Positions 1 through 64,000 of a DNA stretch of 64,000 bases are shown here, in pieces. Source of the DNA: Actinoallomurus purpureus (GTDB lineage Bacteria > Actinomycetota > Actinomycetes > Streptosporangiales > Streptosporangiaceae); assembly GCF_024055795.1 (NCBI RefSeq), contig NZ_JAMXMY010000028.1, forward strand, positions 1 to 64,000, written 5' to 3'. Under the pieces are notes generated by a model. It was not told the DNA's origin. It saw only the letters and a program-made list of their open reading frames with translations, and did not search any database. Every line of letters starts with the position of its first letter. Within the stretch, counting starts at the first letter, position 1. The translations under genes were made by a program, and so were the position numbers.

Positions 1-98
1 CCGGTGATGCCTGTGGAGCTGGTGTCAGACGGCAAGGGTCCTCCCTTCCGCAGTCGGCGCTGAAACAGGAAACCCGCGCCGTGAGGCGCCCGGCCTAA
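1..98 (+). CDS. tnpB: TnpB C-terminal fragment (cut by window edge)
   Basis: Reading frame 3 gives GDACGAGVRRQGSSLPQS... to a TAA stop at 96-98. This is the last 31 residues of the TnpB proteins at 36783-38000 and 46136-47332, with one Ser for Pro change. Only the tail beyond the zinc finger and RuvC-III is present, so catalytic competence cannot be judged. The stop codon lies inside a CCGGCC-taaa-GGCCGG hairpin that begins the predicted omega RNA scaffold. Confidence 0.8.
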   Translation, partial: GDACGAGVRRQGSSLPQSALKQETRAVRRPA

Positions 99-160
99 AG
101 GCCGGATCGGCCACAAGGCCGATGGGACTCCCCCTTTCTTCAGAAGGGGGAGGAAGTCAA
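90..160 (+). ncRNA. predicted omega RNA (reRNA) scaffold of copy A
   Basis: Three hairpins lie back to back: CCGGCC/GGCCGG at 90-105, ATCGGCC/GGCCGAT at 106-123, and CCCCCTT/AAGGGGG at 130-150, followed by AGGAAGTCAA. TnpB families are known to use an RNA read from the 3' end of tnpB through the right end, with a guide taken from the flank. That this copy is transcribed is inferred from conservation among the three copies. Confidence 0.5.
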
Positions 161-322
161 CGTGAACCTCTCCCTCGATCTGGGACGGCGATCAGTGTCG
201 AGAGCCGGATGCCCTCATATCGAGAGATGTCACGTGCGGCGCGTCGGTTCGGCCGGAGTCACCGGGTTCTGGCCATCCGGTCAGGGGCGACGGCCGCCGG
301 CGGGGCCGGACTGCCGTCGCGG

Positions 323-955
323 TCAGGCGGGGACGGCGGTGACGCGGTTCACGCAGCGCTTGAAACCCCATACCGAGATCAGCACCGCGGTCGCGCCCAG
401 GAACGCCACCGCCGTGGTCCGCACCCATAGGTACGTGCCGATCGACTGGTTGAACAGCAGCCAGAGGCTGATGGCGGTGTTGAGCGTGAAGGTGAACGAC
501 CACAGCAGCGAGATTCGCAGGAAGAAGCGGCGGACGCGGTCGTGGGCGAGGAACGCCTCCGGCAGCGGCACCAGGTCGGTGGCGACCTTGGCGGCGAGGG
601 GACGGCCGAGCGGCACCGAGGCCAGGAACGAGACCGCGACGAGCATGGTGCCGAGGGTCGGCTGCAGGAAGTAGACGACGGCACTGCCCGTCACGGCCGC
701 TAGGGCGGCGCGGGCGGTCACGCCGAGCGCCGCGAGCAGGAGCGTGCCGGGCACCGGCCGGCGCCGCACGACGCGGACGAGGATCCCGCCGTAGACCCAG
801 GCGACCGCGGTCACGAGCGCGCCGTTGAACCCGAGCAGGAGGAGGCCCGCGTAGAACACGGCGACGGGGGCGATCATGCCTTCGACGACTCTGGGCAGCG
901 CGTGCAGGAGGAGAGAGGTCAGGCAGGGAATCTCGAACCGATGCGGTGATTCCAT
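323..955 (-). CDS. VC0807-family integral membrane protein
   Basis: A protein of about 210 residues with five or six hydrophobic segments. It resembles the VC0807 family, related to intracellular septation-type membrane proteins. Recognisable stretches are the N-terminal PRVVEGMIAPVAVFYAG and the later LRISLLWSFTFTLNTAISLWL. The start is set at the ATG at 955 because the family begins shortly before the first membrane segment; an upstream in-frame ATG at 1042 would add 29 atypical residues. Substrate and role are unknown. It stands alone, tail towards the IS right end. Confidence 0.7.
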   Translation of the reverse strand: MESPHRFEIPCLTSLLLHALPRVVEGMIAPVAVFYAGLLLLGFNGALVTAVAWVYGGILVRVVRRRPVPGTLLLAALGVTARAALAAVTGSAVVYFLQPTLGTMLVAVSFLASVPLGRPLAAKVATDLVPLPEAFLAHDRVRRFFLRISLLWSFTFTLNTAISLWLLFNQSIGTYLWVRTTAVAFLGATAVLISVWGFKRCVNRVTAVPA

Positions 956-1067
956 GTGCCGGGCGACTCCCGATCGATCGACTTCACCAGGACCCGGACC
1001 ACGGTACGCGAAGATCACCACCGAGTCGGCCGCTTCCGACATATGCCCCGGCTTGTCCAGAGTCCCT

Positions 1068-1523
1068 TTATTCAGCGATATAGAGGGACAGCGTCTCCGC
1101 GACGCAGGCGGGCTTGTCCTGCCCTTCGACCTCGATCGTCATCGTCACGAACGCCAGCTTGCCGGCAGGGGTGTTCTTCACGTCGGTCAGTTCGGCGCCC
1201 GCGCGGATACGGGCGCCGACCTTCACCGGGCTCGGGAAGCGCACCTTGTTCAGGCCGAAGTTGACGCCCATCTTCAGGCCGTCGATCCGGAAGATCCGCA
1301 TCATGAAGGAGGGCAGCAGCGCGAGGGTCAGATACCCGTGCGCGATGGTGCCGCCGAACGGCCCCTGTGCGGCGCGCTCGACGTCGACATGGATCCACTG
1401 GTGGTCGTCGGTCGCGTCGGCGAACAGGTTCACCTGGTCCTGCGTGACCTCCTGCCATTCGCTGTGGCCGAGGTGCTCCCCCTTGGCCGCGATGTACTCG
1501 TCCAGATCGGCGAAGATGCGCAT
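1068..1523 (-). CDS. MaoC-family hot-dog enoyl-CoA hydratase/dehydratase
   Basis: 151 residues with a complete MaoC-like hot-dog fold. The hydratase signature is visible as FADATDDHQWIH, containing the catalytic Asp and His, followed by GGTIAHGYLTLALLP. Such proteins hydrate 2-trans-enoyl-CoA esters in fatty-acid or polyketide-type metabolism; the exact substrate cannot be read from sequence. The ATG is preceded by GGGGGCGGG. It is divergent from the DUF1876 gene, with about 230 bp between the two starts. Confidence 0.88.
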   Translation of the reverse strand: MRIFADLDEYIAAKGEHLGHSEWQEVTQDQVNLFADATDDHQWIHVDVERAAQGPFGGTIAHGYLTLALLPSFMMRIFRIDGLKMGVNFGLNKVRFPSPVKVGARIRAGAELTDVKNTPAGKLAFVTMTIEVEGQDKPACVAETLSLYIAE

Positions 1524-1751
1524 GACCCGCCCCCACTAGAACGATATTCGGTTAGGGTAAGCTAGCCGCTCCCCGGCGCGTTGTCATCGGCGCCGGAACC
1601 ACGGCCGGACGCGACGCCTCCGCCGGCCGCCAGAGAAGAGCACGGCCCGCGTCCGCGACCGGCGGCGCGATCGGGGACCTTCGCCCCTGACGACGCAGTG
1701 GATGCAAGGGGACCCTCAGGAGTAAAAGGCCCGGTTTCGAAGGAGGCGGAG

Positions 1752-2021
1752 ATGAGAACGGAGGATCGCTGGTCCGTCGAGGTCTACCTCGATGAACACG
1801 ATGGCGAGACGCACGCGGAGGCGAGGCTCGTCGCGGGGGACGCCGAGCGCGTGCGCGGCCGAGGCAGGGCGCGCTGCAACCCCGCCGACTGGGACGTCCC
1901 CCGGATCGGCGCGGAGCTCGCGACGTCTCGGGCGCTGTCCGACCTTGCGCACCGGCTGCTCGACCTCGCCGCGGCGGACATCGAGGGGGTGACCCACGAG
2001 CACGTCACGCTGATCCGCTGA
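1752..2021 (+). CDS. DUF1876 domain small protein
   Basis: 89 residues starting MRTEDRWSVEVYLDEHDG and ending HEHVTLIR. This matches the actinobacterial DUF1876 family (dsRBD-like fold, often stress- or dormancy-associated). The start is supported by GAAGGAGG at 1739-1746, six bases upstream. Longer in-frame extensions to 1581 are Pro/Arg-rich and unlike the family. The conserved region is the strand EARLVAGDAERVRGRGRARC followed by a helix-rich tail. The biochemical role is unknown. Confidence 0.85.
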   Translation: MRTEDRWSVEVYLDEHDGETHAEARLVAGDAERVRGRGRARCNPADWDVPRIGAELATSRALSDLAHRLLDLAAADIEGVTHEHVTLIR

Positions 2022-2205
2022 TCGGTGCGACCCACCGTACGACCGGGGAGGCAGGACGCCAAAACGGACATTTCGCCAACACGGGCACGGCGACACAGTG
2101 ACAGACGGGCGAAAAGTACAGTAAACGGGCCATATGACCACTATGCTCCTAACCCGGATTATCGGTTGCCCGAAAACCGTCTCGGGTGCAGCAAGGAGCG
2201 TCGGC

Positions 2206-3597
2206 ATGCCCCTCATGGAGCCGTACCGCATCAAGGTCGTCGAGCCCATCCCGGTGACCACTCGGGTCGAGCGCGAGAAGGCGCTGGACCGTGCGGGTCA
2301 CAATCTGTTCAATCTCCGAGCGGACGACGTCACCATCGATCTGCTCACCGACTCCGGAACCGGTGCCCTGTCCGCCGCCCAGCAGGCGGCCGCCGCGCTC
2401 GGCGACGAGACGTACGCGGGCGCGCGGTCGTTCGAGCGGTTCCGTGAGGTCGTCGACGAGCTGACGTCCTTTCCGCACATCTTCCCCGTCCATCAGGGAC
2501 GGGCCGCGGAACGGATCCTGTTCTCCACGCTGCTGAAGCCGGGCCAGATCACCCTCAGCAACACCCATTTCGACACCACCCGCGCCAACTCCGAACTGGC
2601 GGGGTGCGAGGCACGCGACCTGCCCTGCCTGGAGATGAAGGATCTCGACAGCGACGAGCCGTTCAAGGGGAACATCGATCTGGCGGCGCTGGAGGCGACG
2701 CTGACCGGCCCGGACGCCGACCGGGTCGGGTTGGTGATCATGACGATCACCAACAACGGAGGCGGTGGGCAACCGGTGTCCATGGCCAACATCGAGGCCG
2801 CCTCGCAGATCTGCCGCCGACACGCGGTGCCGTTCTTCCTGGACGCCGCGCGGTTCGCGGAGAACGCCTGGCTGGTGACCCAGCGCGAGCCCGGTTATGA
2901 GAACTCCTCTCCCCGCGAGGTGGCGAAGGCGGCGTTCCGGCTGGCCGACGGCTGCCTGGCGAGCCTGAAGAAGGACGGGATCGGCAACATCGGAGGCCTG
3001 CTCGCACTCCGCGACGACGAGGTGGCCGGACGCTGCGAACTCACGCTGACCGCCACCGAGGGCTTCCGGACGTACGGCGGTCTGGCGGGCCGGGACCTGG
3101 AGATGCTCGCACAGGGGCTGGTCGAGGTCACCGATCCGCACTATCTGCGCGCACGGACCGACGCGGCCGCTCACCTCGCCGAACTCGTCACCACGGCCGG
3201 CGTCAGCATCGTACGGCCGCCGGGGATCCACGGCATCTACCTGAACGCCGGTCGCCTGCTGCCGCACATTCCGCCGGAGCGGTTCCCGGGTCACGCGCTG
3301 GCGTGTGCGCTGTACCTCGAAGGCGGCATCCGCTCGGTGGAGCTGGGCTCCCTCTTCCTCGGCGATGTCGACGCCGACGGGCGGCTCCTGACGCCGGCGC
3401 CGTACGAGTTGCTCCGCCTCGCCCTGCCGCGCCGGGTGTACACGCAGAGCCACCTCGAGTACGTCGCCGAGGTGATCGCCGCCGTGGCCAAGCGCGCCGA
3501 GAGCGTGTCGGGGTATCGCCTGGTCACCACTCCCCCGATCCTGCGGCACTTCAACGCGACCCTGGCGCCCGTGGATCCTCCGTCGGCCCGACCCTGA
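2206..3597 (+). CDS. tnaA: tryptophanase (tryptophan indole-lyase), PLP beta-eliminating lyase
   Basis: 463 residues in the beta-eliminating lyase family (aspartate aminotransferase fold type I). Visible motifs are LLTDSGTGAL, HQGRAAE, NNGGGGQPVSMAN, DAARFAENAW and the PLP lysine in SLKKDG (Lys255/256). Two positions that separate tryptophanase from tyrosine phenol-lyase both favour tryptophanase: FDTT carries Asp where TPL has Thr124, and RSVELGS carries Leu where TPL has Arg381. The predicted reaction is L-tryptophan to indole, pyruvate and ammonia. The start ATG follows AAGGAG at 2193-2198. No tnaC leader or tnaB permease is adjacent. Confidence 0.85.
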   Translation: MPLMEPYRIKVVEPIPVTTRVEREKALDRAGHNLFNLRADDVTIDLLTDSGTGALSAAQQAAAALGDETYAGARSFERFREVVDELTSFPHIFPVHQGRAAERILFSTLLKPGQITLSNTHFDTTRANSELAGCEARDLPCLEMKDLDSDEPFKGNIDLAALEATLTGPDADRVGLVIMTITNNGGGGQPVSMANIEAASQICRRHAVPFFLDAARFAENAWLVTQREPGYENSSPREVAKAAFRLADGCLASLKKDGIGNIGGLLALRDDEVAGRCELTLTATEGFRTYGGLAGRDLEMLAQGLVEVTDPHYLRARTDAAAHLAELVTTAGVSIVRPPGIHGIYLNAGRLLPHIPPERFPGHALACALYLEGGIRSVELGSLFLGDVDADGRLLTPAPYELLRLALPRRVYTQSHLEYVAEVIAAVAKRAESVSGYRLVTTPPILRHFNATLAPVDPPSARP

Positions 3598-3660
3598 GAC
3601 CCGCACCCGAAAGATCTCTATTATCCGGGTAGGTTGACTCGGAGAAATGCGGGAGAGCGA

Positions 3661-5154
3661 ATGCGCAGCACACGACTGACCGCCGTGGTGGCCGCCGCCA
3701 CCGGTGTCCTCCTGGCGGCCACGGCCGCCCATGCGGACGCAGGCCCCGGCGCCCCGGGCATCGGTGACCCCTATTATCCCGACTACGGCAACGGCGGCTA
3801 CGACGTCGCCCATTACGGCCTGGATCTGAGGTACCGGCCGTCCGATGACCGTCTCGACGGGACGGCCACGATCACCGCGCGGGCGACGCAGGACCTCACC
3901 CGCTTCGACCTGGACTTCCTGCTCGACGTCTCGTCCGTGACGGTGAACGGGCGGGCGGCGCGGTTCGCCACCTCCGGTGCCCACGAGCTGGTGATCACAC
4001 CGGCGGCCACCCTCCACAAGGGCCGGCCGCTCACCGTCGTCGTCCGGTACTCCGGCGTCCCGTCGACGAAGAAGTACAACGACTACGTCGGCTGGGCCCG
4101 GACCCCGGACGGGGCCGTGGCCGCCCAGGAGCCGGAGAGCGCCTGGTGGTGGTTCCCGAGCAACGACCACCCGCTCGACAAGGCCACCTACGACGTCCAG
4201 ATCACCGTGCCGAACGGCCTGCAGACGATCAGCAACGGCGAGCCGACCGGTGCCCGAAGCGCGAACGGCTGGACGCGGTACGGCTGGCGCGAGACCCGGC
4301 CGCAGGCGACGTACCTGGCGACGCTGGCGGTCGGGAAGTTCGACGTCCACCACTCCCGGACGAAGAACGGGCTGCCCGTCATCACCGCCTACAGCCCCGA
4401 CCTGCCCGCCGACCGCGCGGCGGCGGCCAAGGCGAGCGTCGAGCGCACCGCCGAGGTCGTCGACTGGGAGAGCGGGATCTTCGGCCCCTACCCGTTCACC
4501 TCGGTCGGCGGTTACGTCCCCAACGTGACCTCCCACTTCGCCCTGGAGACCCAGACGCGGGTGTTCTACAGCCCGTACGGCTTCCGCAACGGACCCCGGC
4601 CGTACCTCGTCGTCCACGAGAACGCCCATCAGTGGTTCGGGGACAGCGTCTCCCTCGCCCGGTGGAGCGACATCTGGCTGAACGAGGGGTTCGCGACGTA
4701 CGCCGAGTGGCTCTGGTCGGAGCAGCACGGCGAGGGCACGGCCGCCGAACTCGCCCAGAAGACCTACGACTCCTATCCGGCCGACGACCCGTTCTGGCAG
4801 GTGAAGCCGGGCGACCCGGGGCCGGGCGAGAACCAGTTCCACGACGCCGTCTACGACCGTGGCGCGCTCACCCTACAGGCGCTGCGGGCGAAGGTCGGCG
4901 ACCGGGCGTTCTTCACGATCCTGCGCACCTGGGCGGCGCTGAAGAAGTACGGAAACGCGACGATCCCGGAGTTCATCGCGCACGCCGAGCGGGTCTCCGG
5001 TCACAAGCTCGGTGATCTGTTCCAGACCTGGCTGTTCACCCCCGGCCGCCCGGCCGGGCCGCCGCAGCGGACCGCCACGGCGGGCACGCCGAAGTCGTGG
5101 CCCCAGATCCGGCAGGCGCACGCCGCCCTGCACGCCCCGGCACCCCGCGGCTGA
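3661..5154 (+). CDS. secreted M1-family zinc metallopeptidase
   Basis: 497 residues. An N-terminal signal peptide (MRSTRLTAVVAAATGVLLAATAAHA) is followed by an M1 beta-domain and a gluzincin catalytic domain. The zinc site is complete: His319-Glu320-x2-His323, then Glu342 eighteen residues later in NEGFATYAEW. The usual GAMEN exopeptidase loop appears as the variant FALETQT, so aminopeptidase specificity is less certain. The C-terminus is Pro/Ala-rich. The ATG at 3661 is chosen over the TTG at 3634 because it gives a clean signal peptide and follows GGGAGAG. A strong hairpin follows the gene. Confidence 0.88.
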   Translation: MRSTRLTAVVAAATGVLLAATAAHADAGPGAPGIGDPYYPDYGNGGYDVAHYGLDLRYRPSDDRLDGTATITARATQDLTRFDLDFLLDVSSVTVNGRAARFATSGAHELVITPAATLHKGRPLTVVVRYSGVPSTKKYNDYVGWARTPDGAVAAQEPESAWWWFPSNDHPLDKATYDVQITVPNGLQTISNGEPTGARSANGWTRYGWRETRPQATYLATLAVGKFDVHHSRTKNGLPVITAYSPDLPADRAAAAKASVERTAEVVDWESGIFGPYPFTSVGGYVPNVTSHFALETQTRVFYSPYGFRNGPRPYLVVHENAHQWFGDSVSLARWSDIWLNEGFATYAEWLWSEQHGEGTAAELAQKTYDSYPADDPFWQVKPGDPGPGENQFHDAVYDRGALTLQALRAKVGDRAFFTILRTWAALKKYGNATIPEFIAHAERVSGHKLGDLFQTWLFTPGRPAGPPQRTATAGTPKSWPQIRQAHAALHAPAPRG

Positions 5155-5171
5155 CCACGCACGATCCCGTA

Positions 5172-5210
5172 CCGGCCACGTGCCCGGCGCTCCGCCGGAC
5201 ACGTGGCCGG
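5172..5210. terminator. strong hairpin terminator after the M1 peptidase
   Basis: An 11-bp perfect stem, CCGGCCACGTG (5172-5182) with CACGTGGCCGG (5200-5210), encloses a nested CCGGC/GCCGG stem. It lies 18 bases after the M1 peptidase stop. There is no clear T-tract, which is common for actinomycete terminators. Confidence 0.65.
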
Positions 5211-5435
5211 CCTGTTGCTCGGGTATGGCCCGTTCTGCCATCGTATGCGAGCACACGCACCAAGAGTGGCCATCCGGCTACTGGTGTCACACCAGCCCCA
5301 GGCTCGCCTCCGCGGTCTGGAAGACGGAAACCCCCTTAACGTGTGGAACCGGCGACAAGTCGCGCTCGTCTGAGCGCTCACGCACGGTCCACCCGTGCGT
5401 GTCGGCAGTCCCAGACGAGGAAACGGGGTACATCC

Positions 5436-7220
5436 GTGCGCAAGCGCCGGGCCGCATGTCTCAGAGTGCTGCTCGCACTGACCGTGTTGAGCGGATGCGG
5501 GAGTTCGGGGAACTCCGGCAAGCCGTCGGCATCACCGACCGCCGCCGCATCGTGGAAGTTCACGGCTCTCAACCTCGGGATCCCGGACAAGGCGCTGAAG
5601 GCGCCGGTCACCGGCCGGGTCCCGGAGGACAGGACGCTGCACGTCGGCGTCACGCTGAAGGTCAGCGACGCCGCGTGGAAGAAGTTCGGGCACGGTAAGA
5701 GTCCGGCCCAGAGCGCCGGTGACGTGGGCAAACAGCTCGGCGTCAGCGACGAGACGATCCAGAAGGTTCAGGCGTACCTGGGCAACGCCCACATCCAGGC
5801 CAAGACCAGCAAGACGCGTACGAGCGTGACCTTCGACGTCAAGGCCGGGCAGGCCGCGAAGCTGCTCCGGACGTCCTTCGTCACGCACCGGCTGAACGGC
5901 CGCACGTACTTCACGCCCGACCCGTCGCACCCGCCGCAGATCCCCGAGCAGCTCGCGCCGTACATCCTGGCCGTGACCGGCCTGGAGAGTTACAGCGCCG
6001 CCCCCAAGGCCCGCGGCGCGCTGGGCGCGTCGGTGCCCGGGCGCGCCCTCCCTACGCGGGCGGCCAGCTGCATCCAGCGGTTTCCGCAGAAGTTCGCCTC
6101 GAGCGACCGGGTCGCCGCCGCGTACGGCTACAACCAGATGTGGAACCAGGGCTGGCGCGGCGAGAACATGACGGTCAACCTCGTCGAGATGGACGGGTAC
6201 GACCGGAACGACGTCGCCAACTACGTCGCGTGCACCGGCTCCCACATCCAGCTGGGCAACGTGAACCTCGGCGCGAGCGAGCCGGCGGTCGGCGCCGAGG
6301 CCACCCTCGACATCCAGATGCTGGCGGGCCTGGCCCCCAACCTGCGCATCGTGGACTACCAGGAGGACCCCGCCCTCCTGAACAGCGGCAACGGCGCCGA
6401 CTCCTGGACCGCGCTCAACGACGCGTTGCAGCGGATCAGCGACGACAACTACAACGTGCCGCGGCCGGGCAGCGTCGTCAGCATCAGCATGGGCGGCCCG
6501 GAGGGCTACCTGTCGCAGCCCATCATGCAGGCGATCGACCAGAGCCTCCGCGTCCTCACCGTGGCCGAGAGGATGACGGTGTTCGTCTCGAGCGGCGACT
6601 GCGGGGCGTACAGCGACCGGACCTACGGCTCGCTCGACGTGTCCTTCCCCGCGACCTCGACGTACGCGGTCGCGGTGGGCGGCACCCGTCTGGACCTCGC
6701 GCCGAATGGGGCCCGCACGCAGGAGGTCGTCTGGTCCGACCGCTCGAACCTGTCCCGGTGCGAGAACCAGTGGGGCAGCGGTGGCGGAGTGAGCAAGGTC
6801 TTCTCGCACCAGCAGTTCCAGACGGCGCCCGGCACGAACAACCAGTACGCCGGCAGTGGCGGCCGGCAGGTGCCGGACATCTCCGCGGCCGCGATCAACC
6901 TGCCGATCTACTACCGAGGCCGGTGGGTGTCGTCCGGTGGTACGAGCGCGGCGGCGCCCATCTGGGCGGCCGGCATGGCGCTGGTGAACCAGGGACTGCT
7001 GACGCGGATCCACCTGTACTGCTTCGGCCCGGACACCTTCTACCACGTGGCGAGCGCGGCCGGGGCGAACAAGCCGTACACCGACGTGGTCGCGGGCAAC
7101 AACCTGTACTACCCGGCGACGGCGGGCTTCGACCTGTCGACGGGTCTCGGCACGCCGAACCTGCCGGCGTTCTTCAACACGCTGGTCGTCAACCCGGGTG
7201 GCACCCCGGGCGGCAACTGA
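5436..7220 (+). CDS. secreted S53 (sedolisin/kumamolisin) acid peptidase lipoprotein
   Basis: 594 residues. A lipoprotein signal with lipobox LSGC is followed by a Ser/Pro-rich linker, a pro-kumamolisin activation domain (about residues 60-190) and the S53 catalytic domain. The family triad is visible: Glu288 and Asp292 in GAEATLDIQ, Ser504 in GGTSAAAP, and the oxyanion Asp388 in SSGDCGA. The C-terminal FDLSTGLGTPN is the calcium-site region. Maturation by autoprocessing at low pH is family knowledge. The start is the GTG at 5436, seven bases after GGGG; an upstream in-frame ATG at 5343 lacks a signal-like N-terminus. Confidence 0.9.
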   Translation: MRKRRAACLRVLLALTVLSGCGSSGNSGKPSASPTAAASWKFTALNLGIPDKALKAPVTGRVPEDRTLHVGVTLKVSDAAWKKFGHGKSPAQSAGDVGKQLGVSDETIQKVQAYLGNAHIQAKTSKTRTSVTFDVKAGQAAKLLRTSFVTHRLNGRTYFTPDPSHPPQIPEQLAPYILAVTGLESYSAAPKARGALGASVPGRALPTRAASCIQRFPQKFASSDRVAAAYGYNQMWNQGWRGENMTVNLVEMDGYDRNDVANYVACTGSHIQLGNVNLGASEPAVGAEATLDIQMLAGLAPNLRIVDYQEDPALLNSGNGADSWTALNDALQRISDDNYNVPRPGSVVSISMGGPEGYLSQPIMQAIDQSLRVLTVAERMTVFVSSGDCGAYSDRTYGSLDVSFPATSTYAVAVGGTRLDLAPNGARTQEVVWSDRSNLSRCENQWGSGGGVSKVFSHQQFQTAPGTNNQYAGSGGRQVPDISAAAINLPIYYRGRWVSSGGTSAAAPIWAAGMALVNQGLLTRIHLYCFGPDTFYHVASAAGANKPYTDVVAGNNLYYPATAGFDLSTGLGTPNLPAFFNTLVVNPGGTPGGN

Positions 7221-7233
7221 CCGGATGCCTCGT

Positions 7234-7263
7234 CGGCCCGGCGCGCGACCGGGCGCCGGGCCG
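7234..7263. terminator. bidirectional terminator hairpin
   Basis: A perfect 11-bp stem, CGGCCCGGCGC with GCGCCGGGCCG, encloses an 8-nt loop. It sits exactly between the convergent S53 peptidase (ends 7220) and PaaI thioesterase (ends 7270) genes. Confidence 0.65.
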
Positions 7264-7269
7264 CGGTGG

Positions 7270-7899
7270 TCACAGGTCCGGGTCGGTGTCCTTGGCGCTC
7301 GCGACGGGCCGCAAGGGCTTGCGCAGCGGAACGATCATCATGCTGAAGTCGGCCGCCGCGATGACGCGGTCCTCCACGTCGGTGACCCTGCACTCCACGA
7401 CGATGAGCTGGCGGCCCGCCTTGAGCACCCGGGCGCGCGCGTAGACGGCGTCGCCGTGCGGGCGGCCGAGGTACCGGACGTGCAGGTCGGCCGTTACGAG
7501 ACTCTGCCGGCCCGGCTCGAAACCGCTCCCCCGGGCCGCCGCCGTGCCCGCCGCCACGTCGATGAGCGTGGCGATGGCGCCGCCGTGGAGGTTGCCGGTG
7601 CTGTTGAACGCCTGCGGCCGGATCGGCATGGACAGCACCGCGTGGTCCTCACCCATCTCGACCATCTCCAGGCCGAGCAGGTCGTGCAGCGGCGTGTCGT
7701 GCCGCAGGGCGGTCCGCATCGACTTCTGGTCCGACTCCGGCAGGTCGACGATGCGGACGGTGCCACCTGGCCCCGGCGACCGCCCCGGCTCCGGCGGCCC
7801 TGACGCCGTCGGATGCTCCGGCGGACCGGCCCGCCCCGTCTGCTGCGGTTGCTCCGGCGCCGCCGGCCGCTCCTGCGGCATCCCCGCTTGCTCGGCCAT
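7270..7899 (-). CDS. PaaI-family hot-dog thioesterase
   Basis: 209 residues. The first ~60 are a low-complexity Pro/Gly/Gln tail without a known domain. The rest is a PaaI-type hot-dog thioesterase, with LHDLLGLEMVEM, NLHGGAIATLIDVAAG (the catalytic NxHGG region) and ADLHVRYLGRPHGD. Likely role: hydrolysis of aryl- or acyl-CoA thioesters. The start is supported by AAGGAG just upstream of the ATG at 7899. No phenylacetate genes lie near it. Confidence 0.88.
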   Translation of the reverse strand: MAEQAGMPQERPAAPEQPQQTGRAGPPEHPTASGPPEPGRSPGPGGTVRIVDLPESDQKSMRTALRHDTPLHDLLGLEMVEMGEDHAVLSMPIRPQAFNSTGNLHGGAIATLIDVAAGTAAARGSGFEPGRQSLVTADLHVRYLGRPHGDAVYARARVLKAGRQLIVVECRVTDVEDRVIAAADFSMMIVPLRKPLRPVASAKDTDPDL

Positions 7900-8274
7900 A
7901 GGACTCCTTCGACTCGCACCTGATCCGCCGTACCGAGTTTACGGACAGTGGCCCGCCTGCGCCGTGATCGCCACCCCGCCGCCGCTTTTACGGGCAATAG
8001 GGCGAATTACCCAGAAAGTACGGCCGAGCATTACGCCGGGTGAAGATCATTTAAGTCGGCTTCGTGATCTCTCCTGAAGAATCATCGGCGGCAGAGTTGG
8101 CCACTCTGGGCCATCGTTCAATCCTCCTAAATACATCTATGAGCACATAAGTCTGCTGGTACCTTGGCCAGCCGGTCCCGGAAATATCGGCCTTTCGCCT
8201 GCGAGAGGGCCACCGGACCGCTTCCATAGGCGTCTTATGACGTACCGCGAATACCACGAAAGAGGGGGACCCGG
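7900..8274. other. intergenic region between divergent genes
   Basis: 375 bp, clearly more AT-rich than its neighbours (for example around 8040-8150), between the divergent PaaI gene and the 192-aa gene. It should hold promoters for both directions. AGAGGGGGA at about 8261-8269 is the ribosome site of the plus-strand gene. No convincing coding frame, RNA gene or repeat was seen. Confidence 0.5.
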
Positions 8275-8853
8275 ATGAGACACGCGCGCGATGGTGCGTC
8301 TGCGGTGATCGACGCCGCGAGTCAGGTGCTCACGATCCGCGGCCGGTCCGAGCCGCCCGAGGCCCGCAATCCCGACGTCGCCTGGGGCCCCCGGGCGGTC
8401 GACGGCGTCTGGGTGCCGACCCGGAACGGGCAGCGCCTCCAGATCGGGCTGCCCGGTCCCGCCGACGATCACGCCGTCACGGCCGTCCGGCCGAGCCTGC
8501 GGCTCTTCCCCGGCGTCGCCACCGACACCGATCTGATCGCGCAGACCACCACCACGGGCATCCGCCTCATCACTGTGGCGCACGGGCCCGGAGCGCCTGC
8601 GGAGTTCCGCTTCGCCGTCGGGCTCGGCGAGGGCCTGTCGCTCGACGCCACGCCCTCCGGCGGCTACGACGTCGTCCACGATCGGTACGGCGCGACCGTG
8701 GGCCGGTTCCACGCACCCTGGGCGTGCGACGCGCTCTACCGTCCGATCCCCGCGGCCTACGATCTGGACGATTCGGCCCTGGTGATGACCGTGGGGCACC
8801 GGGAGGCCGACGCCCTCTACCCGGTCATCGCCGATCCGTTCTACGCCCGTTGA
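8275..8853 (+). CDS. hypothetical protein ending in a YPVIADP-type motif
   Basis: 192 residues, no signal peptide and no membrane segment. I do not recognise a family over the full length. The C-terminal ALYPVIADPFYAR resembles a motif found in the middle of large secreted actinobacterial proteins, usually as YPVVADP, so this could be a free-standing version of that N-terminal beta-rich module. The start is well supported by AGAGGGGGA upstream of the ATG. It stands alone after a 375-bp upstream region. Confidence 0.6.
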   Translation: MRHARDGASAVIDAASQVLTIRGRSEPPEARNPDVAWGPRAVDGVWVPTRNGQRLQIGLPGPADDHAVTAVRPSLRLFPGVATDTDLIAQTTTTGIRLITVAHGPGAPAEFRFAVGLGEGLSLDATPSGGYDVVHDRYGATVGRFHAPWACDALYRPIPAAYDLDDSALVMTVGHREADALYPVIADPFYAR

Positions 8854-8991
8854 CCGGGCGCGGCTCCTCCTCCTGCACGAGGGGGTCGCCGAGGACGCCA
8901 CAATGTGTAGTAGGAGCACCGGCATACGAAGTAAGTAGCGTTTGCGCGTACGCTGATTACTCCAGGACCATGACGGCCGAACGGAGTCGAA

Positions 8992-9555
8992 GTGCTTTTC
9001 AGCCATGACACCGAGCACGCACTCGAGATCGTCGTCGAGCTGGTCAACACCGGGCCTCCGGCCACCGAGACCGAGCACTTGCCCGACCTGGCGGCCCTTC
9101 AGGAGTTCGTCGACCACAACCGGCTGAGCGACGCCCGCGACCTCGACGCCGCCGACCTCATCGCCACTCACGGTCTCCGCGACCGGCTCCATGAGGTCTT
9201 CCGGACGGCGAACGACAAGGACGCGGCCGTACGCCTGATCAACGCGATCATCGCCGGGGCGCGCACCTCGCCGCACCTGACCGACCACGACGACTACGAC
9301 TGGCACGTGCACTTCTTCGCACCGGGCGCACGGCTCGCCGAGCACCTCGCGGCCGAGGGCGGCATCGCCCTCGCGTACGTCATCGCCGCGGACGAGCTCG
9401 ACCGCCTGCGCGTCTGCGAGGCCCCCGACTGCTCGCGCGTGCTCGTCGACCTGTCCCGCAACCGCTGCCGGCGATACTGCGACAGCCGCACGTGCGGGAA
9501 CCGCATGCACGTCGCCGCCTACCGGGCGCGTCAGCGCGAGTCCGCGACGCGCTGA
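8992..9555 (+). CDS. ABATE/CGNR zinc-finger protein, probable transcriptional regulator
   Basis: 187 residues with the two-part architecture of the family. An N-terminal ABATE-like helical domain contains FVDHNRLSDARDLDAADL. The C-terminal CGNR zinc finger is CEAPDCSRVLVDLSRN followed by RYCDSRTCGNRMH; four cysteines and the CGNR tetrapeptide are intact. Members are thought to be stress-related DNA-binding regulators. The start is a GTG at 8992 followed by a canonical N-terminus (LFSHDTEHALE). It converges on the folP-like gene with only 26 bp between the stops. Confidence 0.85.
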   Translation: MLFSHDTEHALEIVVELVNTGPPATETEHLPDLAALQEFVDHNRLSDARDLDAADLIATHGLRDRLHEVFRTANDKDAAVRLINAIIAGARTSPHLTDHDDYDWHVHFFAPGARLAEHLAAEGGIALAYVIAADELDRLRVCEAPDCSRVLVDLSRNRCRRYCDSRTCGNRMHVAAYRARQRESATR

Positions 9556-9581
9556 CCCCGCGCGTCACCGCCCCGGCGTCG

Positions 9582-10574
9582 TCACGGGTGAATCGCGGGG
9601 GCGCCACGGACGACCGTCGCGGGACCGCTCCGCCCCGGGCCGACGACGTCGCGTCGTAGCGCGGCCACGGCGTCGAGCGCCCGCCGGGCGCCGTCGGCGT
9701 CGTGCACCCGGAAGACCCGGGCGCCCAGCCAGGCCGAGATCCCCAGCACCGCCATCGTCCCGACGCCGCGCTTGTCGACCGGCCGGCCGAGCGTCTCCCC
9801 GATGAAGTCCTTGTTCGACACCGCCACGAGGACGGGCCACCCGGTCGCGGTCAGTTCCCCCAGCCGGCGCGTGATCTCCAGGGACTGGCGCGTGTTCTTG
9901 CCGAAGTCGTGCGCGGGGTCGATGAGGATCGCGTCGGGGCGCACGCCCAGTGAGACGGCCCGCTCGGCCTCGGCGGTCACGTGGCGGATCACGTCCGCCA
10001 CCACGTCGTCGTAGGCCACCCGGTGCGGACGGGTCCGGGGGCGCAGGCCGCCGGCGTGCGCGCAGACCAGCCCGATGTCGTACGCCGCCGCCACCTCGGC
10101 CAGCCGCGGGTCGGGCCCGCCCCACGTGTCGTTGAGCAGGTCGGCTCCGGCCCGCGCGACCGCCTCGCCCACCTCCGCCCGCCAGGTGTCGACGCTGATG
10201 ATCACATGCGGATGGCGCTCGCGCACCGCCGCGACCAGGTCGACGACCCGCCGGAGCTCCTCGGCGACCCCGACCTCCTCGCCCGGACCCGCCTTGACCC
10301 CGCCGATGTCCACGATGTCGGCACCCGCCTCGACCGCCGCGCCGACGGCCGCGAGCGCGGCGTCGAAGGCGTAGGTCGCCCCACGGTCGAAGAAGGAGTC
10401 GGGGGTCCGGTTGACCACGGCCATCACCACGAAGCGGTCGAGCGCCCGTCCGCCGAGCCGGAGGCGCGGGTGGACCAGACCCGTCCCGGCGTCGGCCGGA
10501 TCCCCCGTGGCTTCCGGGCCCGTCTGCGGCGGCTCCGCACCCCGGAGTCGCCCCCCTCCCGCATCACGCACCAC
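9582..10574 (-). CDS. folP2: FolP2-like dihydropteroate synthase homologue
   Basis: 330 residues (the family is usually 280-295), with an extra ~40-residue N-terminal region, so the true start may lie downstream of the GTG at 10574. TIM-barrel pterin-binding motifs are visible: MAVVNRTPDSFFDRG, ADIVDIGG, NDTWGG, DPAHDFGKN and SNKDFIGE. The pattern matches the FolP2 branch of actinobacteria more than classical FolP1. In Mycobacterium FolP2 is not a functional DHPS, so folate synthesis should not be assumed. No folB, folK or folE genes are adjacent. It is divergent from the GDP-mannose dehydratase gene. Confidence 0.8.
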   Translation of the reverse strand: MVRDAGGGRLRGAEPPQTGPEATGDPADAGTGLVHPRLRLGGRALDRFVVMAVVNRTPDSFFDRGATYAFDAALAAVGAAVEAGADIVDIGGVKAGPGEEVGVAEELRRVVDLVAAVRERHPHVIISVDTWRAEVGEAVARAGADLLNDTWGGPDPRLAEVAAAYDIGLVCAHAGGLRPRTRPHRVAYDDVVADVIRHVTAEAERAVSLGVRPDAILIDPAHDFGKNTRQSLEITRRLGELTATGWPVLVAVSNKDFIGETLGRPVDKRGVGTMAVLGISAWLGARVFRVHDADGARRALDAVAALRRDVVGPGRSGPATVVRGAPAIHP

Positions 10575-10701
10575 GACATCCTATGCGGGCGGCCCTGCCG
10601 GAACCGGCGATGGTGAACCCGATTCGGGTCATCTTGGGCCGCTATCGCCATCGCCCGGTGGTACGGCTAACCTCTGGGTCACACGAAACGGGCAAAGCCC
10701 C

Positions 10702-11754
10702 GTGAGCTTGGAGGTTCCGCTGACCACGCGAGCGCTCATCACCGGGATCACCGGGCAGGACGGCTCGTACCTCGCCGAGCATCTGCTCGACCAGGGGTAC
10801 GAGGTGTGGGGCCTGGTCCGGGGACAGGCAAACCCGCACGTGTCCAGGCTGCGCAAGCACATCGGCGACGTGCGGCTGGTCTACGGCGACCTCCTGGACC
10901 AGGGCAGTCTGATCTCCGCCGTCGAGAAGGTGCGGCCCGACGAGGTGTACAACCTCGGCGCCATCTCCTTCGTGCCGATGTCCTGGCAGCAGGCGGAGAT
11001 CACCGCCGAGGTCACCGGCATGGGCGTGCTGCGGATGCTCGAGGCGATCCGGGTGGTCAGCGGCATCAGCGGCTCCCGCACGCCCGGCGGCGGCCAGATC
11101 CGCTTCTACCAGGCGTCGTCCTCGGAGATGTTCGGCCAGGTCCGCGAGACGCCGCAGAACGAGCGGACGCCGTTCCACCCGCGCAGCCCGTACGGCGTCG
11201 CCAAGACCTACGGACACTTCATCACCCAGAACTACCGGGAGTCGTACGGGATGTTCGCGGTCAGCGGCATCCTGTTCAACCATGAGTCGCCGCGCCGGGG
11301 CTCGGAGTTCGTCACCCGGAAGATCTCCCTGGGCGTGGCGCGCATCAAGCTCGGGCTGGCCCACGAGCTGCGTCTCGGGAACCTGGAGGCGCGGCGCGAC
11401 TGGGGGTACGCCGGCGACTACGTCCAGGCGATGCGGCTGATGCTCGCGCAGGACACCCCGGAGGACTACGTCATCGGCACCGGCCGCACCCAGGCGGTGC
11501 GCGAACTCGTCGAGCTCGCCTTCAGCACCGCCGGTCTCGACTGGCGGGACCACGTGGTCGCCGACCCGGAGCTCACCCGCCCGGCCGAGGTCGACCTGCT
11601 GTGCGGCGACCCGAAGAAGGCCCGCGACCAGCTCGGCTGGGAGCCCGGCGTGTCGTTCGAGGAACTGGTCGCCATGATGGTGGAGTCGGACCTGGTGCTG
11701 CTGTCGCGCTCGGACCGCCCGGAGGACGAACCGCTCAGCTTCGACCACTGGTGA
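10702..11754 (+). CDS. gmd: GDP-mannose 4,6-dehydratase
   Basis: About 345-350 residues, an extended SDR. It has the NAD(P) site GITGQDGSYLAEHL, the active-site SPYGVAKTYGH (Tyr-x3-Lys), a substrate region with RRDWGYAGDYVQAM, and FNHESPRRG. It converts GDP-D-mannose to GDP-4-keto-6-deoxy-D-mannose, the precursor of GDP-fucose, rhamnose or perosamine. The next enzyme of such pathways is not in the window. The start is uncertain: GTG at 10702 has no good SD, while CTG at 10720 follows GGAGG at 10710-10714 and gives the canonical N-terminus (M)TTRALITG. Confidence 0.93.
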   Translation: MSLEVPLTTRALITGITGQDGSYLAEHLLDQGYEVWGLVRGQANPHVSRLRKHIGDVRLVYGDLLDQGSLISAVEKVRPDEVYNLGAISFVPMSWQQAEITAEVTGMGVLRMLEAIRVVSGISGSRTPGGGQIRFYQASSSEMFGQVRETPQNERTPFHPRSPYGVAKTYGHFITQNYRESYGMFAVSGILFNHESPRRGSEFVTRKISLGVARIKLGLAHELRLGNLEARRDWGYAGDYVQAMRLMLAQDTPEDYVIGTGRTQAVRELVELAFSTAGLDWRDHVVADPELTRPAEVDLLCGDPKKARDQLGWEPGVSFEELVAMMVESDLVLLSRSDRPEDEPLSFDHW

Positions 11755-11825
11755 GAACGGGCTCTGGGCTCGGCCTGACCCTGGCGAGAGGCGGAGATCA
11801 TCCGCGGCATGCGAGTATGCCTTTT

Positions 11826-12095
11826 ATGACGACATCGACCTGCGAACACGTGTCCACGCTGCCGGAACCCCCTCCCGACGCGCGTACTCCCGAGGGCTGC
11901 GAGGACTGCCTGCGCACCGGCGGCCGCTGGGTCCACCTGCGCCTGTGCCTGACCTGCGGGCACGTCGGCTGTTGCGACTCCTCGCCGAACAAGCACGCGA
12001 CGGCGCACCACCATGAGACGTCCCACCCGGTCGTACGCTCGTTCGAGCCGGGTGAGGACTGGCGCTGGTGCTACACCGATGAAGTGATCGTTTGA
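11826..12095 (+). CDS. UBP-type zinc-finger protein
   Basis: 89 residues forming one ZnF-UBP module. It has CEHV near the start, then GCEDCLRTGGRWVHLRLCLTC, GHVGCCDSS, HATAHHHETSHPVVRS and a C-terminal WRWCYTD. The Cys/His pattern that binds three zinc ions is intact. In eukaryotes this domain binds the C-terminus of ubiquitin; the bacterial ligand is not known. The stop codon overlaps the TTG start of the downstream exporter (TTGA), which predicts translational coupling. A second in-frame ATG at 11817 is possible. Confidence 0.82.
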   Translation: MTTSTCEHVSTLPEPPPDARTPEGCEDCLRTGGRWVHLRLCLTCGHVGCCDSSPNKHATAHHHETSHPVVRSFEPGEDWRWCYTDEVIV

Positions 12096-13600
12096 ACCTC
12101 CGGCTGTCGGAGGCGCGCGGGCGCTGGGTGCTTGCCGCCACCGTCCTCGGCTCCAGCCTGGCGATGCTGGACGCCACGATCGTCAACGTGGCGCTGCCGC
12201 GCATCGGCAGGGACTTCCACGCCTCCGTGGCGGGCCTGCAGTGGACCGTGAACGCCTACACCCTCACGCTGGCCGGGCTGATCCTTCTCGGCGGCTCGCT
12301 GGGCGACCGGTACGGCCGCCGCAAGGTCTTCATGATCGGCGTCGCGTGGTTCGCGATCGCGTCCGCCCTGTGCGGGCTCGCCCCGAGCATCGGGGTGCTG
12401 GTGGCCGCCCGCGCCCTGCAGGGTGTCGGCGGCGCGCTGCTCGCTCCCGGATCACTGGCCATCATCCAGGCGTCGTTCGCGCAGGACGACCGGCCGCGGG
12501 CCGTCGGAGCGTGGTCCGGGCTCGGCGGCGTCGCGGGCGCGATCGGACCGTTCCTCGGCGGCTGGATCATCGCGGCGGCCGGATGGCGCTGGGCGTTCCT
12601 GCTGAACCTCCCGCTCGCCGCCGTCGTCATCCTCGTCGCCTCCCGGCACGTCCCGGAGAGCCGCGACGAGAGCGAGCACCGGGGCTTCGACGTCCTGGGC
12701 GCGGCGCTCGCCGCCCTCGCGCTGGCCGGCGTCACGTACGCCCTGACCGAGGCCCCCGCGAAGGGGACGTCGACGGCCGCCGTCGCTCTCACCGCCGTGA
12801 TCGGCGTCGCGGCGGGCGCGGCGTTCGTCGTGGTCGAGCGGCGCAGGTCCGACGGGCACGGCCCGAGCGCCATGCTGCCGGTCGGGATCTTCCGATCCGG
12901 CCAGTTCACGGCCGTCAACGTGGTGACGTTCATCGTGTACGGCGGGATGAGCGTGCAGTTCTTCCTGCTCGTCGTCGAGCTGCAGGTCGTGGCCGGCTAC
13001 TCCCCCATCGTCGCGGGTACGGCGCTCCTCCCGGTCACCGTGCTGATGCTGCTGCTGTCCTCCCGGGCGGGCGCCCTGGCCCAGCGCGTCGGCCCCCGCC
13101 TGCCCATGACGGTCGGGCTGGTCCTCGCCAGCGCCGGAATGCTGCTGACCCTGCGCGTCGGTCCCCACGCGTCGTACGTCATGGACGTGCTGCCCGCCGG
13201 CCTTGTCTTCGGCCTGGGCCTGTCGGCGACGGTCGCGCCGCTCACCGCCACCGTGCTGGCCACCGCCGACGTGCGGCACGCCGGCGTCGCGAGCGGCGTC
13301 AACAACGCGGTCGCCCGCGCGGCAGGCCTCCTCGCGGTCGCGGGCATCCCGCCGGCGGTCGGCCTCGTCGGGAACGCCTTCGCGAACCCGCGCGTCTTCG
13401 ACGACGGTTTCCACACCGCCATGATGATCGCGGCCGCTCTCCTGGCCGTCGGCGCCGTGCTGACGTTCTTCACCGTCCACGACGACGCCCTCAGCCCCGA
13501 GCAGGCCACCGCCCGCCCGGAGTGCCCTTTCAACTGCGCCGTCGGCGCCCCACCGCTCGAACCCGGCATCACCGCCGAACCCGCCGGCGGGGCACGTTGA
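12092..13600 (+). CDS. DHA2-family (14-TMS) MFS drug exporter
   Basis: 502 residues with fourteen predicted membrane segments. MFS motifs include motif A GDRYGRRKVF, motif D LDATIVNVALP and motif C-like GLGGVAGAIGPFLGGWII, typical of proton-driven multidrug exporters of the EmrB/QacA type. It starts at a TTG overlapping the stop of the UBP zinc-finger gene. The C-terminal ~35 residues are hydrophilic and Pro-rich. No TetR regulator sits next to it; the substrate is unknown. Confidence 0.9.
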   Translation: MNLRLSEARGRWVLAATVLGSSLAMLDATIVNVALPRIGRDFHASVAGLQWTVNAYTLTLAGLILLGGSLGDRYGRRKVFMIGVAWFAIASALCGLAPSIGVLVAARALQGVGGALLAPGSLAIIQASFAQDDRPRAVGAWSGLGGVAGAIGPFLGGWIIAAAGWRWAFLLNLPLAAVVILVASRHVPESRDESEHRGFDVLGAALAALALAGVTYALTEAPAKGTSTAAVALTAVIGVAAGAAFVVVERRRSDGHGPSAMLPVGIFRSGQFTAVNVVTFIVYGGMSVQFFLLVVELQVVAGYSPIVAGTALLPVTVLMLLLSSRAGALAQRVGPRLPMTVGLVLASAGMLLTLRVGPHASYVMDVLPAGLVFGLGLSATVAPLTATVLATADVRHAGVASGVNNAVARAAGLLAVAGIPPAVGLVGNAFANPRVFDDGFHTAMMIAAALLAVGAVLTFFTVHDDALSPEQATARPECPFNCAVGAPPLEPGITAEPAGGAR

Positions 13601-13906
13601 GTTCGGGAGTATCGCCGTTCCGCGCGGTGCCGCACGGGAGCCGCCGCCCGTTCGCGGCATTTCGCCCTTTTTCGGCGTATCGCACGGTCTAGGCCGGGGC
13701 ATTTGTCCCCGAGTGTCGGCAATTTGCGCCATTGAGCATGACACGCGATCAATCACCGGCCGAAAGACTCTCGCCGAATCGCCCAAAGGAGATTATTCGC
13801 AAAGCTGCCGCCCAACACGGGAGGACATACAGCTTAAGGGTATTTCACGGAAGGTGACGATACGGCGGCACACCGATATGCCGCCGTCCAGATAGAAGGG
13901 GTAGAT
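13601..13906. other. intergenic region with leader hairpin before the small secreted peptide
   Basis: 306 bp between the exporter and the 74-aa gene. The left half carries no feature that I can name. The right half is AT-rich and ends with the hairpin at 13862-13887 and the ribosome site GAAGGGG. A promoter for the downstream peptide must lie here; no unambiguous -35/-10 pair was identified. Confidence 0.5.
13862..13887 (+). promoter_or_regulatory. perfect 9-bp leader hairpin
   Basis: ACGGCGGCA, an 8-nt loop (CACCGATA), then TGCCGCCGT, ending 19 bases before the ATG of the 74-aa secreted peptide and immediately before its Shine-Dalgarno. It could be an operator or an mRNA element protecting the 5' end or gating translation. 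Confidence 0.5.
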
Positions 13907-14131
13907 ATGAAGCTTCGGACAATGATGCTGACCGGCGCCGTAGTGGCAACCGCGGCCCTCGGTGTCGCGGCGCCCGTCTCCGCAGCGCACGCGAGTTCGC
14001 GACCGCAACTCGTCAAGGGTGACGACCCGTTCAACCTCTTCAGCAGCTTCAGAAATCGTGGCGCGCTGGCCAACGCTCGTGGTGGCAACATCTTCGTCAC
14101 GAAGAATTCCAACGACGTCGACGAGGACTGA
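13907..14131 (+). CDS. small secreted peptide, 74 aa, unknown
   Basis: A clear signal peptide (MKLRTMMLTGAVVATAALGVAAPVSAAHA) is followed by a mature part of about 45 residues, SSRPQLVKGDDPFNLFSSFRN and on to NIFVTKNSNDVDED. It has no cysteine, an aromatic and basic middle and an acidic tail. The start has a good ribosome site (GAAGGGGTAGAT). I do not recognise the family. It is flanked by a leader hairpin upstream and a strong terminator downstream, so it is a self-contained transcription unit. Confidence 0.75.
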   Translation: MKLRTMMLTGAVVATAALGVAAPVSAAHASSRPQLVKGDDPFNLFSSFRNRGALANARGGNIFVTKNSNDVDED

Positions 14132-14156
14132 CCGGCGCCGCGTGATCATCTGAACT

Positions 14157-14196
14157 GCGGTGAGGCCGCGCCCCCACGAGGGCCCGGCCTCACCGC
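14157..14196. terminator. bidirectional terminator hairpin
   Basis: A perfect 11-bp stem, GCGGTGAGGCC (14157-14167) with GGCCTCACCGC (14186-14196), lies between the convergent 74-aa peptide gene and the GH59 gene. Confidence 0.7.
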
Positions 14197-14216
14197 GGAA
14201 TGAGGGGTGCCGGCGA

Positions 14217-17200
14217 TCAGGACACCGGGATCAGCCGCCACTGCTGGCTGGCGCCGCCGTCCGGGGTGTTCTGCTGAACGCCCGCACCCGGATCCTTACG
14301 CTGCTGCCAGATGTCGACCGCGAGCCCGCTGTGCCCGTTGGTCAGCGTGTACGCGCCGCCCGGCGCGGGTGTCAGCTGCCACTGCTGGTTCGCCCCGCCG
14401 TTGTCGGTCCACTGGTCCAGGTCGGTCGCCGGCTCGGTGGACGCCGCCGGGACGTCGAGGACCTTGCCGCTGTTGACGTTGACCAGGGCGTAGCGGGATC
14501 CGGCCGGCTTGAGCCGCCACTGCTGGTTCGACCCGCCGTTGTCGGTCCACTGCACGACCTTGCCGCCGTCGTCACGCGACTGCCCTGCGACGTCCATCAC
14601 CAGCCCGCTACCGACGTTCTGCAGCCGGTACGTCGCGCCCGCCGTCGGGACCGGCACCAGTTCCCATCGCTGGCTCGCCGCGCCGGACCCGGGGTTCTGC
14701 ACGACCGCCGCGCCATCGTCCTTCGAACCGCCCCGGACGTCGGCAGTCCTGCCGCTGTCCCGGTTCGTGAGCGTGTAGTGGCCGTCGCCGGTCGGGACGA
14801 AACGCCACTGCTCACGGTCCGACCGCGTGTCGGCGCGCTGCTCCAGCTGCGCGCCGGTCGCCCCGGACGGTGACGCGAGGACCTTGCCGCCCGCACCGAC
14901 GACCTCCAGGTAGCCGGTGCCGTGGCCCTCCAGGTGCCACTGCTGGGACGCGGCTCCGGAGTCGGCGGCCTGCGCGATCTTCGTGCCGTCGGCGGCGACG
15001 GACAGTGCCTTGCCGCTGCCGGCGTTCACGAGCTTGTAGGCCGTGCCGGCGGTGGCGTTCTGCCCCGGCGTCACCTTGAGGTCGTCGAACTGGGCGTTCA
15101 GCCATCCCGCGCCGGGGATCTGCTTGTAGATCGCCGCGCCGGAGGCCAGCAGGTCGACCGGCCCGTCGCCGGCCGTGCGGATCTGCAACTGCAGCGGCCG
15201 GATGTCCCCGCCGGGGATCGTCGTCTTCACCTCGACCGTCTGCGGCGTGTCGCTCAGCTGGACGGCCTGACCGCCGACGTCGCTCTGGCCGTTGTAGAGG
15301 TTGAGGTAGACGTTCCCCTTGCCCTGGAGCGTGATGCTCGTCTTGTACGAGGTGCCCTGCGCGAGCCCGGTCGGGGTGAACTGGATCCAGGTGTTCTGTT
15401 TCGCGTCGTCCATCTTCCAGTGGACCGCGCTCTTGCCGTCCGGTGTGGTCGCCTTCTCGACCGTCCCGCTCACGTCGCCGTCGAGGGAGTACGGCCCGTT
15501 CCAGTCCAGGTCGCCGGTCGGCTCGGTGACGAGGTCGCCGCCGACGTTCCCGCCGTCGCCGACGCCGACCGCCAGGCCGGCCGGTCCTGCGGCGTAGGCG
15601 GAGTCGTGCGCGGTGCCGACCTGCCTGCCGTCGATCGCCGCCGTGATCGCGTCGCCCTGGAAGGTGAGCGCGAGCCGGTGCCAGCTGACGGGGCCGAGGG
15701 CCGCGACCTTGCCCGAGGCGAGCGTCGTCAGCCCGCCCCCAGTGTCGCCGCGCACGATCGACCAGTCGCCCGCGTCGGTGACCCGCAGGTAGTACGCGTC
15801 GATGTGGCCGACCTCCCAGTAGTCGCGCCCGCCGTACCGGCCCAGGAGCTCCACCGAACCGGTCTGCTCCAGCATGACGTCGGCGCTGACCGTGTAGTTC
15901 GTCCACGTGCCGTCGCCGATCAGGCCGTACGGCGTCGCCGCGTTGTCATGCCAGACGATCGGCTTGACCGACGACATCTGGCGGGCGCACTTGCCCGCCC
16001 GTCCGGCGCCACAGCGGACGATCTCGAAGGAGCCGTGCTGGGGGGCAAGGTAGCCGGGGATCGCGCCGGTCCGCGACCGGTCGAAGGTGTCGGAGTACGG
16101 CAGTCCGAAGCCCGCCGACGGCCCCGACGTCGCGGTGCCCTTGCCCTGGCCGGTCGTGGTCGTCAGCGTGTAGACGCGGCCCGGCTTCAGCGTCACCGTG
16201 TAGGTCCCGCCGGCCGGCGTGACGTCGGCGACGTGCGCGAAGTCGTCCGCGGCGTTCTTCGAGGCCAGGTCGGTGGACCAGACGTGGACCGCCCCGGTCG
16301 ACAGTCCGCCCGTGACGGTGAAGGTGACGGTCTGGTCGGCGGCGGCGCGTGTCGTCTCGACGACGGTGCTGTAGTCCCGGTGGTTCGGCGACTTCAGCGT
16401 GACGTAGCTGCCGTTGGCGCGGTCGCCGCCGAGCAGGCCGCTGGCGCTGTCGACGTACGCCCAGCCCGGCTGGGTGAACTGGGTGGTGTGGGCGGTCACC
16501 CACGCCTGCTTGCCGATCGCGAACCGGCCCGACCACGGCTGGTCGTCCACGGTCAGCGCGGTCGTCTGGAAGGGCAGGCCGGGCGGCAGCGCCGCGACCA
16601 GCGGCCAGTTGATGAACGAGGTCATCCGGCCGTCGACGTATCCCAGGTTGATCGCGCGGGCCATCGAAGGTGCGCCGTTGTCGTAGTCCTGGGAGCCGTT
16701 CTCGCTGGCCCAGATCGGCTTGCCGACGTTCTTGGCGGCGTCAGGGGTGTCGCAGGTGTTCGCGCTGCCGCCGTCGCCGCCCTCGCAGGGGTAGTGCGCG
16801 CCGACGACGTCCACGGCGGCGCCGAACTTCGGGTCGGCGGCGATGGCGTCGGCGACGTCCCAGCCGGAGTCGGCGGCCACGACCTTGGTCGCGTAGCCGT
16901 TCGCGCGCAGGGCCGTGTGGAGACTCTCGTACCAGGCCTTGTCGAAGCCGTTCTCGTTCCAGCCGCCGAGGTAGTCGATCGGCAGGTGGTGCGTCTTCGC
17001 GCAGCCGAGCCACTTCATCAGGTAGTCGACCATGTCCTGGGTCCAGAAGCTGCCCTTGCCGATCCAGCCGGGCGCGCCCCAGGACAGCGCGGCCAGCTTG
17101 ATGTCCGGGTTGCGCTTCTTGGCCTGCTCCATCAGCCACCACTCGTAGCCGCGGTCGCAGTTCAGGTCGTCGGGCGTGTGCATGTGGCTGGGCTCGGCGC

Positions 17201-17510
17201 CGTCGGTGGAGTTCATGTCCCCGCCGATCTCGACCTTCAGGATCTGCAGGGAGGCGCCGTAACCGGGCTTGAACAGGTAGTCGAGGATCCGGCTGCGCTG
17301 GGGTTCGGGGTAGTCCAGCAGCAGCCGCGAGTTGCCGCCGCCGCCGCTGATGGCGCCGAGCCCGTCGAAGGTCCGGCCGCCCTTCGTCCCGTCCACGGTG
17401 ACGGCCGTGCCGGTCACCGCCCGCGCGGACGCCGCGGGCGCGACGACAGAGGCGACGGAGACGAAGAGGGCGAGCAGCGCGAGCAGGACACCGCTACGGT
17501 GTTTCAGCAT
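14217..17510 (-). CDS. secreted GH59 galactosylceramidase-like glycosidase with ricin-B lectin tail
   Basis: 1097 residues. Signal peptide 1-30, then a GH59 TIM-barrel (about 40-400) closely following the galactocerebrosidase pattern: FDGLGAISGGGGNSRLL, LKVEIGGDMNSTDG and LSWGAPGWIGKG. The acid/base is Glu186 in WNENG and the nucleophile Glu270 in WASENG. Next come beta-sandwich/lectin-like domains, a carbohydrate-binding-type module (about 690-830), and two ricin-B trefoils with repeated Q-x-W boxes to the end. Predicted reaction: removal of beta-galactose from lipids or glycans outside the cell. The ATG at 17510 follows GAGGTGAT, placed across the stop of the upstream glycosidase gene. Confidence 0.88.
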   Translation of the reverse strand: MLKHRSGVLLALLALFVSVASVVAPAASARAVTGTAVTVDGTKGGRTFDGLGAISGGGGNSRLLLDYPEPQRSRILDYLFKPGYGASLQILKVEIGGDMNSTDGAEPSHMHTPDDLNCDRGYEWWLMEQAKKRNPDIKLAALSWGAPGWIGKGSFWTQDMVDYLMKWLGCAKTHHLPIDYLGGWNENGFDKAWYESLHTALRANGYATKVVAADSGWDVADAIAADPKFGAAVDVVGAHYPCEGGDGGSANTCDTPDAAKNVGKPIWASENGSQDYDNGAPSMARAINLGYVDGRMTSFINWPLVAALPPGLPFQTTALTVDDQPWSGRFAIGKQAWVTAHTTQFTQPGWAYVDSASGLLGGDRANGSYVTLKSPNHRDYSTVVETTRAAADQTVTFTVTGGLSTGAVHVWSTDLASKNAADDFAHVADVTPAGGTYTVTLKPGRVYTLTTTTGQGKGTATSGPSAGFGLPYSDTFDRSRTGAIPGYLAPQHGSFEIVRCGAGRAGKCARQMSSVKPIVWHDNAATPYGLIGDGTWTNYTVSADVMLEQTGSVELLGRYGGRDYWEVGHIDAYYLRVTDAGDWSIVRGDTGGGLTTLASGKVAALGPVSWHRLALTFQGDAITAAIDGRQVGTAHDSAYAAGPAGLAVGVGDGGNVGGDLVTEPTGDLDWNGPYSLDGDVSGTVEKATTPDGKSAVHWKMDDAKQNTWIQFTPTGLAQGTSYKTSITLQGKGNVYLNLYNGQSDVGGQAVQLSDTPQTVEVKTTIPGGDIRPLQLQIRTAGDGPVDLLASGAAIYKQIPGAGWLNAQFDDLKVTPGQNATAGTAYKLVNAGSGKALSVAADGTKIAQAADSGAASQQWHLEGHGTGYLEVVGAGGKVLASPSGATGAQLEQRADTRSDREQWRFVPTGDGHYTLTNRDSGRTADVRGGSKDDGAAVVQNPGSGAASQRWELVPVPTAGATYRLQNVGSGLVMDVAGQSRDDGGKVVQWTDNGGSNQQWRLKPAGSRYALVNVNSGKVLDVPAASTEPATDLDQWTDNGGANQQWQLTPAPGGAYTLTNGHSGLAVDIWQQRKDPGAGVQQNTPDGGASQQWRLIPVS

Positions 17511-17515
17511 GATCA

Positions 17516-20044
17516 TCACCTCGTGAAGGCCGCGACGGCGGCGTTCCAGCCGAAGCCCTGGCGGTCGAGACCGCTGGAGCCGAGCGGATAGGGCCAGGCG
17601 GGATCGGCGCCCGCGATGTCGGCGTTCTTCTGCGTCACCTTGAACTCCTTCGACAGCGGGGTGGCGGCGACCTCCGCGGCGATCGAGTCGCGCATCGCGC
17701 CCCGGGCGGCGTGCACGCCGTGCCGCGCCGCCGAGTACTCCGCGAGGTACTCCCACAAGAGCCAGCTCGCGCCGTTCTGGTACCAGCCGGCCGGCTCACC
17801 GAGCCCGATGACCTTGCCGGTCTTCGGGTCGTTGGTCAGCGTCAGGAACTCGCTCGGCGGGACGGCTCCGCCGTCCTCCTTGGCGAGCACCTTCATCCCG
17901 TACGGTGTCCGCTCCTGCGCGGCGAAGGTCCGCCGCACCATCGTGTCGGTGAGCAGCGGCCGGCCGAACAGGTACAGCGACAGGGCGTCGCCGGCCAGGA
18001 CGTCCGGGGACTTGAAGTCCTTGGTCGACAGCCAGCGCACGTAACCGAGGTGGTCGTCGTACAGCCTGCGGTAGACGCCGGTCGCGGCGGTGATCTCCGC
18101 GTCGCCGACGTCCGCGCCGAGACTCTTGGCGGCGCGCAGCGCGACGACGTACAGGCCCTGGTCGTACGCGTTGACCGCCCCGGTCGGGAACAGGTAGCCG
18201 TCCAGCCAGGAGTCGGGGGTGATCTGGAAGCCGGCGTTGTCGACCGGCCCGGCGGTGACGAACGCGCCGCCGCTCACCTGGTGGGCCCGGATGTAGGACA
18301 GGACGAGGTTCGCCGTCGCGGTGTCCTTGACCGGCAGCCCCCACGTCGTCGCGTCGTGGTACATCCGGATCAGGTAGTACAGGCCGCTCTCGTCGCCGAA
18401 GAACGGCCCGCCGCCGGTGACGGGCGTGTGCCCGGCCTCGCCGCCCGACCTCGGGATCGCGCGGGTGAACTGCGCGAGCAGTTCCTTCTCGGTGTCCTTG
18501 GCGTACGGCGTGCCGTCGAGGCCGAGCGTGGTCCAGAAGCTGTCGCGCATGTACGTCGTTGCGCCGAAGTGGGCGTACTTCTGGTTGGGTGCGAGCGCCT
18601 TGACCCCGCTCGCCGTCGTCATCCGCGCCCAGTAGGCCGTCATCCGGCCGATGGTCGCGAACTCGTCCGCGGCGACCCGGCGCAGCGCCGCGGCGGAGGC
18701 GGCCTTCCCCCAGGCGGGCATCGTCCGGCCCGCCGTGCTCAGCCCGAGCGCCTCGGCGGTCGCCAGCTGAGCGCCGAGCGCGAGCCCGTACGACCCGGCG
18801 GCCGACCGGTAGAACACGCTCCGGAAGGACCGCGTCTGCCCGTCGCCGAGCACGATCGGATCGGCCTCCGTCCCGATCTGCGGGGCGGCCAGCCGGGAGC
18901 CGTCGATGACCAGGTGCGGCGCGGAGTACCCCGGCAGCGGCTCGTCCCACGTGGCGGCGCCGGCCACCCCGTAGGTGTAGGTCCCGTCGGAGGCGCCGAG
19001 GGCCGGAACCGGCGAGTCCAGCAGCGCGTCGGCCGGATTCGGGCTCTCGTACGACGTCGTCTCGCCGCCGGTCCACAGCGGCCGGCCGACCTTGAAGTCG
19101 GTGTACGGGGTGTACCAGTAGACGACCGGGCCACCGCTGGTCGCGGTCCGCACCTGCGCGTCGATCACGTTGGGGGCGACGAACCGGTAGGTCTCCGACC
19201 GCGTCACGGTGGTGGAGCCGATCTTGTCGGTGGCGCCGGAGAGGGTCAGCGTCGCCGCCGCCGGGTCGTAGTTCACCGTGGTGTAGCGGTTGGCGAGCCG
19301 GTTCGCGTCGGTGACGGGCTGCCGGGTGACCGCCCGCACCGAGGTGTTCCAGGCGAGCAGGTTCACATCGCCCGCGGCGGAGGTGCGGATCTGGAACTGC
19401 GGCGTCCGCGTGTGCTCGGGGATCGGCACGTCGAGGGTCAGCGTCTGCGGCTGCGACGTGAGCGTCACCGGCGTGCCGCCGACGTCGCGGGCGCCGTCGT
19501 AGACGTTGAGGTACACCGTGCCGGTGCCCTGCAGCGTCACCGTCGCCCGGTACGTCGTGCCGACCTTGGCGTCGGCGACCGGCACCTCGATCCAGGTGTT
19601 GTTCTCCGCGCCCGGGAGGGTCCAGCGGACGGCGGAGGCCCCGTCCGGCGCGGTGGCCTTCGTGACCGCTCCGCCGCCGGAGCCGGGGCCGCCCCAGTCG
19701 AGGTCATCGGTCGAATGCCCGAGCAGGTCGTCGCCGGTCGGTTGGTTGAGGCTGGTGCCGGGGACGGCCGTCAGGTCGTACTTGCCGGTCATGCCACGGG
19801 TGGTGACGAGCCGGGTGCCGTCATAGATCTCGGCGCGGTAGCCGCCGGTCCCGTCGCCCGCGACGGCGACGTGGAGGGCGTCGGCCGGACCGTACGACCG
19901 GGCGGCGGGCTGCGAGGCGGGCGTCGTGGAGGCGGGGGCGGGGGCGGGGGCCGCGTGTGCCGCGCTACCAGTGCCGATGATGAGGATGGTCCCCATGGCG
20001 ATCGCCATGGGCGTCGCGCCGTAAAGGCGCGGCGGTCTGGGCAT
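17516..20044 (-). CDS. secreted six-hairpin glycosidase-like protein
   Basis: 842 residues. A signal peptide (MPRPPRLYGATPMAIAMG... to AAHA) is followed by an N-terminal beta-sandwich region, a carbohydrate-binding-type module that is also present in the downstream GH59 protein, and a C-terminal alpha/alpha-barrel (about 400-842). Visible stretches are FGATTYMRDSFWTTLG, GGPFFGDESGLYYLIRMYHD, GFQITPDSWLDG and PAGWYQNGASWLLWEYL. The barrel resembles six-hairpin glycosidases, but I cannot assign a GH family or catalytic acid. The ATG at 20044 follows GGAG by seven bases. It is first gene of the operon; its stop overlaps the region in front of GH59. Confidence 0.78.
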   Translation of the reverse strand: MPRPPRLYGATPMAIAMGTILIIGTGSAAHAAPAPAPASTTPASQPAARSYGPADALHVAVAGDGTGGYRAEIYDGTRLVTTRGMTGKYDLTAVPGTSLNQPTGDDLLGHSTDDLDWGGPGSGGGAVTKATAPDGASAVRWTLPGAENNTWIEVPVADAKVGTTYRATVTLQGTGTVYLNVYDGARDVGGTPVTLTSQPQTLTLDVPIPEHTRTPQFQIRTSAAGDVNLLAWNTSVRAVTRQPVTDANRLANRYTTVNYDPAAATLTLSGATDKIGSTTVTRSETYRFVAPNVIDAQVRTATSGGPVVYWYTPYTDFKVGRPLWTGGETTSYESPNPADALLDSPVPALGASDGTYTYGVAGAATWDEPLPGYSAPHLVIDGSRLAAPQIGTEADPIVLGDGQTRSFRSVFYRSAAGSYGLALGAQLATAEALGLSTAGRTMPAWGKAASAAALRRVAADEFATIGRMTAYWARMTTASGVKALAPNQKYAHFGATTYMRDSFWTTLGLDGTPYAKDTEKELLAQFTRAIPRSGGEAGHTPVTGGGPFFGDESGLYYLIRMYHDATTWGLPVKDTATANLVLSYIRAHQVSGGAFVTAGPVDNAGFQITPDSWLDGYLFPTGAVNAYDQGLYVVALRAAKSLGADVGDAEITAATGVYRRLYDDHLGYVRWLSTKDFKSPDVLAGDALSLYLFGRPLLTDTMVRRTFAAQERTPYGMKVLAKEDGGAVPPSEFLTLTNDPKTGKVIGLGEPAGWYQNGASWLLWEYLAEYSAARHGVHAARGAMRDSIAAEVAATPLSKEFKVTQKNADIAGADPAWPYPLGSSGLDRQGFGWNAAVAAFTR

Positions 20045-20087
20045 GCAATTCTCCAGGGCCACAGTGGTTTCGGGCGGGGGCACCGAT

Positions 20088-20099
20088 GACAACGTTGTC
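20088..20099. promoter_or_regulatory. LacI-family operator before the glycosidase operon
   Basis: GACAACGTTGTC is a perfect 12-bp palindrome centred 50 bp upstream of the first start codon. It has the central CG step and half-site typical of LacI/GalR operators that control actinomycete sugar-hydrolase genes. The cognate LacI regulator is not in the window. Inference: the operon is repressed until a saccharide inducer is present. Confidence 0.7.
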
Positions 20100-20220
20100 G
20101 CGGTGACGTGAGTCTGAGTGGCTCTGGTGACTGATGTCAAGAGTTGTTGCTTTTTGTGGCTTTTACGCCGAGCTGTCGGAGTCCGAGCCTCCGCGCGCAG
20201 TCGTCACGCCGTGAAGGGGG

Positions 20221-22836
20221 TCATGCAGTGAAGGGGGTCATCGGCGGCAGGGGAAGAGCCGTCTCGCCGCCCTGGCGGGCGAGCCGGCGGAAGAAGCCCA
20301 GAATCCCGGCCAGCCCGGTCGACAGAGAGGCGGCACCGGCCCCACCTGGATCCTTGACGAAGACCGGGTGGTCGACCGGACCGGCGCTGCGCAGCAGCAT
20401 CTGCACGGCGACGGCGCGTGCGGCGTCCCAGCGCCGCGGATCCCCGTCGTGAACGGCGAGATCGATGAGGGCGTCGCCGATGCCGGCCGCGCCGCAGCAC
20501 TGGTCGAGCACGCCGATCCGGGGCAGGGAGAGCTCCATCGCCGCGCCGGCCTCCCTGGCGAGGTCGGTCAGAGCCGGGTCGTCGAGCGCCGCGCCCGTGT
20601 GGAGCAGCGTGCGCGCGATGCCGGCCAGGCCCCGGCACCAGGAGAAGGCGAGAGGCGGCGCGGATCCTTCGCGCGCCCGCCGTACCCATGATCCGGCATA
20701 CTCGGACAGCCGCTCGGCGCGCTTGGCGGCCTCCGTCAGCAGACGCTGGTCGCCGGTGCGCTCACCGACACTGATCAGCAGTTCGATCGCGCCCGCGTCG
20801 CCGCGCGCCAGCCCCGCGTAAGGGTCGACAGGGTCCCGATCGCGGGGCCTGTCGCCGTCGGCCGTCGAGCCGAGTCCACCGTCCTCCATGACGGACTCCA
20901 CGCACCGACGGACGACGGCACGATGAGCGGGGTCACCGTCCTGCTCCGACAGCAGAAGGTGGCCGATCCCGACACCGGCGGCCCCGGCGATCAGGTCGAG
21001 CCCTTCCGGCTCCCACTCCGCATCCGGGATGCGGGCGCCGAGGTGACCGTCGGGAAGCTCGATGCCGTGGTCGCGCGCCCGGCTCAGGAAGACGTCGATA
21101 CCCGTCCGGCCGTGGAACAACCCCGGCGGCAGGTGAGGTGCGGCGTGCGCGGTGGCTGCCGCAAGATCGTGCAGGGAATCCGCGACACCCGGCTCGCCCA
21201 GGTGCTCCAGGAGCTCGAGGCCGATGCCCGCCATCCCGCGGTGGACCTCGGCGCTGCGCGGCCCCAGAGTGCCGGTCAGGATTCCGCGCGCCTGGCCGAG
21301 CAGATCGGCGAGAAGGTTCCCGGCGACGTCCGCGGCGAGTTCGGGGGTGACGCTCGGCGGCGCGGGCAGGAACCCGACCCGTTTCACCTTCTCCTCGCTC
21401 GGGGGCCGCGCGGAGATCTCTTCCGCCGCGAGCCGCCGCAGTGCGCGCCGGGCGGTGTCGTCGCCGCCGAGCAGGTCCACGATGATGCTGATCATCCCGG
21501 TCGGTTCCTCGCCGTAGGCGAACCGGATCGTCTGGAGCGCGCGCCGGCGGGGCAGCTGGACGTCGTCTCCCAGCGTGACCGGGCGCAGGTACGACGTCGC
21601 GAACAGCAGCGTCATCGCGAGGGCGTGAAGATCATCGGTGTCCCGCGGCGGCTCGCCGCGCCGCTGCCGCGGCGGCGCGTAGCCCTCGGTCCCTCCGGGA
21701 ATGTGCAGGCCGTCGTAGCTCGCCACCCCGAAGTCGATAACGCTGACCCGGCCGCGGTCGATCACCACGTTCCTCGGCGTGAGGTCGCGCATGACGATGC
21801 CGCGCGCATGAAGATCGAGGAGAATCTCAGCAAGTCGCCTACCGAGCCGTTCGAGGGAACGCCCGTCGCCGGCACCATGATGCGACCCGAGCGGATACGG
21901 GCCGTTACGGGCGACGTCCTCGGCGAGATTGATCGGGCCGACGTCAGAGGTCACCAAGAACTCGTCCTGGCCGTGCCGGAAGTGATCCAGAAATCGCGGA
22001 ACACCGGGGCGGCCTTCGAGGATTTGCAGGACACGGCGTTCGTTGCGCAGGCGCATCCGGATGTCGCCCGAGGCCGCGTGTTCGTCCACCAGAGCGCGCG
22101 CCTGTTTGACCACGACGTTCATCCCATCGCGCTGATCGACGGCGCGATAGACGTTGCCGCGCGCGGATTCGTAGATCCCCGCGACGACCCGGTAGTGGTG
22201 GCCGAGAACCGTCGGTTCCGTCAGAGCGGTCTCTTCATCCGCACGCCGGCCGGTGAACGGATCGACGGCCCAGGACGGCTGCTCGTACCGAAGACCGGCA
22301 AGCCCCTCGAACTCTTCGCCGCCGGGCCCGTCGATCCGGGCGACGAACCGTCCCCGCGCGCCGGAATCCTCTGGCTGCTTGAAAGGACCGTAGCGGTAAT
22401 ACACGGGTGCGTCCTGGTCCACCCGTCGGTCGCTGAGCACTCGCGGACCCTGGTGGCCGCGCAGGAGCTCGGCCAGCTCAAGGCCCAGCTCACGGAGGCG
22501 TCGCTGGTCCGGATAGATCGTGAACGCCTTGCCGACGGTCGCTGGAGAGTCGTACCCGTTGTTCAACCTGTCGAGCACCCGGCGCGAGCGCGCGAGCTTG
22601 AACACACACCCCGCAGCGAGCAACCGGGGAAGAAGTCTCTCCACCAGCGCGGCGAAGGCCGCCGACCGGGAGGAGACATGCAGTTTCCAGCCGTGCTCGG
22701 GCAACGGGGCACCGTCGGGAAATACCGTCAGCCACGTCGGTCCGACGTGAACGCTATGGCCGGTCCGCGCATGCTCCCTGACGATTTTTTCGATGGCGTC
22801 GGAGTCTCTTCCCTCCATGTCAGACACCACTTTCAT
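20221..22836 (-). CDS. lanL: class III/IV lanthipeptide synthetase (lyase-kinase-cyclase), zinc-ligand type
   Basis: 871 residues in three domains. A SpvC-like phospho-lyase region spans about 25-190. A Ser/Thr kinase domain (about 215-460) has VVVKQA (Lys244), the catalytic loop MRDLTPRN (Asp351, Asn356) and VIDFG (Asp368). A LanC-like cyclase (about 500-855) follows. Class III enzymes lack cyclase zinc ligands; here Cys733 in SWCRG and Cys780-Cys781 in DQCCG are present, as in class IV, with the CCG form in place of CHG. Expected chemistry: phosphorylation and elimination of Ser/Thr in a leader-bearing peptide, then cyclisation. It lies 30 bp downstream of the precursor gene on the same strand. 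The ribosome site is weak, so the exact start is uncertain. Confidence 0.9.
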   Translation of the reverse strand: MKVVSDMEGRDSDAIEKIVREHARTGHSVHVGPTWLTVFPDGAPLPEHGWKLHVSSRSAAFAALVERLLPRLLAAGCVFKLARSRRVLDRLNNGYDSPATVGKAFTIYPDQRRLRELGLELAELLRGHQGPRVLSDRRVDQDAPVYYRYGPFKQPEDSGARGRFVARIDGPGGEEFEGLAGLRYEQPSWAVDPFTGRRADEETALTEPTVLGHHYRVVAGIYESARGNVYRAVDQRDGMNVVVKQARALVDEHAASGDIRMRLRNERRVLQILEGRPGVPRFLDHFRHGQDEFLVTSDVGPINLAEDVARNGPYPLGSHHGAGDGRSLERLGRRLAEILLDLHARGIVMRDLTPRNVVIDRGRVSVIDFGVASYDGLHIPGGTEGYAPPRQRRGEPPRDTDDLHALAMTLLFATSYLRPVTLGDDVQLPRRRALQTIRFAYGEEPTGMISIIVDLLGGDDTARRALRRLAAEEISARPPSEEKVKRVGFLPAPPSVTPELAADVAGNLLADLLGQARGILTGTLGPRSAEVHRGMAGIGLELLEHLGEPGVADSLHDLAAATAHAAPHLPPGLFHGRTGIDVFLSRARDHGIELPDGHLGARIPDAEWEPEGLDLIAGAAGVGIGHLLLSEQDGDPAHRAVVRRCVESVMEDGGLGSTADGDRPRDRDPVDPYAGLARGDAGAIELLISVGERTGDQRLLTEAAKRAERLSEYAGSWVRRAREGSAPPLAFSWCRGLAGIARTLLHTGAALDDPALTDLAREAGAAMELSLPRIGVLDQCCGAAGIGDALIDLAVHDGDPRRWDAARAVAVQMLLRSAGPVDHPVFVKDPGGAGAASLSTGLAGILGFFRRLARQGGETALPLPPMTPFTA

Positions 22837-22866
22837 AACGCCAGGGGAGCATGCGCGGACCTCTCT

Positions 22867-23070
22867 CTAGGAGTTCGACACGGCCTCGGCGGCGGGCCAG
22901 GTGCTGTCACCGGGCCAGGTGCTGTCACCCGCCATCGACCAGGTGCTGTCACCGGGCCAGGTGCTGTCGCCGTGCGTCCGCCCGGTGAAGCCGACGGCCG
23001 GCTCCATCACGTCGGTTCCCGCTTCGCGGGGCTCCAGATCAAGCAGTTCGGTCAACGTGACTCCCTCCAC
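22867..23070 (-). CDS. cysteine-free RiPP precursor with four GDSTW repeats
   Basis: 67 codons from the GTG at 23070. A TTG at 23055, preceded by GGAGGGA, is the better start and leaves 62 residues beginning (M)TELLDLEPREAGTD. That N-terminus resembles class III lanthipeptide leaders with their LLDLQ-type box. In 67-residue numbering the core holds GDSTW at 34-38, 40-44, 48-52 and 54-58, as GDSTWP-GDSTWSMA-GDSTWP-GDSTWP, then AAEAVSNS. Eight repeat Ser/Thr residues are available for dehydration, but there is no Cys, so no lanthionine or labionin can form. Its position 30 bp upstream of the synthetase makes it the likely substrate. Confidence 0.82.
   Translation of the reverse strand: MEGVTLTELLDLEPREAGTDVMEPAVGFTGRTHGDSTWPGDSTWSMAGDSTWPGDSTWPAAEAVSNS
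22897..22971. repeat. tandem DNA repeats encoding the RiPP core
   Basis: The 12-mer CCAGGTGCTGTC occurs at 22897-22908, 22915-22926, 22939-22950 and 22957-22968 (spacing 18, 24, 18). At a higher level, a 33-bp block at 22897-22929 recurs at 22939-22971 with one mismatch, an offset of 42 bp or exactly 14 codons. The pattern fits a duplication of a GDSTW pair after a first duplication of the single motif. Confidence 0.9.
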
Positions 23071-23409
23071 GTCGGCGCCGTGTGGCGCCTCGTATGATCT
23101 TGCTCTGTATAGCGCACGATGATCTTCGCCTCAATCCTTGATTTCGGAACGCCGATATGCGGTCGTCATCGACCTCCGTCACGGTGACCATCGGCACCCA
23201 AAAACACCCGTGCGCACCGCGCATTCCGCGAAAAAAAGCCGCTACCCCCATCCGAACGCCGGTGCTGTCGGTACACAACCGATGGAATACTCGATCAACG
23301 ACCATGCCGCGCCGGATTCGTTCGATTCCAGCGCCCCGGCGGCGGCGTTCGCCGAACGTTTCCCCCTCGTTCAGCAAACCTGATGGTGAACGCGGTCACG
23401 CGGGCCGCG
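23071..23409. other. intergenic region upstream of the RiPP operon
   Basis: 339 bp, AT-richer than average, between the LysR gene and the precursor; both are read on the minus strand. The operon promoter should lie here. Minus-strand TATACA-like sequence near 23100 is a candidate -10, without a secure -35. Short open frames on either strand lack ribosome sites and were not accepted as genes. Confidence 0.45.
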
Positions 23410-24282
23410 TCAGCCGCGGGACTTGGCGAAGGCCAGGAAGTCGCGGGCGAGGGGAGTGAGGGCGCGGCGGGCGTGCACCAGACCGATGGTCGCGGTGATG
23501 GGCGGCATGAACGACCGGACCGCGACGCCGTCGACGGCCTCGACCTGGTTGCGGTACCAGAGCAGGGAGCCGCGGCCGGCGCGTACCGAGGGGAGCCAGG
23601 AGCCGCGATCGTCGGACTCGACCGCGGCGACCGGCTCGACGCCGAGGCGGCCCAGTAGCGCGTCGAGCTCGGCCCGCCGGGGACCGCCGCGCGCGGGCAT
23701 TATCAACCGCATGCCCCCGAGCGCGGCGATCGGGACCGGCTCGCGGATGTTGAGGGCGGGCGGCGAGATCAGGACGATCTCCCGCTGCTCGATGGGGTGC
23801 GCGGCGAGGTCCCCGGGCACCGGCAGGTCGGTCAGGGCGAGGTCGGCGCGGCCGTCCCTGATGACCGCGCCGATCGCGTCGCGGCCCTCGCAGCGGATCA
23901 CCCGGACCCGTACGGCCTGCTGGTCGCGGGCGAACTCCGGCAGGAGGCGCGCGGTCAGCTCCGGCTCGAGGGTCAGGGTCGAGGCGACCCGCAGCTCCCC
24001 CGCCCTCCCGCCCGCGCGGCCACCGGGAGGGACGGAGGAGACCGCCGTGATGGCGTCGACGGCGCGCAGAGCGTCGCGGGCGTACCGCACGATCTGCTCA
24101 CCGGTGTCGGTGAGCGCGACGCCGCGGCCGACGCGCGCGAACAGCTCGACGCCGAGCTCCCGCTCCAGGTCCCGGATCGCCCGCGACAGCGCGGGCTGCG
24201 CGACGAAGAGAGCCTGCGCCGCCGCGGTCATCGTCCCGTGGTCGGCTGTCGCGACGACATAGCGCAGCTGCCGCAGATTCAT
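23410..24282 (-). CDS. LysR-family transcriptional regulator
   Basis: 290 residues. The N-terminal winged helix-turn-helix is MNLRQLRYVVATADHGTMTAAAQALFVAQPALSRAIRDLE, the canonical LysR layout, followed by a substrate-binding domain with VRVIRCEGRD and LALTDLPVPG. The ATG at 24282 is preferred; an upstream ATG at 24300 adds six residues. It is read in the same direction as the RiPP genes, but 340 bp separate it from the precursor, so control of that operon is possible and not shown. The effector is unknown. Confidence 0.9.
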   Translation of the reverse strand: MNLRQLRYVVATADHGTMTAAAQALFVAQPALSRAIRDLERELGVELFARVGRGVALTDTGEQIVRYARDALRAVDAITAVSSVPPGGRAGGRAGELRVASTLTLEPELTARLLPEFARDQQAVRVRVIRCEGRDAIGAVIRDGRADLALTDLPVPGDLAAHPIEQREIVLISPPALNIREPVPIAALGGMRLIMPARGGPRRAELDALLGRLGVEPVAAVESDDRGSWLPSVRAGRGSLLWYRNQVEAVDGVAVRSFMPPITATIGLVHARRALTPLARDFLAFAKSRG

Positions 24283-24430
24283 GCCACGACGGTATGACAA
24301 CGCGCCGGATTGGTCGTTGACATAGCCGGAATTGGCCTGGACATCCTGGTTGGCGGATGTTTTCTCCGCTCGGTCAGATGATCACCTAAAAGGCGTCCGC
24401 CATGGGCTCCTTTTCGTCGGCCATCGCCCG

Positions 24431-25369
24431 TCACGGCAGCTCCGCGCCGTAGACCCGCTTGACGACGTCGAGGTGCTGCCAGGTCTCCCCGACCCACACG
24501 CCGGGGACCGCACGGACCGCCTCCAGGGTGCTCAGGAGGACGTCGCGGGAGGTGGCGTCGATGCCGCACAGAAGGTCGTGACGGCCGAATCCGGTCACCA
24601 CGTAGTTGACGCCGGGCAGCGCCGCGATCCGCGACGCGGCCGCGCCGATGTCGGAGGACACCCGCACGCCCAGCCCGGCGAGCTCGCCGGAGCCGAGGGC
24701 CTGGGAGTCGACGATGCCGGTCACGTGGATGATCCCGGAGCGCATCAGGCGCACCGCGCGGGCCCGCGTCGCCGCCTGGGAGAGTCCCACGACCTCGGCC
24801 AGCCTCGTGTACGGCGTGCGGCCGTCGCGGGTCAGCTCCCGCAGCAGCCGCCAGTCGATCTCATCCAGGGACACGTCGGGCAACTCGGTGACGACCGAGT
24901 GCGCGTCCTTCACCACGGTCGTCACGCGGAACACCTCGATGCCACGGACTCCGGGCAGCGACCGCACCGCGTCGACCTCTTCGACGAGGGCCGCGTCGTC
25001 GCGTACGCGCAGCTCCGCGACCACGGGATGCGCTCCGGCGGCCATGGCGGCGAACCACGCGGCGGCCCTTCGCGCGACGGCGTCGGCGACCTGCCGCGCC
25101 GGACCGTCGACGTCAATCGCCAGATGACCGATCGCTCCGGTCCCGACCACCGACGCATGCACGATTCCCACCACACGCACGATCCCCGAATCGAGGAGGT
25201 GCTGTACGCGCGTGCGCACGGCCGTGCGGGACAGCCCTACACGGTCGGCGAGCGCCTGGAAGGTGGCCCTCCCATCCCGCTGCAGCTCGCGTACGAGCAC
25301 GGCGTCGACCGCATCGAGCACGGGGTTCCTCCTCGGGATGTATGGTCCTGCAGTTGTTTGCATGATCAT
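24431..25369 (-). CDS. Lrp/AsnC-family regulator with two tandem AsnC units
   Basis: 312 residues with a duplicated architecture. A first HTH (VLVRELQRDGRATFQALADRVGLSRTAVRTRV) and RAM-like domain are followed by a second HTH (DWRLLRELTRDGRTPYTRLAEVVGLSQAATRAR) and RAM domain ending TWQHLDVVKRVYGAELP. Standard Lrp proteins have one unit of about 150 residues; the double form recurs in actinobacteria. The start is ATG at 25369 or 25363; neither has a strong SD. The ligand is probably an amino acid or related small molecule. Confidence 0.87.
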   Translation of the reverse strand: MIMQTTAGPYIPRRNPVLDAVDAVLVRELQRDGRATFQALADRVGLSRTAVRTRVQHLLDSGIVRVVGIVHASVVGTGAIGHLAIDVDGPARQVADAVARRAAAWFAAMAAGAHPVVAELRVRDDAALVEEVDAVRSLPGVRGIEVFRVTTVVKDAHSVVTELPDVSLDEIDWRLLRELTRDGRTPYTRLAEVVGLSQAATRARAVRLMRSGIIHVTGIVDSQALGSGELAGLGVRVSSDIGAAASRIAALPGVNYVVTGFGRHDLLCGIDATSRDVLLSTLEAVRAVPGVWVGETWQHLDVVKRVYGAELP

Positions 25370-25883
25370 TTCATTAGTGGCGTGTTCGCCGCGAAAACGG
25401 AGCGTTGTTCGTGTTTCTTCGCTGAACGACCACGAATGTGTCGGTGAGGCGCGACGTCGGTGCCGAAAGCGGCGCGTGGCGCGATCCGTCGGCATGGCAA
25501 CGTCCGGGATCATCGCGTCAGTACCCGCGTACCAGTTCGTCGAGTATTCACGCGACGCTCGTCACATGTCGGCCGCCGGGGAGCACTCGCTGCCGCCCTT
25601 TTCCCCGGTGTCGGCGGGAACGCGGAGGCGTACGCGCGTCGGCAACGGGCTGGTGGCAGCGGCGAAGGCATGGCCCTGAACTGCATATATGCCTCTCAGC
25701 GAGGGGGTGCGGGCCCGCGCACCCGGCCACCGGCCCGGGGGAGGCGCCGGATCCGCAAAGTGCGGTGGGACAGCTCAGACATCAAGTGTTCCATGGGGAA
25801 ATCACCGAAGGTCAATGGTCCCGGCAGGAAAGTTTCCTGTCCACATCGCCGTGGAACCCGTGCCGACACGCCACACTGGGCCG
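25370..25883. other. long intergenic region before the NodB lipoprotein
   Basis: 514 bp. A 61-codon plus-strand frame (25494-25679) and longer overlapping frames exist but lack ribosome sites and recognisable similarity. The right part carries the palindrome at 25825-25839. The region presumably holds the divergent promoters of the Lrp-type and deacetylase genes. Confidence 0.45.
25825..25839. promoter_or_regulatory. palindrome before the deacetylase gene
   Basis: CAGGAAA-G-TTTCCTG, seven-base perfect arms around one base, lies 44 bp upstream of the ATG at 25884. It could be an operator for a dimeric regulator; none is identified. Confidence 0.45.
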
Positions 25884-26717
25884 ATGCGATGGGGATGTCT
25901 CGCCGTGCTGCTGCTCGTCCTGGCCACCGGTTGCGAATCGGGCGACGCCGGCGGCGGGGCCCGGCCACCGGCCGCCCACGTGGCGGCTCCTTCCACCACG
26001 GCGACGCCGACGCCGCCACGGCGGGTGCACGCCCCGATCGCGCCGGGAGGCATGGTCTTTCACGGCGCGCGTGACTCGCGGATGGTGGCGCTCACCTTCG
26101 ACGCGGACATGACACCGGCCATGAAACGGGCGCTCAAGGCGGGCCGGATCCGGTCCTCCTTCGACCGGCGGATCATCACGACCCTCGACACCACCCACAC
26201 CCCTGCGACGATCTTCGCGACGGGCATGTGGATCGAGCAGTACCCCGCCGAGACGGCGACGCTGGCGGCCGACCCGCTCCTGGAGTTCGGGAACCACTCC
26301 TACCGGCACAGCGCGTTCACGACCCCCTGCTACGGCCTGCCCGCGCTCCCCCGCGACGAGGAGACCGCCGACGTACGGCGCACCGCCGCGATCCTCGACC
26401 GTCACGTGCCCGGCCACACGCCGTACTTCCGCTTCCCCGGTGGCTGTCACGACGCGCACGCGGTGCGCGCGGTCGCGGCGGCGGGAGTGACACCCGTCCA
26501 GTGGGACGTGATCAGCGGTGACGCGTTCGGTCACGATCCCCGCGGGATCGTCCGCACGGTGCTCCGCGAGACGAAGGGCGGATCGATCGTCGTGATGCAC
26601 CTGAACGGCGCCCCCACCGCCCCGGAGACCCACGCCGCGCTCCCGGACATCATCCGCGGCCTGCACGCCCGGGGACTGCGCCCGGTCAAACTGTCCGAGT
26701 TGCTGTCACCCCACTGA
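25884..26717 (+). CDS. NodB-type polysaccharide deacetylase lipoprotein
   Basis: 277 residues. It begins with a lipoprotein signal (MRWGCLAVLLLVLATGCESG, lipobox LATGC), then a Thr/Pro linker and a NodB homology domain. Metal and catalytic motifs are ALTFDADMT (Asp-Ala-Asp), GNHSYRHS (metal His pair), FRFPGGCHD and the late VVMHLNG. Family role: metal-dependent N-deacetylation of chitin-like or peptidoglycan sugars at the cell surface. The start is chosen because it alone gives a lipoprotein signal. Confidence 0.88.
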   Translation: MRWGCLAVLLLVLATGCESGDAGGGARPPAAHVAAPSTTATPTPPRRVHAPIAPGGMVFHGARDSRMVALTFDADMTPAMKRALKAGRIRSSFDRRIITTLDTTHTPATIFATGMWIEQYPAETATLAADPLLEFGNHSYRHSAFTTPCYGLPALPRDEETADVRRTAAILDRHVPGHTPYFRFPGGCHDAHAVRAVAAAGVTPVQWDVISGDAFGHDPRGIVRTVLRETKGGSIVVMHLNGAPTAPETHAALPDIIRGLHARGLRPVKLSELLSPH

Positions 26718-26858
26718 ACCGAGCACCCCGCTGCACCGAACCCTCCACAAAACTGGGCATCCACGAACCAGATCCATTGAACCGGGCACTTCGGGGTATC
26801 CCTCACAATAGAGGGCGGCCTTCTCCTGCCGATCACCCCAGAACTCCGGACGGTGTAG

Positions 26859-28301
<1,443 letters not shown>

Positions 28302-28468
28302 TCGTGCCCTCCAGAGTCACGCGCGTGCCGTGGCCTTCCGGAGCCGCGGGCGCGATGAGCGATCCGCGGCTCTTCGGAGCCGCGGCTGCCATGGGCGTCG
28401 ACCGCCGGCGCCCGGGCATGCCCGTGATGGGTGGATCATAGAGTTGATGTCGAGACAAGGACGGTGAC

Positions 28469-29512
28469 ATGCCCCGCATCGAGGGGTTCGAGGCGTACCG
28501 CCTGACGATGCCCCACGGCCGGCGGCCGGAGAGCATCCTCGTCCGGGTCTGCGACGAGGACGACGCCATCGGCTGGGGCGAGGTCGCCGGCTCCGACGCC
28601 TGCTGGGCCGACATCGAGGAGCGCGTCGGCCCGGCGCTGCTCGGCCTCGACTGGGAGCTGCCGGAGGAGGTCGTCGGCGTCGGCGGTCTCGGCGGCCACG
28701 AGGCCGCCTCCGCCATCGACATCGCCTGCTGGGACCTGTGGTGCCGCCGGCACGGTACTCCGCTGTCGCACGCCCTCGGCGGCACCCGCACCTCGATCGT
28801 GGCCGGCGCCCGCCTGACCGCCGAGCCGATGCTCGACGTGCTGCTCACCCGCGTCAACCGGCTCGTCAGCGCCGGCTACGCCCGCGTGACGCTGGCCGTG
28901 CAGCCCGGCTGGGACATCGAGCCGGTACGGGCCGTGCGCCATGCGTTCCCCGCGCTGGCCCTGCAGGCGGACGCCGCAGAGGCCTACACCGAGGATCCCG
29001 CGCACCTGTCCGCGCTCGAGGCGCTCGACGCGTACGGTCTGATCGCCATCGAGCGGCCGTTCGCCGGCGGCGAGCTGGACGCCCACGCCCGCCTCCAGCG
29101 GGCGATCGACACCCCGGTGTGCCTGGACCCGGCCGACCTCGACACGGTCGACACCGCGATCGCGATGGGCGCCGGCCGGATGCTGGGCCTGCGCATCGCA
29201 CGCCTCGGCGGCCTGACGGCCGCGCGCAGCGCACACGACCGGGCCCTCGCGTCCGGCTGGGACACCTGGTGCGGGGGCGCCGCGGGCTTCGGCATCGGCC
29301 AGGCCGCCGCCGTCGCCCTGGCCGGCCTTCCCGGCTGCGACCTGCCCAGCGACGTCAGCGAGACCCCGACCCAGACCGCCGTCGTGTCACCGCCGGTCCG
29401 CGCCAACGGCGGCGTCGTCGCCGTTCCCCTCACCCAGCCGGGCCTCGGTCACGACATCGACCACGACCTCGTGGCCCGCCTGTCCCGCCGAACCCTCCGC
29501 ATCCCCGCCTGA
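28469..29512 (+). CDS. enolase-superfamily (OSBS/NSAR-like) protein lacking catalytic lysines
   Basis: 347 residues aligning throughout with the o-succinylbenzoate synthase/N-acylamino-acid racemase group. There is an N-terminal capping domain (IGWGEVAGSDACW) and a barrel with YARVTLAVQPGWDIEPV, LQADAAEAYTED, IAIERPF, VCLDPADL and CGGAAGFGIGQAAAVAL. The three metal ligands appear kept (Asp168, Glu195, Asp220). The catalytic K-x-K is replaced by Thr141-Leu-Ala143, and the second catalytic Lys (family KPGRVGG) by Arg242 in LRIARLGG. Normal racemase or dehydratase chemistry is therefore unlikely. No menaquinone genes are adjacent. Confidence 0.82.
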   Translation: MPRIEGFEAYRLTMPHGRRPESILVRVCDEDDAIGWGEVAGSDACWADIEERVGPALLGLDWELPEEVVGVGGLGGHEAASAIDIACWDLWCRRHGTPLSHALGGTRTSIVAGARLTAEPMLDVLLTRVNRLVSAGYARVTLAVQPGWDIEPVRAVRHAFPALALQADAAEAYTEDPAHLSALEALDAYGLIAIERPFAGGELDAHARLQRAIDTPVCLDPADLDTVDTAIAMGAGRMLGLRIARLGGLTAARSAHDRALASGWDTWCGGAAGFGIGQAAAVALAGLPGCDLPSDVSETPTQTAVVSPPVRANGGVVAVPLTQPGLGHDIDHDLVARLSRRTLRIPA

Positions 29513-29513
29513 A

Positions 29514-29533
29514 AGGCGCGGCGCTCCGCGCCT
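29514..29533 (+). terminator. terminator hairpin
   Basis: AGGCGCGG-CGCT-CCGCGCCT, an 8-bp perfect stem with a 4-nt loop, starts at the second base after the enolase-family stop codon. Confidence 0.65.
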
Positions 29534-29658
29534 GCGGCCACGTTGGCGTCTTCTGGACTCCTTGACGCCGCGATGGACGCCTTTCCGTCCCAATTGCACG
29601 TTTGGCGACGTCAATGCCGACGGCAAAGACGGGACCCTCGCCGCGTTATCCGCGACCC

Positions 29659-30426
29659 TTAGAGGACGTCGCTCAGGAACTGGCGGAGGCGGGGGCTGTC
29701 CGGGGCGTCGAATATCTTCTCTGGGGGGCCGGATTCCACGGCGACGCCTTGGTCGAGGAAGACGACGACGTCGGAGGCCTCGCGGGCGAAGCCCATCTCG
29801 TGCGTGACCACGACCATGGTCATGCCCTGCTTGGACAGGTCGGCCATCAGGCTCAGGACGCCCTTGACGAGCTCGGGGTCGAGGGCCGAGGTCGCCTCGT
29901 CGAAGAGCATCACCTGCGGCCGCATGGCGAGGGCGCGGGCGATCGCCACGCGCTGCTGCTGCCCCCCGGACAGGTGCCCCGGCCGGGAGCCGGCCTTGTC
30001 GGCCAGGCCGACCAGCTCCAGCTGGTGGCGGGCCTCCTGCTCGGCCTCGTCGGCGGACAGCTTCCGGATCCGGCGCAGCGGCAGCATGAGATTGCGCAGG
30101 ACGTTCATGTGCGGGAACAGGTTGAACTGCTGGAACACCATGCCGACCTGCTGCCGCAGCCGGTCGGGGTCGCGGTCCAGCACGCTGACGCCGTCGAGGA
30201 GGACGTCGCCTTTGTCGGGCTCGATCAGCCGGTTGATGGTCCGCAGGAACGTCGACTTGCCCGATCCGGACGGACCGATCACGCAGGCCGTCCGGCCCTT
30301 CTCGACGTCGAGGTCGACGCCGCGCAGCACGCGGTTGTCGCCGAAGGCCAGGTGGATGTCGCGGGTGGCCAGGCTGACCGAGGAGAAGGTCTCCTCCTGC
30401 TCGCTCTGCCGCTGCTCTTCGGTCAC
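29659..30426 (-). CDS. amino-acid ABC importer ATPase
   Basis: 255 residues. Walker [11 protein letters not shown]-loop [10 protein letters not shown], signature LSGGQQQR, Walker [13 protein letters not shown] and H-loop VTHEM match the GlnQ/HisP polar amino-acid group. It energises uptake through the permease encoded just upstream, whose last codons it overlaps by four bases (30423-30426). Third gene of the binding protein-permease-ATPase operon. It has no C-terminal regulatory extension. Confidence 0.93.
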
Positions 30427-31214
30427 TTCGTACCCTCACTCGTCGCGGGAAGCGGCGTCTCGCCGGCCACCATGAGCACTTCGTCCGCGTTCGGCGGACC
30501 GGTCCTCGTGCGGCGGCCCTGCCGCAGCCGATGGTCGACGAAGTTCACGAAGTGGGTCAGCGGGACCGTCAGTACCAGGTAGAAGATGCCGGCCAGCAGC
30601 AGCGCCGACTCGTTGCCGGTGTTCGCGGCGGCGTCCTGGCCGATCCGGAACAGTTCGCGCTGGCCGGCCGCCAGGCCGAGGAAGTAGACCAGGCTGGAGT
30701 CCTTGATCAGAGCGATCAGCTGGTTGACCCAGGCCGGCAGCACCCGCCGGATTCCCTGCGGGATGATCACCAGGAGCATGGCGGCCGAGTAGGAGAATCC
30801 GAGCGCCCGCGAGCCCTCGAGCTGCCCGGGGTCGACGCTCTGGATGCCCGACCGGAAGATCTCCCCGATGTAGGCGGTCGCGATGAGCGACAGCGCCAGG
30901 ATGCCCAGCGGGTAAGGGTTCGGTCCCCAGACCTTCATCCCGATCTGCGACAGGCCGACGCCGATCAGCAGGATGGTGACCACGGCGGGCAGGCCGCGGA
31001 AGATGTCGGTGTAGACGCGCGCGGGCCACCGGAGCCAGCGGTGCCGGGAGGTGCCGGCCATGGCCAGCAGCATCCCGAGGACCGTGCCGATCAGCGCCGA
31101 GATGATCGACAGGATCAGGGTGTTCGGCAGGCCCGTCTTGAGCATGTCGGGCAGGGCCTGCCGCATCGACTGCCAGTTGAAGAAGGTGTCCCACAAGGTC
31201 GTCAGCTGGTCCAT
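30423..31214 (-). CDS. amino-acid ABC importer permease (HisM/GlnP type)
   Basis: 263 residues with five or six membrane segments and the binding-protein-dependent transport EAA-like loop ([19 protein letters not shown]). The N-terminal part contains [20 protein letters not shown] and [17 protein letters not shown], typical of the polar amino-acid group. The C-terminal 30 residues are a hydrophilic tail. Middle gene of the operon, 45 bp after the binding protein. Confidence 0.92.
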
Positions 31215-31259
31215 CTACCTTCTCCCATCAGCCCGCGCGCGTCCGTTTCGGTCAGCCGG

Positions 31260-32129
31260 TCAGGACGACGGGGACGCGGCCGGCGCCCCCGAGACCTGGA
31301 CGGGCGGGAAGGTCACCGTGCCGCTGCCGGGCTTGAACGCCTGCGGGACCGGGCGGCCGGGGTAGTACTGCTCCTGCAGCTTGGTCCAGGTGCCGTCCTT
31401 GATGACCTCGTCGAGCCCCTTGTTGAGCGCCTCGGTCAGCTTGGGGTTGTCCTTGGCCACCGCGAACGCGGTCGGCTGGGAGCTCAGCTGCTTCTGGGCG
31501 ACGACGACCTTGCCGCCGCTGTCCTTGGCGCTCTTCTCGCCGATCTCCGCCGGGGAGATCCAGGCGTCGGCGGTCTTGGACTTCAGCTGGTTGAGCGCGC
31601 CGTTGTAGTCGGGCACGCGGACGGGGTTGAGCCCCTGCTTGGTGGCGTAGTCGTCTTGTACCGTTCCCTGGACGACGACCACGCGCTTGCCCTTGAGCTG
31701 GTCGAAGCTCTTGACGGACGAGCCGGCCGGCACGTCGAGGCCGAAGTAGCCGAAGTCGTAGCCGTTGGTGAACGCCACCGTCTTCTTGCGGGCCTCGGTG
31801 ATGGTGATGGAGGAGCTGCCGACGTCGTACTTGTGGTTGGCCACCTGCGACAGGAGAGCCGAGAAGTCGGTGCCCGCGAACTGCACCTTCAGCCCGAGCT
31901 TGGCGGCGACGGCGGTCAGCAGGTCGTTGTCGAAGCCGGTGAACTTGCCGTTCTTCAGGAAGACGTTCGGCGGCGCGTCGGTCAGCGTTGCCGTGCGCAG
32001 GACGCCCGGCTGGATCAGCTTGTACGGGTTGCCGGCGGACGCCTTCTGTCCGCCTCCCCCGCACGCCGTCAGGGCGCTGGCGGCGGCGACGGCGGCGACG
32101 GTGGTTGCGAGGGCTCGCAACGGACGCAT
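31260..32129 (-). CDS. amino-acid ABC importer substrate-binding lipoprotein (family 3)
   Basis: 289 residues. A lipoprotein signal with lipobox LTAC is followed by a family-3 periplasmic binding fold: GKFTGFDNDLLTAVAAKLG, VGSSSITITEARKKTVAFT, and the lobe-crossing FDQLKGKRVVVVQGT. It presents a polar amino acid or related compound to the membrane permease. First gene of a three-gene operon; the ATG is preceded by AGAGGAGAACC. The ligand cannot be told from sequence. Confidence 0.92.
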   Translation of the reverse strand: MRPLRALATTVAAVAAASALTACGGGGQKASAGNPYKLIQPGVLRTATLTDAPPNVFLKNGKFTGFDNDLLTAVAAKLGLKVQFAGTDFSALLSQVANHKYDVGSSSITITEARKKTVAFTNGYDFGYFGLDVPAGSSVKSFDQLKGKRVVVVQGTVQDDYATKQGLNPVRVPDYNGALNQLKSKTADAWISPAEIGEKSAKDSGGKVVVAQKQLSSQPTAFAVAKDNPKLTEALNKGLDEVIKDGTWTKLQEQYYPGRPVPQAFKPGSGTVTFPPVQVSGAPAASPSS

Positions 32130-32440
32130 GGAGGTTCTCCTCTAGGGGTTATGCGCGTGGGTATAGGCGACGACGGCGATGTCGTGACACGTCATCGGCG
32201 GAAAGTCGTCGGCGCGGGACGCCGACGATCCTCAGGATGTGTTCAGACCCGTAAAAGCGCCCCGTCAGGGCATGACGGGGCGGCCGAAGCACGGCCGACA
32301 ACTCATCGACGTGACACGGAGCAGGTCGATGTGCCTGCGCGTCACGAGGTGGCTGTCCATGTCCCTAATCCTGCCCATTTCAGTGGGATATCGTCAAATT
32401 GACGACCCACCCCGTCGATGCTCCGCTGACCTGGGGCGTC

Positions 32441-32462
32441 ACCGGGAACGATCGTTCCCGGT
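32441..32462. promoter_or_regulatory. 22-bp perfect palindrome
   Basis: The arm ACCGGGAACGA is followed directly by its reverse complement, with no spacer, centred 65 bp upstream of the acyl-CoA ligase ATG. The symmetry and lack of a loop favour a dimer-binding operator over a terminator. Confidence 0.55.
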
Positions 32463-32487
32463 CGCGAGCAACGCTCCTCTTGATCAT

Positions 32488-32503
32488 CCAAGCAATCGCT
32501 TGG
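32488..32503. promoter_or_regulatory. second palindromic operator candidate
   Basis: CCAAGC-AATC-GCTTGG lies 14 bp upstream of the acyl-CoA ligase start. A symmetric site this close would overlap the promoter core. It resembles TetR-type sites seen before actinobacterial lipid genes; this is inference. Confidence 0.5.
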
Positions 32504-32516
32504 TAAACAGTTCTGG

Positions 32517-34136
32517 ATGGAGACGTTCGCGCGCGTACTGCTGGACCGGGCCGACGACGGCGGCACCGGGCTGCTCTTCGAGGACGAGCGACACACGTGG
32601 GCGGACGTCGTACGACAGAGCCGCCGGCGCGCCGCGCTCGCCTGGGCCCTGCTCGCGGACGGACGGCCTCCCCACATCGGCGTACTGCTGGACAACGTCC
32701 CCGAATACCTGTTCTGGCTCGGCGGGGCGGCGCTGTCCGGCTCGGTGATCGTCGGCATCAATCCGACACGACGCGGCGCGGAGCTGGCCCACGACGTCCG
32801 CCACACCGACTGCCGGTTGATCGTCACCGACACCGCGCACGCCGCGCTGCTCGACGGGCTCGACACCGGCGTGCCGCCGGAACGCGTGCTGCGCGTCGAC
32901 GCCCCCCGCTACGCGGACCTGATCGAGCGGGCGGGGCCGCCGCCGATGGCGGAACCGGACGCCCGCGATCCCCTCCTCCTGCTCTTCACCTCCGGATCGA
33001 CCGGCGCCCCCAAGGCGGTGGTCTGCGGTCAGGGCCGGCTCGCCGCGATCGCGCGGCAGGCCCACGCCTTCGGCATCACCGCCCGCTCGGTCACGTACGC
33101 CGCCATGCCGATGTTCCACGGCAACAGCGTCATGGCGAACGTCGCGATGGCGACCGGCGCGGGAGCGGCCATCGCCATGCGCCGCAGGTTCTCCGCGTCC
33201 GGGTTCCTGCCCGACGTACGCCGCTTCGGCGTCACCTACTTCAACTACGTCGGCCGGGCGCTGGCGTACATCCTGGCCACACCGGGGCACGACGAAGACG
33301 CCGACAACCCCCTGGAGGTCGCGTTCGGCACCGAGGCCTCCGCCCGGGACATGACCCGGTTCGCCGAGCGGTTCGGCTGCCGGTTGATCGAGTCGTACGG
33401 ATCCAGCGAGGGCGCGATCTCCATCCGCAGGACCCCGGACAGCCCACGGGACGCGCTGGGCCTGCCCCCCGACGGCGCCGACGTCGCCGTCGCCGACCCG
33501 GCGACCGGCCGGGAATGCCCCCGCGCGCGCTTCGGCCCGGACGGCGAGCTGATCAATCCGGACGAGGCGATCGGGGAGATCGTCGCCCGGGGCGTCGAAT
33601 TCGAGGGCTACTACCGGAATCCGGCCGCCGACGCCGAACGGCTCCGCGGAGGCGTCTACTGGAGCGGCGACCTCGGGTACCGCGACGCCGACGGGTTCTT
33701 CTACTTCGCGGGCCGGGGCGGCGACCGGCTCCGCGTGGACGGCGAGAACTTCGCGGCCGCGCCGGTCGAGCGGATCCTGTCCCGCTGGCCGCCCGTCGTG
33801 ATGTGCGCGGTCTACCCGGTGCCCGACCCGCGTACGGGCGACCAGGTGATGGCCGCCCTGGAGCTCGACGCCCCGTTCGCGCCGGAGGCGTTCGCGGAGT
33901 TCCTGGCGGCGCAGCCCGACCTGGGCACCAAGTGGGCGCCGAGGTTCGTACGCGTCGTCCCGTCGATGCCGCTCACCGCGACCAACAAGGTCGACAAGCG
34001 ACCACTGCGCCGGGATGCCTGGCGCGGCGGCGACGTCTGGTGGCGGCCGGGCCGGGACCTGCGGTACGAGCCCCTGACCGACGACGCCCGGCGCTCCCTG
34101 GAGGAGGAGGCCGCCGCCCACGGCCGCCGCCTTTAA
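32517..34136 (+). CDS. fatty-acyl-CoA synthetase (FadD17-like)
   Basis: 539 residues of the ANL adenylating superfamily. Core motifs are LLFTSGSTGAPKAV (P-loop), YGSSEGAI (A5 region), YWSGDLGYRDADGFFYFAGR (A7/A8) and TATNKVDKRPL with the catalytic C-terminal Lys. The order and spacing resemble mycobacterial FadD17-type acyl-CoA ligases acting on long-chain or steroid side-chain acids. It converges on clpX, leaving 14 bp between the stops. Two palindromes upstream suggest tight repression. Confidence 0.88.
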   Translation: METFARVLLDRADDGGTGLLFEDERHTWADVVRQSRRRAALAWALLADGRPPHIGVLLDNVPEYLFWLGGAALSGSVIVGINPTRRGAELAHDVRHTDCRLIVTDTAHAALLDGLDTGVPPERVLRVDAPRYADLIERAGPPPMAEPDARDPLLLLFTSGSTGAPKAVVCGQGRLAAIARQAHAFGITARSVTYAAMPMFHGNSVMANVAMATGAGAAIAMRRRFSASGFLPDVRRFGVTYFNYVGRALAYILATPGHDEDADNPLEVAFGTEASARDMTRFAERFGCRLIESYGSSEGAISIRRTPDSPRDALGLPPDGADVAVADPATGRECPRARFGPDGELINPDEAIGEIVARGVEFEGYYRNPAADAERLRGGVYWSGDLGYRDADGFFYFAGRGGDRLRVDGENFAAAPVERILSRWPPVVMCAVYPVPDPRTGDQVMAALELDAPFAPEAFAEFLAAQPDLGTKWAPRFVRVVPSMPLTATNKVDKRPLRRDAWRGGDVWWRPGRDLRYEPLTDDARRSLEEEAAAHGRRL

Positions 34137-34150
34137 CCCGTGTCTCCGGT

Positions 34151-35425
34151 CTACGCCGATTTCTCGGGGCGTTGTTCTCCGCCGTACGGGCGCTCGCGCG
34201 GCACCAGTGTGGGGTTGACGTTCTGCAGCACGGTGTCACGGGTGACCACGACCTTGGCGACGTCGTCCCGGCCCGGCACCTCGTACATCACGTTCAGCAG
34301 GACCTCCTCGCAGATCGCGCGGAGCGCACGGGCGCCGGTGCGGCGCAGCAGGGCCTGGTCGGCGATCGCGCCGACGGCGTCGTCGGTGAACTCCAGCTCC
34401 ACGCCGTCCATCGCGAACAGCTTCCGGTACTGCCTGATCAGGGCGTTGCGCGGCTCGGTGAGGATGCGCGTCAGCGCGGCCCGGTCGAGCGGCTCGACGG
34501 TCGAGACCGCTGGGAGCCGTCCGACGAACTCCGGGATCATCCCGAACTCCCGCAGGTCCTCCGGCATCACCTGGGCGAGCAGGTCGTCGCGGTCGGCATC
34601 GCCCGGGAAGACCGCGCCGAACCCGGCTCCCCGGCGGCCGGTTCGCCGCTCGGTGATCCGCTCCAGGCCGGCGAACGCGCCACCGCAGATGAACAGCACG
34701 TCGGTGGTGTCGATCTGGACGAACTCCTGGTGGGGGTGCTTGCGCCCGCCCTCCGGCGGAACGCTCGCGACGGTGCCTTCGAGGATCTTCAGCAGGGCCT
34801 GCTGGACGCCCTCGCCGGAGACGTCACGGGTGATCGACGGGTTGTCGGCCTTGCGGGCGACCTTGTCGATCTCATCGATGTAGACGATCCCGGTCTCGGC
34901 CCTGCGGACATCGTGGTCGGCGGCCCGAAGCAGCGCGACGAGGATGTTCTCGACGTCCTCCCCGACGTAGCCGGCCTCGGTGAGCGCGGTGGCGTCGGCG
35001 ATCGCGAAGGGGACGTCGAGGATCCGCGCGAGCGTCTGCGCGAGGTGGGTCTTCCCGGAACCGGTCGGCCCGATCAGCAGGATGTTGGACTTGCCGACCT
35101 CGACCGCCTCTTCTCGGGACGTCCGGCGGCCGGTCCGCGCGTGGAGGCGCTTGTAGTGGTTGTGGACGGCCACGGCGAGCGTCATCTTGGCACCGTCCTG
35201 GCCGACGACGTACTGGTCGAGGAACTCGTGGATCTCCCGAGGCTTCGGTGGCCTGCGCACGGCAGGCCCGTCCTCGTCGTCCGCGATGAGCTCGTTGCAG
35301 ATCAGCACGCATTCGTCGCAGATGTAGACCCCGGCGGGGCCCGCGATGAGCCTGCGGACCCGCTGCTGCCCCTTCCCGCAGAACGTGCACGTCAGCGGAT
35401 CCGCACCGGCATCGATGGGCGCCAT
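34151..35425 (-). CDS. clpX: ClpX-type AAA+ unfoldase, probable accessory paralogue
   Basis: 424 residues. An N-terminal C4 zinc-binding domain (CTFCGKGQ... CDECVLIC) is followed by an AAA+ core with Walker [13 protein letters not shown], Walker B VYIDEIDK, pore loop GYVGEDVE and sensor 2 [10 protein letters not shown]. The ClpP-docking IGF loop appears as AGF in RRGAGFGAV. Start at the ATG at 35425, after GAGGAG, gives the canonical N-terminus; an upstream ATG at 35473 has weak support. No clpP or tig gene is adjacent, unlike the usual tig-clpP-clpX order, so this is probably a second copy. It is divergent from a TetR gene. Confidence 0.9.
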
Positions 35426-35544
35426 TCGCAACGTCTCCTCGAGAGTCCGCGGCTCGTCGGATGACGTGACCATATGATCTCATCATCTGAGTGGCGACGG
35501 TATCTTCTACCGCCACGTAGGGCAATCCGGCGACCGGGGGGACG

Positions 35545-36630
35545 ATGGTCCGGCTCACCAGGGCGCAGACCCGGGAGCGCAACCGCGCCCAGGTCCTCGC
35601 CGCCGCACGGCGGGAGTTCGCCGAGCGGGGATACCGCGACGCCAAGGTCGACCACATCGCCGAGCGCGCCGGCCTGACGCGGGGCGCGGTCTACTCCAAC
35701 TTCCCCGGGAAGCGAGCCCTGTACTTCTCGGTCCTCGCCGAGGACGCCGAGCGGCCGGCCACGCCTGCCGCTCCGGCGACGGCGGAGACCTCGCGGGAGT
35801 CGCTCGGGGCGTTCGCCCGGGCCTGGATCGACCGGCTGCCCCTCGCCACCGACGTGGAGGACGACCGGCGGATCGGCAGAGACGTGCTGCCCGAGATCCT
35901 CGCCGATGACACGATCCGTGAACCGTTCGCGCAGCTGATGAAGCTCGACGCGATCCTGCTCGGGCTGGCCCTGGAGCGGTTGCGACCGGCCGGCCCCCCG
36001 CCCGCCCGTCTCGTACGGGTCGCGGAGGCGGCGCTCACGATCCTGCACGGCGCGAGCCAGATGACCGCCGCCGCGCCCGGCCTCCTGGAACCCTTCGACC
36101 TGGTCACCGTCTGCGAGGGCCTGGCCGACCTCGATCTGGGCGGAGGATGGCCGCCGGTGCCGCCGGTCCCGTCGGCGCGGCCCGCCGACGATCCGTGGGA
36201 CCCGCCCGACGCGGTGGACGCGCTACGCGGCGAGCCGGTCCTGCTCACCGGTGACGGGGTCGTCGCGATCCTTGGCCTGCACCGGCTCGAGGCCGCGGAG
36301 GAGGCCGTACGCGCCGCCCCGCCGAGCGCCGAGGTCACCGCCGTCGTGGTCACCGGTGACCCCGGTGAGCTCGCGCCGCTGGCCAGGCTGGTCGTCGCCG
36401 ACGTGTGCGGCTGCCTGCGCCGGGCGTTCCCGGCGTCGGCCTGGCCGGGCCTGCGGGTCGTGCACGACCCCGGAGGCGTCCTGGCCGCGGCCGCGGGTGT
36501 ACCCGCCGTGAGCGACACGACCGAGACGGCCGTCCGCATCCACGGCGGCCGGATCGTCGCCCGCGCCGACGGCCGAGGCGCGTGCCACGCCGCCGCACGC
36601 GAGGGAACACCATCGGCTCGGCGGCCCTGA
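35545..36630 (+). CDS. TetR regulator with C-terminal redoxin-like extension
   Basis: 361 residues, about 160 longer than a normal TetR. The N-terminal HTH is VLAAARREFAERGYRDAKVDHIAERAGLTRGAVYSNF, followed by a TetR ligand domain to about residue 200. The remainder (DVCGCLRRAFPASAWPGLRVVHDPGGVLAAAAGVPAV to VRIHGGRIVARADG) has the order of strands and a Cys-containing helix seen in peroxiredoxin-like domains. One could infer a redox or bacterioferritin-comigratory-type sensor; the domain call is tentative. The SD is GGGGGGA. The divergent neighbour is the ClpX paralogue, its likely target. Confidence 0.8.
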   Translation: MVRLTRAQTRERNRAQVLAAARREFAERGYRDAKVDHIAERAGLTRGAVYSNFPGKRALYFSVLAEDAERPATPAAPATAETSRESLGAFARAWIDRLPLATDVEDDRRIGRDVLPEILADDTIREPFAQLMKLDAILLGLALERLRPAGPPPARLVRVAEAALTILHGASQMTAAAPGLLEPFDLVTVCEGLADLDLGGGWPPVPPVPSARPADDPWDPPDAVDALRGEPVLLTGDGVVAILGLHRLEAAEEAVRAAPPSAEVTAVVVTGDPGELAPLARLVVADVCGCLRRAFPASAWPGLRVVHDPGGVLAAAAGVPAVSDTTETAVRIHGGRIVARADGRGACHAAAREGTPSARRP

Positions 36631-36720
36631 CGACGGACCGGGACGCGTGGACGCCGTCGGGTTGCCGGGCCTGAGGACCGGTCGGTGCACATGACCGGGC
36701 AGGATCGGGCCATGCGCGAT

Positions 36721-36791
36721 TTGACTTCCTCCCCCTTCTGAAGAAAGGGGGATTCCCATCGGCCTTGTGGCCGATCCGGCCTTTAGGCCGG
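36721..36791 (-). ncRNA. predicted omega RNA scaffold of copy B
   Basis: Mirror image of the copy C scaffold: hairpins at 36776-36791, 36758-36775 and 36731-36751 (minus strand), ending GAGGAAGTCAA. The guide would start at 36720 and read ATCGCGCATGGCCCGATCCT on the minus strand. Function is inferred from known TnpB systems. Confidence 0.5.
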
Positions 36792-38000
36792 GCGCCTCAC
36801 GGCGCGGGTTTCCTGTTTCAGCGCCGGCTGCGGAAGGGAGGACCCTTGCCGTCTGACACCAGCTCCACAGGCATCACCAGGGGTTTGCCTGGCTACGGCT
36901 CGACCAGCCGCAACGATGTTCTTGGCCGCGTTGATGTCCCGGTCATGCCGGGTGCGGCAGCCCGGACACGTCCAGTGCCGGGTGGAAAGGCTCAGCTTGG
37001 CGAGCAGGTGCCCACAAGCCGAGCAGGTCTTGGAAGACGGATACCAGCGATCGATCACCACGAGCGTGCGCCCGGTCCGTTCGGCCTTGTACTCCAGCTG
37101 CCGCCGGAACTCCCCCCACCCCGCATCGGAGATCACCCGCGCCAGCTTCCGGTTCTTCACCATGTTTTTGACCGCGAGGTCTTCGATCACGATGACATCC
37201 GCTCTGCGCACCAGGTTGGCGCTGACGCGGTGCAGGAAGTCGGCGCGGGCGTTACGGACCTTGCGGTGAGCGCGGGCCACCTTGGCCTTGGCCTTGCGCC
37301 GGTTGGCGCTCCCGCGCTCGCGGCGGGCCATGCGCCGCTGGTAGCGGGCGAGGTTGCGGGCCTTGCGCTCCAGATGGCGGGGGTTGGCGATGCGTTCCCC
37401 GTCGGAGGTGACCGCGAAGTCCTTGATCCCCAGATCGACGCCGATGGCGTGCCCGGCCTCGTCCATGGGGTCGGGGGCGTCGGCATCGACGGCGAAGGTC
37501 ACGTACCAGCGGCCGTCCGGGTCGCGGGAGATGACGACCATGGTGGGGTCGAGCGTGGCGGGGTCGACGTCCTCGAAAGACCATACGAACCTCAGCGGCG
37601 TGGTGGTCTTGGCCATGGACAACTCGCCGTTCTTCATACGGAACGCCGAGCGGGTGTAGTGCGCGGTCTGCCGGGAGTTGCGGTTCTTAAAACGCGGATA
37701 CTTCGCACGGCCGGCGAAGAAGTTCGCGAACGCCGCGTGCTGGTGCCGCAGCGTCTGCTGCAACGGAACCGACGACACCTCCGACAGAAACGCCAGGTCC
37801 TCGGTCTTCTTCCATCCGGTCAACGCGGCGTCGGTCTGCTTGTAGGAGGTCTTCTCGCCCCGCTGGTGGTAGGCCGTGTGGCGTTCGGTGAGGGTTTTGT
37901 TCCACACCAGGCGCACACACCCGAACGTGCGGCTGAAAACCGCCGCTTGTTCGGGGCCGGGGTAGGCCCGGCACTTGTACGCCGTCCGCATGACCGACAC
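36783..38000 (-). CDS. tnpB: TnpB RNA-guided nuclease, copy B
   Basis: 405 residues (from the GTG/ATG region at 38000; ATG at 37991 is the alternative). It has an N-terminal OrfB HTH (SRTFGCVRLVWNKTLTER), and RuvC-like catalytic residues Asp189 in GVDLGIKDF, Glu273 in VIEDLAV and Asp355 in RHDRDINAAKN are all present. The C4 zinc finger CSACG...CPGC is intact. The basic linker ARYQRRMARRERGSANRRKAKAK between RuvC-I and RuvC-II is full length. This copy looks catalytically complete. TnpB proteins cut DNA next to a TAM using the omega RNA. Confidence 0.92.
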   Translation of the reverse strand: MSVMRTAYKCRAYPGPEQAAVFSRTFGCVRLVWNKTLTERHTAYHQRGEKTSYKQTDAALTGWKKTEDLAFLSEVSSVPLQQTLRHQHAAFANFFAGRAKYPRFKNRNSRQTAHYTRSAFRMKNGELSMAKTTTPLRFVWSFEDVDPATLDPTMVVISRDPDGRWYVTFAVDADAPDPMDEAGHAIGVDLGIKDFAVTSDGERIANPRHLERKARNLARYQRRMARRERGSANRRKAKAKVARAHRKVRNARADFLHRVSANLVRRADVIVIEDLAVKNMVKNRKLARVISDAGWGEFRRQLEYKAERTGRTLVVIDRWYPSSKTCSACGHLLAKLSLSTRHWTCPGCRTRHDRDINAAKNIVAAGRAVARQTPGDACGAGVRRQGSSLPQPALKQETRAVRRPA

Positions 38001-38136
38001 CTTACAACTGTCACGCTCACATGTAAGTCGAATGACCGGATGTCGGCGGACTCCGTTCTCAGGCCGTCCCGGCTCCGCCGGGCCGCTCCTGACGGAGTCC
38101 GGAATCCTCCCCGGCCTGAAGGCCAGGGCATCCTCC

Positions 38137-38142
38137 GGAGGA
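38137..38142 (+). promoter_or_regulatory. Shine-Dalgarno supplied by the IS left end
   Basis: GGAGGA is the outermost six bases of copy B's left-end palindrome. It lies four bases upstream of the GTG start of the kinase gene at 38147. The element boundary at 38142 means the native leader of that gene has been displaced or replaced. Confidence 0.7.
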
Positions 38143-38146
38143 CAAG

Positions 38147-38734
38147 GTGAACCCGGCGGATGTGTGGATCGTCGCGGGCCCTCCCGCGAGCGGCAAGTCG
38201 ACGGTGGCGCGGCTGCTGCTCGACCGGCTACGGCCCGTACCCGCCCTGCTCGACAAGGACACGATGTACGGGCCGTTCGTCGCCGCGACGCTGCGGGCGG
38301 CGGGGCGGCCGGACGGCGAGCGCGAGGGACCCTGGTACGACGAGTACGTCAAGGACCATGAGTATGCCGGGATGACGGCGACGGCGCGGGAGATCCGGGC
38401 ACACGGCTGCCCGGTGCTGCTGAGCGGACCGTTCACCGGCCAGGTCCACGACGCCGGGCGCTGGCAGGCCTGGATCGAGGAGCTCGGCGGGTCGCCCGTC
38501 CACCTGGTCTGGATCCGCTCCGACGCCGACACGCTACGCGCCCGGCTGCTGAGCCGGGGCCTGGAGCGGGACGCCGGCAAGCTCGAGCGCTTCGAACGCT
38601 TCCTCGCCGGCGTACGGGCCGACGAACCGCCGGTCGTGCCGCACGCCGCCCTCGACAACCGGGCCACGGCCCCGCCGCTGGCCGACCAGGTCGACGAGGC
38701 GTTCTTCAGCGGTGGAACAGTTCGCGGAGGTTGA
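38147..38734 (+). CDS. P-loop NTPase, zeta-toxin/kinase-like AAA protein
   Basis: 195 residues. Walker [16 protein letters not shown] is close to the N-terminus, as in small-molecule kinases and zeta-like phosphotransferases. [11 protein letters not shown] and the later [23 protein letters not shown] give the nucleoside-kinase-type Asp and lid arginines. The substrate is unknown. It starts four bases after the left end of IS copy B. Its 3' end overlaps the convergent membrane protein gene by 29 bp. Confidence 0.78.
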
Positions 38735-40505
38735 CGACGAGCAGCACCCCCGCGACCACCACCAACGGGACGAGCAGAACGTAGCGGCCGCCGTAGATCA
38801 CCGCCAGCCCCAGGCCGACGGCGACGGTCAGACCGGCGGCGAGCATCAGCAGCCCCATCGCGAAGGACAGGAGCTTGCGCCGGACCCACGCCTCCATGGT
38901 GACGAAGAGCAGCACGACGGAGCCGAAGAGGATCGCCACGGGCTCGTGCGGGATGACGAAGATGCCCACCAGCGCCAGCAGGAACAACGGCGTGGAGAGC
39001 GCGGCCCACGCGTGCAGGAACCTCGTGCGCGGCCCCCGGAACGGCGTGTACGGCAGGTGGGGTTCCCGCAGGTGCGCCTGCGCGGCCTCCGGGGCCGGAG
39101 GACGGGCCAGGGTCGCCTCGTGCGCGGTGCGCTCCTCCGCCGACTCGGTGCGGTCGCGGACGAGCAGGGCCAGGGCGGCCTCGGCCTTGACCACCTCGGC
39201 GGCCCGCCGGCGGGCGAGGTTCCTGGTGTTGCGGTGCCCGGCCAGGGACGCCGCCGTCGTACGGAGCCGGCGCAGCTCCTCGCGGCTGCGCTCGATCGCG
39301 GCGTCGGCGGACTTGATCTCCTCGTCCAGGGCGGCGATCCGCGCCCGCAGGTCCCGCCGCTCCTCCTCGGGGCTCGGCGGGATCTTCTGCAGCCCGGCCC
39401 AGCCCAGCGGGTCGGCCCACAGGGTCCGCACACGTCCGTCCCGCTCGTAGCGCGGCCCGGCGGGGGCGCGCTCGCCACCCACCCAGTCGCGGGTGTCCCG
39501 TCCCCAGAGCCCGCGAAAGCCCCGTACCCAGGGCGTCTCGTCGGAGATGGGGACCGGCCGCCACGTACGATCCCGGCCGGGGCCGATCCGCTCCCCGTCA
39601 CCCAAGGCGTAGTCGATGAAGGGGATGCCCACCCCGTAGTGCCGTTTCTCCCTCGACCAGGGGAAGGCCAGCGCCATGAGCCGCTGCACCCAGCGGACGT
39701 AGCGCCGCATCCGTACGGGGTTCACGGTGACGAGGTACTGGCCGGGCAGGAACGCGCCGGAGTGCGAACCGGCTCCGACGAAGACGACCGGATGCTCCCC
39801 GTCCTTGTGGAGGTCGGGGTCGTCCCAGCGGCGGCGCAGGTCGTCGCCGCTCTCGTCGTGCGCGGAGAGCGCCACCCAGGCGGGGCGCGGGCCGTCCTCG
39901 GTCTCGGCGAGGTAGACGGTGACCGACTCCCAGTCGCCCTCGTGGTCGTTGACCCCGGCGAACGTCGTCCGCCAGTCGTTCATCGCGTACAGGAACCAGT
40001 ACTGCAGCACGATGTAGCCGCCCTCGCGGACCACCCGGCCGTAGTAGGTCGCCCGGTCCCGGGTCAGGTGCCGCTCGCCGAGGTCGGCGGCCGCCGCCGC
40101 GACCCCGCCCGGCACCGAGCCGCGCAGGAACAGCGAGGCGCGCAGCAGCACGTCGAAGACCCGGCCGATCAGGCCGACCGCGGCCAGGCGGCCGGAGCGT
40201 GCGATGCGCGGCTTGGCACGGGCACGATGGGCGCGGACCTCGCGCCGGTCGAACGGCCGCTGCACGAGCAGCAGCGACAGCGCGGTGCCCGGGCGCTCGT
40301 CGGCCGTGGCGACCAGGCGTTCCGCCGTGAGCTCGCCCGCCTCGAGGAGCCGTTCCTCGCCCTGCCACAGGCTGCAGGAGCGGATGTAGTCCTCGGCGTC
40401 GACGGGGAAGAACCGCTCGCCCGTGGTGTAGGCCAGTACCGGTTCGTACCGCCGCAGCAGCCCCAGGTCGTGGTCGTGTCCAACGGCCTCGACTTCCTCT
40501 GTCAC
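38706..40505 (-). CDS. Vps62-like protein with coiled coil and C-terminal membrane segments
   Basis: About 599 residues from the GTG at 40505, which follows GGGGGAACC; an in-frame ATG at 40553 is possible. The centre carries a Vps62-related signature, [10 protein letters not shown]...[15 protein letters not shown] long charged coiled coil (about residues 375-470, rich in Glu, Arg and Ala) follows, then a linker and a cluster of four or so membrane segments to the end. The function of bacterial Vps62-like proteins is not established. The tail overlaps the kinase gene on the other strand. Confidence 0.72.
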
Positions 40506-40639
40506 CGGTTCCCCCCATGTGACGACGACTCCGCCAGTTATACCGGGCCACATCCGCGCAAAGCGCGGGGCATGGACGCGCTTGAAAGGTTTCTTGCCGG
40601 GTAATCCGTAGGCGCCCGAGAGTTCAGGAGCTGATTTCC

Positions 40640-41371
40640 ATGACCGGGATGCTTCGAGTACCTCGCAGCAGGGGTGCCCTCAGCGGTGTGATCCTCGTGC
40701 TGCTCGGACTGTGGGGTGGGTTGGCCGCGGTGGCCGGCCCGTACTTCCACTTCGCGTTCGCTCCGGACAAGGCGTGGTCGTTCACGTCGGGGCGTGTCTG
40801 GCTGGAGATCCTGCCGGCCTGTGCCCTGCTGGTGGGTGGTCTGATCCTGCTGGTGAGCGCCAACCGGGCGACGGCGGCCGCCGGGGCGTGGATCGCCGCG
40901 CTCGGCGGGGCCTGGTTCATCGTCGGCGGTCCGCTCAGCCTGCTGTGGTCCGCCACCGACCGGCTCGGCCCGCCCGTCGGCGGGACGACGCGCCAGGTGG
41001 CCGAGCAGCTGGCGCTGTTGTCCGGACTGGGTGTCGTCGCGGTGTTCTTCGCCGCGGTGGCTCTGGGCCGTCTGGCGGTCGTCGGTGTCAAGGACGCGCG
41101 CCTCGCCGAGCGTGAGGCGGCGTACGTCAAGGAGGCTCCGACGGCGGAGGAGCCTCGGCCGGTGCGTGAGGACCGGCCCGGCCCGATCCAGGCGACGCAG
41201 CCCTTCCCGCGCCGTGCCGGGCGGGCCCCCGTGACCCCGCCCGAGCACGAGGTGCCCCCGCCGGCCGAGCGCACCGTGCCCCGGGCGGCCGAGCCGACGG
41301 ATCGCCGGGTCGCCGGCGGTCCCGCCCAGGAGGACACCCGCACCTTCCGGCGGCCGGGCGAAGGGGCCTGA
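40640..41371 (+). CDS. hypothetical four-TM membrane protein with Pro-rich tail
   Basis: 243 residues. Four hydrophobic segments lie between residues 12 and 150 (for example GVILVLLGLWGGLAAVAG and ACALLVGGLILLVS). They are followed by a long cytoplasmic tail rich in Pro, Glu and Arg without recognised domains. The ATG follows AGGAGCTGATTTCC. I do not recognise the family. It precedes the PPTase gene by 47 bp and could be cotranscribed with it. Confidence 0.65.
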   Translation: MTGMLRVPRSRGALSGVILVLLGLWGGLAAVAGPYFHFAFAPDKAWSFTSGRVWLEILPACALLVGGLILLVSANRATAAAGAWIAALGGAWFIVGGPLSLLWSATDRLGPPVGGTTRQVAEQLALLSGLGVVAVFFAAVALGRLAVVGVKDARLAEREAAYVKEAPTAEEPRPVREDRPGPIQATQPFPRRAGRAPVTPPEHEVPPPAERTVPRAAEPTDRRVAGGPAQEDTRTFRRPGEGA

Positions 41372-41418
41372 CCCGCGATCGTCCGCCGGGCGGGGTCGGC
41401 TCTGCGATCATCGAGAGC

Positions 41419-42138
41419 ATGGACCTCCCCGGCGGGACGTGTCATGTCTGGTGGGCGCCGCGATCCGCGGCCTCGGAGCGGCTGACGGCCGTGCTCAGCC
41501 CGGCGGAGCGGGAGCGGCGGCTGCGCTTCGTCCGTGAGGAGGACCGCGACCGTTACCTCGTTGCGCACGCGCTGACCAGGATCGTGCTGGGCGCTGTGAG
41601 CGGGACTCCTCCGGAAGAGCTGGCGTTCGACGTGACGTGCGCGCGGTGCGGCGGACCCCACGGCAAGCCTCGGCTGCCCGAGGGCGGTCTGGAGTTCTCC
41701 ATCTCCCACTCGGGCGACCGGATCGCGCTGGCGGTCGCCCCCGGCACCCCCGTCGGCGTCGACGTCGAGCGCCTGATCGAGTCCCGCGACCTGGACGGGC
41801 TCGCGGCGGCGGTGCTGGCGGACGGGGAGGGCCTCGGGCCGGACGGTACGGACCGGGCGGCGGCGCTGACCACGTACTGGACCCGCAAGGAGGCCGTGCT
41901 GAAGACCACCGGAGACGGCCTGTCCGTCGCTCCCCGCACCCTGACCGTCAGCGCCCCCGGCCGGCCGCCGGCCCTGTTGTCCTGGCCGGACGGCCCCCAC
42001 GTTCACCTGTACGACCTGCGGCCCGGCCCCGGCCACCTCGCCTGCCTCGGCTCCCTGGCCCCGGTCCGGGTGGTCGAGAAGGACGGAACGGAACTGCTCG
42101 CCCGCGCCGCCGTACCGCAGGAGGATCAAGCGTCGTAA
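41419..42138 (+). CDS. Sfp-type 4'-phosphopantetheinyl transferase
   Basis: 239 residues, the normal length for the Sfp group. Motifs are HGKPRLPEGGLEFSISHSGDRIALAVA, VGVDVE (metal-binding Asp-x-Glu) and WTRKEAVLKTTGDGL. It transfers phosphopantetheine from CoA to carrier proteins of polyketide, peptide or fatty-acid synthases. No carrier-protein synthase is in the window, so it probably serves clusters elsewhere. The stop overlaps the end of the convergent WYL regulator by 13 bp. Confidence 0.9.
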   Translation: MDLPGGTCHVWWAPRSAASERLTAVLSPAERERRLRFVREEDRDRYLVAHALTRIVLGAVSGTPPEELAFDVTCARCGGPHGKPRLPEGGLEFSISHSGDRIALAVAPGTPVGVDVERLIESRDLDGLAAAVLADGEGLGPDGTDRAAALTTYWTRKEAVLKTTGDGLSVAPRTLTVSAPGRPPALLSWPDGPHVHLYDLRPGPGHLACLGSLAPVRVVEKDGTELLARAAVPQEDQAS

Positions 42139-43100
42139 CGGTCGAGGATGGCGCGCGCGGACGCGACGATGCGCTCGCGGAGCTCCACGGGCTCCAGCAC
42201 CTCGGCGTCGCGGCCGAACTTCAGCAACTCGACGTGGGCGTGGCGTACGGACTCGATGGGGATGACCGTGCGCACCCAGCCGTCCTCGTCCGGCGGTCCG
42301 GCGTTCCGCTGGGCGGCGCGGATGACCTCGGGCGTGAGCAGGTGGCGAAGGGTCCGCATGCCGTCCGGAGAGAACCGGACGACCGCCTCGCCGGTGAACA
42401 TCGAGCCGCGGAACCGCTCGAGGTAGGACTGCCAGAACTCGGCGAGATCGAAGTCCGCGGGCCGCTCGAACTCCTCCTCCAGCATCTGCAGCGTGAGGAT
42501 CCGGTTCACTCGGTAGGTGCGCTCGCCGCCGTCCGTGTGGCCGATGAGGTACCAGCTGCCCGCCTTGAGCACCAGGCCGAGCGGATCGATCGTACGGGTG
42601 ACGTCCGTGGGCGTCTTCCACCGGCGGTAGCGCATGTGGAGCCGGCGCTGCTTCCACACGGCGTCGGCGACCGTGCCCAGGTACGGCGTGGGCTCGCCGC
42701 CGTGGAACCAGCCGGGCACGTCGAGGTGGAAGCGCTCACGGATCCGTCCCGCGCGTTCGGCCAGCTGCCGGGGCAGCGCCGCCATGAGCTTCAGCTCGGC
42801 CGCGGCGAGGACCGTACCGAGGCCGAGTTCGGCGGCCGGGCCGGGCAGGCCGGTGAGGAACAACGAATCCGCCTCCTCCGCGGTCAGTCCCGTGAGGCGG
42901 GTCCGGTAGCCGTCCAGCAACTGATATCCGCCGGCCGGGCCGCGGTCGGCGTACACCGGCACACCCGCCGCCGACAGGGACTCGACGTCCCGGTAGATGG
43001 TGCGCAGGGAGACCTCCAGCTCGTCCGCCAGTTCCTGGGCGGTCATACGGCCCCGCGACTGCAGCAACAGCAGGAGGGACACCAGGCGGCTCGCGCGCAT
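42126..43100 (-). CDS. YafY-type HTH/WYL-domain transcriptional regulator
   Basis: 324 residues. N-terminal HTH (MRASRLVSLLLLLQSRGRMTAQELADELEVSLRTIYRDVE), a middle region, then the WYL domain with GSWYLIGHTDGG and the C-terminal WCX domain. WYL proteins sense a ligand (often nucleic acid or nucleotide) and control defence or DNA-damage genes; the target here is unknown. Start ATG at 43100 gives the canonical N-terminus. Upstream lies a pair of 19-bp direct repeats that could be its own operator. Confidence 0.9.
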   Translation of the reverse strand: MRASRLVSLLLLLQSRGRMTAQELADELEVSLRTIYRDVESLSAAGVPVYADRGPAGGYQLLDGYRTRLTGLTAEEADSLFLTGLPGPAAELGLGTVLAAAELKLMAALPRQLAERAGRIRERFHLDVPGWFHGGEPTPYLGTVADAVWKQRRLHMRYRRWKTPTDVTRTIDPLGLVLKAGSWYLIGHTDGGERTYRVNRILTLQMLEEEFERPADFDLAEFWQSYLERFRGSMFTGEAVVRFSPDGMRTLRHLLTPEVIRAAQRNAGPPDEDGWVRTVIPIESVRHAHVELLKFGRDAEVLEPVELRERIVASARAILDRYDA

Positions 43101-43185
43101 GCGCCCAGTCTGCCGCGCGCGAATGCCTCGGCCGACCGCCCAGGGCGCCGCCGACCATCGCCCGCCCGGCACGACCGCCCAGAGA

Positions 43186-43274
43186 GCGGCCGACCACGAC
43201 CGTCACCGCGGGGACCAAGCGCCGCCCACGACCGTGCCGGCGTGACGGTGCGGGGGCGGCCGACCACGATCGTC
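43186..43274. repeat. pair of 19-bp direct repeats upstream of the WYL gene
   Basis: GCGGCCGACCACGACCGTC at 43186-43204 recurs at 43256-43274 with one change (T for C), 70 bp apart. Shorter related pieces (CCGACCATCG, CACGACCG) lie between and to the left. The set occupies most of the 195 bp between the WYL start and the oxidoreductase stop. Confidence 0.65.
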
Positions 43275-43295
43275 CCGGCCGACAGCCGGGACGGC

Positions 43296-44204
43296 TCAGA
43301 TGACGATGACCGTCTTTCCGCGGGCCCGCCCTTCCCTGCTGCGGGCGAGGGCGTCCGGTGCCTGGGGCAACGTCACGGTGTCCCCGATGAGCACGCGGAG
43401 GTGGCCGGCGTCGATCTCCCGGGCGAGGCGTTCGAGCCGGTCGGCGCCCGCCTCGTTGAGGAAGTTGGCCGCGTCGACGCCGGGGAGCCCCTCCTCGGGG
43501 ACCGCGAACACCGGGCTGAGGACCGTACCTCCGGGGCTGACGGCCGACAGCAGCCCGCGCAGTCCCCGGGTGTCGCTGACGAGGTCGATCACGGCGTCGA
43601 CGGGTGCGGCGAGCCGGTCGGCGATGGGACCGGCGCTGTGGTCGACGATCTCGGCCGCGCCCAGCGCCCGCATCAGGTCGGCCTTGTCCGCGGTGGCGGT
43701 GGCGACGACCGTGATCCCACGGGCGGCGGCCAGCTGCGTGGCGAACGTGCCAACGCCTCCGGTCGCCCCGACGATCAGCAACCGGCGGGCGTCGCCGACG
43801 CGGTCGACGAGGTTGAGCGCCGTCGTCCCGGCGGTCGGCACGGCCGCCGCCTCGCTCAGCGCGATCGTCCGTGGCGGGGGCGCGACGGTGTCGACCGGCG
43901 CGACGGCCCGTTCGGCGTACGACCCGAGGCCGCGCCGGGGGTCGCCGAACTGGCCGAAGACCGGATCACCGGGCTGGAAGCCGGTGACGCCCGGTCCCAC
44001 CCGTTCGACGATGCCCGCCCCGTCGGTTCCGACGACCAGGGGGAACACCGTGCCCGGGACGGCACCGTCGATGACCTTCCAGTCGAACGGGTTCAGCCCG
44101 GCGGCGTTCATCCGGACAAGGACCTCACCCTGGCCCGGCTCGGGCACCGGCTGATCGGTCAGCTCCGGCTCCGCCCCGATATCGGACACTGTGACAGCTC
44201 GCAT
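43296..44204 (-). CDS. zinc-independent NADP-dependent quinone oxidoreductase (MDR family)
   Basis: 302 residues. An N-terminal GroES-like domain (VLVRMNAAGLNPFDWKVIDG, LVVGTDGAGIVERVG) is followed by a Rossmann domain with IVGATGGVGTFATQLA and VATATADKADLMRALGA. Zinc-ligand cysteines are absent, as in quinone reductase and enoyl reductase members. The start ATG at 44204 has GGGGGGACC upstream. It is divergent from the serine hydrolase gene with 176 bp between starts. Confidence 0.9.
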   Translation of the reverse strand: MRAVTVSDIGAEPELTDQPVPEPGQGEVLVRMNAAGLNPFDWKVIDGAVPGTVFPLVVGTDGAGIVERVGPGVTGFQPGDPVFGQFGDPRRGLGSYAERAVAPVDTVAPPPRTIALSEAAAVPTAGTTALNLVDRVGDARRLLIVGATGGVGTFATQLAAARGITVVATATADKADLMRALGAAEIVDHSAGPIADRLAAPVDAVIDLVSDTRGLRGLLSAVSPGGTVLSPVFAVPEEGLPGVDAANFLNEAGADRLERLAREIDAGHLRVLIGDTVTLPQAPDALARSREGRARGKTVIVI

Positions 44205-44380
44205 AGGTCCCCCCGAAATCCACCATGCTGCATCGAGCACTACCCTGGGTAATCAAGGCTCATTCGTCGAGACGCTGGATGGGCGATCTTGCTCTCCACG
44301 GCGGATAGCCTTCAGGGGTCCGTGCCCCTGGCGTTCATTGGCAGGTTCGACAAGTGCGACCGACAGGCCGTGGAGTGACC

Positions 44381-45586
44381 GTGGCACGTCTTCAGATGGC
44401 CCGATCCGGCGCCGCGCTGGTTCTCATCGCCGCCGCGGCGACGGCGTGCAGCAGCGATTCCGGTGGAGGTGAGGCGCACCCGCCGAGCCCCGCCGCGGCC
44501 TCCTCATCGCCGGCCCCGGCGCCGACGCCGAACCCGCTGGCGACGTCGCCGGCGCCGAGCGGCGACGCCAGTGCGGCCGCGATGAGCTCCTACCTGCAGG
44601 GCCTCGCGAAGAAGGACAGGTTCACGGGCGTGGCCCTGGTGGTCCGGCGCGGTCAGGTGCTGGTCCGTTTCCCCGCAGGCAAGGCCGACGAGGCCAAGAA
44701 GGTCCCGAACGGTCCGGACACCATCTTCCGGATCGCCTCGGTGAGCAAGCAGTTCACCGCCATGCTCGTGCTGCAGCTGCGGGACCAGGGGAAGGTGAAA
44801 CTGGACGACCCGGTCTGCCCGTACCTCGTCCCCACCTACATCAAGGCCTGCCCCACGGCGTGGCGGCCGATCACGGTTCGCGAGATCCTCGTCCACACGT
44901 CCGGCATCCCGGACATCTCCGAGATGAGCGACTTCTTCACGAAGCTGGATCAGCCGACCACGACCAAGGAGATCATCAGCCGGTTCGTGAACAAGCCCCT
45001 GGATTTCAAACCCGGCACCGGCTGGAAGTACAGCAACTCCGGATACATCCTCGCCGGCGCGATCATCGAGAAGGTCACCGGCAAGCGGTACGGCGAGGTG
45101 CTCCGGGAGCAGATCACCGCCCCGCTGCAACTCGAGCACACGGGCTACAGCGAGGGCGACCCGCCGGACGGCTGGGCCAAGGGCTATCTCAGCATCGGCA
45201 AGCCGGCGGGCCACATCAACGGGTCGCAGGCGAACGCCGCCGGCGGCGTCTACACCACGGCCGGCGACATGGCCCGCTGGGACCGGTCGTTCGGCGCGAA
45301 CCTGGTCGCGCCACCCGCCACGGTGAAGCTGGCCTTCACCTCTCAGGCCGACTGCCCGTCCGGCGGCTGCCTCGACTCCCCCTCCACCGGGTACGCCTTC
45401 GGCTGGCTCGTCGACCGGCTGAACGGACACCGGTACCTCTACCATCCCGGTCTGCTCGAGGGGTACCACGCCAGCAACGTCTACCTGCCCGACGACGACA
45501 TCGCCGTCGTCGTGCTCAGCAACGTCCAGAGCACCGACGTCAACGGCATCGCCCGCCACCTCGCCGGCCTCGCCCTCAAACCGTGA
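44381..45586 (+). CDS. beta-lactamase-fold serine hydrolase lipoprotein
   Basis: 401 residues. Lipoprotein signal (lipobox ATAC), a long Ser/Pro/Ala linker, then a class-C-type serine hydrolase domain. Active-site motifs are Ser120-x-x-Lys123 in ASVSKQ, Tyr217-Ser-Asn219 in YSNSGY and His355-Pro-Gly in place of KTG. Members act as D-Ala-D-Ala carboxypeptidases, peptidases or esterases. The start is GTG at 44381 with GTGGAG six bases upstream; a GTG further upstream lacks this. Confidence 0.88.
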   Translation: MARLQMARSGAALVLIAAAATACSSDSGGGEAHPPSPAAASSSPAPAPTPNPLATSPAPSGDASAAAMSSYLQGLAKKDRFTGVALVVRRGQVLVRFPAGKADEAKKVPNGPDTIFRIASVSKQFTAMLVLQLRDQGKVKLDDPVCPYLVPTYIKACPTAWRPITVREILVHTSGIPDISEMSDFFTKLDQPTTTKEIISRFVNKPLDFKPGTGWKYSNSGYILAGAIIEKVTGKRYGEVLREQITAPLQLEHTGYSEGDPPDGWAKGYLSIGKPAGHINGSQANAAGGVYTTAGDMARWDRSFGANLVAPPATVKLAFTSQADCPSGGCLDSPSTGYAFGWLVDRLNGHRYLYHPGLLEGYHASNVYLPDDDIAVVVLSNVQSTDVNGIARHLAGLALKP

Positions 45587-45626
45587 CAACGCGTGACGCG
45601 TTCCGGCCCGCCGTCGGCACAAGGAA

Positions 45627-45988
45627 CTAGGTCCGATTGAGGAAGGCGTCTCGGTCCCCGGACCGATGATCACGCACGGGCGCGCGGTACGGACCACGAC
45701 TGACCGAGCTCGGCCAGGCCCTCGGCTACTGGGCGGCCCGCTGGCAGCAGGTTCCGGGGTTCGCCACACCCTCCGGCACCGCCGACCCGGCTGCGGCCCT
45801 CGCCGCCGTTCCGCCCATTCCCCGGCAGGTGGTCGGCATCAACAACCGGCTCGGCCAACTGGCCGAACTCACCGGCTGGACGGCGACACTCTCCGCGCTC
45901 AGACCCGCCACCGACCCCGGGCAGGCCCAGGACCTGCTGGCCGACCTGTCCGCTGCCACCACCGTGCACTACCTTCACCTAGGTCCGA
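45627..45988 (+). repeat. 10-bp direct repeats bracketing the left pseudogene piece
   Basis: CTAGGTCCGA occurs at 45627-45636 and again at 45979-45988, enclosing almost exactly the 5' remnant of the questin-oxidase-like gene. The repeat may mark an earlier rearrangement that removed the N-terminal part; chance cannot be excluded. Confidence 0.45.
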
Positions 45989-45993
45989 CCTAG
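45670..45993 (+). pseudogene. questin-oxidase-like protein, left remnant
   Basis: An open frame without a start codon reads LTELGQALGYWAARWQQVPG, then PRQVVGINNRLGQLAELTGW and LADLSAATTVHYLHL, and stops with TAG at 45991-45993, the last bases before the IS. This matches the middle of questin-oxidase-family proteins, where an ELAEALAYWAARYQ-like stretch precedes the HAVTAP region. The N-terminal part is missing. It continues in the same frame on the far side of the element at 47395. Confidence 0.65.
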
Positions 45994-46135
45994 TCCTCCG
46001 GAGGATGCCCCGGCCTTCAGGCCGGGGAGGAATCCGGACTCCGTCAGGAGCGGCCCGGCGAAGCCGGGACGGCCTGAGAACGGAGTCCGCCAACGTTCGG
46101 TCATTCGACTTACACATTCGCATGACAGTTGTAAG

Positions 46136-47332
46136 GTGTCGGTCATGCGGACGGCGTACAAGTGCCGGGCCTACCCGGACCCCGAACAAGCGGCAGTGTT
46201 CAGCCGCACGTTCGGATGTGTGCGCCTGGTGTGGAACAAGACCCTCACCGAACGCCACACCGCGTACCACCAGCGAGGCCAGAAGACCTCCTACAAGCAG
46301 ACCGACGCCGCTTTGACCGGATGGAAGAAGACCGAGGACCTGGCGTTCTTGTCGGAGGTGTCGTCGGTTCCGCTGCAGCAGACGCTGCGGCATCAGCACG
46401 CCGCGTTCGCGAACTTCTTCGCCGGCCGCGCGAAGTACCCGCGGTTCAAGAACCGCAACTCCCGGCAGACCGCGCACTACACCCGCTCGGCGTTCCGCAT
46501 GAACAACGGCGAGTTGTCCATGGCCAAGACCGCCACCCCGCTGAGGTTCGTGTGGTCCTTCGACGACGTCGAGGTCTCCACGCTCAACCCCACCATGGTC
46601 GTCATCTCCCGGGATCCGGACGGCCGCTGGTACGTCACGTTCGCCATCGACACCGACGCCCCCGACCCCATCGATGAGGCCGGGCACGCCATCGGCGTCG
46701 ATCTGGGGATCAAGGACTTCGCGGTCACCTCCGACGGGGAACGCATCGCCAACCCCCGGCATCTGGAGCGCAAGGCCCGCAACCTCGCCCGCTGCCAGCG
46801 CGGGAGCATGAACCGCCGTAAGGCCAAGACCAAGGTCGCCCGCGCCCACCGCAAGGTCCGCAACGCCCGCACCGACTTCCTGCACCGCACCAGCACCAAC
46901 CTCGTCCGTCGGGCTGACACGATCGTGATCGAAGACCTCGCGGTCACCAACATGGTCAAGAACCGCAGGCTGGCGCGGGTGATCTCCGATGCGGGGTGGG
47001 GGGAGTTCCGCCGGCAGTTGGAGTACAAGGCCGAACGGGCCGGGCGCACGCTCGTGGTGATCGATCGCTGGTATCCCTCGTCCAAGACCTGCTCGGTGTG
47101 CGGGTACCTGCTCGCGGAGCTGAGTCTTTCCACCCGGCACTGGACGTGTCCGGGCTGCCGCACCCGGCATGACCGGGACATCAACGCGGCCAAGAACATC
47201 GTTGCGGCTGGTCGAGCCGTAGCCAGGCAAACCCCTGGTGATGCCTGTGGAGCTGGTGTCAGACGGCAAGGGTCCTCCCTTCCGCAGCCGGCGCTGAAAC
47301 AGGAAACCCGCGCCGTGAGGCGCCCGGCCTAA
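46136..47332 (+). CDS. tnpB: TnpB RNA-guided nuclease, copy C with 7-residue deletion
   Basis: 398 residues, or 395 from the ATG at 46145. Catalytic residues Asp189 (GVDLGIKDF), Glu266 (VIEDLAV) and Asp348 (RHDRDINAAKN) and the zinc finger CSVCG...CPGC are intact. Compared with copy B it lacks seven residues in the arginine-rich linker after RNLARCQRG. About 5% of residues differ otherwise, so the copies are not a very recent duplication. The linker lies near the RNA/DNA-binding face in known TnpB structures, so activity may be altered. Confidence 0.9.
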   Translation: MSVMRTAYKCRAYPDPEQAAVFSRTFGCVRLVWNKTLTERHTAYHQRGQKTSYKQTDAALTGWKKTEDLAFLSEVSSVPLQQTLRHQHAAFANFFAGRAKYPRFKNRNSRQTAHYTRSAFRMNNGELSMAKTATPLRFVWSFDDVEVSTLNPTMVVISRDPDGRWYVTFAIDTDAPDPIDEAGHAIGVDLGIKDFAVTSDGERIANPRHLERKARNLARCQRGSMNRRKAKTKVARAHRKVRNARTDFLHRTSTNLVRRADTIVIEDLAVTNMVKNRRLARVISDAGWGEFRRQLEYKAERAGRTLVVIDRWYPSSKTCSVCGYLLAELSLSTRHWTCPGCRTRHDRDINAAKNIVAAGRAVARQTPGDACGAGVRRQGSSLPQPALKQETRAVRRPA

Positions 47333-47394
47333 AGGCCGGATCGGCCACAAGGCCGATGGGAATCCCCCTTTCTTCAGAAGGGGGAGGAAGTCAA
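47324..47394 (+). ncRNA. predicted omega RNA scaffold of copy C
   Basis: Hairpins CCGGCC/GGCCGG (47324-47339, containing the tnpB stop), ATCGGCC/GGCCGAT (47340-47357) and CCCCCTT/AAGGGGG (47364-47384), ending in AGGAAGTCAA. The guide would start at 47395 with AACGCGCACGGCTCGGCCGT. Base-paired arms are identical in all three copies. Confidence 0.5.
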
Positions 47395-47742
47395 AACGCG
47401 CACGGCTCGGCCGTCATGCTGGTCCACGCCGCGACCGCACCCATGGCGGTACTCCGCACCCTGCCCGCGCTGCCCCGCAACCAGTGGGCCGCGAGCCTGT
47501 ACGCCGCCTGGGCCGCCAGCGCGGCCGTGACCGCCGCTTACCTCCCCGCCGCACCCGCGCCCAGGCACAGCCCGCCCACCGCACCGGACTCGGCCGACGA
47601 GGTGTTCGCCCGTGCCGTCCGTCACCAGGACGAACACGTCATCAAGCTCGCCGACACCTGCCTCGACGTCTACGACCGCACGGGCAACCCCGACGCCCTC
47701 GCCGCCGTCATCCGCGCCACCGAACTGATCGACGAGCCCTGA
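47395..47742 (+). pseudogene. questin-oxidase-like protein, right remnant
   Basis: The frame continues as NAHGSAVMLVHAATAPMAVLR, WAASLYAAWAASAAVTAAY, then DEVFARAVRHQDEHVIKLADT and GNPDALAAVIRATELIDEP. HAATAP, the repeated small hydrophobic helix and HQDEHVIKL fit the C-terminal part of questin-oxidase-family proteins (HAVTAP and HGDEHVIKF types). An ATG at 47356 inside the IS right end could produce a short chimeric protein, but it would lack the N-terminal two thirds. Confidence 0.68.
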
Positions 47743-47781
47743 CGGAACATCGTTCGTCAGGGCCATCAAATGAGGCGCCGT

Positions 47782-47853
47782 CTGCACACAAACAGATCAG
47801 CGATCTTGTATTCACCCAGGGCGGGCTGATCGCCACCCCGACTTTGTGTGCAG
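47782..47853. repeat. 11-bp inverted repeat with 50-bp loop
   Basis: CTGCACACAAA at 47782-47792 pairs with TTTGTGTGCAG at 47843-47853. The loop contains a further AGATC-AGC-GATCT hairpin. It sits between the questin pseudogene and the short DUF397 gene and could be a terminator, an operator or the ends of a small degenerate insertion. Confidence 0.6.
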
Positions 47854-47871
47854 GCGGGCTCGCCGACCGGG

Positions 47872-47982
47872 CTAACTGCTGTCGCCGGAGGACTCGACGA
47901 CGACGACCTCGATACAGTTGGTGGCTTCACCGCTACGGGTGCTCTTGCGCCACGGAAGACGTGAAATATCCTCTGGATTCAT
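47872..47982 (-). CDS. short DUF397-domain protein (36 aa)
   Basis: ATG at 47982, TAG at 47872-47874; it begins MNPEDISRLPWRKSTRSGE and ends in VVVVESSGDSS. W-R-K-S-x-x-S-G-x-x-x-N-C-I/V-E-V is the DUF397 signature. Typical members have about 60-70 residues with a VRDSK...F..W..F tail, so this one is cut short. It follows the XRE/DUF5753 gene by 10 bp, the standard pairing in actinomycetes, where the pair is thought to form a regulator/anti-regulator unit. Confidence 0.75.
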   Translation of the reverse strand: MNPEDISRLPWRKSTRSGEATNCIEVVVVESSGDSS

Positions 47983-47992
47983 GGCGGCCGAA

Positions 47993-48907
47993 CTACTCCT
48001 TCGCAATCACGGCGATGAGCTCCGTTGATGCTTCCGGAGACAACGCCACGGACTTCAGGCTCTCGAAATCCACCTTAATCCGTCGAATGATCTCCGCGCT
48101 CTCCGCGAACGCATCCCCCAGCCTGGTCCCGGCATGCGCCACGTCTGGCGCGATGTCTTCCGGGAAACCAAGGATGATGAACGGACCATCGAGACCGGCG
48201 TGCGTCCCGACCTCAAGCGGGAGGACCCTGACCGTCACGTTCGGCCGCCGCGTGGCGTCAAGCAGGGCATTCAGTTGCCCGCGCATGACATGCGGACCGC
48301 CGATCGGCCGACGTAGCGCGGCCTCGTCCAGGACTGCGGTCAGCATTGGGGCGGGCGGGTCTTTGCGGCTCAACAGGGCTTTGCGGGCCATGCGCGCCCG
48401 GACGCGGCGGTCGATGCCGGCTTCGTCGTCGCGCTGTCCTGCACGGATGATTTCACGGGCGTACTCATCGGTCTGAAGTAGCCCTGGGATGAGCTGCGGA
48501 CTCCACTCGTCGATGCGTGCCGCATCATCCTCCAGTGCGAGGTATGAGCCTTTGAAGATGTCGGAGTAGTCCGTCCACCAACCTCGGCGCCAAGAGTTTT
48601 TGGCGAGTTCGATGAGCGCGGCGCGGGTGGCGCTGTCGACGCCGTACAGGTCGAGCATCGCGATGATGGCCGGGGTAGTCGGTTTTGTCTTCGCGCGTTC
48701 GATGTACGCGACCTTGAAACGGCTCCAGCCCTGGCCGAGCTGGGCTGCGGCCTCCTCGGTGGTCAGGCCGGCGCGTTCGCGGAGGCGTCTGAGCTCGCTC
48801 GCGAGCTTGCGGCCGCGGACGGTTTGTGATCGCCCGCATGCCCTTTCGCGCCGACCGTGGCGACTACCTCGACCTCGCCATTCCCCTGCACCGCCACGCC
48901 GGCTCAC
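47993..48907 (-). CDS. XRE-family regulator with DUF5753 domain
   Basis: 304 residues from the GTG at 48907. The first ~30 residues are basic and unlike the family, so the true start may be later. The HTH is ELRRLRERAGLTTEEAAAQLGQGWSRFKVAYIERAKTKPT; DUF5753 follows, with WSPQLIPGLLQTDEYAREIIRAG, MRGQLNALLDATRRPNVTVRVLPLEVGTHAGLDGPFIILGF. It pairs with the DUF397 gene immediately downstream. Such pairs affect development and antibiotic production in Streptomyces. Confidence 0.9.
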   Translation of the reverse strand: MSRRGGAGEWRGRGSRHGRRERACGRSQTVRGRKLASELRRLRERAGLTTEEAAAQLGQGWSRFKVAYIERAKTKPTTPAIIAMLDLYGVDSATRAALIELAKNSWRRGWWTDYSDIFKGSYLALEDDAARIDEWSPQLIPGLLQTDEYAREIIRAGQRDDEAGIDRRVRARMARKALLSRKDPPAPMLTAVLDEAALRRPIGGPHVMRGQLNALLDATRRPNVTVRVLPLEVGTHAGLDGPFIILGFPEDIAPDVAHAGTRLGDAFAESAEIIRRIKVDFESLKSVALSPEASTELIAVIAKE

Positions 48908-48977
48908 TACTCGCCGCCTCCTGACTCCGGCCAGACAAAGGCTCCCGTCCGACGAGCGGCGTGCAGCGTCCCCAAGC

Positions 48978-49571
48978 TCATGGGGCGCGGAGGCCGTCGA
49001 AGATCACGGCGAGGGCGCGCGCCCGTACGTCGGCGTCGCCGCCGACGTGCTCGGCCGCCTGTGAGGCACCGACCAGGAGGGTCAGGATCTCGGGTAGCCC
49101 GATGTCGCGCCGAACCGCCCCGGCCTCCTGGGCGCGATCGAGCAGGGAACCGAGCGCGCGCCTGAGCTCCTGACCCGTCTCCGCCGTGGTCGCACGGACG
49201 TCGACGCCCGCCTCGGCCAGCGCGGCGGCGAAGGCGTTCTTGGTGGCCGCATGGTCGACGACGCGGGCGAAGAACGCGAAGAAGGCCGCGCCGGGATCCT
49301 CCGCGCTCATCAGCGCGTCGGCCTCGGTGGCGAGCCTGCCCAGTTGGGCGACGAACACCGCCTCGAGGAGCACCTCCTTGGTCGGGAAGTGGCGGAAGAC
49401 GGTGCCGACGCCGACGCCCGCACGCCGGGCGACCTGCTCCGTGGAGGCGGTGGTGCCCTGCTCGGCGAAGACGGCCTCGGCGGCCTCCAGGACCCGTGCG
49501 CGGTTGCGGAGCGCGTCCGCACGGGGCCGCCGTCCGCCGTCCGGGGCGGCCGCGGGCTTCGGTGGCGACAT
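48978..49571 (-). CDS. TetR-family repressor
   Basis: 197 residues. The HTH is ARVLEAAEAVFAEQGTTASTEQVARRAGVGVGTVFRHFPTKEVLLEAV, and a TetR_C-type ligand domain follows. The start ATG at 49571 has GAGGAT seven bases upstream. It is divergent from two SnoaL-like genes; two palindromic sites lie in the 99-bp gap and probably serve both autoregulation and repression of that operon. Confidence 0.9.
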   Translation of the reverse strand: MSPPKPAAAPDGGRRPRADALRNRARVLEAAEAVFAEQGTTASTEQVARRAGVGVGTVFRHFPTKEVLLEAVFVAQLGRLATEADALMSAEDPGAAFFAFFARVVDHAATKNAFAAALAEAGVDVRATTAETGQELRRALGSLLDRAQEAGAVRRDIGLPEILTLLVGASQAAEHVGGDADVRARALAVIFDGLRAP

Positions 49572-49592
49572 CACACCATCCTCGTTGACAAC

Positions 49593-49608
49593 CGGAGTGA
49601 TCACTCCG
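49593..49608. promoter_or_regulatory. TetR operator 1 (perfect palindrome)
   Basis: CGGAGTGATCACTCCG, a perfect 16-bp palindrome, lies 22 bp upstream of the tetR start. Its centre is 30 bp from that of operator 2, about three helical turns, so two dimers would bind on the same face. Confidence 0.75.
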
Positions 49609-49622
49609 CATAATCTTTTTAC

Positions 49623-49638
49623 CGGAGCCATCACTCCG
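49623..49638. promoter_or_regulatory. TetR operator 2 (imperfect)
   Basis: CGGAGCCATCACTCCG shares both outer half-sites (CGGAG and TCACTCCG) with operator 1 and differs only in the left inner bases. It is 33 bp upstream of the first SnoaL-like gene. Confidence 0.7.
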
Positions 49639-49670
49639 ATTACTTCCACGATCTCGCCCAGGAGTCTCCC

Positions 49671-50117
49671 ATGCCCGAACCGACCAGTCCCCGCGCCGTC
49701 TTTGAGCGCCTGAACCGCGGCATCGCGGAGGGGCGCTGGAACGACCTGGCCGACCTGTATGCGGAGGACGCGGTGGTACGCCAGCCGTTCGCCCCTCCGG
49801 CCTCCGGCGCACCTCAGATCCTTGAGGGCCGCGAGACGATCCGAGCCCGATTCGCCGGCGCGGCCCGGATGGGCCTGCGGTTCGGCGTGCGCAACGTGAT
49901 CGTGCACGAGACTACGGATCCCGAGGTGATCGTCGCGGAGTTCGACTATGACATCCCCGCCGGCGACGACGTGCTGACGGCGGCCAACGTCCAGGTGCTG
50001 CGGGTCCGCGACGGCCTGATCATCGAGACCCGTGACTATCACGACCATCTCACCATCGCCCGCGCCACCGGCGGTCTCTCCGCGCTCCTCGCCGCCCTTG
50101 ACGGAGAGACCGCGTGA
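49671..50117 (+). CDS. SnoaL-like/NTF2-fold protein 1
   Basis: 148 residues with the NTF2 cone-fold pattern: FERLNRGIAEGRWNDLADLYAEDAVVRQPF, ILEGRETIRARFAGAA, and a beta-rich end QVLRVRDGLIIETRDYHDH. The family includes ketosteroid-isomerase-like enzymes and polyketide cyclases as well as non-catalytic proteins; activity cannot be assigned. Its stop overlaps the GTG start of the paralogue downstream (GTGA). Probable control by the divergent TetR. Confidence 0.87.
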   Translation: MPEPTSPRAVFERLNRGIAEGRWNDLADLYAEDAVVRQPFAPPASGAPQILEGRETIRARFAGAARMGLRFGVRNVIVHETTDPEVIVAEFDYDIPAGDDVLTAANVQVLRVRDGLIIETRDYHDHLTIARATGGLSALLAALDGETA

Positions 50118-50545
50118 CGCCGCGCGAGGTGTTCGAGCGGCTGATCGACGGTGTCACGAGCGGCGACTGGGACGCGCTGCCCGCTCTGTACGCCGAGGAC
50201 ACCGTCGTCGTCCATCCGATGGCCGAGTCGGACGAGCCCCTGGTCGGACGGGAGGCCCTGCGGCGGCACTTCGCCGCTGCGGCCGCACTCCCCCTGCGGA
50301 TGAGCGCGCGTGACGTCGTCGTGCACGAGACCGCGGATCCGGAGGCCGTCATCGCCGAGTTCGAGTACGCCGGGCGGGTCACCACCACCGGCCGCCGGTT
50401 CACCGTACGCAACGTCTTCGTGCTCAGGGTCCGCGACGGACTCATCGTGGAGTCCCGCGACTACGCCGATCACCTCCGGTTCGGAGCGGCGATCGGTCGG
50501 CCGCCCGGTCCACCTACTGTCGGCGTGGACGGGGCATCCTCCTGA
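50114..50545 (+). CDS. SnoaL-like/NTF2-fold protein 2
   Basis: 143 residues, clearly a paralogue of the preceding gene (same FERL...YAEDTVV, VHET.DPE.VIAEF and VLRVRDGLI.E.RDY blocks), so the pair arose by tandem duplication. It begins with GTG overlapping the upstream stop, implying translational coupling and perhaps a heterodimer. Function unknown. Confidence 0.87.
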   Translation: MTPREVFERLIDGVTSGDWDALPALYAEDTVVVHPMAESDEPLVGREALRRHFAAAAALPLRMSARDVVVHETADPEAVIAEFEYAGRVTTTGRRFTVRNVFVLRVRDGLIVESRDYADHLRFGAAIGRPPGPPTVGVDGASS

Positions 50546-50655
50546 ATCATCCGGCATTTCGTGAGACATGTTGTTTCTTGCGGATGTGGCCCAAGGTGGC
50601 CATGATTTACCGGGGTCATGACTGACGGTCGAGTCGGCCCCTAGGCTTGGCGATC

Positions 50656-51450
50656 ATGGAGGAACGGATCCCCGACGTCATCGACGTCCACACCCCGTCC
50701 CCCGCCCGCATGTACGACTACTGGCTGGGCGGCAAGGACCACTTCGCCGCCGACCGGGAGGCGGCCGAGAAGGTGATCGCCGCCCACCCCGAGCAGCGGC
50801 AGCTCGTGCGGGCGAACCGCGACTTCCTCGTGCACGCCGTGCGCTACCTCGCCGAGCAGGGGATCGATCAGTTCCTGGATCTGGGGACGGGCATCCCGAC
50901 CTCGCCCAACGTGCACGAGGTGGCCCGCGAGGTCCGGCCGGCCGCACGAGTGGTCTACGTCGACAACGACCCGATCGTCTTCGCGCACAACCAGGCGTTC
51001 CGCGCCACCGACGACAGGATCGGCACCGTGCAGGCGGACGTCCGCCGCCCCGGCGAGATCCTGGGCGATCCGGCCGTCAAGCGGCTGCTCGACTTCGACC
51101 GGCCGGTCGGCCTGCTGGCCGTCGCCGTCCTGCACTTCGTCCCGGAGGGCGAGGCCGTGATGGCGAGCCTGCGGGAGGTCATGGCACCCGGCAGCTTCGT
51201 AGCGCTGTCCACCGGCACCAACGAGGGGCTGACGCCAAAGCAGCGCGAGCGCATCGAGAAGGCCTACGCCAAGGCCAGCGCCCCGGCCGTCATCCGTTCC
51301 CGCGAGGAGATCCAGCGGCTCTTCACGGGGTTCGACCTCGTCGAGCCGGGACTCGTCCACGTCGCCAAGTGGCGGGCCGACGGTCCGGAGACACGGGGAC
51401 GGCTTCTGGCCGGGGTCGGTCGTCTCAGGACGTCGCACGCGGACCGCTGA
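50656..51450 (+). CDS. SAM-dependent methyltransferase, DUF574 family
   Basis: 264 residues beginning MEERIPDVIDVHTPSPARMYDYWLGGKDHF. The SPARMYDYWLGGKDNF-type N-terminus and FLDLGTGIPTSPNVHEVAR mark this actinobacterial family, which is found in many copies per genome. A TTG at 50647 is an alternative start. Substrates are unknown. The 3' end overlaps the convergent glycerate kinase gene by 26 bp. Confidence 0.92.
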   Translation: MEERIPDVIDVHTPSPARMYDYWLGGKDHFAADREAAEKVIAAHPEQRQLVRANRDFLVHAVRYLAEQGIDQFLDLGTGIPTSPNVHEVAREVRPAARVVYVDNDPIVFAHNQAFRATDDRIGTVQADVRRPGEILGDPAVKRLLDFDRPVGLLAVAVLHFVPEGEAVMASLREVMAPGSFVALSTGTNEGLTPKQRERIEKAYAKASAPAVIRSREEIQRLFTGFDLVEPGLVHVAKWRADGPETRGRLLAGVGRLRTSHADR

Positions 51451-52582
51451 GTGGTTCGCCCAGCCGGGCCCGGGCGATCTGCTCGGCCAGTCGTTCGAGC
51501 AGCGGGCCCGCGTCCGCCATGCACCGCACCGGGTCGGGTTCGAGGTCGGTGAGCGCGTACGCGCCGGCGAACCCCGCGGCGCGGAGCTCGTCGTCGTCGA
51601 GCGCCCGCCGCCCGGATACGGCGATGACCGGCACTCCGGCCCGCCCGGCCGCCCGCGCCACGCCGACCGGCGCCTTGCCGCGCAGGCTCTGGGCGTCCAG
51701 GGAGCCCTCGCCCGTGACGACGAGGCGCGCGCCGTCGAGATGCGCGGCGAACCCGAGCAGGTCGAGGAGGTAGGCGATGCCCGGCTCGACCTGGGCGGAC
51801 AGGAACGCCAACGCGCCGAAGCCGACGCCGCCGGCCGCCCCCGCACCGGCGAGCCCGGCCACCACCCGGCCGAGGTCGCGGCGGACGATCGCGTCGAGGC
51901 GGGCCAGCCCCGCCTCCAGGATCTGGACCTGCTCCGGGTCGGCCCCCTTCTGCGGCGCGAACACGCGTGCCGCGCCGTCCGGTCCGAGCAGGGGGCTGTC
52001 CACGTCGCTCGCCACGACGACGGTGACCCCGCGCAGCCGGTCGGTGAGGGCGGACGTGTCGACCGCGTCGAGGTCGCGCAACGCCGCGCCGCCCGGCGGA
52101 AGGTCCCGGCCGCGGGAGTCGAGGAGGCGCGCGCCGAGGGCCGCGACCATGCCCGCGCCGCCGTCGGTGCAGGCGCTGCCGCCGAGGCCGAGGACGACGT
52201 GCCGTGCCCCGTCCGCCACGGCCGCGGCGATCAGCTCGCCGGTGCCGTGGCTGGAGGCGGTCAGCGGCGCGCGTACGCCGCCGGGGAGCACGCGCAGCCC
52301 GGACGCCTCGGCGAGCTCGACGACGGCCGTCTCGGCGCGGACCGCGTACGACGCGGTCACGGGCTCGCCGGTCGGCCCGCTGACGATGGCCCGCCGCCGG
52401 GTGAACCCGGCGGCCACGGCGGCGTCCACCGTGCCGTCGCCGCCGTCCGCGACCGGCAGGGCCGTCAGCCGGACCTCCGGATGGACGCGGCGCAGCCCGG
52501 CTGCGACGTGCGCGGCCACCTCGGGAGCGGTCAGCGACCCCTTGAACTTGTCGGGAGCGATGACGACGTGGCTGCTGCTCAT
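51425..52582 (-). CDS. glxK: glycerate kinase (GarK/GlxK type)
   Basis: 385 residues, the usual length. Motifs are VIAPDKFKGSLTAPEVAAHV, PVADGGDGTVDA, GLGGSACTDGGAGM, ASDVDSPLLGPDGAARVFAPQKGA and VTGEGSLDAQS. It phosphorylates D-glycerate, linking glyoxylate/allantoin degradation to glycolysis. The ATG is preceded by AGAAGGGA. No glyoxylate genes are adjacent. Confidence 0.92.
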   Translation of the reverse strand: MSSSHVVIAPDKFKGSLTAPEVAAHVAAGLRRVHPEVRLTALPVADGGDGTVDAAVAAGFTRRRAIVSGPTGEPVTASYAVRAETAVVELAEASGLRVLPGGVRAPLTASSHGTGELIAAAVADGARHVVLGLGGSACTDGGAGMVAALGARLLDSRGRDLPPGGAALRDLDAVDTSALTDRLRGVTVVVASDVDSPLLGPDGAARVFAPQKGADPEQVQILEAGLARLDAIVRRDLGRVVAGLAGAGAAGGVGFGALAFLSAQVEPGIAYLLDLLGFAAHLDGARLVVTGEGSLDAQSLRGKAPVGVARAAGRAGVPVIAVSGRRALDDDELRAAGFAGAYALTDLEPDPVRCMADAGPLLERLAEQIARARLGEPLSGPRATS

Positions 52583-52681
52583 GGATTCCCTTCTCAGCGG
52601 ACCGAAATCAGGTTTCGTCCCGCCGATTATCCAGTCTCGTCCGGTTCGTCCTGCAAAAACCGGAGATCTTGAAACGGGATC

Positions 52682-53155
52682 TCAACCGGAGGTTCCGGTG
52701 GCGTGGGCGACGGCCCCCTGAGCGGCGCCGATGACCCGTGTCAGGGCCACATGGAGATCCTGCAGTTCGGCGACCTCCATGCCCAGACGCTCGACGATGG
52801 TCGGCGGGATCTTCTCGGCCTCCGCGCGCAGCGCCCGGCCCTCGGCGGTCAGGGTGACGGCCAGCACCCGCTCGTCCCGGCCGTCGCGCCCGCGTTCGAC
52901 GTACCCGACGGCCTCCAGGCGCTTGAGCAGGGGCGAAAGGGTGCCCGGGTCGAGCTGGAGCAGCCGGCTCAGCTCCTTCACCGACAGCGGCGCGTGCTGC
53001 CAGAGCGCGAGCATCACGAGGTACTGCGGATGCGTGAGGCCGAGCGGCTCGAGCAGCGGCCGGTAGACGGCGACGACGCCGCGCGCGGCGACCGACAGGG
53101 CGAAGCACACCTGATGCTCCAGTGCGAGCGGGTCGTCTATGTCACGTTCGGCCAT
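52682..53155 (-). CDS. MarR/OhrR-like peroxide-responsive repressor
   Basis: 157 residues. LALEHQVCFALSVAARGVVAVYRPLLEPLGLTHPQYLVMLALW is the OhrR-type N-terminus with the peroxide-sensing Cys. The winged HTH follows (LSVKELSRLLQLDPGTLSPLLKRLEAVGYVERGRDGRDER). OhrR normally controls an ohr gene; no ohr is in the window, so the target may be the small divergent membrane protein or a distant gene. The ATG is preceded by TGGAGA. Confidence 0.88.
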   Translation of the reverse strand: MAERDIDDPLALEHQVCFALSVAARGVVAVYRPLLEPLGLTHPQYLVMLALWQHAPLSVKELSRLLQLDPGTLSPLLKRLEAVGYVERGRDGRDERVLAVTLTAEGRALRAEAEKIPPTIVERLGMEVAELQDLHVALTRVIGAAQGAVAHATGTSG

Positions 53156-53193
53156 GGAATCTCCAGGTGGTTGGCGCGATTAACATATTGTGC

Positions 53194-53217
53194 ACCAACG
53201 ATTGGGGTACCAACGAT
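53194..53217. promoter_or_regulatory. direct repeat in the marR-divergent promoter
   Basis: ACCAACGAT at 53194-53202 recurs at 53209-53217, 15 bp apart, the second copy reaching into the start codon of the small membrane protein. The 60-bp gap also contains an AT-rich TTAACATATTGTGCA stretch that could hold the divergent promoters or the repressor site. Confidence 0.5.
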
Positions 53218-53428
53218 GACCGGTGACCAGCTCGTCCCACGCAAGAAGTCCTACGAGGAGAAGTTCGCGGAGCGCATCGCCAAGCGCGACGCCGAGCGCG
53301 GCCCTCTCAAAGATGGGAAGGTCTTCGAGCACGGTCCCGCGAAGTTCCTGTTCATGTTCATCATCGGGTTCGTGATCGTCACCCACGTCGCCATCCTCAT
53401 CGTCATGATGGCCAGCGGCATGCGCTGA
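53216..53428 (+). CDS. small single-TM membrane protein, 70 aa
   Basis: The charged N-terminal half (RKKSYEEKFAERIAKRDAERGPLKDG) is followed by one hydrophobic helix (FLFMFIIGFVIVTHVAILIVMM), so it is probably anchored with the basic part in the cytoplasm. I do not recognise a family. Coding potential is supported by conserved-looking composition and by its divergent pairing with the OhrR-like gene. The ribosome site is weak (GGGGTACCAACG). Confidence 0.65.
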   Translation: MTGDQLVPRKKSYEEKFAERIAKRDAERGPLKDGKVFEHGPAKFLFMFIIGFVIVTHVAILIVMMASGMR

Positions 53429-53586
53429 CCGCCGTTCCGGCCCCCAACAAGGATGATCTTGCCGTCCGACGGCCGCGCCTCTAGGGTGCGGAGTCCGACC
53501 GGCGAACGCCTGCCGACGATGGCACGCCGGCCGTACCTCCGTGACCGCACCCCACCGGTCACGACGGCTCTGCGAGGAGATCGTCC

Positions 53587-54933
53587 ATGCGCCTTCGCCG
53601 GCTTGCTTCCCTCGTCACCGGCGCCGCCATCGCCCTGTCGCTCGGGAGCGCACCGCCCGCCGGCGCGGCGGCGGTCCCCGACGACCAGCCGCTGCCGCCG
53701 TACACCATCAGCAACCCGGCGCTCGCGCCGCTGACGGTCGACGGCCGGACGACGACCGTCCGCCAGGGCGTCTTCCACCACGCCGCGTACGACATCGAGG
53801 TCCCGCCGAACTGGAACGGCGAGCTGGTGATGTGGGCGCACGGCTACCGCGGCCAGACCACGACGCTGACCGTCGACCCGCCCACCTTCGGGCTGCGGCA
53901 GAAGCTGATCGGCGAAGGTTACGCCTGGGCCGCGTCCTCGTACGCCGACAACGGCTACGACGTACGCTCCGGGGTCGTCGAGACCCGGGACCTGGCGGAC
54001 CTGTTCGCCCGGTCGCAGCGCCGGCCGAGGCGCACCTACATCGCGGGCGTGTCCATGGGCGGGCATGTGATCGGCCGGTCGATCGAGCAGTACCCGCACT
54101 TCTATTCCGGCGCCCTGCCGATGTGCGGGGTCCTCGGCGACAACCGGCTGTTCGACTTCTTCCTCGACTACAACCTGGTGGCGCAGGACCTCGCCGGCGT
54201 GCGCGCCTATCCCCCGCCGGCCGACTACCTGACCAACGCCGTGCCCAGGATCCAGCAGGCGCTCGGGCTGGGCGGCCTGAAGCCGGGCGGTCCGGACACC
54301 ACCAACGACCTCGGCAAGCAGTTGCGCGCCATCGTCGTGAACCGCTCGGGCGGGCCCCGGCCCGGCGCGGAGGCTGCTTTCCCCGCCTGGAAGGACTTCC
54401 TGTTCAGTCTGGGCGCCCCCGCGACCGGTACGAGCCTGGCGGAGAACCCCTCGCAGCTCGCCGGCAACGCCCGCACGCGGTACACGCCGAACGCTCCGGT
54501 CGACGTGAACGCCACCGTCCGGCGGGTGCGCCCCGCCGACCCGGTCGACCGGTACTCCCCGCGGCTGTCCCAGATCCCGCGGATCTTCGGGTTGCCGACC
54601 GCCAAGGTCGTCACCCTGCACGGCCTCGGCGACATGTTCGTGCCGTTCTCGATGGAGGAGATCTACGGGTCGGAGGTCGCCCGCACCCACCGGTCCGGCC
54701 TCGTCGTCCAGCGCGCCATCCGGACGGCGCAGCACTGTGAGTTCTCCCCGGCCGAGGCCGGGCAGGCCTGGGACGACCTGGCCCGCTGGGTGCACGGCGG
54801 CTCGCGTCCGGCCGGCGACCCGGTCACCGAACCGGCGGAGGTCGCGCGCCCGGACTTCGGCTGCCGCTTCACCGACCCGGCCGCCTACCCCTCCGGCACG
54901 CGCGGGCTCTTCCCCGCCTGCCCCCGAAGCTGA
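53587..54933 (+). CDS. secreted alpha/beta hydrolase
   Basis: 448 residues. A signal peptide (MRLRRLASLVTGAAIALSLGSAPPAGAAA) precedes an alpha/beta-hydrolase domain with VMWAHGYRG (oxyanion region), nucleophile Ser in AGVSMGGHVIG, and a late VTLHGLGDMFVPF acid region followed by AQHCEFSP with the catalytic His. The family is common in Streptomyces; the substrate is probably an ester or peptide. AGGAG precedes the ATG. Confidence 0.88.
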   Translation: MRLRRLASLVTGAAIALSLGSAPPAGAAAVPDDQPLPPYTISNPALAPLTVDGRTTTVRQGVFHHAAYDIEVPPNWNGELVMWAHGYRGQTTTLTVDPPTFGLRQKLIGEGYAWAASSYADNGYDVRSGVVETRDLADLFARSQRRPRRTYIAGVSMGGHVIGRSIEQYPHFYSGALPMCGVLGDNRLFDFFLDYNLVAQDLAGVRAYPPPADYLTNAVPRIQQALGLGGLKPGGPDTTNDLGKQLRAIVVNRSGGPRPGAEAAFPAWKDFLFSLGAPATGTSLAENPSQLAGNARTRYTPNAPVDVNATVRRVRPADPVDRYSPRLSQIPRIFGLPTAKVVTLHGLGDMFVPFSMEEIYGSEVARTHRSGLVVQRAIRTAQHCEFSPAEAGQAWDDLARWVHGGSRPAGDPVTEPAEVARPDFGCRFTDPAAYPSGTRGLFPACPRS

Positions 54934-54943
54934 CCAGATCACC

Positions 54944-55600
54944 GTGGTGAACGTGGACGAGCAACGGGCGTACGCACGGCGGCTGGCGGCCGAGTCGATC
55001 GCCGAGGACGACGCCACCGGATGGTTCGAGCGGCTGTACGCGGCGGCCGAGCGCGGCGAGGCGATCGTGCCCTGGGCCGACCTGGAACCCAACCCGATGC
55101 TGCGGGCATGGGCGCGGCCCGGCTCCGGCCGCGCCGTGGTCGTCGGCTGCGGGCTGGGCGACGACGCCGAGCACCTGGCCGGGCTCGGCTACGACGTCAC
55201 CGCGTTCGACGTCTCCGAGACCGCGGTCGCCCGCGCCCGCGGCCGCTTTCCGGACTCCCGCGTGGACTACCGGGTCTCGGACCTGCTCGCCCCTCCCGCG
55301 GCGTGGCGGCGGAGGTTCGACCTGGTCGTGGAGATCTACACGATCCAGGTGCTCCGCGAGGACGCGCGCAGGCGCGCCATCGCGGGCACCGCCGACCTGG
55401 TCGCGCCCGGCGGGACCCTGCTCGTCATCGCCCGCGCCAGGGAGGAGGGCGACGATCCGGGCCGGATGCCCTGGCCGCTGACCCGCGCCGAGATCGAGGC
55501 ATTCCCGCTGCCCGCCATACGGATCGAGGACCTCCACGACGATGAGGACCCACCGGTACGCCGCTGGCGCGCGGAGTTCCGGCGGCCCGCCGGCTCCTGA
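54944..55600 (+). CDS. class I SAM-dependent methyltransferase (TPMT-like)
   Basis: About 218 residues. SAM motif I is VVVGCGLGDDAEHLAGLGYDVTAFDVSETAVARARGRFP, followed by FDLVVEIYTIQVL and APGGTLLVIARA. The N-terminal WFERLYAAAERGEAIVPWADLEPNPML is the thiopurine/tellurite-type layout. Three GTG codons (54944, 54947, 54953) are possible starts. It lies 10 bp after the secreted hydrolase gene and may be cotranscribed. Confidence 0.85.
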   Translation: MVNVDEQRAYARRLAAESIAEDDATGWFERLYAAAERGEAIVPWADLEPNPMLRAWARPGSGRAVVVGCGLGDDAEHLAGLGYDVTAFDVSETAVARARGRFPDSRVDYRVSDLLAPPAAWRRRFDLVVEIYTIQVLREDARRRAIAGTADLVAPGGTLLVIARAREEGDDPGRMPWPLTRAEIEAFPLPAIRIEDLHDDEDPPVRRWRAEFRRPAGS

Positions 55601-55610
55601 ACGGGAGGGA

Positions 55611-55787
55611 TCAGGGAACCGACGCGTCGCCCGCGACCTCCCGCAGGATCACGCGCGCCTCGTCGGGGTAGCTCTCGATCAGCCGCCGGAGCTCGGTGAG
55701 CTCTCCACTGCGGGTCGACCGCCCCACGGTCGGCAGCGCCAGGACCTTACGGAGCTCCTGCAGGGCCTGGGCGAGGTCGTCGTTCAT
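55611..55787 (-). CDS. hypothetical small protein, 58 aa
   Basis: MNDDLAQALQELRKVLALPT is followed by LTELRRLIESYPDEARVILREVAGD, two predicted helices, no Cys and no membrane segment. The ATG at 55787 follows GGAGCGGGCGCG. No recognised family; codon use fits the genome. Upstream is an AGTAGT-6 nt-ACTACT repeat near 55835-55853. Moderately sure that it is real. Confidence 0.5.
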   Translation of the reverse strand: MNDDLAQALQELRKVLALPTVGRSTRSGELTELRRLIESYPDEARVILREVAGDASVP

Positions 55788-56093
55788 GCGCGCCCGCTCC
55801 GCGCGGCACGGCCAGTAGACAAGAAGAACACGAGCAGTAGTCAAGCCACTACTTTTCGTATTCGCAAGTCGCCGGGCGTTCTGTGCATGAATTTCCGTGA
55901 TCCGGTCGCCGCCTTCGCCCGCTTCATCGACGAGGGCCTGCACGTGAGCGCGCTCGCCGCGGCCGATCCCTCCGGCGCGCTCGCACGCGCCCCCGAGACT
56001 CGTCGACGACCGACCGGCCCGATCGCATAGACCAACATATGAGACGAACTTTCTTGTGATGTGAGATGACCCTAGGCTGGCCACCGGGAAGGG
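55788..56093. other. intergenic region
   Basis: 306 bp between the 58-aa gene and the next methyltransferase. Short overlapping frames exist on both strands (for example 55886-56030 plus, 55841-56038 minus) without ribosome sites or similarity. The AT-rich stretches near 55820-55870 and 56035-56065 probably carry promoters. Confidence 0.4.
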
Positions 56094-56846
56094 GTGATCA
56101 CGGTGATCAGAGAATGGGACGCCACGGCGTACGACGCCCTGCCGTTGCCGCACCTGCGGTGGGGACGACGCACCCTTGACCGGCTCACGCTCAGCGGCGA
56201 CGAGACCGTTCTGGAGGCCGGCTGCGGCACCGGCCGCGACACGGCCGCACTGCTCGACCTGCTGCCCCAGGGGCGCGTCATCGCGGTGGACGGGTCGGCG
56301 CGCATGCTGGACCGGCTCCGCGCCAGGCTCGCGGACGGCCTCGACCGGGTCGACGTGCTCCAGGCCGATCTCACCGAGCCGTTGCCGATCGCCCGGGCCG
56401 ACGCCGCCTTCAGCGTCGCGACCTTCCACTGGATCCACGACCACGACGTGCTCTTCGCGAACATCGCACGGGCCCTGCGGCCCGGCGCACCGTTCGTCGC
56501 CGACTGCGGCGGGCGGGGGAACATCGCGCGGGTGCGCGCCGCGCTGGCGAAGGTCACCGGTGAGGACCCCGAAGTGTGGAACTTCGCGGGCGCCGAGGAG
56601 ACGCGGCAGCGCCTCGAACGGGCCGGCTTCACGGACGTCCGGGCCGACCTCGTGCCGGACCCGGCCCGGCTCGAACCGGGCGAGCAGTTCGAGAGCTACC
56701 TGGCCACCGTCGTGCTCGGAGCGCACCTCGACCGGCTGCCACGCTCGGAGCATCAGGGGTTCGTGCACGCGGTCGCGGCGGAGCTGGCCGAGCCGGTGGT
56801 CGACTACGTGCGCCTGGAGTTCTCCGCCCGGCGGGCCGGAGGCTGA
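56094..56846 (+). CDS. class I SAM-dependent methyltransferase (trans-aconitate/UbiE-like)
   Basis: 250 residues from a GTG. Motif I is VLEAGCGTGRDTAALLDLLPQGRVIAVDGSARML, then LQADLTEPLPIARADAAFSVATFHWIHDHD (the FHW type of trans-aconitate methyltransferases) and RPGAPFVADCGG. The methyl acceptor is unknown. It converges on sthA with 9 bp between stops. Confidence 0.88.
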   Translation: MITVIREWDATAYDALPLPHLRWGRRTLDRLTLSGDETVLEAGCGTGRDTAALLDLLPQGRVIAVDGSARMLDRLRARLADGLDRVDVLQADLTEPLPIARADAAFSVATFHWIHDHDVLFANIARALRPGAPFVADCGGRGNIARVRAALAKVTGEDPEVWNFAGAEETRQRLERAGFTDVRADLVPDPARLEPGEQFESYLATVVLGAHLDRLPRSEHQGFVHAVAAELAEPVVDYVRLEFSARRAGG

Positions 56847-56855
56847 GACGCCCGG

Positions 56856-58262
56856 TCAGTCGGACAGGCGGGCGATCTCGCGCATCTTGTTCATCGTGTC
56901 GAGGGCGGCGACCTTGTACGACTCCGCCAGCGTCGGATAGTTGAAGACGGCGTCGACGAGATAGTCGATGGTGCCGCCACAGCCCATCACCGTCTGGCCG
57001 ATGTGCACGAGCTCGGTGGCGCCGGTGCCGAAGACGTGCACGCCCAGCAGTCGCCGGTCCTCGGGCGAGACCAGCAACTTGAGCATGCCGTACGAGTCCC
57101 CGATGATCTGGCCGCGGGCCAGCTCGCGGTACCGGGAGATGCCCACCTCGAACGGTATGCGCTCGGCGGTCAGCTGGTCCTCGGTGCGGCCGACGAAGCT
57201 GATCTCGGGGACGGTGTAGATGCCGATCGGCTGCAGCTGCTGCATCTCGCGGGCCGGCTCGCCGCAGGCGTGGTGGCCGGCGAGGCGCCCCTGCTCCATC
57301 GACGTCGCGGCCAGGGCGGGGAAGCCGATGACGTCGCCGACCGCGTAGATGTGCGGCACGGCGGTGCGGAAGTACTCGTCGACCGCGATCCGCCCGCGCG
57401 GATCGGCCTCCAGCCCCGCGTGGTCCAGGTCGAGTTGGTCGGTCGCGCCCTGGCGGCCGGCCGAGTACATGACCGTGTCCGCCGGGATCTTCTTGCCGCT
57501 CTCCAGGATGGTCATCGCCCCGCCGCCACGCCGCTCCACCGCGGCGACGCTCTCTCCGAACCGGAACGTCACCGCGAGGTCGCGCAGGTGGTACTTCAGC
57601 GCTTCGATGATCTCCAGGTCGCAGAACTCCAGCATGCGGTCCCGCCGTTCGACGACGGTCACCTTGGTGCCGAGCGCGGCGAACATCGAGGCGTACTCGA
57701 TGCCGATGACGCCGGCGCCGACGACGACCATCGTCTGGGGCAGCCGGTCGAGGCTGATGATGCCGTCGGAGTCGATGATGGTGCGCTCGTCGAACTCCAC
57801 GGTGTCCGGGCGCGCCGGGCGGGTGCCGGTGGCGATGATGATCTTTTCGGCGCTGACGCGGGTCCGGCGCTCGGTGGCGTCGTCGGTGACCTCGACGGTG
57901 TGCGGGTCGGTGAACCGCCCGGTACCGCTGAGCACGGCCACGTGGTTCCGGGAGAGCTGGCTGCGGACGACGTCGATCTCGCGGCCCACCACATGCTGGG
58001 TCCGCGCGGCGAGATCGGCGACGGTGATCTCCTCTTTGACGCGGTAGCTCTGCCCGTACAGCTCACGCTGGTTGAGGCCCGTGAGGTACAGCACCGCCTC
58101 GCGGAGGGTCTTCGACGGAATGGTCCCGGTGTTGATGCACACGCCGCCGATCATGTTCCGGCGTTCGACCACGGCCACGCGGCGGCCGAGCTTGGCCGCC
58201 GCGATGGCGGCCTTCTGACCGCCAGGCCCCGTTCCCAGGACGAGCACGTCGAAGTCGTACAT
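56856..58262 (-). CDS. sthA: soluble pyridine nucleotide transhydrogenase
   Basis: 468 residues, a flavoprotein disulfide-reductase fold. FAD motif [23 protein letters not shown] motif [20 protein letters not shown], and [13 protein letters not shown], where the second redox Cys of lipoamide dehydrogenases is Thr47. That substitution is the hallmark of the Si-specific transhydrogenase SthA. It balances NADPH and NADH in the cytosol. The ATG at 58262 is preferred over longer in-frame starts that lack homology. Confidence 0.93.
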
Positions 58263-58651
58263 CGCCTCAGTCTGACCGGCCTCGGGTGAATGATCTAGCT
58301 TTCCCCGGACCTCGGCCGGCGGAAGCCTCGATGTCACCACGCTTCCACCTCCGCGCGGCCTGGGTTTCAGCAGCACGCCACCGCCCCACCCGTGCGGCCA
58401 GGGCGGAGCCACCGCCGATACCAGACGAATGTCTCCTAAATCACACTTCTCCCAATAAGGGGGTGATTATGCAATACTCCCCGTAAGCAGTCATTGACCC
58501 CCTGCATCCCACTTCTCGCGACGACCTTGACCCATCGTGCAAGACCTCCCCCAACTGCTGCTTTGCCAGATCGGTCAGAAGGTAGGCGGTCCGATCGAAC
58601 ACCGGCCACGGATTCCCCACCCGAACCCAACCCGGAACGGATGAGCAATCG
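58263..58651. other. intergenic region upstream of the diterpenoid locus
   Basis: 389 bp between sthA (minus) and the P450 (plus). AT-rich DNA around 58430-58490 is the likely promoter area. A strong SD-like AAGGGGGTG precedes a five-codon ATG frame at 58470 (MQYSP, stop), which could be a leader peptide or chance. A 76-codon minus-strand frame at 58441-58671 has no recognised similarity. Confidence 0.45.
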
Positions 58652-60016
58652 ATGACCGCAGCCATCGACACCGATCCGCCACGGACGGCCCGGAACGTCC
58701 GGCTCTACCGCTCCATCCCCGCTCTGCTCCGCGATCCGATGGGAGAGGTCGAAAAGATCGGCCGGTTCGCGGGCGAACTCGTACGCGTCGACTTCGGGAT
58801 CTTCAAGGCCTACGTGGCGACCCATCCCGACGACGTCCAGCACATCCTGCGGGACGATTCCGCGAACTTTCTTCGCAACGGAACGGCTTGGCGTCCACTG
58901 CGCCGGCTTTTCGGCGACAGCATCCTCGGCGAGGGGCCGGATTGGGAACTGAGCCGAAAGGCCCTGCAGCCCCTCCTCACGACCCGACACGTCCATTCAG
59001 TGGCCGGGCGAATGGCCGAGGCCGTCAACGACGCGATCGAGCCACTGACCGGACCGGCGCGAGATGGAAGCTCCGTCAAGGCGACACCAGAGATGGCGCG
59101 GATCGTGAACCGCACCGTGCTCAGTGTGTTCTTCGGCGGCAAGATCTCCGCCGCGGACAACGATCGGCTCGCGCCGGCCTTCGACCAGGTCGCCAAGGCG
59201 GTGGCGTTCCGGTTCCTTCTGCCCTTCCTGCCCGAGTCGGTCCCGGTCCCGGGCGACCGGGCCTTCAGGGAGGCCGTGCAGAGGATCGACGACGTGCTCA
59301 TGCCGCTGATCCACAAGCAGCGGCGCACCGACGACGCGTCACCCGACTTCTTCTCTGCCCTGTGCCAGGCCCGGACCGCCGACGGCGGAGAGGTCAGCGA
59401 TCGATGGATCCGCGACAACCTCGTGGCGATGTTCGCCACGAGTACGGAGACCACGGTGGGGGCGCTCACCTGGCTGTGGCCGCTCCTCGACGCCCACCCG
59501 CAGGTGGCGGCGCGGCTGTACGACGAGATCGACCGGGTCGTCGGGCGGGGCCCGGTCCAGGCCGAACATCTGTCCGATCTGACCTATACCCGGCAGGTGC
59601 TCCAGGAAGTGCTGCGCCTCTACCCGGTGGGCTGGCTGTTCCCCAGGACGGCCGTAGCGCCCGCGCGCCTGGGCGGAGTCCGGATCAACGCAGGGGACAC
59701 CGTGCTGCTCAGCCCGTTCCTGACACACCGGCTCGAGCGGTTCTGGGACCGGCCGCGGTCATTCGATCCGGACCGGTTCGCCACCGACCGGACCGCGGAC
59801 GGCGGGAGACGGCACCGGTACGCGTACTTCCCCTTCGGCGGCGGACCTCATCAGTGCATCGGCATGCACGCCTTCACCACTGAGGCCGAACTCGTCGTCG
59901 CGGGTGTGCTGAGCCGATTCCGGCCCGTCTCCTGCAGCGCCGTGCCGGTCACACCCCGGATCGGCCCTACGCTCCGCCCCCGCCGAGATGTCGACCTGAC
60001 CCTGCGTCTGCTCTGA
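58652..60016 (+). CDS. cytochrome P450, probable diterpenoid oxidase
   Basis: 454 residues. Heme-binding FGGGPHQCIG (Cys402), ExxR as Glu319-Val-Leu-Arg322, and I-helix FATSTETTVGALTW, where the usual A-G-x-E/D-T appears as T-S-T-E-T. The length and motifs place it with P450s of terpenoid clusters that hydroxylate cyclised hydrocarbons. First gene of the locus; the class I synthase begins 92 bp downstream. The redox partner is not encoded nearby. Confidence 0.92.
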   Translation: MTAAIDTDPPRTARNVRLYRSIPALLRDPMGEVEKIGRFAGELVRVDFGIFKAYVATHPDDVQHILRDDSANFLRNGTAWRPLRRLFGDSILGEGPDWELSRKALQPLLTTRHVHSVAGRMAEAVNDAIEPLTGPARDGSSVKATPEMARIVNRTVLSVFFGGKISAADNDRLAPAFDQVAKAVAFRFLLPFLPESVPVPGDRAFREAVQRIDDVLMPLIHKQRRTDDASPDFFSALCQARTADGGEVSDRWIRDNLVAMFATSTETTVGALTWLWPLLDAHPQVAARLYDEIDRVVGRGPVQAEHLSDLTYTRQVLQEVLRLYPVGWLFPRTAVAPARLGGVRINAGDTVLLSPFLTHRLERFWDRPRSFDPDRFATDRTADGGRRHRYAYFPFGGGPHQCIGMHAFTTEAELVVAGVLSRFRPVSCSAVPVTPRIGPTLRPRRDVDLTLRLL

Positions 60017-60108
60017 CGCCGCACGAACGACGAGGACGCGGCGCGCTCGGCGGGTCGCTCCACGCCCGAAACCGCCCGGGACGGATCTTCGATCGAAGAA
60101 GGGTAGGC

Positions 60109-61014
60109 ATGGCGATTCCCCTCGCGAGCCGCGATGAACGGGCAACGGCCGCAGAGCATGGACGGATCTGCGCGCTGGCCACCGATTGCCTTCGCGATCT
60201 ACGGGACTGCGCGGCCGCGTATCCGGAGCTGTTCCCACCCGACCCGTTCGGCCCGACGGTGTTCAGTGGCGTCGCCCTCGCCAACGCGTTCGGGTCCCCG
60301 TGGGCGACCCCAGATCAAATAAGGATCGCGACGCGTACGGCCCTGTGGGCCTTTGCCGCCGACTGGCTCGTCGACTACGTCGCGACATCCTGGGAGGAGG
60401 TCGACGAGATCATCCGCGGATGCATGGCCGTGACGGAGAGTGTCGTCCCAGCCACGGAGGTCCCGCTGCAGCGGTTCCTCGCGAGTATCCGCGCGGAGCT
60501 CGAGACGAGCGCCGTATGGCCGGCCCTGTCTGCGGCCTGGTGCGACGCCCTGCGCCGCTACCTGCGCGCGAACGCACGCGAATGGAAATGGAAGACGGCC
60601 TATACCGGCGGAGATACATCCGCCCTCCCCACCTTCGCCGAATACCTCGCCAACGCTGACAATTTCGGGTCCCACCTCGTCAACGTCTCCCACTGGATCT
60701 CCAACGAGAGCGTGGACGGCCCGGAGCGGCTGCGGCCGCTCGCGGTCGCCGGCGAGGAGATCCAGCGCACGCTGCGGCTGGTCAACGACCTCGCGTCCTA
60801 TGAACGGGACCTGGCGTGGGGCGATCTGAACATCCTGATGCTCGGGGTCGGCCGCGACGAGGTCGACCGGCGGATCGACGAGCTCGCCGGCGATTGCGAC
60901 CGGCTCATCGGCGCGTTGGCCGACGGCTTTCCACGCGAGGCGGCGTACCTGAGACGGCAGCTGGGATACAGCATGGGCTACTACGGGATGACGGACTACT
61001 GGGGTGCCGCGTGA
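60109..61014 (+). CDS. class I terpene synthase-like protein
   Basis: 301 residues, all-helical. The first metal-binding motif is atypical: FAADWLVDYV gives Asp85-x3-Asp89 instead of DDxxD. The second (NSE-type) motif is good: Asn226-Asp-Leu-Ala-Ser230-Tyr-Glu-Arg-Asp234. This pattern matches the small class I synthases that accept class II products in bacterial diterpenoid loci. Predicted role: ionise the cyclised diphosphate made by the next gene. The stop overlaps the start of the class II gene (GTGA). ATG follows GAAGGGTAGGC. Confidence 0.85.
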   Translation: MAIPLASRDERATAAEHGRICALATDCLRDLRDCAAAYPELFPPDPFGPTVFSGVALANAFGSPWATPDQIRIATRTALWAFAADWLVDYVATSWEEVDEIIRGCMAVTESVVPATEVPLQRFLASIRAELETSAVWPALSAAWCDALRRYLRANAREWKWKTAYTGGDTSALPTFAEYLANADNFGSHLVNVSHWISNESVDGPERLRPLAVAGEEIQRTLRLVNDLASYERDLAWGDLNILMLGVGRDEVDRRIDELAGDCDRLIGALADGFPREAAYLRRQLGYSMGYYGMTDYWGAA

Positions 61015-62621
61015 CCCCGGGAGACCCGGCCCTGGCGCCGATGTACGGGGACGCCCCCAGATCCGAGGCGGACACGCTGATCGCCGGGCTGGTCGCCGAA
61101 CCCTGGGGGCAGGTCTCAGCGTCGGTGTACGAGACGGGACGTCTGGTGACGCTGGCCCCCTGGCTGACCGGTCATGCCGATCGGGTCCGGCACCTCCTGC
61201 GAACGCAGCGGGCGGACGGTGGCTGGGGTGCCGTGGAACCCGGCTACGCCCTCGTCCCCACGCTCAGCGCGACCGAGGCCCTACTCGGTGAGGCGCACCG
61301 GGGCGGCGCCACCGTCGACGCCGCGGCCGCCGGACTGCGCCGGCTGTTCCGCTGGTCGCGGGGAGGCGAGTCATTGACCGCGGCCGACCTGCCCGACCTG
61401 CCGGCGATCGAGCTGATCGTCCCCTCCCTGATCGCCTCGATCAACACGCACCTGAGCGCCGGTGTCATCTCCTGGCCCGAGACCGAGCGCCTGAACCCGC
61501 CCCGGGGACTGACCGGCACGGCCCTCACATCGATCCGGGCCGCCCTCGCCTCGGGCCAGGCCCTGCCTCAGAAGCTGCTGCACGTCCTTGAGGCCGTCGG
61601 GGACTCCGCCCGGCGCCACCCTGCCGTACGACCCGAGGTCACCGGAGCGATCGGGGCCTCCCCGGCGGCGACGGCCGCCTGGCTCGGTGACCGACCGTGG
61701 GACACCACCGGGTCGGTCGCGCGGCGGTTCCTCGAGACGGTCGCCGGGCGGAACGGCGGACCCGTGCCCTGCGGACTGCCCATCACCGTGTTCGAACGCG
61801 CCTGGGTACTGAGCGGGCTGGCACGCGCGGGCGTCCCGTTCGACCCACCCCACGGCCTCGTGGCGGAACTGTCGGCGGCCGTCGGCCCGGCCGGGACCGC
61901 GGCGGCGGCCGGACTGCCGGTGGACGCCGACACCACCGCGGGCGCGTTGTACGCTCTCGCGCTCGTCGGCGTCTCCCGGCCGCCCGATCCCCTCTGGACG
62001 TTCGAGACCGAGTCGCATTTCAGTACCTGGCCGGGCGAAGACGGCGTGTCGGTCACGACGAACGCCCATGTGCTGCAGGCGTTCGGGCAGTACCGCGGGC
62101 ACGGCTGCACGGGACCGGCCGCGCGATACGCCGCGACGATCGCCAAGGTGTCGGCCTGGCTGCGCGACCGTCAGCGGAGCGACGGCAGCTGGTGGGATCG
62201 GTGGCACGCCTCGCCCTACTACGCGACCTTCTGCTGCGTGCTCGCGCTCCACGACTTCGGCGGGCCGGAGTCGACGGACGCGGTCGACCGGGCCGTCCGA
62301 TGGGTGCTGGCGACGCAGCGGGCGGACGGCTCATGGGGCCGCTGGACGGGGACCGCAGAGGAGACCGCGTACGCGCTCCAGATCCTCCTCCTGACCAGAG
62401 ACCGGGGACCGGGGACGGAACCACGGCTCGACGCCGCACGCCTGTGGGCCGCCGTACGCGGCCGTGACCATCTCCGCCGGTGTCCGGCCGGCCCGGACGA
62501 TCCGCCGCTCTGGCACGACAAGGACCTCTACCTGCCGGTGAGCATTGTGCGATCCGCCACATTGGCGGCGCTGCACCTCTCCGAGAGGGTCGGTTCGCCC
62601 TCCTGTCAATTAACCGCTTGA
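61011..62621 (+). CDS. class II diterpene cyclase (labdane-type)
   Basis: 536 residues from the GTG at 61011, which overlaps the previous stop. It has beta-gamma domain repeats with QW-like motifs (QRADGGWGAVEPG, QRSDGSWWDRW, QRADGSWGRW). The catalytic acid motif DxDD appears as Asp305-Ala-Asp307-Thr308; the middle general-acid Asp is kept. These enzymes protonate GGPP to bicyclic diphosphates. No GGPP synthase is in the window, so GGPP must come from elsewhere. ENL-like FERAWVLSGLARAGV is typical of the family. Confidence 0.88.
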   Translation: MTPGDPALAPMYGDAPRSEADTLIAGLVAEPWGQVSASVYETGRLVTLAPWLTGHADRVRHLLRTQRADGGWGAVEPGYALVPTLSATEALLGEAHRGGATVDAAAAGLRRLFRWSRGGESLTAADLPDLPAIELIVPSLIASINTHLSAGVISWPETERLNPPRGLTGTALTSIRAALASGQALPQKLLHVLEAVGDSARRHPAVRPEVTGAIGASPAATAAWLGDRPWDTTGSVARRFLETVAGRNGGPVPCGLPITVFERAWVLSGLARAGVPFDPPHGLVAELSAAVGPAGTAAAAGLPVDADTTAGALYALALVGVSRPPDPLWTFETESHFSTWPGEDGVSVTTNAHVLQAFGQYRGHGCTGPAARYAATIAKVSAWLRDRQRSDGSWWDRWHASPYYATFCCVLALHDFGGPESTDAVDRAVRWVLATQRADGSWGRWTGTAEETAYALQILLLTRDRGPGTEPRLDAARLWAAVRGRDHLRRCPAGPDDPPLWHDKDLYLPVSIVRSATLAALHLSERVGSPSCQLTA

Positions 62622-62643
62622 GGTACGAAAAACCCACCCAAAT

Positions 62644-62690
62644 CGTACCAATTCCCCCCTTTTCACCTCTTGTCGCCTTGAATTGGTACG
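62644..62690. terminator. inverted repeat after the diterpenoid operon
   Basis: CGTACCAATT (62644-62653) pairs with AATTGGTACG (62681-62690), a perfect 10-bp stem with a 27-nt loop that is C/T-rich. It lies 23 bp after the cyclase stop. It may terminate the operon or act as an operator for the sensor kinase downstream. Confidence 0.5.
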
Positions 62691-62847
62691 TGACGCATTG
62701 CTAGAGTCCGACGTCGCCGGAGAGTTCGGCACGTACGCGGCGCATCCCACGCGCACGACGGGCCTGCAGGATACCCTCACATTCGAAATACGTCACGAAA
62801 TTCCGCATGGACACCGTACTGATACTTTCTTCGCCCCCGGGGCCTGA

Positions 62848-64000
62848 ATGATGCGCTTCCGCAACTCGCGTCTTCGAACGAAGATCACGGTCCTGCTGCT
62901 CTCACTGGTCGCTCTCTGGGCGTTCGCGGCCTGGGTGACGTTGCGCGAAGGGGTGAACCTCCTCTGGGTCTCCGTGGTCAACACCGGGGTCGCACAGCCG
63001 CTCGATGCGCTGCAGCCCGAACTCCAGCAGGAGCGCCGCCTGTCGCTGATCCGGATGGCCGACCCGCACGCGCAGCAACGGGCGGCCCTTCAGGCCCAGC
63101 GAGTCCGTACCGACAGGGCCGTGGCGCGGTTCAAGCGCTTGGCCCGCGGCGACAACGTGCAGTTCGCGCAGAGCCGGGCGCTCAAGCAGGCGATCGACTC
63201 GGGCATCACACAGTTCGACCGGCTCATCGCCAGCCGCGCCGCGATCGACTCGGGCCTGATCGACCGTGCCACGGCCTCTTCGATCTACACCGGTGCCATC
63301 AGCGCGATCTTCGAAATCGACGACTCGCTCGCCACTCTGGACGACAAGGAATTCGCCAAGGACGTTCGGACGATGGTCGAACTCAACCGGGCACGGGAGC
63401 TCTTCTCCCAAGAGGACGCGACGCTGTCCGGGCTGCTCGTGACCAAACATTTCACGAGCGCCGAATACGTGCAGCTCATGCAGATCATCGGTGCTCGGAG
63501 ATACGCCTTCGACAAGGTTCTGGAGGAGCTCGGATCCACCGACCGGACCTCGTACGAACTGGCCGCGAATGGGACACAGGTCCGCGCTTTCACCGCAGTC
63601 GAAGGACTCCTGGTCACAAAGGCCAAGGCGGGCAAGAGGCTGCCGATCACCGCTGCCCAGTGGAGGGCCACCGCCGACCCGGCACTGGCGCAGTTGTCAA
63701 AAGCGGTGTTCGGCGGCGGTGACCGGCTCGTCAAGCAGGCGACGCCGATCGGCATCGGCGTCGTCATCCGCCTCGTGCTGGCCGGCGGCCTCGGCCTCCT
63801 GGCCGTCATCACCTCGGTCGTCGTCTCCATCACCACGACCCGAGCGCTGCTCCGGCAGCTGGAGAAGCTACGGAAGGCCGCGCGGGAGTTGGCCGACGAA
63901 CGCCTGCCGCGCGTCGTGGAGCGGCTCGGCCACGGAGAGAGCGTGGATGTCGAGGCCGAAGCGCCGCCCTTGTCGTTCGGTAGCGACGAGATCGGCCAGG
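62848..64000 (+). CDS. NIT-domain sensor histidine kinase-like protein (conservon CvnA type), 5' part
   Basis: 384 residues visible, open at the window edge. TM1 (ITVLLLSLVALWAFAAWVTL) is followed by an extracellular nitrate/nitrite-sensing (NIT) domain of about 260 residues (LQPELQQERRLSLIRM, LFSQEDATLSGLL), TM2 at about 300-322, then a HAMP-like stretch (LRQLEKLRKAARELADERLPRVVERL). In actinomycetes such proteins head conservons followed by roadblock, DUF742 and GTPase genes, often with P450s nearby. The ATPase domain lies beyond the window. Confidence 0.85.
   Translation, partial: MMRFRNSRLRTKITVLLLSLVALWAFAAWVTLREGVNLLWVSVVNTGVAQPLDALQPELQQERRLSLIRMADPHAQQRAALQAQRVRTDRAVARFKRLARGDNVQFAQSRALKQAIDSGITQFDRLIASRAAIDSGLIDRATASSIYTGAISAIFEIDDSLATLDDKEFAKDVRTMVELNRARELFSQEDATLSGLLVTKHFTSAEYVQLMQIIGARRYAFDKVLEELGSTDRTSYELAANGTQVRAFTAVEGLLVTKAKAGKRLPITAAQWRATADPALAQLSKAVFGGGDRLVKQATPIGIGVVIRLVLAGGLGLLAVITSVVVSITTTRALLRQLEKLRKAARELADERLPRVVERLGHGESVDVEAEAPPLSFGSDEIGQ

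Follow-up and report, generated by a model that had tools for sequence, protein, structure and literature searches.

The closest described relatives of the locus reported here are the class IV lanthipeptide synthetases (LanL). VenL is one such enzyme, and CuvL we take to be another. With SgbL and CuvL the present locus shares the lyase-kinase-LanC domain order, the zinc cysteines and an EPRxAG-type leader. It differs from them in three respects: the substrate lacks Cys, Arg takes the place of the cyclase's acid His in two of three members, and the synthetases score 600-622 bits against the class IV model NF038150, where the cut-off is 650. Substrates that lack Cys have been described in class II, two reports naming some cyanotins, mixed LanM/LanKC clusters and the prochlorosin type (PMC7268733, PMC11251773). 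The Cys-free precursors encoded beside LanM resemble our case in pairing a dehydratase-cyclase enzyme with a Cys-free substrate (PMC7268733, in its accessible part), but they belong to class II. In that survey, any ORF whose estimated core held no Cys was dropped. Therefore, class IV cases of this kind would not have been listed, and Cys-free systems can be overlooked in surveys filtered in this way.

Three further systems bear comparison. Noursin and its synthetase LanKC-Hbt likewise involve a LanC-containing synthetase and one crosslink made without a thiol; however, that system is class III, its precursor still has one Cys and the crosslink uses His (PMC10206099, accessible part), whereas the DS[ST]W motif described below has no His and one of our three precursors contains none at all. 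Eukaryotic LanCL proteins share the LanC fold and zinc site and, as far as the available text of PMC9934072 goes, add glutathione to dehydroamino acids in proteins and so act on such residues without a substrate Cys. They differ in that the acid His is kept and glutathione provides the thiol, and a parallel with the present locus is conjecture. Microviridin chemistry is of another kind, that of ATP-grasp enzymes. Nevertheless, tandem-core microviridins also carry several core units behind one leader (PMC5934393). Among the papers listed by our literature searches, which lay largely outside subscription journals, none described a DS[ST]W repeat or a class IV precursor lacking Cys.

We analysed a window of 64,000 nucleotides, this being the whole stretch at positions 1 to 64,000 of contig NZ_JAMXMY010000028.1 of Actinoallomurus purpureus. 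The gene pair under study comprises the following features.

22867..23055, minus strand: lanA-like gene for a precursor of 62 aa without Cys; the start is probably TTG, with a GTG at 23070 as the alternative
23062..23068, minus strand: Shine-Dalgarno-like GGAGGGA, read from the sequence; GAGGGAGT[C/T]A also lies 5′ of the TTG in two Nonomuraea relatives (G179, G189)
22987..23055, minus strand: class IV-type leader MTELLDLEPREAGTDVMEPAVGF; the same leader type occurs in Cys-containing class IV precursors
22897..22971, minus strand: four (G)DSTW units, with copies at 22957-22971, 22939-22953, 22915-22929 and 22897-22911
20221..22836, minus strand: LanL-like synthetase, 871 aa, with RamC_N lyase (18-202), kinase and LANC_like cyclase (529-851)

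Translation of the minus-strand ORF at 22867-23070, which reads VEGVTLTELLDLEPREAGTDVMEPAVGFTGRTHGDSTWPGDSTWSMAGDSTWPGDSTWPAAEAVSNS, bears out the initial annotation in that it contains DSTW four times and Cys not once; 30 bp indeed separate the stop of the precursor gene from the synthetase ATG (22836). TTG at 23055 is the more likely start than GTG at 23070, because GGAGGGA stands 6 bases upstream and because both relatives have a TTG after GAGGGAGT[C/T]A. The TTG of G189 is immediately preceded by an ATG in the same frame. From this probable start the precursor peptide is MTELLDLEPREAGTDVMEPAVGFTGRTHGDSTWPGDSTWSMAGDSTWPGDSTWPAAEAVSNS, with all four DSTW units and no Cys. The repeat is not due to chance, since a 4-mer occurring four times was reached in 0/20000 shuffles of the peptide. 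Moreover, a GD-S-TW-type codon pattern had 10 matches genome-wide, four of them within 75 bp at this locus; the reversed control pattern had 8. The core, GDSTWPGDSTWSMAGDSTWPGDSTWPAAEAVSNS, has a calculated mass of 3512.44 and holds 11 Ser/Thr. A promoter scan of 20000-23500 found no sigma-70-type site. Because the precursor has no Cys, a thioether ring within the peptide is impossible, and the earlier claim that neither (methyl)lanthionine nor labionin can form within the peptide alone holds. The Cys through which a lanthipeptide acquires these rings is absent from the window precursor and, read from the TTG start, from both relatives, although a Cys might be supplied in trans.

The initial annotation had called the leader class III-like. 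We assign the leader, LEPREAGTDVMEP, to the class IV (LanL) type instead, which it shares with class IV precursors. NCBIfam scores and tree placement make the enzyme, too, class IV-like and not class III-like. Lyase, kinase and LANC_like domains occur in one protein (Pfam RamC_N 4.7e-46, Pkinase 3.3e-11, LANC_like 4.6e-17). Against NF038150 the window synthetase scored 613.5 bits, below the 650-bit equivalog cut-off, and those of the two relatives 600.3 and 621.8; five Cys-type enzymes tested scored 651.4-743.7. Against the class III (LanKC) model NF038151 it reached 343.3 bits compared with a cut-off of 575, and the zinc cysteines are present. Therefore the window synthetase is, by sequence, nearest to class IV LanL, though under the model cut-off. 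Four further full-length NF038150-type class IV model matches in the A. purpureus genome lie far under the cut-off, at 361-378 bits, and are taken as putative class III-like synthetases. We would expect the system to behave as class IV up to dehydration; it departs from class IV in the model cut-off and in the cyclase acid, and on its own it cannot give a lanthipeptide.

When 341 genomes of the family were searched, 51 synthetase matches turned up in 46 of them, and two of the matches were close: Nonomuraea sp. NEAU-A123 (G179, 74%) and Nonomuraea zeae (G189, 73%). Both carry the same lanA-lanL pair. The recurrence of precursor and synthetase for which the initial annotation proposed a search is thus found, with the same leader, DS[ST]W units and gene pair in two Nonomuraea genomes. 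The N. zeae precursor reads MSDLLTLEPREAGTDVLEPAVHFPETVKAQDGRLQA followed by five DSSWSLA-type units without Cys. That of NEAU-A123 reads MNNLLALEPREAGTNVLEPTIGFLETVRAQDGRLQIDSTWT and then stops, with a single unit (DSTWT) and no His; its longest frame, from a GTG further upstream, has one Cys 5′ of the leader, and there is none from the TTG start. Counted by the motif DS[ST]W itself, with degenerate ends such as DSGLS in N. zeae uncounted, the three precursors hold 10 units (four in the window, five in N. zeae, one in NEAU-A123). A genome scan with two short peptide patterns returned five loci, two of which were the Nonomuraea pairs. In a sample of 394 genomes of the class, the window synthetase was the sole match at E<=1e-190.

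The other class IV loci that were read in the family, 28 of 48 non-DSTW matches, are of the Cys type. All 28 (L013-L039, 27 loci, and G333:C422) have a precursor alongside that holds one Cys or more behind a leader containing PR, in most cases as EPRxAG. Two Streptomyces loci from a GTDB scan have Cys precursors too. At G333:C422 (L046/L071) two consecutive class IV precursor genes near one synthetase share the same leader and have diverged Cys cores. In a tree of 32 synthetases, rooted at its midpoint without a class III outgroup, the three DSTW enzymes form one clade (100/100), which together with nine Cys-type enzymes makes up a group of 12 rows (98/96). Most simply, a Cys-containing core would have been replaced once behind a conserved leader.

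We therefore favour, with moderate confidence, a rare two-gene system derived from class IV, whose own substrate is Cys-free with D-S-[S/T]-W units that are dehydrated without forming thioether rings. The leader would dock on the synthetase, the kinase would phosphorylate Ser/Thr in each unit and the lyase would eliminate phosphate to leave Asp-Dha-Dhb/Dha-Trp units; the window peptide would yield Asp-Dha-Dhb-Trp and the N. zeae peptide Asp-Dha-Dha-Trp. What results would be one polydehydrated peptide free of thioethers or, if the precursor is cut, several short copies, and the cyclase domain might be kept for folding, domain communication or some further step. That the precursors hold 1, 4 and 5 units points to modification unit by unit, and perhaps to the release of several short products; no protease gene was noticed beside the pair. 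The system may be a source of short repeated dehydropeptides. As a naturally occurring class IV enzyme that has its own Cys-free substrate, the synthetase makes it testable whether nature can use the dehydratase half of LanL alone. The explanations weighed against this dehydration reading below are not mutually exclusive, and the chances we give them need not add up to one.

The residues of the dehydratase half bear on an alternative in which the units are phosphorylated and the phosphate is not eliminated, giving a phosphopeptide. The kinase residues are present: K244, D351, N356 and D368 are invariant in 30/30 aligned enzymes, and E266 is found in 28/30 with Asp in the other 2. In ThurKC, eight lyase residues are reported as conserved and tested in the accessible part of PMC10604976. 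Six of them, K65, H67, K94, K117, D152 and R163, correspond to K51, H53, K80, K103, D136 and R148 (ThurKC numbers mapped by counting, offset 3), each invariant in 30/30. The remaining two, K108 and R191, are unmatched, which would suit a phosphopeptide. However, these columns hold Gly94 and Ala180 in 30/30 rows; therefore the loss of both matches is a class IV trait. We infer an active lyase from six of the eight ThurKC residues, and consider the phosphopeptide very improbable. Of the products that the initial annotation listed, a stable phosphopeptide is consequently less likely, most known lyase residues being in place (6/8).

The key codons of the cyclase half are as follows.

20803..20805, minus strand: codon of Arg678, which aligns with the His that is the catalytic acid of LanC (LanCL1 His219)
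20635..20637, minus strand: codon of Cys734, predicted zinc ligand (SWCRG)
20494..20499, minus strand: codons of Cys780-Cys781, predicted zinc ligands (QCCG)

The predicted zinc columns of C734, C780 and C781 hold Cys in 30/30 aligned enzymes, all three DSTW members included. The AHGxAG motif is AHG in N. zeae and in 27/27 comparison enzymes, and ARG in the window and NEAU-A123; the class IV acid His is thus Arg678 in the window, likewise Arg in NEAU-A123, and kept in N. zeae. A profile alignment places the His of LanCL1 and of CuvL in the Arg678 column. This His (LanCL1 His219) is the acid that protonates the enolate, according to the available text of PMC9934072. The codons in the column are CGC (window), CGC (NEAU-A123) and CAC (N. 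zeae); therefore the residue either changed twice independently, or changed once and later reverted.

Relaxed selection on the cyclase was considered and set aside, there being no sign of it beyond the change of the acid His. For the DSTW clade, the ratio of cyclase to kinase distance is 1.18-1.77, within the range of other clades (1.06-3.22 for the Cys-type sisters and 1.01-2.06 for SgbL-like enzymes, taken over eight of nine Cys-type sister rows and 11 of 18 SgbL-like rows, with pairs of lyase identity >=0.97 excluded). Because the His is kept in N. zeae, the zinc cysteines are kept in 3/3 and this ratio is not raised, the cyclase may still be doing chemistry. The retained zinc site would speak for some remaining use of the cyclase, and the changed acid against ordinary thia-Michael addition. 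The combination of a changed cyclase acid with a Cys-free substrate makes it testable what a LanC domain does without its usual nucleophile.

Actinobacteria use mycothiol. We regard as somewhat unlikely, though worth bearing in mind, that the synthetase has left thioether chemistry and that its altered zinc cyclase joins Dha/Dhb of the DS[ST]W units to something that is not a Cys of the peptide, be it mycothiol or another external thiol, or the neighbouring Trp. Such chemistry would define a RiPP class without intramolecular lanthionine; with a thiol it would be a bacterial conjugation resembling that of LanCL. Taken separately, the thiol branch, in which mycothiol or free Cys would be added from outside in the manner of LanCL, seems to us unlikely. 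It would account for the zinc cysteines being kept in 3/3 while the substrate Cys is absent, and for a cyclase evolving no faster than in the sister clades. The modelled cyclase domain (mean pLDDT 85.5) has its best solved match in CuvL (8car/8cav), followed by MadC, LanCL2 and LanCL1 among others, and LanCL1-3 act intermolecularly in the accessible account of PMC9934072. However, catalysis suffered when the acid His was mutated in NisC, SpaC, LctM, ProcM, LanCL1 and LanCL2 according to the same part of that source, and this residue is Arg in 2/3 here.

The other branch of this idea, in which the core itself provides a nucleophile that is not a thiol (Trp indole, Asp or His) and this adds to Dha/Dhb to give a carbon- or nitrogen-linked ring, we consider distinctly unlikely. 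We know of no LanC-catalysed addition of Trp. In its favour, the Ser-Ser/Thr pair stands between Asp and Trp in units from each of the three lineages, with linkers that differ. A LanC-type domain can be associated with a non-thiol nucleophile, since the noursin subgroup of class III makes His-to-butyrine crosslinks (PMC10206099, accessible part). However, with its single unit and no His, the NEAU-A123 precursor makes a crosslink between units impossible there. If the NEAU-A123 gene is functional, its single unit argues against an obligatory inter-unit crosslink.

The condition of the Nonomuraea precursors raises the possibility that the cluster is decaying, its Cys core lost and the repeats being slippage products without function. 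Unit number varies, the NEAU-A123 gene has an early stop and could be decaying, and each of the two Nonomuraea has, in frame beyond the stop, what looks like the remnant of a unit (DSTRP, DGTRP). Moreover, leader dN/dS over 23 codons was 0.68 and 0.44 in two pairs and 3.2 between the two Nonomuraea, so that dN/dS gives no sign of purifying selection on these 23 codons. However, pairwise dN/dS of LanL is 0.33-0.43 in all three pairs (0.39-0.48 for the cyclase part); therefore the enzyme is maintained under purifying selection. The gene pair also persists in two genera. Taken together, we give decay only a small chance.

Lastly among the alternatives, the DSTW peptide might be a partner or decoy, the true substrate being a Cys-containing peptide encoded elsewhere and either joined to it in trans or processed by the same enzyme. 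The retained zinc cyclase would then have a use, and a Cys-free beside a Cys-containing peptide has been described in mixed LanM/LanKC clusters (PMC7268733, PMC11251773, in their accessible parts). The initial annotation had itself named a separate Cys-containing precursor as the possible true substrate. However, a leader-only search found no second precursor with this leader in the A. purpureus genome, the assembly of which is 97.9% complete in 52 contigs; the next match had E = 5.2. As a control, the same leader query recovered the true Cys precursors in 8/10 Cys-type sister genomes, at E 5e-4 to 1.2; it missed those of G187 and G190, and a Cys precursor with an equally divergent leader would escape it. 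Nor did the PRx[AV][GS] motif, combined with reading, disclose another leader-like small ORF among 399 in the window, or a second leader-like peptide in ~20 kb around the pairs of NEAU-A123 (153 small ORFs) and N. zeae (122). We therefore judge a partner or decoy role to be quite improbable.

DSTW-like patterns elsewhere were followed at both DNA and protein level. A two-unit DNA pattern had matches in 47/341 family genomes, the window and N. zeae included. Five of the other loci were read and rejected, four g55 loci being palindrome-like and the one in G155 an unrelated tandem repeat; the remainder were judged by the match alone. In the four g55 genomes (L141-L144) the palindrome-like stretch lies between MarR-like and DoxX-like genes and translates as DS[TR]WPGDSSW without a leader. 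The G155 locus (L145, G155:C67:77742-77891) repeats a 23-nt stretch in tandem, which gives six consecutive pattern matches, and is apparently no precursor gene. At the protein level, a whole-precursor search of 345 genomes of the order gave matches in 30 genomes at E<=0.01, comprising the three members, Cys-type precursors and others. Among 13 loci translated from these other matches, that of G255 is a Cys-type precursor and 12 have no leader.

At the DNA level, the window (10-38 kb) matches both Nonomuraea stretches over lanA-lanL only, and at the protein level the surroundings beyond lanA-lanL share only one repeat-type domain, at 34-39%. In both Nonomuraea a class I methyltransferase gene (Methyltransf_23) lies directly 3′ of lanL (L040, L041), and the A. 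purpureus genome has a methyltransferase gene 76% identical on another contig (G000:C33:213205-213981; L080, L081). This gene at first looked like a co-inherited tailoring enzyme, being found in 3/3 DSTW genomes compared with 0/9 sisters (E<=1e-30). The candidate was dropped, as genes of at least 72% identity occur in 7/341 genomes, four of them without a DSTW synthetase. A gene that looks MFS-like by eye adjoins the methyltransferase in 4/5 loci read outside the Nonomuraea lanA-lanL loci (A. purpureus itself, G001, G140 and G253; not G006). The lanA neighbour in N. zeae is 78% identical to the MFS-like gene of A. purpureus, which had no match within 20 kb around lanA of NEAU-A123. A functional link of the methyltransferase or the MFS-like gene to the DSTW pair is a weak lead.

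Directly downstream of lanL in the window are two long ORFs on the minus strand (17516-20140 and 14217-17756) that look secreted by eye. No counterpart of either was seen beside lanL in Nonomuraea, and the ORF at 17516-20140 had no Pfam match at E<=0.001. Further away in the window, at 36783-38000 on the minus strand, lies an ORF whose translation resembles, by eye, a TnpB-type transposon protein.
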